Source: Bacteroidota bacterium
Lineage (GTDB): Bacteria > Bacteroidota > Bacteroidia > Bacteroidales > B18-G4
DNA: 33,659 bases
Direction of reading: 5' to 3'
NCBI GenBank assembly: GCA_018831055.1
Contig: JAHJRE010000125.1
Location: forward strand, 1-33,659
The notes beneath the pieces are model-generated. The model saw nothing but the letters and a program-made list of their open reading frames with translations, was not told where the DNA came from and did not search any database. Numbering within the stretch: position 1 is the first letter of the stretch; each line of letters begins with the position of its first letter. Made by a program: the position numbers and the translations under genes. Of the stretch, positions 1-33,659 are shown piece after piece.

Positions 1-142
1 AGATTATAAATAAAGCATTATATGATAATTATACAACAAAAAAACCATCAATTATGTTCACCATAACATAATTTCATCTCAACGTCAAGACTTTGGGGAA
101 CAGGTACAAATACTGCGGGAAAAAATAAATATCTTAAGGGTT

Positions 143-191
143 CAAGTTGCAAGTTGCAGGTTGCAACCTGTAACATGCAACCTGCAACTTG
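143..191. repeat. Palindromic intergenic repeat built of seven heptamers
   Basis: The 49 bases divide exactly into seven 7-base units of the form CAnnnTG or close to it (caagttg, caagttg, caggttg, caacctg, taacatg, caacctg, caacttg). Units reverse orientation near the middle, so 150-165 and 176-191 form a perfect 16-base inverted repeat with a 10-base loop. It lies 8 bases past the marR stop codon. No T-run follows the stem on either strand, so it is not a standard intrinsic terminator. A related element lies at 7861-7930. It resembles REP-type intergenic repeats; family membership is inference. Confidence 0.85.
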
Positions 192-198
192 ATATTAT

Positions 199-654
199 TC
201 ATTCCTGATTATCAGCATATTGAATATCCGATATTTCAAGGCAGTTTATCAAAGTTTGAAGGGCTTCATTAATTTGTTCAACTTTTCCAGGAGGCAATTC
301 TTTTAATCTCATTGCCAGCCGTTCGTGCAAAAGGCCGGGAGAATTTCCTACCACAGCGGCCCCGGCCGAGGTCAGAGCTACATAGTTAGTCCTTTTATCC
401 GCCATTTTGGGGAGTCTGGCGATGTAGCCTTTTTTTTCCAGCCTGCCCACAATTCCTGTAACCGTACTTGAATTAAGCTTCAAAAAACCGGCAATACCCT
501 TCTGGGTTGACATATAACGCTCCTGACCCGACAAATATATCAAACACAGCAATTGAGGTATACTAATACCGTATTCTTTCTGAACCCTTTTGGATTCAAT
601 ATTGAGAGACCTGACAATTTTACGGATGGAAAGAAGAATCTCTGTATAATCCAT
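199..654 (-). CDS. MarR-family winged-helix transcriptional regulator
   Basis: A 151-residue protein, the usual size of MarR regulators, which bind palindromic operators as dimers and often respond to small ligands. Residues 30-100 form the winged helix-turn-helix: a recognition segment around 48-72 (STQKGIAGFLKLNSSTVTG), then RLEKKGYIAR, and the wing with D86, K87, R88 leading to the typical LTSAG at 95-99. Flanking helices would form the dimer interface. It starts 10 bases after the end of the small exported-protein gene on the same strand, so the two are probably cotranscribed. Targets and ligand cannot be read from the sequence. MarR regulators often control their own operon, so the promoter at 1169-1199 is a natural candidate target (inference). 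Confidence 0.88.
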   Translation of the reverse strand: MDYTEILLSIRKIVRSLNIESKRVQKEYGISIPQLLCLIYLSGQERYMSTQKGIAGFLKLNSSTVTGIVGRLEKKGYIARLPKMADKRTNYVALTSAGAAVVGNSPGLLHERLAMRLKELPPGKVEQINEALQTLINCLEISDIQYADNQE

Positions 655-664
655 GCTTCGGTTA

Positions 665-1162
665 TTATCTTATTATGTCCGGCAGGTCAACCACCACAAT
701 GATCCATGGTTTCCCAATGTGGATCACTTTGTTTTTTAAAGGAATGACCGCAAAGCTTGAAGCAATCAGCCCTGCACTTATCCATACCGTACTTTCCTGG
801 ACGATTGGATAATCCTTGTTAATCGTCCGGTTCACAACATCCAGTCCCAGATAACCTAAACCGGCATAGCGTGTAAACACACTGAATATCCTCCACATGT
901 TTCTCTCCCGGTAAATATTCTCAATCTTTTCGAAAAGCAATTCATGTTTCCCTAAAACTACCATACTTGAATCGGTCACACTGAGGATTGAAGTATAGAT
1001 CTTTGTATTACTGCCGGCCATTTTCAGGCTGATGTCGTCTCCTGCACTATAGGCAAAATAAGTTGTACTTCCTGGTTTCTTGACAAGAAAGGATTTCTGT
1101 GCAAACAATCCCATGCACAGAAATACCACTGCAACCGTTAAGCAGATGAGTTTAATGCGCAT
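665..1162 (-). CDS. Small exported or membrane protein of unknown function
   Basis: About 165 residues from the ATG at 1162; a TTG three codons upstream (1171) lies inside the promoter and is unlikely. The N-terminus is a signal peptide (basic MRIK, hydrophobic core, then GLFAQ as likely cleavage region). The middle is beta-rich (about residues 40-80) with a KHELLFEKIENIYRER stretch, and a second hydrophobic segment (about 125-140, STVWISAGLIASSFAVIPL) may span or sit in a membrane. I do not recognise the family. It is probably cotranscribed with marR, which starts 10 bases downstream, so it may be an envelope protein whose expression MarR controls; this is inference from position only. Confidence 0.7.
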   Translation of the reverse strand: MRIKLICLTVAVVFLCMGLFAQKSFLVKKPGSTTYFAYSAGDDISLKMAGSNTKIYTSILSVTDSSMVVLGKHELLFEKIENIYRERNMWRIFSVFTRYAGLGYLGLDVVNRTINKDYPIVQESTVWISAGLIASSFAVIPLKNKVIHIGKPWIIVVVDLPDIIR

Positions 1163-1168
1163 ATAAGA

Positions 1169-1199
1169 CAAACTTAATTAAACGGGCTCTTATCACAAA
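1169..1199 (-). promoter_or_regulatory. Consensus Bacteroidetes promoter for the exported protein-marR pair
   Basis: Read on the minus strand, TTTG (1199 to 1196), a 19-base spacer and TAAGTTTG (1176 to 1169) match the Bacteroidetes pattern TTTG-N19-TAnnTTTG exactly. Transcription should start around 1162-1165, right at the ATG at 1162, so the transcript may be leaderless or nearly so. Confidence 0.6.
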
Positions 1200-1312
1200 T
1201 CCGGTTACATCAATATTCAGAAGAATGCTGATAATCAATCATAATGAAAGATTTAACAATCAGATCATCCTATGCAATGAAATTACAACATTTTTTTATC
1301 ATAATACGTTCT

Positions 1313-1343
1313 TTTGAAACAATTTTCTTTCATAGTATTTTTG
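1313..1343 (+). promoter_or_regulatory. Consensus Bacteroidetes promoter for the lipoprotein gene
   Basis: TTTG (1313-1316), a 19-base spacer and TATTTTTG (1336-1343) match the Bacteroidetes sigma-factor consensus in both boxes and spacing. Expected transcription start is about 1348-1350, giving a leader of about 60 bases before the ATG at 1411. Together with the promoter at 1169-1199 it makes a divergent pair in the 248-base gap between the two start codons. Confidence 0.65.
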
Positions 1344-1410
1344 TTGTCGAGATTTTTAGCAAAGATACCGGGATAAACCCCGACCAGATAAAAGTAAAAG
1401 CATAACAAAA

Positions 1411-2583
1411 ATGGATTACAGAATATTTATCATTTGCCTGGTACTTATCATAGGAGGATGCAGCCAGGAGTCTGATACGGGCAGGACGGCAATAAGCGGC
1501 AAGATTAATGGGATGCAGGAATCCAAAGTATTACTTACGGAAATGAAACCATTTCATGCCTTAAGGCTGGATTCCCTTAAAACCGACCGGAAGGGACTTT
1601 TTAGCTTCAGACTAAATACGGAGGAGACCGGTTTCTATAATCTTGTTTTTGAAGATGGATCGATTCTTACACTTATTGCCGGTGATGGAGACAAGATAGA
1701 TATTAAGGCAAACGCAAACGATATAGAAGGCAGTTATAGTGTTCATGGCTCAGAAGAATCTGACCTGCTGAGGGAATACCTGATGCACACCTTGAAAAAT
1801 AAGCGAAAAGCTGATTCATTGGGACTGATTTTTGAAAGCAGCAAAGAAACGCCTGAATTTCATATTATCAGAGGATTACTGGAACAGGCATACACAAAAA
1901 TATATATCGACCAACAGGAATATACCCGAAACTTCATTCAAGACCATCCTTCCTCCATGGCATCGCTGATAGCACTTAATAACACCTTTGGTACGAACAA
2001 AGTCCTGGATGAAGAATACGACCTGCACCTGTTTGAAATGGTAGACATAGGACTTGCATCCAAATATCCTGAAAACAGTCATTATCTGAATCATCAAAGG
2101 AAGGTTGGGGAACTTCGTGATTATTTTACCCAGAGGGAACTTGCGGAAAAGTATACAGCACCGGGGATGATCATTCCCGATTTTTCCCTGCCTGGTCTCG
2201 ATGGAAAGAAGGTAGCTGTGAGGGATTTCCGTGGTGAAACGTTATTGATTTATTGCTGGGCATCCTGGGATGCAAGGAGCAGGCAGATGAACCGGAAGCT
2301 GCCATCCATTATACACACGGCCTATCCTGAAAAAATTAATGTACTCGCCTTATCCTTCGATCAGAATCCCGACCTTTGGAGAGCTGCCATCCGTATTGAC
2401 AGTTTAAACTTCACTCATGTAAGCGACCTTTCCGGTCCAGGATCACCGGTAACAACCCTTTTAAACATTCCTTCCAGGCTTCCTTTTTATATTTTGGTCA
2501 GCGCCGATGGAACCATTATCAGCAAAGGAAATGATCCTGAAGCCTTAAAAATTGAAATTTCAAATCTGAAAACGCAGCAATAA
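1411..2583 (+). CDS. Thioredoxin-fold (TlpA-like) lipoprotein with DUF4369-type N-terminal domain, redox cysteines missing
   Basis: 390 residues. The N-terminus has a lipoprotein signal with lipobox IGGC (C17), so it is predicted to be anchored in the envelope. Residues about 28-110 resemble the beta-sandwich DUF4369 domain that often precedes TlpA/AhpC-TSA thioredoxin domains in Bacteroidetes. The region about 115-245 is helical. The C-terminal domain (about 250-385) has a thioredoxin-like layout: APGMIIPDFSLPGLDGK, then the strand and loop that normally carries WASWCxxC. Here it reads CWASWDARSRQM, so both active-site cysteines are replaced. The later cis-proline region (PSRLPFYILVSADG) is kept. 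A role as thiol reductase is therefore unlikely; binding or scaffolding is possible. It ends 44 bases before lpxH and probably shares its transcript. Confidence 0.8.
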   Translation: MDYRIFIICLVLIIGGCSQESDTGRTAISGKINGMQESKVLLTEMKPFHALRLDSLKTDRKGLFSFRLNTEETGFYNLVFEDGSILTLIAGDGDKIDIKANANDIEGSYSVHGSEESDLLREYLMHTLKNKRKADSLGLIFESSKETPEFHIIRGLLEQAYTKIYIDQQEYTRNFIQDHPSSMASLIALNNTFGTNKVLDEEYDLHLFEMVDIGLASKYPENSHYLNHQRKVGELRDYFTQRELAEKYTAPGMIIPDFSLPGLDGKKVAVRDFRGETLLIYCWASWDARSRQMNRKLPSIIHTAYPEKINVLALSFDQNPDLWRAAIRIDSLNFTHVSDLSGPGSPVTTLLNIPSRLPFYILVSADGTIISKGNDPEALKIEISNLKTQQ

Positions 2584-2627
2584 GCGGAGGATTTTATTAT
2601 TATTGTAATTCAATCAATATCGAAAAA

Positions 2628-3410
2628 TTGAACACAAACATACCGGAAGACAAAAAGATATATTTTGCTTCGGATTTTCATCTGGGCATCCCTGATCATG
2701 AAAGCAGTCTCAAACGGGAAAAAATGCTTGTCAGGTGGCTTGAAGAAATTCGAAAAGATGCAGCCGCAATCTACCTTATGGGAGATGTTTTTGATTTCTG
2801 GTTTGAATATAAAACTGTAGTTCCGCGCGGGTTCACCCGATTGTTGGGCAAGCTGGCAGAAATAACCGACCAGGGTATTCCTGTACATTTATTTCGCGGC
2901 AATCATGATGTATGGGCCTTTAATTATCTTAATCTTGAAACGGGGATAACACTTCATCGTGCCCCTCAGATCAAAGAATACAACGGCAAGCTTTTTTATC
3001 TCGCACACGGTGACGGACTGGGACCTGGTGACAAGGGGTATAAAATGTTGAAAAAAATCTTTGCCTGCCGTCTATGCCAATGGTTGTTCCGCTGGCTTCA
3101 TCCTGACCTAGGTGCCAGAATGGGTTTATTTTTTTCAGGAAAGAGCAGACTGGCGAACATTGCAAGAGAGGGAAAGAAAGAGAACAATACGAACGGATAT
3201 AAAGATGAGATGCTTTACCAATATACCCTTGATAAGATAAAAGAAGGATGCAAAGCCGACTATTACATATTTGGGCACCGCCATCTGCCTCTTGATATAC
3301 CAATTGGTTCACAATCACACCTCATCATTTTAGGCGACTGGATAACAAATTTTACCTATGCAGTATTCGACGGCAAGGAAATGAAGCTTACAAAATACAC
3401 CAATCCTTAA
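2628..3410 (+). CDS. lpxH: UDP-2,3-diacylglucosamine diphosphatase (LpxH-type calcineurin-like phosphoesterase)
   Basis: Hydrolyses UDP-2,3-diacylglucosamine to lipid X in lipid A synthesis at the inner face of the inner membrane. The 260 residues show the metallophosphoesterase signature in order: DFHLG (D16, H18), GDVFDFWFEY (D53), RGNHD (N92, H93), HGDGLGPGD (H127) and GHRHLP (H217, H219), for two divalent metals. GDxFDFWFE is typical of LpxH. The start codon is TTG at 2628; no in-frame ATG lies upstream within the gap and the frame runs back into the preceding gene, while the phosphoesterase core begins at residue 11, so TTG is the best choice. The gene ends convergently with gapA, sharing 3407-3410. 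Confidence 0.9.
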   Translation: MNTNIPEDKKIYFASDFHLGIPDHESSLKREKMLVRWLEEIRKDAAAIYLMGDVFDFWFEYKTVVPRGFTRLLGKLAEITDQGIPVHLFRGNHDVWAFNYLNLETGITLHRAPQIKEYNGKLFYLAHGDGLGPGDKGYKMLKKIFACRLCQWLFRWLHPDLGARMGLFFSGKSRLANIAREGKKENNTNGYKDEMLYQYTLDKIKEGCKADYYIFGHRHLPLDIPIGSQSHLIILGDWITNFTYAVFDGKEMKLTKYTNP

Positions 3411-4420
3411 ACGAATTTCTCAATAAGGTCAACCAAACGGTTGGCGTATCCCACCTCATTATCGTACCAGGCAACGACCTTAATCAGCTTATGTTTTTCA
3501 CCCAGAACGGCTGTTAATCCAGCATCAAAAACAGCCGAATGGGTATTACCGATCACATCAACGGACACGATGGGATCTTCTGTATATTGCAGTATTCCTT
3601 TCAGGTATGTCTCCGAAGCCTCTTTAAAAGCACTGTTTATTTCCTCCACACTTGTGCAGGTTTTAAGAGTGCAGGTAAGATCAGTGAGTGATCCGTCAGG
3701 AACAGGAACGCGGATACCTGCACCGCCGAGATTGTTCTTCAAATGAGGAAAAATTCTTGTTGAAGCTTTTGCAGCCCCTGTTGTGGTAGGAACAATGGAA
3801 TAGGCCGCGGCCCTGGCTCTTCTGAGATCGGTATGCGGGGCGTCCAGAAGGTTCTGATCCCTTGTATAGGAATGCACAGTTGTAATAAAGCCCTTTTCTA
3901 TCCCCCAGAAACGGTCAAGTATCATGATCAGCGGAGCCACGTTGTTCGTCGTGCATGATGAATTGGAGATAATCACATCACTTTTATCGATCAAATGATC
4001 ATTAACTCCAAGGACAATATATTTAACGCCCTCGCTTTCCCCTTTTGCCGGTGCAGAAATGATTACTTTCCTGGCTCCTGCTTCCGTCACATGACGGATG
4101 GCATCCTCCTTCTTAACAAACTGCCCGGTCGATTCTATCACAACATCAATTTGCAGATCCTTCCAGGGAAGATTTCCCGGGTCATCCTGTTCAAAAACCA
4201 GAATTTTCCTTCCATTAATAATAATATGCTTGTCATCAAACGATACCTCACCGGGGAAATGTCCGTGCACAGAGTCATATTTAAGCAGATGCGCCAGTAT
4301 CTTTGTTTCCGCGAGATCATTAATAGCCACAACCTCCATATTTTCCCTTTGAAGCAGGTAGCGGAGGGTAATCCTGCCTATGCGGCCAAATCCATTAATA
4401 GCAATTCTGATCTTTTCCAT
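3407..4420 (-). CDS. gapA: Glyceraldehyde-3-phosphate dehydrogenase, type I
   Basis: Converts glyceraldehyde 3-phosphate to 1,3-bisphosphoglycerate in the cytoplasm. The 337 residues from the ATG at 4420 are of normal length; an upstream non-core extension to 4456 would overlap the likely promoter. NAD-binding motif INGFGRIGR is at 8-16. N34-D35 suggests NAD rather than NADP use. The catalytic motif SNSSCTTNN carries C156, with H183 in TTVHSYTRDQ. The usual second cysteine of CTTNC is N160; I recall CTTNN in other Bacteroidetes GapA proteins, so it is not alarming. The C-terminal WYDNEVGYANRL is conserved. Its stop overlaps that of lpxH by 4 bases, leaving no room for a terminator between them. 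Confidence 0.95.
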   Translation of the reverse strand: MEKIRIAINGFGRIGRITLRYLLQRENMEVVAINDLAETKILAHLLKYDSVHGHFPGEVSFDDKHIIINGRKILVFEQDDPGNLPWKDLQIDVVIESTGQFVKKEDAIRHVTEAGARKVIISAPAKGESEGVKYIVLGVNDHLIDKSDVIISNSSCTTNNVAPLIMILDRFWGIEKGFITTVHSYTRDQNLLDAPHTDLRRARAAAYSIVPTTTGAAKASTRIFPHLKNNLGGAGIRVPVPDGSLTDLTCTLKTCTSVEEINSAFKEASETYLKGILQYTEDPIVSVDVIGNTHSAVFDAGLTAVLGEKHKLIKVVAWYDNEVGYANRLVDLIEKFV

Positions 4421-4453
4421 AACAGGAAATTTTTCATTTATATGTTGAGGTTG

Positions 4454-4461
4454 CAAAAATA
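4454..4461 (-). promoter_or_regulatory. Putative -7 box of gapA promoter
   Basis: The minus strand reads TATTTTTG, matching TAnnTTTG, about 33 bases upstream of the gapA ATG. No TTTG lies at the ideal distance upstream (the nearest is 27 bases away), so only the -7 box supports it. Confidence 0.4.
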
Positions 4462-4499
4462 TTAATTTGTCGCTATTAAAGCATTTATCAAAGAATGCT

Positions 4500-4507
4500 T
4501 ATTTTTG
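4500..4507 (+). promoter_or_regulatory. Putative -7 box of the M20 dipeptidase promoter
   Basis: TATTTTTG matches TAnnTTTG and would start transcription near 4514. That rules out the in-frame ATG at 4505 and supports the ATG at 4550. A TTTG exists at 4466-4469 but the 30-base spacing is too long. Confidence 0.4.
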
Positions 4508-4549
4508 GGCAATGGGATAGAATTATTCATTAAAAACAAATATTTAATC

Positions 4550-5932
4550 ATGGAAGAACAAGTTAACAGGTATGTAGAAGAGAACAAGCAACGTTTTTTG
4601 GATGAGCTTTTTGGCCTGATCCGTATCCCGTCAATAAGCTCTGAATCGGCCCGAAAAGATGATATGTACAAGGCGGCAGAATACTGGAAAAATGCGATTA
4701 TCAGTGCCGGTGCCGATAAAGCCGAAATATTCAGCACAGCAGGAAATCCGGTTGTATATGGTGAAAAAATGATTGATCCTTCAGCCCCGACGGTTCTGGT
4801 CTACGGCCATTATGATGTGATGCCGGTCGACCCTGTGGAATTGTGGAAAAGTCAGCCATTTGAACCGGAAATAAGAGACGGAAAAATATATGCACGTGGG
4901 GCTGATGATGATAAGGGACAGGCTTTTATGCATGCAAAAGCATTCGAGTTAATGATTAAAACAGGCACGCTTCCATGCAATGTAAAATTTATGATCGAAG
5001 GGGAAGAAGAAATCGGTTCGGTTAATCTGGGTAAATTCTGCGACGATTACAAAGACATGCTGAAAGCAGATATCATTCTTGTTTCTGATACTTCTATGAT
5101 AGCCCCTGACATCCCATCCATTACAACAGGGCTTCGGGGATTAAGCTATATGGAGGTTGAAGTAACCGGTCCGAACCGCGACCTGCACTCCGGTTTATAT
5201 GGTGGTGCAGTAGCCAATCCCATAAACATCCTGGCAAAAATGATAGCCTCCCTGACTGATGACGATAACCGTATAACCATTCCCGGGTTTTACGACGATG
5301 TGATGATAGTTAATCAGGAAGAAAGGGCAAACATGGCCAGGGCTCCTTTCAACCTGGAGAATTATAAAAAATCGATTGACATAAATGAGGTTTGGGGTGA
5401 AAAAGGATACAGCACCATGGAACGGACAGGTATCAGGCCTTCCCTTGACGTGAACGGGATTTGGGGAGGATATACAGGAGAAGGCGCAAAAACGGTTATT
5501 CCGTCCAGAGCTTATGCAAAAATCTCCATGAGACTGGTACCCAATCAGGATAACCACAAAATCAGCAAATTATTCGAAGAACATTTCCGTAAGATCGCTC
5601 CTCCCTGCGTAAAAGTTAATGTGAAAGCTTTACACGGAGGCCAGGCTTACGTATCTCCTACCGACATGACTGCTTACAAAGCCGCGGAAAAAGCTTATGA
5701 AGCAGTATACGGAATAACTCCCGTGCCCGTCCGCAGCGGAGGCAGCATTCCTATTATCAGCACCTTTGAAGAAAAACTTGGAATCAAAAGTATACTGATG
5801 GGATTTGGCCTGGAGTCTGATGCCATCCATTCTCCGAATGAAAACTATCCCCTGGAACAATTCTATAACGGTATAAAAACAATACCGCATTTCTACCGGT
5901 ATTTTACCGAGTTGATGAAATCACTTGCATAA
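4550..5932 (+). CDS. M20 family metallopeptidase (dipeptidase)
   Basis: 460 residues from the ATG at 4550; the protein start MEEQVNRYVEENKQRFLDEL fits the family, whereas an ATG at 4505 would fall on the promoter. Family members are cytoplasmic enzymes that cleave dipeptides with a two-metal centre. Visible ligands and catalytic residues are H87 and D89 in YGHYDVMPV, D119/D120 in RGADDDKG, E152-E153 in EGEEEIGS, D180 in VSDTS and the C-terminal histidine in AIHSPNENYPL. A dimerisation lid domain is inserted at about 195-360. The exact substrate (general dipeptides, carnosine-like or acyl-amino acids) cannot be told. The gene stands alone between a divergent gapA and a strong terminator. Confidence 0.9.
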   Translation: MEEQVNRYVEENKQRFLDELFGLIRIPSISSESARKDDMYKAAEYWKNAIISAGADKAEIFSTAGNPVVYGEKMIDPSAPTVLVYGHYDVMPVDPVELWKSQPFEPEIRDGKIYARGADDDKGQAFMHAKAFELMIKTGTLPCNVKFMIEGEEEIGSVNLGKFCDDYKDMLKADIILVSDTSMIAPDIPSITTGLRGLSYMEVEVTGPNRDLHSGLYGGAVANPINILAKMIASLTDDDNRITIPGFYDDVMIVNQEERANMARAPFNLENYKKSIDINEVWGEKGYSTMERTGIRPSLDVNGIWGGYTGEGAKTVIPSRAYAKISMRLVPNQDNHKISKLFEEHFRKIAPPCVKVNVKALHGGQAYVSPTDMTAYKAAEKAYEAVYGITPVPVRSGGSIPIISTFEEKLGIKSILMGFGLESDAIHSPNENYPLEQFYNGIKTIPHFYRYFTELMKSLA

Positions 5933-5945
5933 ACCTCCCAAAAAC

Positions 5946-5979
5946 AAAGGCGCGCTTAAAATAAAAAGCGCGCCTTTTT
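5946..5979. terminator. Bidirectional intrinsic terminator
   Basis: A perfect 12-base stem (5946-5957 with 5966-5977), core ggcgcgc, has an 8-base loop and ends in a T-run on the plus strand. The A-run on the left gives a T-rich tail on the minus strand. It lies between the convergent dipeptidase gene and the FG-GAP cargo gene and can serve both. Confidence 0.9.
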
Positions 5980-6009
5980 GCATATTCGGAGACTGTGCAA
6001 TTCCCCAAA

Positions 6010-7740
6010 CTATTTTTTAAAAAAAGTACCCGAAAATCCCGAACCGGTGAGCACGAAAGAGTATAAACCTGAGGTTAAATGACTGATATTAATAGTTGTA
6101 GTATTCTCAGCCCTTGCCGGATATTCCCCTACCAATAATCCAGAGGAAGAAAATATCCTTATTGTTTCATCACCCGAAAACCCTTTTCTTTCAATATTCA
6201 GGAATAATACAGCCGGATTGGGGAATATTCTGAAAGCCGGATACTCTTCTACCTGCTCAAACCCTGTAGCTATAACCTCAAAACTCTCTTCCTCAAAAAA
6301 AGCTGAACCGCCAAAGGCATGGTCAATACTCTGAACACTCCAGAAATATGTGCCGGGATCAAGTCCTGATATCAGCATATTCGTATCTTGTCCGGCATTG
6401 CCAATAGCAGGAACCATGCGATAGCCCGTACTTACGATCGATAAAGGTGAAATAATATCTGTTCCCAGAATGTCACTACCCAAACGAAGATTATAACTTA
6501 GACCCATCGCGGAGGTTTCGGTATCGGAACCTCTCGACCAGGATAGCAAGACTTTGTCCCCGTCTACCAATGAATTCAAAGTTTGTGGAGCAAGCGGCAG
6601 ATTATTCGACATAAATGCATTGGTACCGAAATTATTACGGTACAATATAGTAACAGGGGTAGAAGTTGCTGACAATCCTGTCAATAGAATATCCATATCC
6701 CCGTCGTTTTCAAAGTCCGCCCATTTTGCAGACACTTTGGTGAACCCGGGAAAAGAAGTTGTAAAATCTTCTTCAAAACCTGTTCCGGTATTTCTCCAGA
6801 TGTTTGTAGTTATCCCTCCGCAACCGGCCGTTTTTCCTGAAATAAATATATCAGGATCTCCATCGCTATCATAATCAGCCCATTCCACTGCGCTCAATGC
6901 AACCCCGAGAATATAGGTAGGAAACTCTATAAACTCTCCATTACCTTCGTTTGTAAAGAACATCAAACGGGGTTCGAGGTATAGGTCGAACCCGGAAAGC
7001 GATATATCAAGATCACCATCAACATCAAAATCAATGAATTCGGCAGTACCGCTGAACAAGCCTTCAAAAACTGTGGGAATTTCCACGAAAACGCCTTGTA
7101 TATTCCGGTATATCTTGCTAATGAATCCACCACCATTATCCCCGGTAAGTAAAAGATCCTGAAACCCATCGTTGTCGTAATCCCCCCAGTCGCAACGGCT
7201 GTTTTGAAGCACGTCGAATTCGGCAAATTCTGTAAATAAACCATTATCGTTTTCAAACAATATCGACATCCATGAGCCTGTCATGAAGAGATCCAGGTCC
7301 GCATCGTTATCAAAATCAACCCAATGCACCTGACCATGGTCAATTCCGGGTAAGCCTGCATTCACCTCTTCAAAAATTCCATTATTATTTGCGTACAGTT
7401 CTGCATAGGGACCGGTATCACTGGCCCCCGTAAGCATTAGGTCCAGATCCCCGTCGATGTCGTAATCTCCCCAGGCAAGGGAAGAGGCATACAATCCAGG
7501 AATACCGGGTTCGATGATAACAAATGATCCTGAATCATTGCGGCAGATTTGGGTGATAAAAGTACCGGAAGCGGTAACACCGGTCATCGCCAGATCGAGA
7601 TCTCCATCGTTATCATAATCACCCCAAACCGAACTGCCCTCCCCCACAGATGTAAGGTTGGCTCCGGCGTCGACAAAAGACTGAGAAAAAAGAAAAGTAC
7701 TGAAAACCGTTAAAAACACAATAGTAAATATCCTATTCAT
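6010..7740 (-). CDS. FG-GAP/VCBS repeat protein secreted by type IX secretion
   Basis: 576 residues from the ATG at 7740, which begins the signal peptide MNRIFTIVFLTVFSTFLFSQ; a start four codons upstream adds nothing. Residues about 30-400 hold seven recognisable acidic FG-GAP/VCBS-type repeats with a core like WGDYDNDGDLDLAMTG, each likely to bind calcium and to form blades of a beta-propeller. A fibronectin III-like region follows (about 400-490; GTYFWSVQSIDHAFGGS). The last 75 residues (from FRIFPNPA to TFFKK, with the GLYSFVLTG strand) look like a type A type IX sorting domain. The protein should pass the Sec system, cross the outer membrane through type IX secretion and stay on the surface or be released. 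Its binding partner is unknown. Confidence 0.85.
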   Translation of the reverse strand: MNRIFTIVFLTVFSTFLFSQSFVDAGANLTSVGEGSSVWGDYDNDGDLDLAMTGVTASGTFITQICRNDSGSFVIIEPGIPGLYASSLAWGDYDIDGDLDLMLTGASDTGPYAELYANNNGIFEEVNAGLPGIDHGQVHWVDFDNDADLDLFMTGSWMSILFENDNGLFTEFAEFDVLQNSRCDWGDYDNDGFQDLLLTGDNGGGFISKIYRNIQGVFVEIPTVFEGLFSGTAEFIDFDVDGDLDISLSGFDLYLEPRLMFFTNEGNGEFIEFPTYILGVALSAVEWADYDSDGDPDIFISGKTAGCGGITTNIWRNTGTGFEEDFTTSFPGFTKVSAKWADFENDGDMDILLTGLSATSTPVTILYRNNFGTNAFMSNNLPLAPQTLNSLVDGDKVLLSWSRGSDTETSAMGLSYNLRLGSDILGTDIISPLSIVSTGYRMVPAIGNAGQDTNMLISGLDPGTYFWSVQSIDHAFGGSAFFEEESFEVIATGFEQVEEYPAFRIFPNPAVLFLNIERKGFSGDETIRIFSSSGLLVGEYPARAENTTTINISHLTSGLYSFVLTGSGFSGTFFKK

Positions 7741-7860
7741 GATATAAAGCAATCTTAGTTATATATTCAGCTATTTAAATATGTAAAAATAGGAATAATT
7801 TGTAAAAAAATTGCCCAGGTGAAAAAAAACTTTTTATAACTATTTGGTAAGGTAACAAAT

Positions 7861-7930
7861 GGTTGCAGGGTGCAAGGTGCAGGATTCAGGTTACAGGTTG
7901 CAGCCTGAAACCTGCAACCTGAATCCTGCT
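7861..7930. repeat. Second palindromic repeat with 7-base period
   Basis: Ten consecutive 7-base units can be read (ggttgca, gggtgca, aggtgca, ggattca, ggttaca, ggttgca, gcctgaa, acctgca, acctgaa, tcctgct). 7879-7899 pairs with 7909-7929 as a 21-base stem with one mismatch around a 9-base loop. It lies just past the dsbD stop codon, the same position relative to its upstream gene as the repeat at 143-191. No T-run follows the stem. Confidence 0.85.
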
Positions 7931-7962
7931 ATCATTCCTGGTACTATATTTTTAACTGAAGA

Positions 7963-10065
7963 TTACTTTTGTTTATCAAAAGCCTTGAGGCCGCTTTCCA
8001 GGAAGTCCACAAATCCCTCCACGTTAAGGTCATAAGCTCTGTATGGCACAAGCAGTTCACCATCATGATCCTGCAGGACGTAATATGGCTGGGCATTTGT
8101 GTTAAACCAGGATATCTGAAGGTCAGCATTGATCTTACCAATGCTTTTTTTGGTTTTCCCGTCGTAAGCTGACACTACCCATTGCTCCTCCGGGAGTACG
8201 GTTTTGTCATCCACGTAAAGAGCAATGACAACATAGTCTTCTTTCAGGATTTTCAGGACGCGGGGATCAGACCAGACATTAGCTTCCATTTCCCGGCAAT
8301 TCACGCATCCATGGCCTGTAAAGTCAATAAATAGAGGTTTATCCAGTTTCCTGGCACATTCAAGACCTTGCTCGTAGTCGAAATACCCTTTTAACCCATG
8401 GGGAAGGTGCAGAAAATCATTATATTTAGGTTTATCACACACAGCGATTTTGGATTCGTGTGAGTTTCCAGATGCGGATAGAGCGACGTTGTCACGTATT
8501 ATCTCATTCAGGTCGAAATCGTGAGAATGCATGGGAGGCAGGTAACCTGAAAGTGCTTTGAGGGGAGCTCCCCATAAACCGGGTAAAAGATAGAGAACGA
8601 ATGAAAAAGTAATGATGGCAAGCATCAGTCGTGGAACACGGATATAAGGAAGATCACTGTCATGTGCAAATTTCATTTTCCCCAGGAGATAGAATCCCAT
8701 CATGGTAAAGACCACGATCCAAACGGCCAGGTACACCTCGCGATCGAGAATTCCCCAGTGATAGGTCTGATCAGCAACGCTGAGAAACTTCAGACCAAGA
8801 GCAATTTCGATAAAACCAAGTATCACTTTGACAGAGTTCAGCCATCCGCCGGATTTCGGAAGCCTGTGCATCCATGAAGGGAAAAAGGCAAAGAGCGTAA
8901 AAGGCAAAGCAAAGGCAATAGAAAAGGCCAGCATAGCAAAAATAGGTTCAAAAATTTCTCCCTGAGCTGATTTCACCAGTACTGTGCCAACAAGTGGGCC
9001 TGTGCAGGAAAATGATACCAGCACCAATGTCAGCGCCATAAAAAATGCTCCGATAAGCCCTCCCCTGTCTGCCTTGGAATCGGCTTTGCTGACCATCCAG
9101 CTTGGAAGCACTATTTCAAACATACCCAGGAAAGAAGCGGCAAAAATCATAAAAATCAGGAAAAACAGGATGTTAGGCAACCAATGTGTACTTAGCCAGT
9201 TAAAAATATCGGCAGTCACACTTTTTCCACCGGCAAAATAGGTTATCAGAATAATGACAGCAATAGGCAGGGTATAAAGCAAGACGATAGATATACCGTA
9301 AGCCAGGGCTTGAATTTTCCCTTTTCTCTTGTCTTCTCCACTTTTCATAAAGAAAGATACCGTCATCGGAACCATCGGAAAAACACAGGGAGTCAAGAGG
9401 GCAACAAAACCCCAAATAATAGCTTCAATGATCACATCCCACATACTTTTCGAAATAACCTTTTTCTTTTCAGGGTCGCTGATCTGGGATTCTTCTGACA
9501 CAGAGACAGTTTCGCCGCTTACACCACCCTGCAATGATTCCGTTTCAAATAAAGGTTGAGTTTCAGTTTCACTGGCTTCAGTCTCCTTTGTTGCAGCCGG
9601 AGTTTCTATTGCAGCTCCACCATTAAAACTAAAGGAAAAATCAACATCTGTCGGAGGCAGGCATTTAGTATCATCGCAGCACATATACTCCAGGAATCCA
9701 CTGATAGTTAAAGGTTCATTGGTCAGTAAACGAACTTTCTGCCTGAAAACAGCCTCATCGGAAAAATACTTTAGCTCCATTTCAAAGTTCGGATCGTACT
9801 CTGCCACAGCTTCAGGCTCGGTAACCTTTCCGATAAACTCAAACCCTGTTCCTTCATTGAAAGTGAATGTTGTCGCCGGTGGGCTCATCGGAATATCCTG
9901 AGAATACAGATGCCATCCCTTATCGATCCTGGCCGTAAAAACCAATTCAGCTTCTTTATCATTTATCATTTTCTGGTCGAACGACCATTTTACAGGTTCA
10001 AGGATCTGACCGAAAACCGTTGACATCAATATAATCGCCAGGATGGATAAGAATAGTTTTTTCAT
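7963..10065 (-). CDS. dsbD: Thiol:disulfide interchange protein DsbD
   Basis: Transfers electrons from cytoplasmic thioredoxin across the inner membrane to periplasmic thiols. About 700 residues from the ATG at 10065, which starts a clear signal peptide (MKKLFLSILAIILMSTVFGQ). The N-terminal domain (about 25-170) carries the cysteine pair in YMCCDDTKCLPP, spaced as in the catalytic pair of nDsbD. A linker rich in Glu, Thr and Ser leads to the eight-helix core (about 215-500) with cysteines in LLTPCVFPMVP and SFSCTGPLVG. The C-terminal thioredoxin domain (about 570-700) has FTGHGCVNCREME with the CxxC pair. All three redox pairs are intact. It may carry its own promoter after tilS. Confidence 0.95.
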   Translation of the reverse strand: MKKLFLSILAIILMSTVFGQILEPVKWSFDQKMINDKEAELVFTARIDKGWHLYSQDIPMSPPATTFTFNEGTGFEFIGKVTEPEAVAEYDPNFEMELKYFSDEAVFRQKVRLLTNEPLTISGFLEYMCCDDTKCLPPTDVDFSFSFNGGAAIETPAATKETEASETETQPLFETESLQGGVSGETVSVSEESQISDPEKKKVISKSMWDVIIEAIIWGFVALLTPCVFPMVPMTVSFFMKSGEDKRKGKIQALAYGISIVLLYTLPIAVIILITYFAGGKSVTADIFNWLSTHWLPNILFFLIFMIFAASFLGMFEIVLPSWMVSKADSKADRGGLIGAFFMALTLVLVSFSCTGPLVGTVLVKSAQGEIFEPIFAMLAFSIAFALPFTLFAFFPSWMHRLPKSGGWLNSVKVILGFIEIALGLKFLSVADQTYHWGILDREVYLAVWIVVFTMMGFYLLGKMKFAHDSDLPYIRVPRLMLAIITFSFVLYLLPGLWGAPLKALSGYLPPMHSHDFDLNEIIRDNVALSASGNSHESKIAVCDKPKYNDFLHLPHGLKGYFDYEQGLECARKLDKPLFIDFTGHGCVNCREMEANVWSDPRVLKILKEDYVVIALYVDDKTVLPEEQWVVSAYDGKTKKSIGKINADLQISWFNTNAQPYYVLQDHDGELLVPYRAYDLNVEGFVDFLESGLKAFDKQK

Positions 10066-10118
10066 TCTTGTAAGATTAACTATAATATACATATTTAAGA
10101 AACTGGATTATTGCATTG

Positions 10119-10126
10119 CAAAAGTA
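10119..10126 (-). promoter_or_regulatory. Putative -7 box of dsbD promoter
   Basis: The minus strand reads TACTTTTG, matching TAnnTTTG, about 54 bases upstream of the dsbD ATG in the 88-base gap after tilS. No good TTTG box precedes it, so dsbD could equally be read through from tilS. Confidence 0.35.
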
Positions 10127-10153
10127 TGAATATTCTTTCAGTGATTTGTAGTA

Positions 10154-11512
10154 TCATATGGCATCTTCCTGACACAAAATCTGAGGAGATTCCCTGAAGT
10201 ATGATACTACCAATACTTTGCGAGTATCTTTCGTTACCCGGAAACGATGATCAATCCTGTGGCCTATAATCCAAACAATATTGCCTGCAGAACAAAGCAA
10301 CCATATTTTATTTTTATCCGGCAGAGGAATCTTCTTGTCAATAAGAAAATCGCTGATCTTTTTATGACCTGAGGAACCCAATGGATAAAAAAAATCTCCC
10401 TTTTCCCAATTCTTCAGTATTAACGGAAATTCAATTTTTTCATAATCCAGGAAAGCCAGATCGGGGTTATCAATAATTCTAAATTCATCAATTTTTTCAA
10501 CTTTAAAGGTAAGTTGAAACGGTTGTGAGATTTTCTTTTGGCACCTTGGTATAAAAAATTTCTCTGATCGTTCTTCAATCAGCTCATCTATCAGTAAAAC
10601 ATTGCGATCAAGGCTTATACGATGTGATGACGACAGGAAGGTCTTTCCCGGCGTACCTCCCAATGCCCGGCAAATATCCATTGTAACAGCATAACTAAAG
10701 CCAAACGGACGGATCAATTCAAAAAGAACAGATTCTTGTTCATCCAGGTTCTTGAGAAAATCTAATTTCAGGATAACCCGTTCACCATCCTGTTGAAGGA
10801 ATTGTTTTCGCAAATCCTCAATATAATTGGAGTATGCATGTTGGGCAAGCTTTAACCTCTGAGTAGTTTCGAAGATTGTTCGGTTAAAATCAGGCTGTTG
10901 TTTCTGAAAAAGCGGAATAATCCGGTGCCGGATGAAATTTCTGAGATATTTTATCTCATTGTTTGATCGATCTTCCCGGAAAGACAATCCTTTTAAAGAA
11001 GCATATTCCTGGATTTGTTCCCTGGTAGCAAAGAGCAATGGTCTGACAATGGTTCCCGTTTTAACAGGAATACCCGTTAAACCTGTAATACCCGTACCTC
11101 TGAGCAGGTTGATAAAGAAAGTCTCCACCAGGTCATCCATCTGGTGACCGGTTGCAATAAAGTTAAAATTACCTTCCCGGCGAATCTCCTCAAACCAGGA
11201 ATATCTCAATTCTCTAGCGGCCATTTGAATGGAAATACCTCTGGAATCTGCATACTCACGGGTATCAAACCGGGCAGTAAAGAATCCTGTATTGTATGAT
11301 TTAGCCAGCGCAGTAACGAATCGTTCATCTTCTTCCGAATCTTCTCCCCTGAGTTGAAAGTTGCAGTGCGCAATAGAAAAATTCAATTCCGCTTCCCGGA
11401 ACAATTCCGCCATAACCACTGAATCAATGCCTCCACTTACGGTAAGCAGGATCATTGATTTTTCATCAAACAAATCCCTGCTCCGGATAAATTCTTTAAA
11501 TTGCTGCAGCAT
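10154..11512 (-). CDS. tilS: tRNA(Ile)-lysidine synthase TilS
   Basis: Modifies C34 of the CAU-anticodon tRNA(Ile) to lysidine using ATP and lysine, so that it reads AUA codons; usually essential. 452 residues, a typical full-length protein. The N-type ATP pyrophosphatase PP-loop SGGIDS is at 26-31, followed by FSIAHCNFQLRG and the ATGHQMDDLVETFFINLLRG segment typical of TilS. The central tRNA-binding region (about 205-290) and a C-terminal domain (about 355-440; HKKISDFLIDKKIP, KIWLLCSAGNIVWIIGHRID) are present. It is divergent from the BtuF-fold gene with 42 bases between start codons. A TAATTTTG at 11524 to 11517 on the minus strand abuts the ATG and is a doubtful promoter. Confidence 0.94.
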   Translation of the reverse strand: MLQQFKEFIRSRDLFDEKSMILLTVSGGIDSVVMAELFREAELNFSIAHCNFQLRGEDSEEDERFVTALAKSYNTGFFTARFDTREYADSRGISIQMAARELRYSWFEEIRREGNFNFIATGHQMDDLVETFFINLLRGTGITGLTGIPVKTGTIVRPLLFATREQIQEYASLKGLSFREDRSNNEIKYLRNFIRHRIIPLFQKQQPDFNRTIFETTQRLKLAQHAYSNYIEDLRKQFLQQDGERVILKLDFLKNLDEQESVLFELIRPFGFSYAVTMDICRALGGTPGKTFLSSSHRISLDRNVLLIDELIEERSEKFFIPRCQKKISQPFQLTFKVEKIDEFRIIDNPDLAFLDYEKIEFPLILKNWEKGDFFYPLGSSGHKKISDFLIDKKIPLPDKNKIWLLCSAGNIVWIIGHRIDHRFRVTKDTRKVLVVSYFRESPQILCQEDAI

Positions 11513-11554
11513 AAAACAAAATTATGAATTCCTCGATTAAAAACTCATCCGGAT

Positions 11555-12352
11555 ATGATTTTTAAGGATGACATTGGAAACCAGACCATGATTCCTGATC
11601 AACCTGGCAGGATTATTTCCCTTTGCCCATCGATAACGGAAACACTGTTCGAGCTGGGTGCAGGAAAACAGGTTGCAGGTTTGACAAGCTATTGCATACA
11701 TCCTTTTGAGAAGACAAAAAAAATAGCGAAAATTGGCGGTCCCAGGAACCCGGACATTACAGGGATCCTTGATCTGGCGCCGGATCTTGTAATCACATCC
11801 AGAGAGGAAAACAGGCAACAGGATGTATGTTTCTTACGTAATAAAGTACCGGTTATCACTTTTGATGTAAAAAGTATAGAATCAGCCAGGTATATGATAT
11901 TAAGGTTGGGTTTGATAACCGGAAGGATAAAACCTGCCATGAATTACGTTCAAAAACTAGACAGGTTGTTACGTAAAAAGGAACCTCAACGTGAAAATTA
12001 CTCAGTTTTATATCTGGTTTGGAAAGATCCATGGATGGCTGCGGGTCATGGGAACTACATTTGTGATTTAATGCATTCACAGGGATTTATAAATATTTTG
12101 CCGGAACACAGCCGTCGTTATCCGGAAATTGATCCCAACAAGATTGAGCGGCCCGACTTTATTTTTCTGTCATCCGAACCATTTCCATTTGGTTCTGAGC
12201 ATATTGAAGAGGCATCAGGATTATTCGGGGGCACCCGGACGATTCTGGTCGACGGTGAAATGTTCGGATGGTATGGAACGCGTATCATCAGGGCAATACC
12301 ATATATCCGGACTCTGAGAAAAAAAATAACGACCGGTGGTTATCAGCATTGA
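11555..12352 (+). CDS. BtuF-like helical-backbone binding protein without export signal
   Basis: 265 residues of the periplasmic-binding-protein class III fold (Peripla_BP_2), related to cobalamin, haem and siderophore binding proteins. Typical elements are RIISLCPSITETLFELGAG at about 19-37, VAGLTSYCIHP, GGPRNPDITGILDLAPDLVI and, in the C-terminal lobe, RPDFIFLSSEPFPF and GWYGTRIIRAIPYI. Family members are normally exported or lipid-anchored, but this one starts MIFKDDIGNQTM with no signal peptide or lipobox, and tilS begins only 42 bases upstream on the other strand. No permease or ATPase gene is adjacent. It may bind a corrinoid or metal chelate in the cytoplasm; ligand unknown. The end of the gene lies inside the hairpin that terminates korB. 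Confidence 0.75.
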   Translation: MIFKDDIGNQTMIPDQPGRIISLCPSITETLFELGAGKQVAGLTSYCIHPFEKTKKIAKIGGPRNPDITGILDLAPDLVITSREENRQQDVCFLRNKVPVITFDVKSIESARYMILRLGLITGRIKPAMNYVQKLDRLLRKKEPQRENYSVLYLVWKDPWMAAGHGNYICDLMHSQGFINILPEHSRRYPEIDPNKIERPDFIFLSSEPFPFGSEHIEEASGLFGGTRTILVDGEMFGWYGTRIIRAIPYIRTLRKKITTGGYQH

Positions 12353-12369
12353 TATCATCACCGGTCGTT
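12319..12369 (-). terminator. Intrinsic terminator of the korA-korB operon
   Basis: An 11-base perfect stem (12328-12338 with 12359-12369, core cgaccggtg) extends inward through a further short helix. On the minus strand the stem is followed by a run of T (12326 to 12319). The hairpin overlaps the last codons and stop of the convergent BtuF-fold gene. Confidence 0.75.
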
Positions 12370-12391
12370 CGGATAGCTATAAACTGTGTAA

Positions 12392-13411
12392 TTACTTAAC
12401 GATCCAACTGTTTTGTCTTAGCAGGTCATCCAGATTTTTCAGTTTGGTTTGACTCATGGAAGTCTCCAGCTGATGTTCAAGAGCCTGTTCATAGGTTACA
12501 TCGGTAACACTGCGTATCACTCCTGTAGCAATCGGATAATTTGGCAAGGTCATCCGAACCAGCATATAATGCGTTGTATCGTCCGCATCATGGGCATCAT
12601 GAACAAGAATATCCTTTTCTGTTATACCATCTTCGCCCAGTTTCACAACTTTCAGGCGTGATTTTTCCAGGATAATCCCTTTATCGTTATCCTTACCAAA
12701 GATCATTGGTTTTCCGTGTTCCAGGAAGATTTGGTGGTCATCTTTCACATCCTTGCCGGTAATTTCCGAATGGATGCGGTTGTTAAAGATAACGCAGTTC
12801 TGCAATATTTCAACGACGGAGGTACCTCTGTGTCTGGTGGCTGCCAGAAAAACATCCTTCATCCTTTTCGGTTCAGTATCAACGACCCTGGCGAAGAACG
12901 TACCCTGTGCACCCATAGTCAATTCACCCGGTTTGAAAGGATTTTCAATAGTTCCATCAGGAGAGGTTTTGGTGACGCTCCCCCTGGGTGTAGTTGGAGA
13001 ATACTGGCCTTTAGTCAATCCGTAGATTTTGTTATTGAATAATAACACATTCATATCGATATTACGCCTGACCAGGTGAATGAAATGGTTACCGCCGATA
13101 GCCATGCTGTCGCCGTCACCGGTGATATGCCAAACATCGAGTTTAGGATTGGCAACTTTAATTCCGGATGCGATCGCGGCACCTCTGCCGTGAAGTCCAT
13201 GGAAGCCATATGTGTTGATGTAATAGGGGAACCTTGACGAACATCCGATTCCGCTAACGAAAACAACATCTTCTTTTTTCACGCCGCTTTCTGCAAGAGC
13301 TGACTGAACGGCCGATAATATTGCAAAGGATCCGCAACCGGCACACCATTTTACCGGTTGATCAACCTTATAGTCATCTTTAGTTACGATATTATTCATT
13401 TGACCCTCCAT
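12392..13411 (-). CDS. korB: 2-oxoacid:ferredoxin oxidoreductase, beta subunit
   Basis: The thiamine-diphosphate and iron-sulfur subunit of an enzyme that oxidatively decarboxylates a 2-oxoacid (probably 2-oxoglutarate) to the acyl-CoA and reduces ferredoxin. 339 residues. Cysteines C23, C26 (WCAGCGSF), C57 (GIGCSS) and C206 (QNCVIFNN) are placed for one [4Fe-4S] cluster. The thiamine-diphosphate motif GDGDSMAIGGNHFIH begins at 98 and continues to NNKIYGLTKGQ. It starts 3 bases after korA ends, so the two are translated together; a second ATG at 13399 is possible. Substrate is not certain: pyruvate or branched-chain 2-oxoacids remain possible, but the two-subunit layout with a gamma-alpha fusion is that of KorAB. 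Confidence 0.9.
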   Translation of the reverse strand: MEGQMNNIVTKDDYKVDQPVKWCAGCGSFAILSAVQSALAESGVKKEDVVFVSGIGCSSRFPYYINTYGFHGLHGRGAAIASGIKVANPKLDVWHITGDGDSMAIGGNHFIHLVRRNIDMNVLLFNNKIYGLTKGQYSPTTPRGSVTKTSPDGTIENPFKPGELTMGAQGTFFARVVDTEPKRMKDVFLAATRHRGTSVVEILQNCVIFNNRIHSEITGKDVKDDHQIFLEHGKPMIFGKDNDKGIILEKSRLKVVKLGEDGITEKDILVHDAHDADDTTHYMLVRMTLPNYPIATGVIRSVTDVTYEQALEHQLETSMSQTKLKNLDDLLRQNSWIVK

Positions 13412-13414
13412 GAC

Positions 13415-15262
13415 TTAACCCTCCAAAATTTGATTGAATTTTTCCTTCAATTCAGCGATCATAAAAGGAAGACCCTGAAATTTATTATATTGCATGAAGT
13501 CAATTTCCTGGAATAAAGATCTCAGATAAAAAGAAAACTGCCCTGTATTTAGCTCACAGACCACAATCTTATTAAAACGTTTAAAGACCTCTTCTGTATT
13601 TTTTGGCAGGGGTTTGATATAATTAAACTGTGCAAGGCTGATTTTCTTACCTTCATTCTGAAGGTCATTCACGGCACTTACCAAAGCTCCGTATGTTCCG
13701 CCCCATCCTACCACGAGCAGGTCACCGCTTTCTTCACCCGATACTGTCAGGTCCGGTATATAATTTGCCAATCTTTGTACTTTCTCTTCTCTGATCATAA
13801 CCATTCGTTCATGGTTAACAGGGCCATGAGAAACCAGTCCTGAAATGTTTTCTTTTTCCAACCCGCCAACCCGGTGGCGTAAGCCTTCCTGACCGGGCAC
13901 AGCCCAGTAGCGTGCCAATGTATCCGGATTTCTTTTATAAGGTTCGTAATTTGTATCGTTATCCTGGACAATTGGCGGGCTTATTTTGGGAAGGCTGCTG
14001 CTCTCAGGAATTTTCCAAAGCTCTGAACCATTTGCCAGATATCCGTCGGTAAGCAGGATTACAGGAACCATATGTTCTATTGCGATTTTACCGGCCTGGA
14101 AAGCGAAATCGAAGCAATTAGCCGGAGTACTGGCAGCCATTACCACAACCGGGCTTTCTCCGTGCCTCCCATAAAGTGCCTGAAGCAGGTCTGCCTGTTC
14201 AGGTTTGGTTGGCATTCCGGTAGCAGGGCCTGCACGCTGCACATCAATGATAACAAGAGGCAATTCCGTCATGACTGCCAAGCCGATACCTTCGCTTTTC
14301 AAAGCAAGCCCGGGACCGGATGTTGATGTAGCGGCAAAATCTCCTGCAAAAGCAGCTCCAATGGCAGAATTTATGCCGGCAATTTCGTCTTCAGCCTGGA
14401 AAGTCTTCACGCCCAGGTGCTTTCTTTTAGCAAGTTCCTGCAATATTTCCGAAGCCGGTGTGATAGGATAAGATCCAAGAAATAACTCCTTTCCTGCTCT
14501 TTCTGCAGCAGCGATCAAACCCCATGCAGTGGCAATATTACCGGTAATGTTCCGGAAACGTCCTGTACGGTTCTTGATCGGATGGATCTGGTATGTAGTA
14601 CGAAGAGCTTCCACGGTCTCGGCATAGTTGTATCCGGCCCTCAACACCTTTTTATTGGCTTCAGCCAACAGGGGTTTTGATTTAAACCTGGAGTCGATAT
14701 ACTCCTCACCATATTTAATATCTTTATTAAACAGCCAATAAAGTATACCCAGAGCAAATTCATTCCTGGTTCTTTCAGCTGATTTGGCATCGATTTCAAG
14801 ATCCCTGACCGTAGCTTTGGATAAGGAAGTAATGGGTGCTTTCACCACATTGTATCCCACCAATGATCCGTCGTTCAGTGGATCTTCAATATAACCTGCC
14901 TTTTTGTAATTCTTGTTATCGAAGTAATCGATATCGATAATAATGGTAGCACCGGGTTTAACCCATTTCATATTAGCTTTCAAAGCGGCAGGATTTAGGG
15001 CAACCAGCACATCCGCCTGGTCACCTGGAGTTTGAACCTCCTTGTGTCCAATATGGATCTGGAATCCTGAAACCCCTGCCAGCGTTCCCTGCGGAGCCCT
15101 GATTTCTGAAGGAAAATCAGGAAAAGTAGAAAGATCATTACCAGTAAATGCGGATGTGTCTGAAAACTGTGATCCGCTGAGTTGCATCCCATCGCCGGAG
15201 TCACCGGCGAATTTCACCACAACTTCGTCGACTTCAATGACAGTCGGAGTCTTTTTTGTCAT
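13415..15262 (-). CDS. korA: 2-oxoacid:ferredoxin oxidoreductase, fused gamma-alpha subunit
   Basis: 615 residues. The N-terminal domain (about 10-200) is the gamma part (VVVKFAGDSGDGMQLSG, then RAPQGTLAGVSGFQIHIG). The alpha part from about 225 carries the pyrimidine-binding domain with GSYPITPASEILQELAKR, FQAEDEIAGINSAIGAAFAG and STSGPGLALKSEG, and a C-terminal transketolase-like domain (about 465-600; DLLVVGWGGTYGALVSAV). This fusion is typical of the KorA type in Bacteroidetes and other bacteria. With KorB it forms an oxygen-sensitive enzyme that links the citric acid cycle to ferredoxin, running oxidatively or, with strong reductant, in carboxylation. The ferredoxin gene lies 275 bases away and is divergent, so it is the probable electron acceptor (inference). 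Confidence 0.92.
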   Translation of the reverse strand: MTKKTPTVIEVDEVVVKFAGDSGDGMQLSGSQFSDTSAFTGNDLSTFPDFPSEIRAPQGTLAGVSGFQIHIGHKEVQTPGDQADVLVALNPAALKANMKWVKPGATIIIDIDYFDNKNYKKAGYIEDPLNDGSLVGYNVVKAPITSLSKATVRDLEIDAKSAERTRNEFALGILYWLFNKDIKYGEEYIDSRFKSKPLLAEANKKVLRAGYNYAETVEALRTTYQIHPIKNRTGRFRNITGNIATAWGLIAAAERAGKELFLGSYPITPASEILQELAKRKHLGVKTFQAEDEIAGINSAIGAAFAGDFAATSTSGPGLALKSEGIGLAVMTELPLVIIDVQRAGPATGMPTKPEQADLLQALYGRHGESPVVVMAASTPANCFDFAFQAGKIAIEHMVPVILLTDGYLANGSELWKIPESSSLPKISPPIVQDNDTNYEPYKRNPDTLARYWAVPGQEGLRHRVGGLEKENISGLVSHGPVNHERMVMIREEKVQRLANYIPDLTVSGEESGDLLVVGWGGTYGALVSAVNDLQNEGKKISLAQFNYIKPLPKNTEEVFKRFNKIVVCELNTGQFSFYLRSLFQEIDFMQYNKFQGLPFMIAELKEKFNQILEG

Positions 15263-15288
15263 CGGATAAGGTTTAATAAAACATGGGG

Positions 15289-15296
15289 CAAAGTTA
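15289..15296 (-). promoter_or_regulatory. Putative -7 box of korAB promoter
   Basis: The minus strand reads TAACTTTG, matching TAnnTTTG, 27 bases upstream of the korA ATG. A matching TTTG box at the right spacing is not seen. The rest of the 275-base gap between korA and the ferredoxin gene is AT-rich with no ORF that I can support. Confidence 0.4.
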
Positions 15297-15436
15297 TAAG
15301 TTTTATTTCTGAAAGCAGGACATAAATTAACAAAAAAATAACCTATCCGGTAAACAATCTTATGGATCGAATAATAATCAGCAACCTGAGGATAATTAAT
15401 TTGGAATACCTCTAAATTACTTTTTTCTGTTGCTTT

Positions 15437-15470
15437 TTTGATACTACCTGAAAGATACCTTATATATTTG
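15437..15470 (+). promoter_or_regulatory. Promoter of the ferredoxin gene
   Basis: TTTG (15437-15440), a 22-base spacer and TATATTTG (15463-15470) fit the Bacteroidetes/Flavobacterium pattern, at the long end of the spacing range. Transcription would start about 15475, giving a leader of about 60 AT-rich bases. Confidence 0.6.
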
Positions 15471-15498
15471 CAACAACTGGTTTAATAACGATCATTCA

Positions 15499-15534
15499 TT
15501 AACATTAACATTAAAATTAACCTTAAAATTAATT
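15499..15534. repeat. Three 12-base AT-rich tandem repeats in the ferredoxin leader
   Basis: The units are ttaacattaaca, ttaaaattaacc and ttaaaattaatt. Each is built on ttaa, and the second and third share the sequence ttaaaattaa. They end 3 bases before the ferredoxin ATG. They may keep the start region unstructured or may be low-complexity drift. Confidence 0.7.
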
Positions 15535-15537
15535 GTC

Positions 15538-15705
15538 ATGGCTTACAAAATCACAGAAGATTGCACAGCTTGCGGCACCTGTATCGATGAATGTCCGGTA
15601 GAAGCTATCTCTGAAGGGGATATTTACAAAATTGATCCAGACATTTGCACTGACTGCGGTTCATGTGCCGATGTGTGCCCGGTTGATGCCATCATTCCGG
15701 CTTAA
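15538..15705 (+). CDS. fdx: 2[4Fe-4S] bacterial-type ferredoxin
   Basis: A 55-residue cytoplasmic electron carrier, the normal size of clostridial-type ferredoxins. Two cysteine clusters are complete: C9, C12, C15 with C19-P20 (CTACGTCIDECP), and C37, C40, C43 with C47-P48 (CTDCGSCADVCP). In this fold each [4Fe-4S] cluster takes three cysteines from one motif and the last from the other. The gene has its own promoter and a strong terminator, so it is monocistronic and probably highly expressed. It sits between korAB, its likely partner, and sucAB. It could also serve other ferredoxin enzymes, such as pyruvate:ferredoxin oxidoreductase, hydrogenase or Rnf. Confidence 0.96.
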   Translation: MAYKITEDCTACGTCIDECPVEAISEGDIYKIDPDICTDCGSCADVCPVDAIIPA

Positions 15706-15742
15706 TTCAATTGATTTAAGCAGTATCATTATAAAGATTTGT

Positions 15743-15775
15743 AAGTCCGCCTTTCATGGCGGACTTTTTTATTTT
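15743..15775 (+). terminator. Intrinsic terminator of the ferredoxin gene
   Basis: A perfect 9-base stem (15743-15751 with 15758-15766, aagtccgcc), a 6-base loop and then a T-rich tail. It isolates the ferredoxin transcript from sucA downstream. Confidence 0.92.
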
Positions 15776-15792
15776 ATCATGCTGTGAACAAA

Positions 15793-15820
15793 TTGCAGCA
15801 AAATTTAATTTATACTTTTG
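15793..15820 (+). promoter_or_regulatory. Promoter of the sucA-sucB-nadB operon
   Basis: TTG (15793-15795), a 17-base spacer and TACTTTTG (15813-15820) match the TTG-N17-23-TAnnTTTG form. Transcription would start near 15826, which excludes the in-frame ATG at 15818 and supports the ATG at 15845. Confidence 0.55.
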
Positions 15821-15844
15821 TTATGCAATTATTACACAGCCACT

Positions 15845-18697
15845 ATGGATAAGTTCTCGTTCCTAAACATTACAGAACCTGCTGCTATTGAAAGCATTTA
15901 TGAGAAATACCTGAATGACCCGTCGTCGGTGGAAGATGGATGGAGACAGTTTTTCGAGGGTTTTGAATTTGCCAGGATGCATTATCCGCAAAAACAGGCA
16001 AAAACTCAGGTTATACCTGAAGAATTCAAGGTCATCAACCTTATCAATGCCCATCGTCAGCGGGGTCATCTTTTTACAAGAACCAATCCGGTAAGGACTC
16101 GCCGGAAGTATTTTCCCACTCTTGACCTAGAAAATTTCGGACTCAAGTCCGGAGACCTTTCTACTGTGTTTATCGCTGGAAATGAAATCGGGATTGGTCC
16201 TACACCCTTATCTGCCATCATTGACCATCTTCAACAAACCTATTGTCAGTCGGTTGGAGCTGAGTTCATGTATATGCGAAATCCCGATATTATAGGTTGG
16301 TTAAAAAACAAAATGGAGTCTTCCAGGAATACACCTAATTACTCCAGGGCAATCAAGGGGCGTATTCTTGAAAAAATCAGCCATGCTGTCTTATTTGAAA
16401 AATTTATACATAAAAAATTCCCCGGTCAAAAAAGATTCTCACTGGAAGGTGCCGAATCACTTATTCCGGCACTGAGCGCTATCACTGAAACCGGAGCCGG
16501 TTTTGGTATCCGGGAGTTCATTATTGGAATGGCTCACAGGGGAAGGCTTAACGTTCTGGCCAATATCATGGGAAAACCTTATCACCAGATCTTCCATGAG
16601 TTCGAAGGCAGTGCATATGACGATGAATACCTCCTGGGGGATGTAAAGTATCATTTGGGATATACCAGTGATATTCAAACCCCGGAAGGACATAACCTGA
16701 GACTGACCCTTTCACCCAATCCCAGTCATCTTGAAGCCGTTGATCCGGTAGTTGAAGGCATTGCACGGGCTAAAACAGATATTTCATTCAAAGGGGACTA
16801 TAAACAAGTTGCTCCCATACTAATTCATGGGGATGCATCCATTGCCGGTCAGGGAGTTATATATGAACTTCTGCAAATGTCGGAATTACCGGGCTATAAA
16901 ACCGGGGGTACCATCCATGTTGTCATTAACAATCAGATTGGATTTACTACAAACTACCTGGAGGCAAGATCAAGCACATATTGTACGGATGTTGCCAAAA
17001 CCACACTTTCTCCGGTATTTCATGTCAATGGAGATGATCCGGAAGCTGTAGTATATACTGTACAGCTTGCCATGGAATTCAGGCAAAAATTTCATAAGGA
17101 TGTATTTATAGATTTGCTTTGCTACAGGAAATACGGTCATAATGAAGGTGATGAACCTCGCTTCACACAACCCATTCTGTACAAGATCATTGAAAACCAT
17201 CCAAATCCCCTGGAAATATATCGCAAAAGACTTGTTGCTGAGGGAAGTATTAGTATGGAAGAAGCGGATGAAATAGAAAAAAAGATAAGCATTATCCTGG
17301 AAGATAGTTATGCAAAATCAAAAGATGTAAAGAAAACCCATATTGAATCATTTCTCTGGGATATCTGGAAAGCTATTCCCAAAGCAAACCCGGAAGATTT
17401 TCACAAGCCTGTAAAGACTTCTATTTCTGAAAACCTTCTTCTTGAAATTACAGAGAAACTGACTGCCATCCCAAAAGATGTTAGAATATTCCGAAAGCTA
17501 AAAAAACTGCAAGAGGAAAGATTACATTCGATATCAGAAAAGGGAAATTTAGATTGGGCTATGGGAGAACAGTTAGCCTATGCGAGCCTGCTTTTGGAAG
17601 GCATCCCGGTAAGGCTTAGCGGGCAAGATGTTGCCAGGGGAACATTCTCTCACCGGCATGCAGTATTGAAAGTAGAAGACTCTGAAAAAGAATATGTTCC
17701 ATTAAACAATCTCGGTAAAGAGCAAGCCCGTTTTGAGGTATTCAATTCTCCGCTTTCCGAATATGCAGTGTTGGGATTTGAGTACGGATACAGTCTTGCA
17801 TCGCCCAATTCTCTTACAATTTGGGAAGCCCAGTTCGGCGACTTTTTCAATGGTGCACAGATCATTATTGATCAGTTTCTGAGCAGTGCTGAAGACAAAT
17901 GGAATGTGATGAACGATCTTGTTATATATCTTCCTCACGGATACGAAGGCCAGGGGCCTGAACACAGCAGTGCCAGAATTGAACGTTTTCTGATTCTTTG
18001 TGCAGAGAATAATATTCAGATTGCCAATTGCACTACTCCTGCGAATCTCTTCCATATCCTTCGTCGTCAGCTAAAAAGGCCGTTTCGTAAGCCCCTGGTG
18101 ATCTTTACACCCAAAAGTCTTCTCCGGCACCCATTATGCATATCTCCGATATCTGATTTTACCACGGGTAACTTCAGAGAAGTTATCGACGATGATCAGG
18201 CCGATCCTGAAAAAATTCAACGTGTTATACTTTGTTCGGGGAAAATATTTTATGAATTACTGGAAGAGAGGGAGAAATCAGGATACCCCGAGACTGCAAT
18301 AATCAGGATAGAACAGCTTTACCCATTGCCTGAAAAACAACTTTCGGAGATAATAGCCAAATACAAAAATGCAAGTGACTGGCTATGGGTTCAGGAAGAA
18401 CCTGTCAATATGGGTGCATGGAGTTTTATCCGGCAAAACTTTCACGAGAAGCCTATTACGGTAATTGCAAGACCGGCCAGTGGCAGCCCGGCAACGGGAT
18501 CCAGTGAATTCCACAAGATACGTCAGCGAAAAATCATAGAGAAAGCTTTCGGGTCCTGTGACTGTCCTATGGTAAAAGAAGCCTGCAAAATGATCTGCAT
18601 TGGGAACAGATGGAAGACTTTTGAAAAAGAATTGCAGCAGCACGATGGAAAACCATTGGAAACAAAATCCGTATCAGCCTTAAAACAACTCAAATAG
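15845..18697 (+). CDS. sucA: 2-oxoglutarate dehydrogenase E1 component
   Basis: Thiamine-diphosphate decarboxylase of the 2-oxoglutarate dehydrogenase complex; it passes succinyl groups to the lipoyl arm of E2. 950 residues from the ATG at 15845, normal for the family. The N-terminal segment [17 protein letters not shown] is the typical E1 start that docks to E2. Landmarks are [20 protein letters not shown] with H231-L235, [15 protein letters not shown], the thiamine-diphosphate region from NNQIGFTT to NGDDPEAV, and [17 protein letters not shown]. The second half holds the pyrimidine-binding domain ([38 protein letters not shown]) and the C-terminal domain ([11 protein letters not shown]). 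sucB follows after 7 bases. No E3 gene is in the window; lipoamide dehydrogenase must be encoded elsewhere. Confidence 0.96.
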
Positions 18698-18704
18698 TTG
18701 CATC

Positions 18705-20012
18705 ATGACCATTGAAATTAAAGTGCCCAGTCCGGGAGAATCCATCAGCGAAGTACAGCTTGCAAGCTGGCTGGTAAAAGATGGAGATTATGTAGAAAAG
18801 GACCAGGAAATTGCCGAAATCGATTCCGATAAAGCCACTCTTACCATCAGTGCTGAAGAAAGCGGTATTATTAAACTGATGATTGAAGAAGGGAATTCTA
18901 TCACTGTCGGCAGCGTAATTGCTACCATCAACGTCAAAAAAACCGGAAAGGATGATAAACCTCCGAAAACACCGACGGTAGAAGTACCGGCAGCTTCTTC
19001 ATCATCAGGAGTGATACCCGAAGTTAAAGAACATAAAAAGGAAAGCGGTGAAGTATCAAAACCGGAAACAACGGGTGACGAAAGCGAAATATCCTTATCT
19101 CCTCTTGCACGAAAGATATTGGCTGAAAAGCAAATTCAAACATCTGAAGTGGTGAAGTTTTTCCGCAGTCTTAGATTATCGAAAAAAGATGTGGAATTTT
19201 TCCTTGAGCACAAAGATAAGGTGTCAGGTACAGCCAAGGAAAAGCCTGCAGATGAAATTCCGAGCAAGACAATATGGGGCAACAGGGAAACAGAAAGAAA
19301 AAAAATGTCAACCTTACGGCTTAAGATAGCCGAAAGGCTGGTTTCCGTAAAGAATGAAACTGCCATGTTAACTACTTTCAATGAGGTTAACATGACACCA
19401 ATCATAAAGATCCGTAACCGTTATAAAGATATATTCAAGGAAAAGTACGGTGTATCCCTGGGGTTTATGTCATTTTTCACAAAAGCCGTAACGGAAGCAT
19501 TACATCAATATCCCAGTGTAAACGCAATGATAGATGGACAGGAAATTGTTTATCATCATTATGCTGATATTGGGATTGCGGTAAGCACACCAAAAGGCTT
19601 GATGGTACCCGTTATAAGGAATGCCGAAACCATGAGTCTGGCAGAAATTGAGTCCGGCATCAAAGAAATGGCCATTAAAGCCAGAGACAATAAGATCACT
19701 CTTGAAGAAATGCAGGGCGGAACTTTTACCATTACTAACGGAGGAGTTTTTGGATCCATGCTATCCACACCCATCATCAACCCGCCACAGAGTGCTATCC
19801 TGGGAATGCATAATATTGTTGAAAGGCCTGTAGCGATTGAGGGGAAAGTGGAGATACATCCCATTATGTATGTAGCTCTTTCTTATGACCACAGGATAAT
19901 TGACGGAAGGGAATCGGTTGGGTTCCTTGTCAAGGTAAAGGAAATGCTTGAAGATCCGGCAAAAATGCTGTTCGGGGGTAATGACCCGGTACAGAGTTTG
20001 TTAGGATTATAA
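18705..20012 (+). CDS. sucB: Dihydrolipoyl succinyltransferase, E2 of 2-oxoglutarate dehydrogenase
   Basis: 435 residues. A single lipoyl domain (about 1-77) carries the lipoylated lysine K43 in [11 protein letters not shown]. An Ala/Pro/Ser/Lys-rich linker leads to the peripheral-subunit binding domain (about 125-170; [14 protein letters not shown]) and the catalytic acyltransferase domain (about 205-433). The catalytic motif [10 protein letters not shown] with its histidine is near the C-terminus, and [18 protein letters not shown] is the usual core. The short, single-lipoyl layout fits E2 of 2-oxoglutarate rather than pyruvate dehydrogenase, as does the neighbouring sucA. An unusually long hydrophilic stretch (about 165-195, rich in Lys and Glu) separates the binding and catalytic domains. 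Confidence 0.95.
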
Positions 20013-20033
20013 ACAGGCCGAAACCCGATTATT

Positions 20034-21632
20034 ATGAGAAAATATGTTGATTTTCTGGTTCTTGGATCCGGCATTGCCGGATTGAGTTATGCCCTGAAGG
20101 TAGCTGACTATGGTAAAGTATGCGTAGTCACAAAATCGAATGCAGAAGAAACGGCCACGAAGTACGCTCAGGGGGGTATTGCAGCCGTGATGTACACTCC
20201 CGATACCTATGAAAAACACATACGGGATACCATCATCGCGGGAGATGACTTGAATGACAAGGAGATCGTGAGGATAACCATAACGGAATCGACTGACCGG
20301 GTAAAGGAGTTGGTTGAATGGGGGACCAATTTCGATAAAAAGGAATCGGGTCGGTTTGATCTTGCCCGTGAAGGGGGGCATTCGGAATCCAGAGTTTTGC
20401 ATCATAAAGACAGCACCGGGCTTGAAATAGAAAACGCATTGCTGAATAGGGTTATGCAACATCCCAACATTGAAGTACTGGAAAATCATTTCGGCATTGA
20501 CCTCATCACCCAGCATCACCTTGGAATCAAGGTTACCCGGCGTTCTCCTGATATCACCTGTTATGGAGCCTATATCCTGAACATAAAAACCAACGATATC
20601 CACACGATACTTTCGAAAATGACATTGATTGCCACGGGAGGAGCAGGAAATGTTTATAGTACAACAACGAACCCATCCATCGCAACAGGTGACGGAATAG
20701 CCATGGCATACCGTGCCAGAGCCACTGCGGAGAAAATGGAATTCATCCAGTTTCATCCGACTGCCTTGTATAATCCGGCTGAAAAACCCTCATTTCTCAT
20801 TACAGAAGCCTTGAGGGGTTACGGAGCCATACTCAAAACCATCAAGGGAGAGGAATTCATGTCGAAATACGATGAAAGAGGATCTCTGGCTCCCAGAGAT
20901 ATTGTAGCCAGGGCCATTGACAATGAAATGAAGATCAGTGGAGATGACTATGTTTACCTCGATTGCCGTCATCTCGACAAGAATGAGCTGATCACCCGTT
21001 TCCCGAGGATTTATGCCAAGTGTCTGAGCATCGGGATTGATATCAGCAAAGATCCCATTCCGGTTGTACCTGCTGCTCATTATATTTGTGGTGGCATTAA
21101 GACAGACAAGAACGGCCTTACCAGCATAAAAAACCTTTATGCATCCGGTGAATGTGCCTCCACGGGATTGCACGGAGCCAACAGGCTTGCCAGCAATTCC
21201 CTGCTCGAATCAGCAGTTTTTTCTCACAGGGCCGCAATGGATTCTATTTCCAGGATAAACAAGGTGGAATTCTGCAGGGAAATTCCCGACTGGAACGCTG
21301 AAGGGACCGTACTTAATGAAGAAATGATCCTGATCACTCAATCTCTGAAAGAGATGCAATCCCTTATGACAGCCTATGTTGGTATTGTGAGGTCAGACCT
21401 CCGGTTGAACCGTGCATTTAAAAGGTTGGAAATCCTGTATAAAGAAACGGAAGAATTGTACACAAAATCAGTCCTTACCCAACAAATCTGTGAATTAAGA
21501 AACATGATCAATATCGCATATCTAATAATAAAAATGGCTATGGAGAGAAAGGAAAGTCGTGGTCTTCACTACTCTCTTGATTACCCCCCACGGCCACAGA
21601 GTTATGAATACACAAGCGGGGCACAGGATTAA
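20034..21632 (+). CDS. nadB: L-aspartate oxidase
   Basis: Flavoenzyme of the succinate dehydrogenase/fumarate reductase flavoprotein family; it oxidises L-aspartate to iminoaspartate, the first step of NAD synthesis, using oxygen or fumarate as acceptor. 532 residues. The FAD-binding motif GSGIAG is at 11-16 and is followed by the NadB signature TKYAQGGIAAVM. EGGHSESRVLHHKD, FIQFHPTALYNP and GEEF are the active-site and flavin regions, and GLHGANRLASNSLLE is the conserved C-terminal FAD contact. It starts 21 bases after sucB. nadA and nadC, its usual partners, are not here. Position after sucAB suggests coordination of NAD supply with the citric acid cycle (inference). Confidence 0.95.
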   Translation: MRKYVDFLVLGSGIAGLSYALKVADYGKVCVVTKSNAEETATKYAQGGIAAVMYTPDTYEKHIRDTIIAGDDLNDKEIVRITITESTDRVKELVEWGTNFDKKESGRFDLAREGGHSESRVLHHKDSTGLEIENALLNRVMQHPNIEVLENHFGIDLITQHHLGIKVTRRSPDITCYGAYILNIKTNDIHTILSKMTLIATGGAGNVYSTTTNPSIATGDGIAMAYRARATAEKMEFIQFHPTALYNPAEKPSFLITEALRGYGAILKTIKGEEFMSKYDERGSLAPRDIVARAIDNEMKISGDDYVYLDCRHLDKNELITRFPRIYAKCLSIGIDISKDPIPVVPAAHYICGGIKTDKNGLTSIKNLYASGECASTGLHGANRLASNSLLESAVFSHRAAMDSISRINKVEFCREIPDWNAEGTVLNEEMILITQSLKEMQSLMTAYVGIVRSDLRLNRAFKRLEILYKETEELYTKSVLTQQICELRNMINIAYLIIKMAMERKESRGLHYSLDYPPRPQSYEYTSGAQD

Positions 21633-21642
21633 ATAAATAATT

Positions 21643-22155
21643 ATGGCACTCATCAAGGAAGTTAAAGGCATCATTCCCAATATTGGCAAGAAATGCTTTC
21701 TTGCCGATAATGCTACGGTTGTTGGAGATGTTGTACTTGGAGATCATTGTTCTGTTTGGTTCAATGCAGTAGTAAGAGGAGATGTTCACTACATCAGGAT
21801 CGGGCATCATACCAATATTCAGGATGGGGTTGTGATTCATTGCACTTACCGAAAGGCCCCGGTCAACATAGGAAACTACGTTTCTATAGCCCATAATGCC
21901 ATTGTCCATGGATGTACCATACACGATATGGTTTTGATTGGTATGGGAGCTATCATTATGGATGATGTCGTGATAGACAGCAATTCAATAATTGCAGCCG
22001 GAGCGTTGGTTACCAAGGGCACACATATCGAAGCCGGAAGTGTTTACGCAGGAATGCCGGCAAAAAAGATCAAAGATATTGACCAGGGACTTTCAGAAGG
22101 AGAAATACAGAGAATCGCCAATAGTTATAACATGTATGCATCATGGTATAAATAA
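21643..22155 (+). CDS. Gamma-class carbonic anhydrase family protein
   Basis: 170 residues of left-handed beta-helix hexapeptide repeats (for example ADNATVVGDVVLGDHCSVW). The three zinc ligands of gamma carbonic anhydrases are in place: H66 (VVIHCT), H84 and H89 (SIAHNAIVHGC). The Arg of VVRGD, which shapes the active site, is also present. A C-terminal helix caps the trimer. It starts 10 bases after nadB, so it is the last gene of the sucA operon and ends at a terminator. It lacks the acidic loop with the proton-shuttle glutamate of Methanosarcina Cam, as do many bacterial homologues (YrdA/PaaY type), so carbonic anhydrase activity is possible but not assured. Confidence 0.88.
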   Translation: MALIKEVKGIIPNIGKKCFLADNATVVGDVVLGDHCSVWFNAVVRGDVHYIRIGHHTNIQDGVVIHCTYRKAPVNIGNYVSIAHNAIVHGCTIHDMVLIGMGAIIMDDVVIDSNSIIAAGALVTKGTHIEAGSVYAGMPAKKIKDIDQGLSEGEIQRIANSYNMYASWYK

Positions 22156-22157
22156 AA

Positions 22158-22195
22158 AAGGCTCCCGGGAGGAGCCTTCAGCATGTTCTTTTTTT
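22158..22195. terminator. Bidirectional terminator between the sucA operon and the skp-bamA operon
   Basis: An 8-base stem (22158-22165 with 22171-22178, aaggctcc) has a 5-base loop. On the minus strand it is followed directly by a T-run (22157 to 22152). On the plus strand a T-run follows 8 bases later (22188-22195). It can end both converging transcripts, and more efficiently the leftward one. Confidence 0.8.
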
Positions 22196-22706
22196 AGATC
22201 CCCATTTTTTTTCTCACCAAAGGCAGAATATTTGTCCCTTTATCAAAATAAAGCAATGAACCGGTGCTAACATCAAAAATGTAAGTAAATCCATTTTCTG
22301 CAGCAACATCATTGATGGCTTTACGGGCTTTTTCAAACAAAGGGTTATACAATTCCTGCTGTTTGTTTTGAAAATCCAGTTCTGCAGTTTGTTGAAACTG
22401 CTGAATCCTGGTTTCAAGGTCGGTAATTTCCTTTTCCTTGGTTTGTTTGATAATATCCGACATGGTAGCAGCCGTATTCCGGTACTGCTGAACTTTGGTC
22501 TGATATTCCATGAGCATAGCCTCTATCTGACTTTCCAGCGATCGCTGATAATCCATAAGACGGGCCTCAACCGAGTCTTTTTCAGGCATTAGCTGTAACA
22601 ACTCATTTGAATCGATATATCCAAGTTTTAGGGTTGCCTGCCCGAAAACAAAAGAGGATAAGGTTATCAGAGAAGCAAACAGAATGATACCAAACAGTTT
22701 TTTCAT
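22194..22706 (-). CDS. OmpH/Skp-family periplasmic chaperone (second copy)
   Basis: 170 residues. Signal peptide MKKLFGIILFASLITLSSFVFGQ, then the Skp-type beta strand LKLGYIDSNELLQLMPEKDS, a long charged coiled coil (about 45-125; RSLESQIEAMLMEYQTKVQQ) and a return to the beta cap (FTYIFDVSTGSLLYFDKG). Skp trimers hold unfolded outer-membrane proteins in the periplasm between Sec and BamA. It is the last gene of the bamA cluster, 118 bases after the other skp gene, and a -7 box in that gap suggests extra transcription. The sequence differs from its neighbour mainly by lacking the C-terminal Gln/Ser-rich tail. Confidence 0.9.
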   Translation of the reverse strand: MKKLFGIILFASLITLSSFVFGQATLKLGYIDSNELLQLMPEKDSVEARLMDYQRSLESQIEAMLMEYQTKVQQYRNTAATMSDIIKQTKEKEITDLETRIQQFQQTAELDFQNKQQELYNPLFEKARKAINDVAAENGFTYIFDVSTGSLLYFDKGTNILPLVRKKMGI

Positions 22707-22742
22707 CTTGAAAATTTATGATTTATAAATGATAAACGATTG

Positions 22743-22750
22743 CAAATTTA
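22743..22750 (-). promoter_or_regulatory. Putative -7 box for the second skp gene
   Basis: The minus strand reads TAAATTTG, matching TAnnTTTG, about 37 bases before the skp ATG at 22706, in the only gap over 100 bases within the envelope cluster. No clear TTTG box lies upstream. Confidence 0.35.
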
Positions 22751-22824
22751 TACAAATATTTCACAGAGTGAAATAAAATCTTGCTGACCGCATATTAATT
22801 GAAATACCTGGTGATAACACAAAA

Positions 22825-23451
22825 TTATTGGTCTTTGAGTTTATTGATCATTTTATTAACTCCCTGACTGTTATCCTGTGTTTGCCCGCTGGAAGTAACC
22901 GTTTGGGCAGGCCTTACTCTGTCTTCTCTTCTAACGGTCTGCATTACACTTCCCACTTCATCAAGGATATCATCGCTGATATCATATTTATCTTTGGCAA
23001 AGATAAGCGATAAACTGCCGGCCTTATCAAACACCATAGCGTAGTTATTGATTTCTGCGACGGTTTCAATAGCATTATAAATTTTTTCCTGGATAGGTTG
23101 AACGAGTTCCTGTCTTTTCTTAAAAAGATCACCCTCTCTTCCAAATCTTTGTTTTTGAAGATCTTTGGCTTCTTTTTCCTTTTGGATAATCTCGTTTTCG
23201 CGTTGTTTCTTCATGTCCTCCGGGAGCAGAACGGCTTCAGCCTGATAGGCTTTATAAAGCTGGTCAATTTCAGCAAATTTTTCTTCAATTTCTTTTTGCC
23301 ATTTAATGGCAAATTCATCCAGGATGTCCTGGGCATCAGAATACTCCGGAATATTCGACAAGATGTAATCAGTATCAACATAAGCATATTTCTGGGCAAA
23401 CAGTACTCCTGTGCTTAATACTGCCCAAAGGATAAAAGCTATTTTTTTCAT
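22825..23451 (-). CDS. skp: OmpH/Skp-family periplasmic chaperone (first copy)
   Basis: 208 residues. Signal peptide MKKIAFILWAVLSTGVLFAQ, then the cap strand KYAYVDTDYILSNIPEYSDA, a long Glu/Lys/Gln-rich coiled coil (about 40-125) and the closing cap strands (NNYAMVFDKAGSLSLIFAKD). The last 40 residues are a polar Gln/Ser/Thr-rich tail ending in KMINKLKDQ, beyond the usual Skp fold. It follows bamA by 60 bases. Delivers outer-membrane proteins to the Bam machinery; in this phylum it may also serve the large type IX and SusC-like barrels (inference). Confidence 0.9.
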   Translation of the reverse strand: MKKIAFILWAVLSTGVLFAQKYAYVDTDYILSNIPEYSDAQDILDEFAIKWQKEIEEKFAEIDQLYKAYQAEAVLLPEDMKKQRENEIIQKEKEAKDLQKQRFGREGDLFKKRQELVQPIQEKIYNAIETVAEINNYAMVFDKAGSLSLIFAKDKYDISDDILDEVGSVMQTVRREDRVRPAQTVTSSGQTQDNSQGVNKMINKLKDQ

Positions 23452-23511
23452 TGCATTGAATAATTTATAGTTGAAAGGATGTCATAATCTTCATCAAAAA
23501 GCCTGCCAGTT

Positions 23512-26190
23512 TTAATCGATGGATTGATTGATAGAGAAATGGAAGTTACCGCCGGCTTTTACGCCAAGGTTATAAGGCTGATCAAACCCGTATCCCCAGT
23601 CCAGACCGAGTTCACCAAACATTGGCAGGAATATACGAACACCAAAACCTGCCGAGCGATAAACATCGAAGGGGTTGAAATCTTCAAAATACACCCAGTT
23701 ATTACCGGCTTCAAGGAAACCCATGACATAAATAGTTGCGGTTGGGTTCAGGGAAAGCGGATAGCGAAGTTCCAGGGTATATTTTGCATAAACAGTTCCA
23801 CCAATACCAGCATAAGCAGCTCTGTCGGGGCTGATCAATCCGGGACTGTCGTAGCCCCTCATTCCAATGATTTCCCTTCCATCAAGCTGATTATAACCAC
23901 TCAGACCATCTCCTCCCAGATAAAAACGTTCAAAGGGGGTAACACCGATATCGTGATTATAGGTTCCCAAAAATCCAAATTTGGCGCGGGTATGCAATAC
24001 CAGCTTATCAGCAAGTTCCGTGAAGAATGAAGCCTTGATCTTCCATTTATGGTATTCTATCCAGCGATACTTTTCGTTGGGGGTCATCTCCGTATAATCC
24101 TTATTGGAGAACCATGAATAGGGAGGTGTTAGTTCAAGCGACAGGGAAATGTCGGAACCTCCTCTTGGATAAAGAGGATTGGGTGTAAGAGAATTACGGC
24201 CCAACACAATATTGTAATTAAAATTATTGTAGAAACCTGTACCCGATCCTCCGGTAATAAGTTGAGTCCAGTTGTTCAGATCGTAACGCTGAAAATTGAT
24301 GCCCTGAAAGAGCGTGAAAAAGTCATCCGGCCAGGTCAGTCTTTTCCCAAGACCAAAAGACAGACCGTTTATCTTGAAGGAAGAATATAAAGGATTCTTC
24401 CTGGAAAGACCATTATTGTATAATGAATAATAATAAGAAACGCTGAAAGCATTCGGTTTCCTTCCTCCCAGCCAGGGCTCCGTAAAAGCAACACTATAAC
24501 TGATGTATCCCCGGCCATAGGATTGAACTCGCAAACTCAGTTTTTGTCCGTCACCAGAAGGCACCGGGTGCCATGCATCCTTATGAAAAAAGTTACGGAG
24601 AGAAAAATTATTGAAAGAAACTCCCAATGTGCCAATAATTCTGCCGTATCCCCATCCTCCTGAAAGTTCGATCTGATCTGCAGATGTTTCTTCTACTGAA
24701 TAAATGATATCAACAGTACCACTGACGGGATCCGGGATTACATCAGGGGTGATCGTCTCAGGATTAAAATACCTCAGGGTACCCAGTTCCCTGATAGTAC
24801 GTATAATATCGGAACGGCTGAACAATTGTCCCGGACGTGTCCGCACTTCCCTGATAATTACATGATCATTGGTACGGGTATTCCCTTTTATCTGCACTTT
24901 GTTTATGGTAGCCTGCTTTCCTTCTCGCATCCTGATCTCAATGTCTATTGAGTCGTTCTCTACCAAAACTTCCACCGGTTCCGCAGCGAAAAAAAGATAC
25001 CCGTCATCAAGGTATAAAGAACTGACATCCAATCCCGACTGGTTGAATGAAAGATTAGTTTCCAAAACTTCCCGGTTATATACATCACCCTTTTTTATCC
25101 TGAGGATTTGGTTTAATTGTTCACTGGTATACTTCGTATTACCAATCCACGTGATGTTTCTGAAATAGTATTTTCGTCCTTCGCTGATGTAAATATCTAT
25201 ACTGATAGTATTTTCATCGTGTCTGTAAACCGAATCCTTAACAATTTCTGCATCCCTATACCCCAGTGAATTGTACTTTGCAATGAGTTTTTGCTTATCC
25301 TCTTCATAACTATTCTCAATGAATTTCGAATTTTTAAATATCCTTAATCTCAGGTTTTCACCTGTATAAACCTGGATATCATTGATCATACTAAAAATAT
25401 CAACGCGGAATGCATCTTTTGCAAGCTTAAGGAAAAGTTTTTCAACATCATTTAATGGGTTGAACAGTCCCTTTTCTTTGGTTTCCTTAAAAACTCTCTT
25501 AATCTGTTCTTTGGAAATATTTTCGTTGCCATAAATATTGATCTCATAGATTTTTATCCGGTCGTTCTTATCGATATCAATTTCCAGAATGACATTATTG
25601 GCACGGGTTGTATCAGGAATTTGAATTATATCAACTTCAGCATTTAGAAAGCCTTTATCGCTGTAATAATCTTTAATAACATTGCCAACACGCATCAGCA
25701 TGTTATCCGTTACAACATCTCCCCGGGTAATGCGCAGGTCATCCCTGAGATTATCGGCTTCGGCCTTTTTAATGCCTTTAAAGGAAAACTTCGACATACG
25801 TGGACGTTCCTTAAGGTATATATCGAGAAAAATCAGTTTACCCTCAGTCTTGGTTACGGTAATCTTTATATCCTCGAACAATCCCTGATCCCATAGTTTT
25901 TTTATTGCTTTTGAAATTTCTTCTCCCGGGACTTTGATTTTATCTCCAACGGCAAGACCTGACAGCAAAACCAGCACATTCTGGTCAAGATACTGGACTC
26001 CGGAGACAGTAATACCTCCGATTTCATATTCCATGGGCAGGGAATAATCCACTACATTTTCGTTGCCTCCTATTGAAATTTGGCCGTAAACCGGGTTTCC
26101 TGCAATAAAGACCAACAGTACCACCGATAGGGGGAAAAAGAAAAAAATATGATGCAGCCTTGCTTTGCGAAAACCTTTTTTTCTCTCCAT
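23512..26190 (-). CDS. bamA: Outer-membrane protein assembly factor BamA
   Basis: 892 residues. A basic N-terminus and hydrophobic core form the signal peptide, ending about residue 36 (NPVYGQ). POTRA domains follow to about 475, seen as repeated units such as ITVSGVQYLDQNVLVLLSGL, SKFSFKGIKKAEADNLRDDL, IKIYEINIYGNENISKEQI, YYFRNITWIGNTKYTSEQL and INKVQIKGNTRTNDHVIIRE: five domains. The 16-strand barrel takes up the rest. The conserved loop 6 motif appears as IGMRGYDSPGLISP (the VRGF/Y type motif). The barrel ends FHFSINQSID, so the usual terminal aromatic is followed by five extra residues. Its ATG overlaps the uppS stop (TAATG), implying coupled translation. Inserts barrel proteins into the outer membrane. 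Confidence 0.95.
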   Translation of the reverse strand: MERKKGFRKARLHHIFFFFPLSVVLLVFIAGNPVYGQISIGGNENVVDYSLPMEYEIGGITVSGVQYLDQNVLVLLSGLAVGDKIKVPGEEISKAIKKLWDQGLFEDIKITVTKTEGKLIFLDIYLKERPRMSKFSFKGIKKAEADNLRDDLRITRGDVVTDNMLMRVGNVIKDYYSDKGFLNAEVDIIQIPDTTRANNVILEIDIDKNDRIKIYEINIYGNENISKEQIKRVFKETKEKGLFNPLNDVEKLFLKLAKDAFRVDIFSMINDIQVYTGENLRLRIFKNSKFIENSYEEDKQKLIAKYNSLGYRDAEIVKDSVYRHDENTISIDIYISEGRKYYFRNITWIGNTKYTSEQLNQILRIKKGDVYNREVLETNLSFNQSGLDVSSLYLDDGYLFFAAEPVEVLVENDSIDIEIRMREGKQATINKVQIKGNTRTNDHVIIREVRTRPGQLFSRSDIIRTIRELGTLRYFNPETITPDVIPDPVSGTVDIIYSVEETSADQIELSGGWGYGRIIGTLGVSFNNFSLRNFFHKDAWHPVPSGDGQKLSLRVQSYGRGYISYSVAFTEPWLGGRKPNAFSVSYYYSLYNNGLSRKNPLYSSFKINGLSFGLGKRLTWPDDFFTLFQGINFQRYDLNNWTQLITGGSGTGFYNNFNYNIVLGRNSLTPNPLYPRGGSDISLSLELTPPYSWFSNKDYTEMTPNEKYRWIEYHKWKIKASFFTELADKLVLHTRAKFGFLGTYNHDIGVTPFERFYLGGDGLSGYNQLDGREIIGMRGYDSPGLISPDRAAYAGIGGTVYAKYTLELRYPLSLNPTATIYVMGFLEAGNNWVYFEDFNPFDVYRSAGFGVRIFLPMFGELGLDWGYGFDQPYNLGVKAGGNFHFSINQSID

Positions 26191-26942
26191 TATAAACTTT
26201 CAACTTTAATTTGTTCACTGATCTTGCCAAACCTTCTTTCACGGGTCTGATAATTTATAATGGCTTCATAAAGGTTTTCCTTTCTGAAATCCGGCCATAA
26301 GACATCGGTAAAATACAATTCGGAATAAGCAATCTGCCATAACAGGAAATTGCTGATGCGCTGTTCGCCACTTGTACGGATTAACAGTTCAGGGTCAGGC
26401 AAATGCTGTGTTTCAAGATATTTCGAAATCAGTTGTGCATCAACATCAGCTGGTTCCAGTCCATGGGATTTTACATCACCGGCAATCTTTCTAACAGCTT
26501 CAGTAATTTCCCAGCGGGAACTATAGCTGAGAGCCAGGGTCAGGGTCATCCGGTCATTCCGGCTGGTATCTTCGATAGCACGCATCAGGCTTTTGTGAAT
26601 GCTATCGGGCAGAGAACTTACATTGCCGATAGCATTAAGGCGGATTCTGTTTTTGTTCAGAGTTTCCGTTTCTTTGTTTATGGTCTGAAGCAGAAGGTGC
26701 ATTAAGGCATCTACTTCATATTTGGGACGCGACCAATTCTCCGTTGAGAAAGCATATAAGGTAAGGTAAGGTATACCCAGTTCTGCAGCAGCTTCAGACG
26801 TTTCCCGAACAGACTTTACACCGTTCTTATGCCCAAATGTTCGGGGCTTGCCCCGCATTTTAGCCCATCGTCCGTTTCCATCCATTATGATGGCTACATG
26901 ATTCGGCAAATGCTGCAAATCGACTTTTTCTTTAAGACTCAT
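26190..26942 (-). CDS. uppS: Isoprenyl transferase (undecaprenyl diphosphate synthase)
   Basis: Condenses isopentenyl diphosphate units in cis onto farnesyl diphosphate to make the lipid carrier for peptidoglycan and O-antigen. 250 residues from the ATG at 26942, giving the usual start MSLKEKVDLQHLPNHVAIIM. Upstream in-frame starts (TTG at 26990, ATG at 26954) would overlap or approach the porG-like gene and add non-family residues. The catalytic D21 sits in IIMDGNGRWAK, with RTFGHKNG, the AFSTENWSRP motif and the C-terminal ELLIRTSGEQRISNFLLWQ and SELYFTDVLWPDF motifs all present. It lies between the PorG-like gene and bamA as in Porphyromonas. Confidence 0.96.
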   Translation of the reverse strand: MSLKEKVDLQHLPNHVAIIMDGNGRWAKMRGKPRTFGHKNGVKSVRETSEAAAELGIPYLTLYAFSTENWSRPKYEVDALMHLLLQTINKETETLNKNRIRLNAIGNVSSLPDSIHKSLMRAIEDTSRNDRMTLTLALSYSSRWEITEAVRKIAGDVKSHGLEPADVDAQLISKYLETQHLPDPELLIRTSGEQRISNFLLWQIAYSELYFTDVLWPDFRKENLYEAIINYQTRERRFGKISEQIKVESL

Positions 26943-26986
26943 GCTTTCTTCCATACATGGGCACCAAAAGTACCACTTTTTCCTGA

Positions 26987-27796
26987 TCAATACTTCCGCC
27001 TTGTGCCAAAATCGTTACAGCGGTAGTTTCTGAAAAGGTTAAATTTATATGTTATACTTATTCCTGTAAAATTATACCAGTCTTTGGTCTGAGGATCACC
27101 CCGTTCCATTCCGGGCTGATGGTTAAAGGTCGGATCAGAAAGGACTTCAGCCGGATTGTTACGATCAATGCTTTCACCACTAAGGTAATAGGTCTTACTT
27201 ACATCATCAAGGTAATCGGTGAAAGTTTTTCGCAGTCCCCATTCAAATGAAAGACCCAGCCTTTCATTTAAGCTATACTTGAATCCGAAACCAAAAGGGA
27301 ATGCAAAACCGAAAGTATTATAGGGTTTTCTACCATCGTATCCAACATTTTGGCCTTCTGTTCCAGCCCCACGAAGATCAACACCATCAGCTTGTGGATT
27401 AAACATAAAAAAAGAAACACCAGCAAATATATAGGGTGTGATCCTATCCCGTGTACTACCGGTAACATATTCAAAAAAATTAAATTCTACTACCGTAGAA
27501 ATATCGGTAAGATTTGATTCAAAACTGAGTTGGCGTAAAGTATTGGCTTTTGTCACTGCATCATCGGCTTTGATTTTACCACGATACACACTTGCTTTAA
27601 CTGCCCACCTGTCTGTATGATTATACCTGAGCATAGCTCCGTAAGCAAAATCGGTTTGTAGAAAATGTTTTACGGGATTCAGGTCTCCCAAATAATAGGA
27701 TCCACCGCCAAACAATCCGGCTTCAAAACTTTGCTGGCCTGTTCCTGTGACAGCTATGAATAGCAATGAAATTAATAAACCTGTATTTCTGAACAT
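26987..27796 (-). CDS. porG: PorG-like outer-membrane protein (DUF6089-type), type IX secretion
   Basis: 269 residues from the ATG at 27796, which begins the signal peptide MFRNTGLLISLLFIAVTGTG; the longer frame start would overlap nadK. The mature protein is an eight-strand-like barrel with alternating aromatic residues (SFEAGLFGGGSYYLGDLNP at the N-terminus, PFGFGFKYSLNERLGLSFEW, FTGISITYKFNLFR at the end). GGGSYYLGDLNP and the WGLRKTFTDYLDDVSKTYY segment are typical of the PorG/DUF6089 group. In Porphyromonas gingivalis PorG contacts the PorK/PorN ring, and its gene is next to uppS and bamA, as here. Assignment rests on these motifs and on gene order; a general DUF6089 barrel of other function is possible. 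Confidence 0.78.
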   Translation of the reverse strand: MFRNTGLLISLLFIAVTGTGQQSFEAGLFGGGSYYLGDLNPVKHFLQTDFAYGAMLRYNHTDRWAVKASVYRGKIKADDAVTKANTLRQLSFESNLTDISTVVEFNFFEYVTGSTRDRITPYIFAGVSFFMFNPQADGVDLRGAGTEGQNVGYDGRKPYNTFGFAFPFGFGFKYSLNERLGLSFEWGLRKTFTDYLDDVSKTYYLSGESIDRNNPAEVLSDPTFNHQPGMERGDPQTKDWYNFTGISITYKFNLFRNYRCNDFGTRRKY

Positions 27797-27818
27797 ATAA
27801 TATATTTTCGTAAAGCCT

Positions 27819-28697
27819 TTAATTTCTGATATCAAGGCCCCATTTCAGTTTATCTCTTATGGCAGAAAAAAAAGTTTTATCGGCAATCTGCACCAGATTA
27901 ACCTTAAAATCTTCTTTTTCAACCACCAACTCATACTCCGAATCTATGATCCTGGTCCGGGAATCAAGGCTGACCAGGAAATTGCGGTCCCTTCCTTCTA
28001 TCCTGATCCTGATTTTACTTTTGTCGGATATAACGATAGGCCTGATTGTTAAATTGTGCGCTGCAATGGGTGTTATAACAAAATTCTCAGAACCGGGGGT
28101 AAGGATCGGGCCTCCACTGCTTAATGAATAAGCGGTAGATCCGGTGGGAGTTGCAACAATCAGTCCATCAGCCCAGTATGAGTTTAAGTAAAGATCATCA
28201 ACATAAACGTGGGTAACAACCAGATGATTGCTGTCTTTTCTGGTGATAACCAAATCGTTGAGGGCATAATTAAAGTCACCAAACAACGAATTTCGGGTAT
28301 TGACTTTCAATAAGGTACGCTTGTCCAGCCGGTATTTCCCCTCAAACAGCTTATCAATTGCCATGAGGGTCTCTTCCTTTGAAATACTCGACAGGTAACC
28401 CAACCTTCCAAGGTTGATGCCCAATACCGGAATACCGGAATCACGGATAAATGCAATTGTGTCAAGAAGGGTTCCATCACCACCTATTGAAAACAAAAAA
28501 TCCGCTTTACCTGCCAAATCCTGATGGTTTGTAAAAAAATCCGGCTTTTCGGGTAGTTCAATCTTGTTAATAAGCATTTCATAATAAGGCTTATAAAAGA
28601 TCAAATTCGTACCAGATTCCCCCAGTTTACGAAAAAGTTGCCGGAGATATATTTCATCCGCTTCAGCTTCCGTCCTCCCAAAAATGGCAATATTCAT
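27819..28697 (-). CDS. nadK: NAD kinase
   Basis: Phosphorylates NAD to NADP with ATP in the cytoplasm. 292 residues, normal length. The hallmark GGDGT is at 72-76 (FLFSIGGDGTLLDT), followed by GINLGRLGYLSSI, the NDLVI region and the second NAD-binding motif ATPTGSTAYSLSSGGPI; the C-terminal part has the beta sandwich with SKIRIRIEGRDRNFLVSLD. It precedes the PorG-like gene by 22 bases. Its 94-base upstream gap contains a TAATTTTG -7-like box on the minus strand, so it may be transcribed independently of the upstream Omp85 gene. Confidence 0.96.
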   Translation of the reverse strand: MNIAIFGRTEAEADEIYLRQLFRKLGESGTNLIFYKPYYEMLINKIELPEKPDFFTNHQDLAGKADFLFSIGGDGTLLDTIAFIRDSGIPVLGINLGRLGYLSSISKEETLMAIDKLFEGKYRLDKRTLLKVNTRNSLFGDFNYALNDLVITRKDSNHLVVTHVYVDDLYLNSYWADGLIVATPTGSTAYSLSSGGPILTPGSENFVITPIAAHNLTIRPIVISDKSKIRIRIEGRDRNFLVSLDSRTRIIDSEYELVVEKEDFKVNLVQIADKTFFSAIRDKLKWGLDIRN

Positions 28698-28741
28698 TAT
28701 AAATGAATGATTTAGAATTATCTATACGGGTTGCAAGTTTA

Positions 28742-28749
28742 CAAAATTA
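28742..28749 (-). promoter_or_regulatory. Putative -7 box upstream of nadK
   Basis: The minus strand reads TAATTTTG, matching TAnnTTTG, 44 bases before the nadK ATG in a 94-base gap. No -33 box at the correct distance was found. Confidence 0.3.
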
Positions 28750-28791
28750 AGCGAATAATCCGGGAGAGGATTAACATCTTTTAACAATAAT

Positions 28792-30243
28792 TTATATGGG
28801 CGCCATGAAATGCAGAAAGAATCCACATTCACCCATCCTGTTGACAGAAAACTCTGTCCTGATAACAACATCGTAGTAAGTCACAAAATCCAGCCCCACA
28901 CCGTAGCCAATCAGGATGTTATTTTCCAGGGTATTATCCAGAGAAGGAACGCTTTGCGGATTATCAGCAAAACCCAGATCCATAAACAGATTAGTATAGA
29001 TTGCAAAATGAACTTTGCTGAATTTATCGGTTGGGATAAAGCCCAGGTTAAAAACTTTTGGAGGAAGCAAAGCGAACTTAATATTGGATTTCATGAGTCC
29101 GAAGTTCCTTCCGTCGATAACATAATACTCGTATGAACGAACAAAGTCCCGGCCATACCCCAACCCTTTAAGCAAAAAATAGGGTTGAATCCTGTCGTTT
29201 GAAAACTTGGCATTGAGCCCCCAGGCAAAATAAAACCTGCTGTTTAGCTTCCAATACTTTCTGAAAGTACTTTTTATCTCCAGTAAGTCGATGCCTCCGT
29301 TGTCAAGGATTCCCAGACCAATTTTCTCGAATCCTGCATCGAAGTAATAACCGGTGAGGGGATATGCCTTGAAGTCGCGGTGATCACTTTTATATTCATA
29401 GAAAACACTGAAAAATTCCAGATCGCTTCTCTGTTCAAACGAATAGCCGGGATTCAATGAAATAAGTGAATCATCGAAATGATAATTATTATATGCGATT
29501 TCAAGCTTATGGGAATTGTAAATATCCTTCCGGTGCAGGAATTGCACAAAAGCAAAGCCTTCCTTTTTCACATACTTGCCGGTATTCTTGTAATATTCCA
29601 GGTTATTGTCCTTTGTCTCATAAGGGGCTTCATGATTTCCTGCTATCCCTGCACCAAAACCTATTCCAAGGGTTTCCCTGCGGTTTATATACGGAATCTG
29701 ATAAAAAAAATCATAAAGCTGGTTATATCCGAACCTGAGCCGCAATTTAAGGGTTTCCTTGCGCCCGCGGAAGTTATCCCAGGTTATAAAAGCGCCATAA
29801 CTTACTCTGCTGATATCTCCTGAAGCAAGCCAGGAGTTAAAATTACGATCCGACAACTCGAAAATCGGGAAAGGCCAAATATACCATCTTTCAAGAAGTG
29901 TTATCTGAATTTTCAAATCAAATGGCCGGCCTGTTTCCTGAAGAGTATCAATGGTCACAAAATTAAATAATGAAGTATTTAGCAGGTTTTCACGGCTCTT
30001 TTCCAGGGTGCCGGGCAATTCAGCTCCCAACAGAGTATCCCCGATTGCAAAAAGCAGTTCACGGTAAACAATCCTGTCTTTGGTGACTTTATTGCCTATA
30101 AGTGTAATCTCACTAACGTAGAATCTCTTTCCATCCGGCTCCCCATCCACATTCCCGGGAACAGGATTACGAACGGAATCAGCTTGTTGTGAATGACCAA
30201 TGACTCCGGCAAAAATGAGTGATATTATATATAGGTATCGCAT
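28792..30243 (-). CDS. Omp85-family outer-membrane protein with one POTRA domain
   Basis: 483 residues from the ATG at 30243 (a TTG three codons upstream is less likely). Signal peptide MRYLYIISLIFAGVIGHSQ. A single POTRA-like domain at about 40-115 has FYVSEITLIGNKVTKDRIVY and the closing SRENLLNTSLFNFVTIDT. The remainder (about 125-483) is rich in alternating aromatic strands. GYGRDFVRSYEYYVIDG looks like a variant of the VRGY loop 6 motif of BamA/TamA proteins, with Ser replacing Gly. The last strand ends GFFLHFMAPI. It may assemble or translocate a particular substrate, or form a surface antigen; function is unknown. It lies 39 bases after the CBS gene and is distinct from bamA in the same cluster. 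Confidence 0.8.
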   Translation of the reverse strand: MRYLYIISLIFAGVIGHSQQADSVRNPVPGNVDGEPDGKRFYVSEITLIGNKVTKDRIVYRELLFAIGDTLLGAELPGTLEKSRENLLNTSLFNFVTIDTLQETGRPFDLKIQITLLERWYIWPFPIFELSDRNFNSWLASGDISRVSYGAFITWDNFRGRKETLKLRLRFGYNQLYDFFYQIPYINRRETLGIGFGAGIAGNHEAPYETKDNNLEYYKNTGKYVKKEGFAFVQFLHRKDIYNSHKLEIAYNNYHFDDSLISLNPGYSFEQRSDLEFFSVFYEYKSDHRDFKAYPLTGYYFDAGFEKIGLGILDNGGIDLLEIKSTFRKYWKLNSRFYFAWGLNAKFSNDRIQPYFLLKGLGYGRDFVRSYEYYVIDGRNFGLMKSNIKFALLPPKVFNLGFIPTDKFSKVHFAIYTNLFMDLGFADNPQSVPSLDNTLENNILIGYGVGLDFVTYYDVVIRTEFSVNRMGECGFFLHFMAPI

Positions 30244-30282
30244 CCGTTCCAATTGAATGATATGGGTCCAATCATAAACGGA

Positions 30283-30960
30283 TTAGTGCTCACTCCCTAA
30301 ATTCAGGTAATTCAGCAACGACTGGTACCTATCTTTCAGATCCTCCAGATAAGCGATTTCCTCCGAAAATGTAGCCCGAATTATATAATTGTACCTGTTA
30401 AAGGTTTGCAGGATGCTGCTGATTTCAATTTTGTTCACTTTAAGAGTAACTTCAAGCTTTGTAGAATCAGGATCTGAAGAAATATATACACCCAGAATAC
30501 GGGCATCATTAGATTCGACAATTTGAACAATTTCCAGCAGAGAATAGTTGTTTTCGCTGATTTCAAGAAGAATTACTCCTCCTGGATTGATAAACAGATC
30601 CATGTGGGCCATCTTGTCGACCAGACTTTCGAGAGTTATCGAACCAAGATAAACATGATTCTCATCCAAAACAGGAAGCAAAGTTAACTGGAACGCTCCC
30701 AATATTTTAACAACATCAAATAAATGCTGGTTTTTATACACAAAAGCCCGGCTCAACGACAGTGAATGATTACCGACAGGTTCCGAAGGGTTGTTCATGT
30801 TGTAAATATCGGAATCTGAAATTAAACCCAGGAACTGGACATCGTTGACAATCGGAAGGTGTGAAACCTTCAGTTCATCCATCATCCCCAGGGCATCTTC
30901 TCCTTTATCGCTGGTTTTCAGTGGAGTAATTTGATCCTGTATGAGTTCTATTGCGTACAT
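30283..30960 (-). CDS. Tandem CBS-domain protein with C-terminal ACT-like region
   Basis: 225 residues, soluble. Two CBS domains are visible: about 5-60 (LKVSHLPIVNDVQFLGLISD) and about 75-130 (TLLPVLDENHVYLGSITLE). A C-terminal region at about 135-210 (GGVILLEISENNYSLLEIVQ, then ARILGVYISSDPDSTKLEVT) has an ACT-like beta-alpha-beta-beta pattern. Such pairs bind adenosine nucleotides and usually regulate an attached or partner protein; here no catalytic domain is attached. The gene starts 2 bases after rsgA stops, so it is in the same operon. It is a conserved neighbour of nadK in Bacteroidetes as I recall; the partner it regulates is not known. Confidence 0.85.
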   Translation of the reverse strand: MYAIELIQDQITPLKTSDKGEDALGMMDELKVSHLPIVNDVQFLGLISDSDIYNMNNPSEPVGNHSLSLSRAFVYKNQHLFDVVKILGAFQLTLLPVLDENHVYLGSITLESLVDKMAHMDLFINPGGVILLEISENNYSLLEIVQIVESNDARILGVYISSDPDSTKLEVTLKVNKIEISSILQTFNRYNYIIRATFSEEIAYLEDLKDRYQSLLNYLNLGSEH

Positions 30961-30962
30961 AT

Positions 30963-31892
30963 TTAATGGTCATTTTTAAGTATATCGTCATCCTGCAAAA
31001 TGTTCAGATAATTTTGATATCTCGACAGGGGTATCTTGCCGGAATTTACAGCTTCCTTTACCGCACAACCCGGTTCATGCACATGAGTGCAATTATAATA
31101 TTTACAAAGGTGCATCCATTGTCTCATTTCAGGATAGCGTTCAGCAATTTCTTCCGGTTTGAAATCGTATAATCCAAATTCTCTGATACCCGGAGTATCA
31201 ATGATGAATCCTCCGTTACTCAATGGAAACATTTCCGCAAACGTTGTTGTATGCATTCCTTTTTGATGAAATGCGGAGAGTTTACGTGTTCTAAGATTGA
31301 GGCCGGGGATGATGGCATTTATTAATTCTGTTTTCCCAACACCGGAATGGCCTGACAGAAGGTTAATCTTTCCTGCCAGAAGAGAATGAAGCCGATCGAG
31401 ATTATCGCCTCTCAGTGCAGAAACACTTACGCAAGGATAACCTGCTGAAGAATAAATAGCCGTAAGCTCTTCCAATTGAGACAGGGATTGATCATCATAA
31501 ATATCCAACTTATTGAAAATAATGGCAGCCGGAATGTGATAGGCTTCCGAAGTAATCAGAAAACGGTCAATAAACCCTGTTGATGTACGAGGGAAGGCAA
31601 GAGTAACAATAAGGCAGGCCTGATCAAGGTTTGCAGCAATTACATGAGATTGCCTGGAAAGTTTGGTGGCTCTTCTGACGATATAATTGCGACGGGATTT
31701 TATGGATTCAATGATCCCGGTTTGTTCCTCATCCTGGAAAATAACATCAACCTTATCCCCTACTACCACCGGATTGGTTGCCTTACTCCCTTTAATACGG
31801 AATTTTCCTTTTAACCTGCAAGGCAACTCCAAAGCGTCTGTGGTTCTCACCATATACCAGCTTCCCGTTGATTTTGTGACAATGCCCTCCAA
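30963..31892 (-). CDS. rsgA: Ribosome small subunit-dependent GTPase RsgA
   Basis: Circularly permuted GTPase in late 30S maturation. 309 residues. An OB-fold domain (about 1-70) is followed by the permuted G domain: NKLD (127-130) comes first, then GHSGVGKT (181-188), the switch KGMHTTT (about 211-217) and DTPG (232-235). The C-terminal zinc knuckle has C263, C268, H270 and C276. The start codon is TTG at 31892: the expected family start (short residues before the TGSWYMV motif) falls here, the next Met is inside the OB fold, and no ATG lies upstream before an in-frame stop. It begins the leftward envelope cluster. Confidence 0.95.
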   Translation of the reverse strand: MEGIVTKSTGSWYMVRTTDALELPCRLKGKFRIKGSKATNPVVVGDKVDVIFQDEEQTGIIESIKSRRNYIVRRATKLSRQSHVIAANLDQACLIVTLAFPRTSTGFIDRFLITSEAYHIPAAIIFNKLDIYDDQSLSQLEELTAIYSSAGYPCVSVSALRGDNLDRLHSLLAGKINLLSGHSGVGKTELINAIIPGLNLRTRKLSAFHQKGMHTTTFAEMFPLSNGGFIIDTPGIREFGLYDFKPEEIAERYPEMRQWMHLCKYYNCTHVHEPGCAVKEAVNSGKIPLSRYQNYLNILQDDDILKNDH

Positions 31893-31917
31893 TTTATCCT
31901 GAATAGAAATTATTATA

Positions 31918-31952
31918 TTTGGTGTAAAAGTACTACAATTGTGTTATATTTG
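31918..31952 (+). promoter_or_regulatory. Promoter of the PrsW-like gene
   Basis: TATATTTG (31945-31952) matches the -7 box. A TTTG at 31918-31921 gives a 23-base spacer, slightly long. Transcription would start near 31958, about 17 bases before the ATG at 31975. Confidence 0.5.
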
Positions 31953-31974
31953 ACTAGTATTAAAAACAGCGATT

Positions 31975-32673
31975 ATGAGCCTGCTTTATTACCTCTCCCT
32001 CCCGATCTCCCCGATAGTGGCAATTATTATCCTGTTCTATCTTAAAAAGTATTACGACAAGGATCAATACCGGATCCTGATAAATGCTTTTTTTCTTGGG
32101 ATCATAAGTGTTATTATTCCCTTGGTTTTCAACTTCTGGATGGATAGCCTCGGTTATAGCAACCTGAAAAACCTGAAAAGGATGCTTTTCTATTCATTTG
32201 TTATAACGGGCTTTCTGTCAGAACTCGGAAAATTTCTGATCCTGCGGTTTTATGTTTATCCAAGAGAACGGTTCGACGGGCCTTCCGATGGCATCATTTT
32301 CTCCATCGCTATTGGACTGGGTTATGCATCTATTGCCAATATACTTTATATATTTGGTATTATTGATACAGGCAGCACAAATCCTATCCTGGCACATGCC
32401 TACACAGCAGCTCCTGCTAGTATCTTTTTCGCCATCACCATGGGATTTTTTATGGGTATGGCCAAGCTGGGACACAATACTTTTCTTAACTCTTCCGCGG
32501 CCTTACTAACTACAGCATTTTTCCACGGTTTATATGATTTCTGCCTGATAACAAGAGATTATAAGTTGCTCAGCGTCTTTACATTCGGATTCATGATCCT
32601 GGTTATTCTTTTACTGTGGAGTGCTGCCAGAGGAAAAATTGAAGACAGGAGGACTCCTGTCAATAAGCCATGA
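31975..32673 (+). CDS. PrsW-like multi-pass membrane protein, catalytic residues apparently substituted
   Basis: 232 residues with about seven membrane segments: roughly 2-22, 35-55, 68-85, 103-125, 139-160, 165-185 and 205-220. The layout and several blocks resemble PrsW/Abi-type intramembrane proteases: SELGKFLILRFYVYPRERFD, then DGIIFSIAIGLGYASIANIL, YTAAPASIFFAITMGFFMG and FFHGLYDF. In active PrsW members I expect EE in the first block, EN in the second and a His after the PA of the third. Here these positions read SE, AN and PAS, and only the final H and D are kept. It may be a pseudoprotease or another membrane protein of the same fold. It ends abutting the dprA stop with no intervening base. 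Confidence 0.6.
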   Translation: MSLLYYLSLPISPIVAIIILFYLKKYYDKDQYRILINAFFLGIISVIIPLVFNFWMDSLGYSNLKNLKRMLFYSFVITGFLSELGKFLILRFYVYPRERFDGPSDGIIFSIAIGLGYASIANILYIFGIIDTGSTNPILAHAYTAAPASIFFAITMGFFMGMAKLGHNTFLNSSAALLTTAFFHGLYDFCLITRDYKLLSVFTFGFMILVILLLWSAARGKIEDRRTPVNKP

Positions 32674-33564
32674 TTACACAGTAGTATATCGATTACCGGG
32701 CATAACCCTCAGATAACCATCAAGTTCCATTTCAAGCAACAGACTTTTTAATTCACCGTTGCTTAATCCTGACATGATTAACAATTGGTCTGTTTTAAGG
32801 CTTCCGTATTCTTTTATCAGGAAATAAATACGTTTTTGTTGAGGAGGCAATCCTGAAAACAATTCTGTTTGCATTCCTCCAGGGTTAACTCGCTCCCAGC
32901 CCATTGCATTAATTATATCCGATGAAGACCTTGCGATGGCTGCTTTATTATCATAAATAAGCCAATTACATCCCCCCGATTGCACATCATTCACCCTGCC
33001 AGGTATAGCAAATACATCCCTGTTATAGGAAAGAGCAATATCTGCAGTAATAAGGGCTCCACCTCGTTCAGCAGACTCTACCACCAGGATGGCATCCGAC
33101 AATCCTGCAACGATCCGGTTCCGCTTCGGGAAGTTCTCCCGGTCAGGCTTGGTTCCCGTAATAAATTCCGTCAATAAGCCACCTTGATTGATGACTTTCG
33201 CTGCAAGATTCCTGTTTTCAGACGGATATACCGTATGAAAACCATGCGCCAGCACTGCCAGCGTTTGACAGCCTTCCTGTAAGGCAGTCTTATGGGCAAT
33301 GCTGTCGATACCATATGCGAGTCCGCTTATGATCAATGCCCCCGTGTCCTTAAGCCCACGGATAAATTGCAGACATTGCTGTTTCCCGTAATCCGTCGGA
33401 CTTCTTGTCCCAACCACCGCAATAGTTTTTCGCATATTCAGATCGGCATTTCCCCTGAAATAAAACACCAGGGGACTATCTTCACATTGTTTAAGCCTGT
33501 AAGGAAAATCAGGATTCTCAATAGAATACAACGAGAATTTTTTCTTGTATCTGTTCTCAATCAT
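32674..33564 (-). CDS. dprA: DNA-protecting protein DprA, short form without N-terminal domain
   Basis: Loads RecA on incoming single-stranded DNA in natural transformation; kept widely even where competence is unknown. 296 residues. The Rossmann core starts at about 46 with VVGTRSPT (50-57) and has SGLAYGIDSIAH (80-91), FPKRNRI (145-151) and ERGGALITA (166-174). The C-terminal winged-helix domain covers about 232-296 (QLLIMSGLSNGELKSLLLEM, ELDGYLRVM). Bacteroidetes DprA proteins are usually about 365 residues, with an N-terminal helical SAM/HhH-like domain of 70-80 residues. Here an in-frame stop (TAG) lies two codons before the ATG and no such domain is readable in the 95 bases to the window edge. 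It could be a genuine short form or a truncated gene. Confidence 0.9.
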   Translation of the reverse strand: MIENRYKKKFSLYSIENPDFPYRLKQCEDSPLVFYFRGNADLNMRKTIAVVGTRSPTDYGKQQCLQFIRGLKDTGALIISGLAYGIDSIAHKTALQEGCQTLAVLAHGFHTVYPSENRNLAAKVINQGGLLTEFITGTKPDRENFPKRNRIVAGLSDAILVVESAERGGALITADIALSYNRDVFAIPGRVNDVQSGGCNWLIYDNKAAIARSSSDIINAMGWERVNPGGMQTELFSGLPPQQKRIYFLIKEYGSLKTDQLLIMSGLSNGELKSLLLEMELDGYLRVMPGNRYTTV

Positions 33565-33659
33565 GATCTATTTATGAGAAAACTATTTATTAATGTTCGT
33601 TTTATAAAATAAATAATGCCCTGGACGGGCTGTGTCACAATTAATCTAAATTCTAGGTA

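Follow-up and report, generated by a model that had tools for sequence, protein, structure and literature searches.

The palindrome at positions 143-191 of the window (the whole stretch of 33,659 nucleotides analysed here) is probably, at about 0.8, the core of an old, non-autonomous copy of a MITE-like transposable element. The filling of this element tends to gain or lose length by 7 bases at a time.

The inverted heptamer array and its flanks in the window

The array consists of the seven units CAAGTTG CAAGTTG CAGGTTG CAACCTG TAACATG CAACCTG CAACTTG. The original prediction took all seven for clean CAnnnTG heptamers, which holds for six of them but not for the fifth, TAACATG. Its 16-base perfect stem was confirmed, with 176-191 being the exact reverse complement of 150-165 and a loop of 10 nt between the arms. 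The array had also been placed about 8 bases past a stop codon, which is correct because 7 bases separate its end from the TGA at 199-201 (minus strand, 151-aa ORF 199-654), and it had rightly been considered not to be an ordinary terminator, as no T-run follows it. Folding of region 105-220 as DNA yielded -21.4 kcal/mol (z -4.7), and none of 200 shuffles folded equally well. The features of the window are listed below.

143-191, no strand assigned: inverted heptamer array (the finding), from sequence and shuffle count
150-165, plus strand: left arm of the 16-bp perfect stem
176-191, minus strand: right arm of the 16-bp perfect stem
109-216, minus strand: probable degenerate MITE-like copy; left limit uncertain (109-116), right limit set at the terminal repeat plus 2 bases
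193-214, minus strand: terminal inverted repeat TGATAATCAGGAATGAATAATA (family pattern TGAGTATCGGGAANNATTAA); score 19.0, p=0.0003, 4 mismatches to GAGTATCGGGAANNATTAA
116-133, plus strand: possible remnant of the opposite terminal repeat, CGGGAAAAAATAAATATC, recognised by eye; left flank marginal (p=0.057)
199-654, minus strand: MarR-family regulator gene (PF01047, E 2e-11); last residues ADNQE and stop codon lie inside the terminal repeat
7864-7929, no strand assigned: second inverted heptamer array, probably another degenerate copy; both flanks together p=0.0029
7926-7947, minus strand: terminal-repeat remnant of the second copy, ATAGTACCAGGAATGATAGCAG; p=0.027 alone
7837-7858, plus strand: weak opposite terminal-repeat remnant of the second copy; p=0.025 alone

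Three CAnnnTG units in a row (at most 1 mismatch) occur at 9 places of the window, compared to a mean of 0.09 in 100 shuffles, and all 9 fall into the arrays at 143-191 and about 7864-7929. A profile of the element ends, trained on a set containing neither window array, was applied for scoring the flanks. Both flanks of 143-191 together reached p=0.0005 against 3779 random places, and the right flank outscored every one of these places. The seven bases outside the remnant at 116-133 do not match the terminal repeat. Copy 109-216 has one clear end only and lacks a core. Within ORF 6010-7752 a 50-nt motif, probably a protein repeat, occurs six times at 6675-7627 with spacings of 135-306 nt.

On the minus strand the right terminal repeat reads GCTGATAATCAGGAATGA, which provides the codons for A-D-N-Q-E and the stop of the MarR-family gene. 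The alignment with the homologue of genome G398 spans residues 1-145 of the 151-aa protein, and the homologue of genome G396 contains internal stops; no run of three CAnnnTG units was found at either locus. Insertion of the element would at times supply a gene with a new C-terminus and stop codon, as may have happened here. Gene C2:2636-3562 of the source genome ends with N-Q-E-E-stop from AATCAGGAAGAATAG directly before its array. This arrangement resembles the read-in at the MarR-family gene, but the flank scores only p=0.085.

Terminal repeats, target duplications and genomic placement

In the source genome (4,186,752 bases) runs of three CAnnnTG units (at most 1 mismatch) were detected at 307 overlapping places, versus 1 for the reversed pattern; the pattern is self-complementary, so that both strands yield identical places. 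The original prediction had proposed such a search and would have ascribed the palindrome to chance or local duplication had only two copies existed. This does not apply, since 307 places are neither a chance product nor two isolated copies.

Reading the arrays in sampled stretches revealed recurring flanks, with TGAGTATCGGGAA at one end and, at the other, the reverse complement of this sequence. The pattern GAGTATCGGGAANNATTAA occurs at 41 places on the plus and 39 on the minus strand (at most 2 mismatches), its reversed form at none on either strand, and the dispersed copies thus have imperfect terminal inverted repeats (TIRs) in common. A total of 26 bounded copies of 116-236 bp could be cut out, the commonest length being 153 bp (5/26); this leaves no room for a transposase gene. 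The pairing of ends was limited to 260 bp, and 12 of the 38 candidate pairs fell outside the set as mis-pairings or owing to more mismatches, length limits or flanks below 20 bases. The window copy is not among the 26. On their inner side the two ends differ (TGATTAATATCA vs ACATTAACACAAA), which distinguishes a left from a right end of the element. Many copies contain an asymmetric core between the heptamer arms, which is itself 7-base periodic. Three clear copies share 97, 94 and 89% identity with a 153-bp query copy across a long interior.

In a 400-kb sample, 11 of 22 arrays are flanked by the TIR at p<0.01. When the 6 training arrays are excluded, 5/16 are flanked at this level, including both window arrays, and 6/16 at p<0.05. 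Accordingly, 11/22 arrays lack the TIR at p<0.01 and 10/22 at p<0.05, the array at C2:2471-2635 being among them. The original prediction had considered an element that recognises the heptamer unit; the shared ends turned out to be a terminal repeat outside 143-191 and not the heptamer.

Comparing the two flanks of each of the 26 copies revealed an AT-rich 8-bp direct repeat located 2 bases outside TGAG..CTCA, with 76% identity versus 50% in shuffled flank pairs (z 7.8); this is the best of 30 length and offset settings, and the next best (z 7.4) represents the same alignment. All 8 positions match in 7 copies, at least 7 in 16 and at least 6 in 18, while 8 copies show 5/8 or less. Most clear copies thus have an 8-bp target-site duplication; the window copy has no recognisable one. 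Together with the TIRs this supports the earlier suggestion that the palindrome is copied by a mobile element. Target duplications of 8 bp suggest a DDE-type enzyme, and a transposase acting in trans at the TIRs would move the element.

An autonomous partner with matching ends was found neither in the source genome nor in three other genomes with the same TIR, all searched as fragmented assemblies. Convergent TIR pairs with at most 2 mismatches in the source genome are short. The partner search, which was not exhaustive, covered nine loci with weak long pairs (at most 3 mismatches in 13 bases) in the source genome and, for pairs with at most 2 mismatches, 23 loci of the three other genomes. 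Three candidates were rejected: L054:1500-2729 encloses the start of a UvrD-type helicase and L057:612-1520 an ORF without a Pfam match, neither including a credible transposase, and L104:329-1520 of another genome encloses an 80-aa ORF whose HTH_Tnp_4 match (20.1 bits) is below the cut-off of 27.

Genome G396 belongs to the same genus (median identity 72% over 88 reciprocal best hits of the sampled sequences) and allowed a comparison of gaps. Region C2:2471-2635 of the source genome comprises 165 bp including an array between two convergent stops, and G396 has no orthologous gap; there the two convergent genes share about 12 bases. As the TIR score at this array is not significant (p=0.43), the site is to be read as a gap filled by an array and not as the insertion of a clear element. 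A second gap of the source genome, C2:33335-33386, which contains a short heptamer-like stretch, is likewise missing in G396.

According to a simple ORF caller, which called 91% of the DNA coding, the midpoints of 21 of 21 classifiable arrays are intergenic; array 143-191 is the one of 22 left unclassified, as the contig begins at base 1. The gaps holding the 21 arrays are tandem (12), divergent (5) or convergent (4), close to the make-up of the intergenic DNA. No density was derived from the 400-kb sample, because its contigs were chosen for holding matches. The clustering within 50 bases of 3′ gene ends that the original prediction asked about is weak: 11/21 arrays lie at most 50 nt from a stop, compared to 8.2 if arrays were placed at random within these gaps (p=0.058). 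With so weak a bias, a terminator role of the CAnnnTG family is not indicated. The element would mainly be a passenger tolerated between genes; most likely it has no function beyond its own spread, and effects on neighbours such as the MarR-family gene arise by chance.

Period 7, further heptamer words and related genomes

When close copies are aligned, just over half of the gaps (124/229) have a length divisible by 7 (7: 61, 14: 43), as anticipated by the original prediction of growth by 7-base units; the other 105 are partly alignment splits of 6+1. The count draws on 25/26 copies, L014 (236 bp) being excluded, and on 122 pairs that are not independent. After insertion, the arms would gain, lose and homogenise 7-bp units, possibly by slippage or by template switching between the hairpin arms.

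The same period dominates the noncoding part of the 400-kb sample, where TRF (score at least 40) reported 35 arrays of period 7, 13 of period 14 and 7 of period 21, but only 0-4 for each of the periods 5, 6, 8, 9 and 10. Among 24 pairs of neighbouring noncoding period-7 arrays (score at least 30), 10 have reverse-complement words, 14 are unrelated and none have the same word, compared to 11% inverted and 11% direct in random array pairs; direct neighbours are undercounted where no spacer separates them, as TRF merges abutting direct arrays. A looser count, including coding DNA and allowing slight overlaps, gave 12/32 inverted and 0 direct pairs. Facing arms are also formed by two further words, AGATCGN and ATTCTGT/ACAGAAT, and no such TIR was seen by eye around either. 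The AGATCGN arrays of the 400-kb sample, whose arms are clear in three of four, are located as follows.

C139:40819-40877, AGATCGN array
C2:6988-7054, AGATCGN array
C75:12459-12520, AGATCGN array
C84:22627-22669, AGATCGN array

Two of the four lie between convergent gene ends. AGATCGN has 59 plus-strand and 55 minus-strand matches in the genome and is absent from the 294 other genomes of the class sample. At C61:6458-6540 an 8-base array (CCCAGTCT) faces a mixed 7/8 CTGGG array, and thus 7 is not a strict rule; the CTGGG/CCCAG pair spans C61:6346-6540. CTGGGNN was dropped as a facing 7-base family, since its arrays either mix 7- and 8-base units or have another word opposite them.

Eight genomes of the same genus or family contain CAnnnTG triples at 5-34 places, versus 307 in the source genome, with reversed controls of 0-19; reversal serves as a fair control within the source genome but not across the phylum, where some genomes are rich in GTnnnAC arrays (G292 115, G030 76, G033 60). 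Among the places listed, the preferred word is CAGATTG in G398 and G400 and CAGGGTG in G401. The gene-end gap C2:6977-7052 and its orthologue at C1:18270-18317 of G396 both hold a 7-base array, of AGATCGG and AGATCTG, respectively, and the changed word hints at genome-wide word replacement. G292, which belongs to a different family within the class, has facing arms of CGTGAGA/TCTCACG and of GGATGAC/GTCATCC on contig C1 (L162-L164), and 9/24 period-7 neighbour pairs of this genome are inverted and 0 direct. Period-7 arrays are also present in G160 and G398, with 0/1 and 0/5 inverted pairs. At a score of at least 40, one noncoding period-7 array each was found in 77 kb of G396 and 100 kb of G271, and none in 100 kb each of G395, G230 and G186.

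Using a 153-bp copy as query, 7 other genomes of the 198 in the order were matched; among the matches listed, only the heptamer part is covered and no TIR was seen. The exact TIR occurs in four contigs of three Bacteroidota assemblies and in two Anaplasma contigs among 84,980 species genomes, a collection from which records near the source genome are possibly left out. One of these three assemblies has 15 places with at most 2 mismatches. Paired TIR ends in the three assemblies enclose other sequences, several of them palindromic, and none of their 23 loci contains a run of three CAnnnTG units. The following regions have the same TIR and different, partly palindromic fillings.

L103:1501-1942
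L108:1501-1690
L112:1501-1681
L113:1364-1520

Differing fillings between the same terminal repeat suggest a shell with exchangeable filling. In a phylum sample the TIR (at most 1 mismatch) is present in 6/395 genomes including the source, once in each of the other five. In 59 other genomes (at most 2 mismatches) it occurs at 61 places versus 42 for the reversed form, with at most 4 per genome, which is near chance.

Alternative explanations, known repeat families and meaning

Several other origins of the arrays were considered. Short palindromes copied by a RAYT transposase (REP, BIME or REPIN), the enzyme named by the original prediction, seem the least probable of all, although the arrays are palindromic, intergenic and abundant and the genome encodes one Y1_Tnp protein. 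The sole PF01797 gene is adjoined by another palindrome: eight 51-nt units come after it, six of them with exact GACCCCGCCGGGGTC, which is GC-rich and restricted to the Y1 locus within the 400-kb sample, and 3,345 bases around the gene contain no run of three CAnnnTG units. Furthermore, clear CAnnnTG copies carry TIRs and 8-bp duplications, which to our knowledge are not expected of Y1 enzymes. In the available text of PMC2817692, a RAYT gene is said to lie in every case between two inverted REPs; here the Y1 gene is not flanked by the repeat in question. As far as the same text goes, REP/BIME sequences are likewise palindromic, intergenic and high in copy number, but they have heads such as GTAG and a RAYT gene flanked by its own REPs, and no TIR combined with an 8-bp duplication is described. 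The only Y1 (IS200/RAYT-type) gene of the genome, at L016:1491-2360 (G000 contig C221, about 1874-2743), represents a separate REP-like system. A role as binding-site array for a nucleoid or regulatory protein, in which selection maintains TGCA or GATC at 7-bp spacing, appears highly improbable. It would fit the palindromic 4-mers spaced by 7 bp and the GATC-type array in the same gene-end gap of G396, but the words vary between species and AGATCGN occurs in 0/294 other genomes of the class. The strong hairpin and the position between convergent gene ends (4/21 CAnnnTG arrays, two of the four AGATCGN arrays) would suit a bidirectional terminator or an mRNA 3′-end stabiliser. This is very unlikely as well, considering the missing T-run, the 5/21 CAnnnTG arrays between divergent genes and the Rfam search of the window, in which no family reached the gathering score.

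Heptamer palindromes might also grow locally between genes, with TIRs acquired later or by a subset only and transposition not being the main source. Half of the sampled arrays have no significant TIR, and by eye none was seen at the facing AGATCGN and ATTCTGT arrays or at heptamer arrays of other lineages. Local growth nevertheless fails to yield a long common interior (97, 94 and 89% identity) or 8-bp duplications, and we regard it as unlikely. Somewhat less doubtful, but still on the unlikely side, is a lineage-specific process that is indifferent to the word and builds facing 7-bp arrays between genes, the MITE being only one carrier; it is suggested by the dominance of period 7, the three unrelated facing words (CAGGTTG, AGATCGN, ATTCTGT), the other words of the relatives and the orthologous gene-end gap whose 7-base array has a changed word.

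For the preferred reading, a MITE-like element with heptamer filling, the nearest precedent of a MITE with an inner tandem array is, from the accessible parts of the sources, BrickBuilt of Porphyromonas gingivalis, an intergenic MITE with 23-nt tandem units between leader and tail (PMC4596501). As described in the part available, it is also a small Bacteroidetes MITE with an inner tandem array, TIRs and no transposase of its own, but its 23-nt units are arranged head-to-tail, its TIRs are of the IS5 type (GAGACC..) and its duplications are inconsistent. The present element, in contrast, has 7-nt units in facing arms, the TIR TGAGTATCGGGAA and an 8-bp duplication; neither 23-nt direct units nor an IS5-type TIR are present.

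The nearest precedents for period 7 are, again from partial texts, the TAACTGA and GGGNATC repeats. TAACTGA heptamers occur in Beggiatoaceae, Cyanobacteria and five Bacteroidetes as intergenic, lineage-specific 7-nt arrays, and TAACTGA indels between two Cyanothece strains are mostly of 7 nt (PMC4679880). They differ in forming direct arrays, with one indirect repeat in the Maribeggiatoa genome, and in lying mostly just upstream of start codons, and the accessible text describes no TIR or target duplication. GGGNATC repeats of Xanthomonas and Nostoc are also intergenic heptamer arrays found genome-wide, many near ORF ends, but are direct and favour four units, a preference linked to G-quadruplexes, with no palindromic form or MITE membership described in the portion at hand (PMC4692102). 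The present arrays share the 7-nt units and intergenic position with this direct-repeat class, but related neighbours are inverted (10/24) and never direct.

Facing heptamer arms inside a MITE are not described in the available parts of PMC4596501, PMC4679880 and PMC4692102. The terms "tandem repeat" and "heptamer" are absent from the accessible text of a review on prokaryotic MITEs (PMC10969869), and no comparable detail was found in that of a paper on Cardinium MITEs (PMC9769881). The literature searched, with most subscription journals out of reach, contained no paper recognised as dealing with facing heptamer arrays inside a MITE. The mobile part of the element is a known kind of thing; its facing 7-base filling is the unusual part. 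It joins two loose ends, heptamer arrays reported from several phyla and MITEs that contain tandem repeats. Since a single genome shows the ends, the target duplication, a missing gap and growth by 7 bp, the questions why 7 and why facing become testable.
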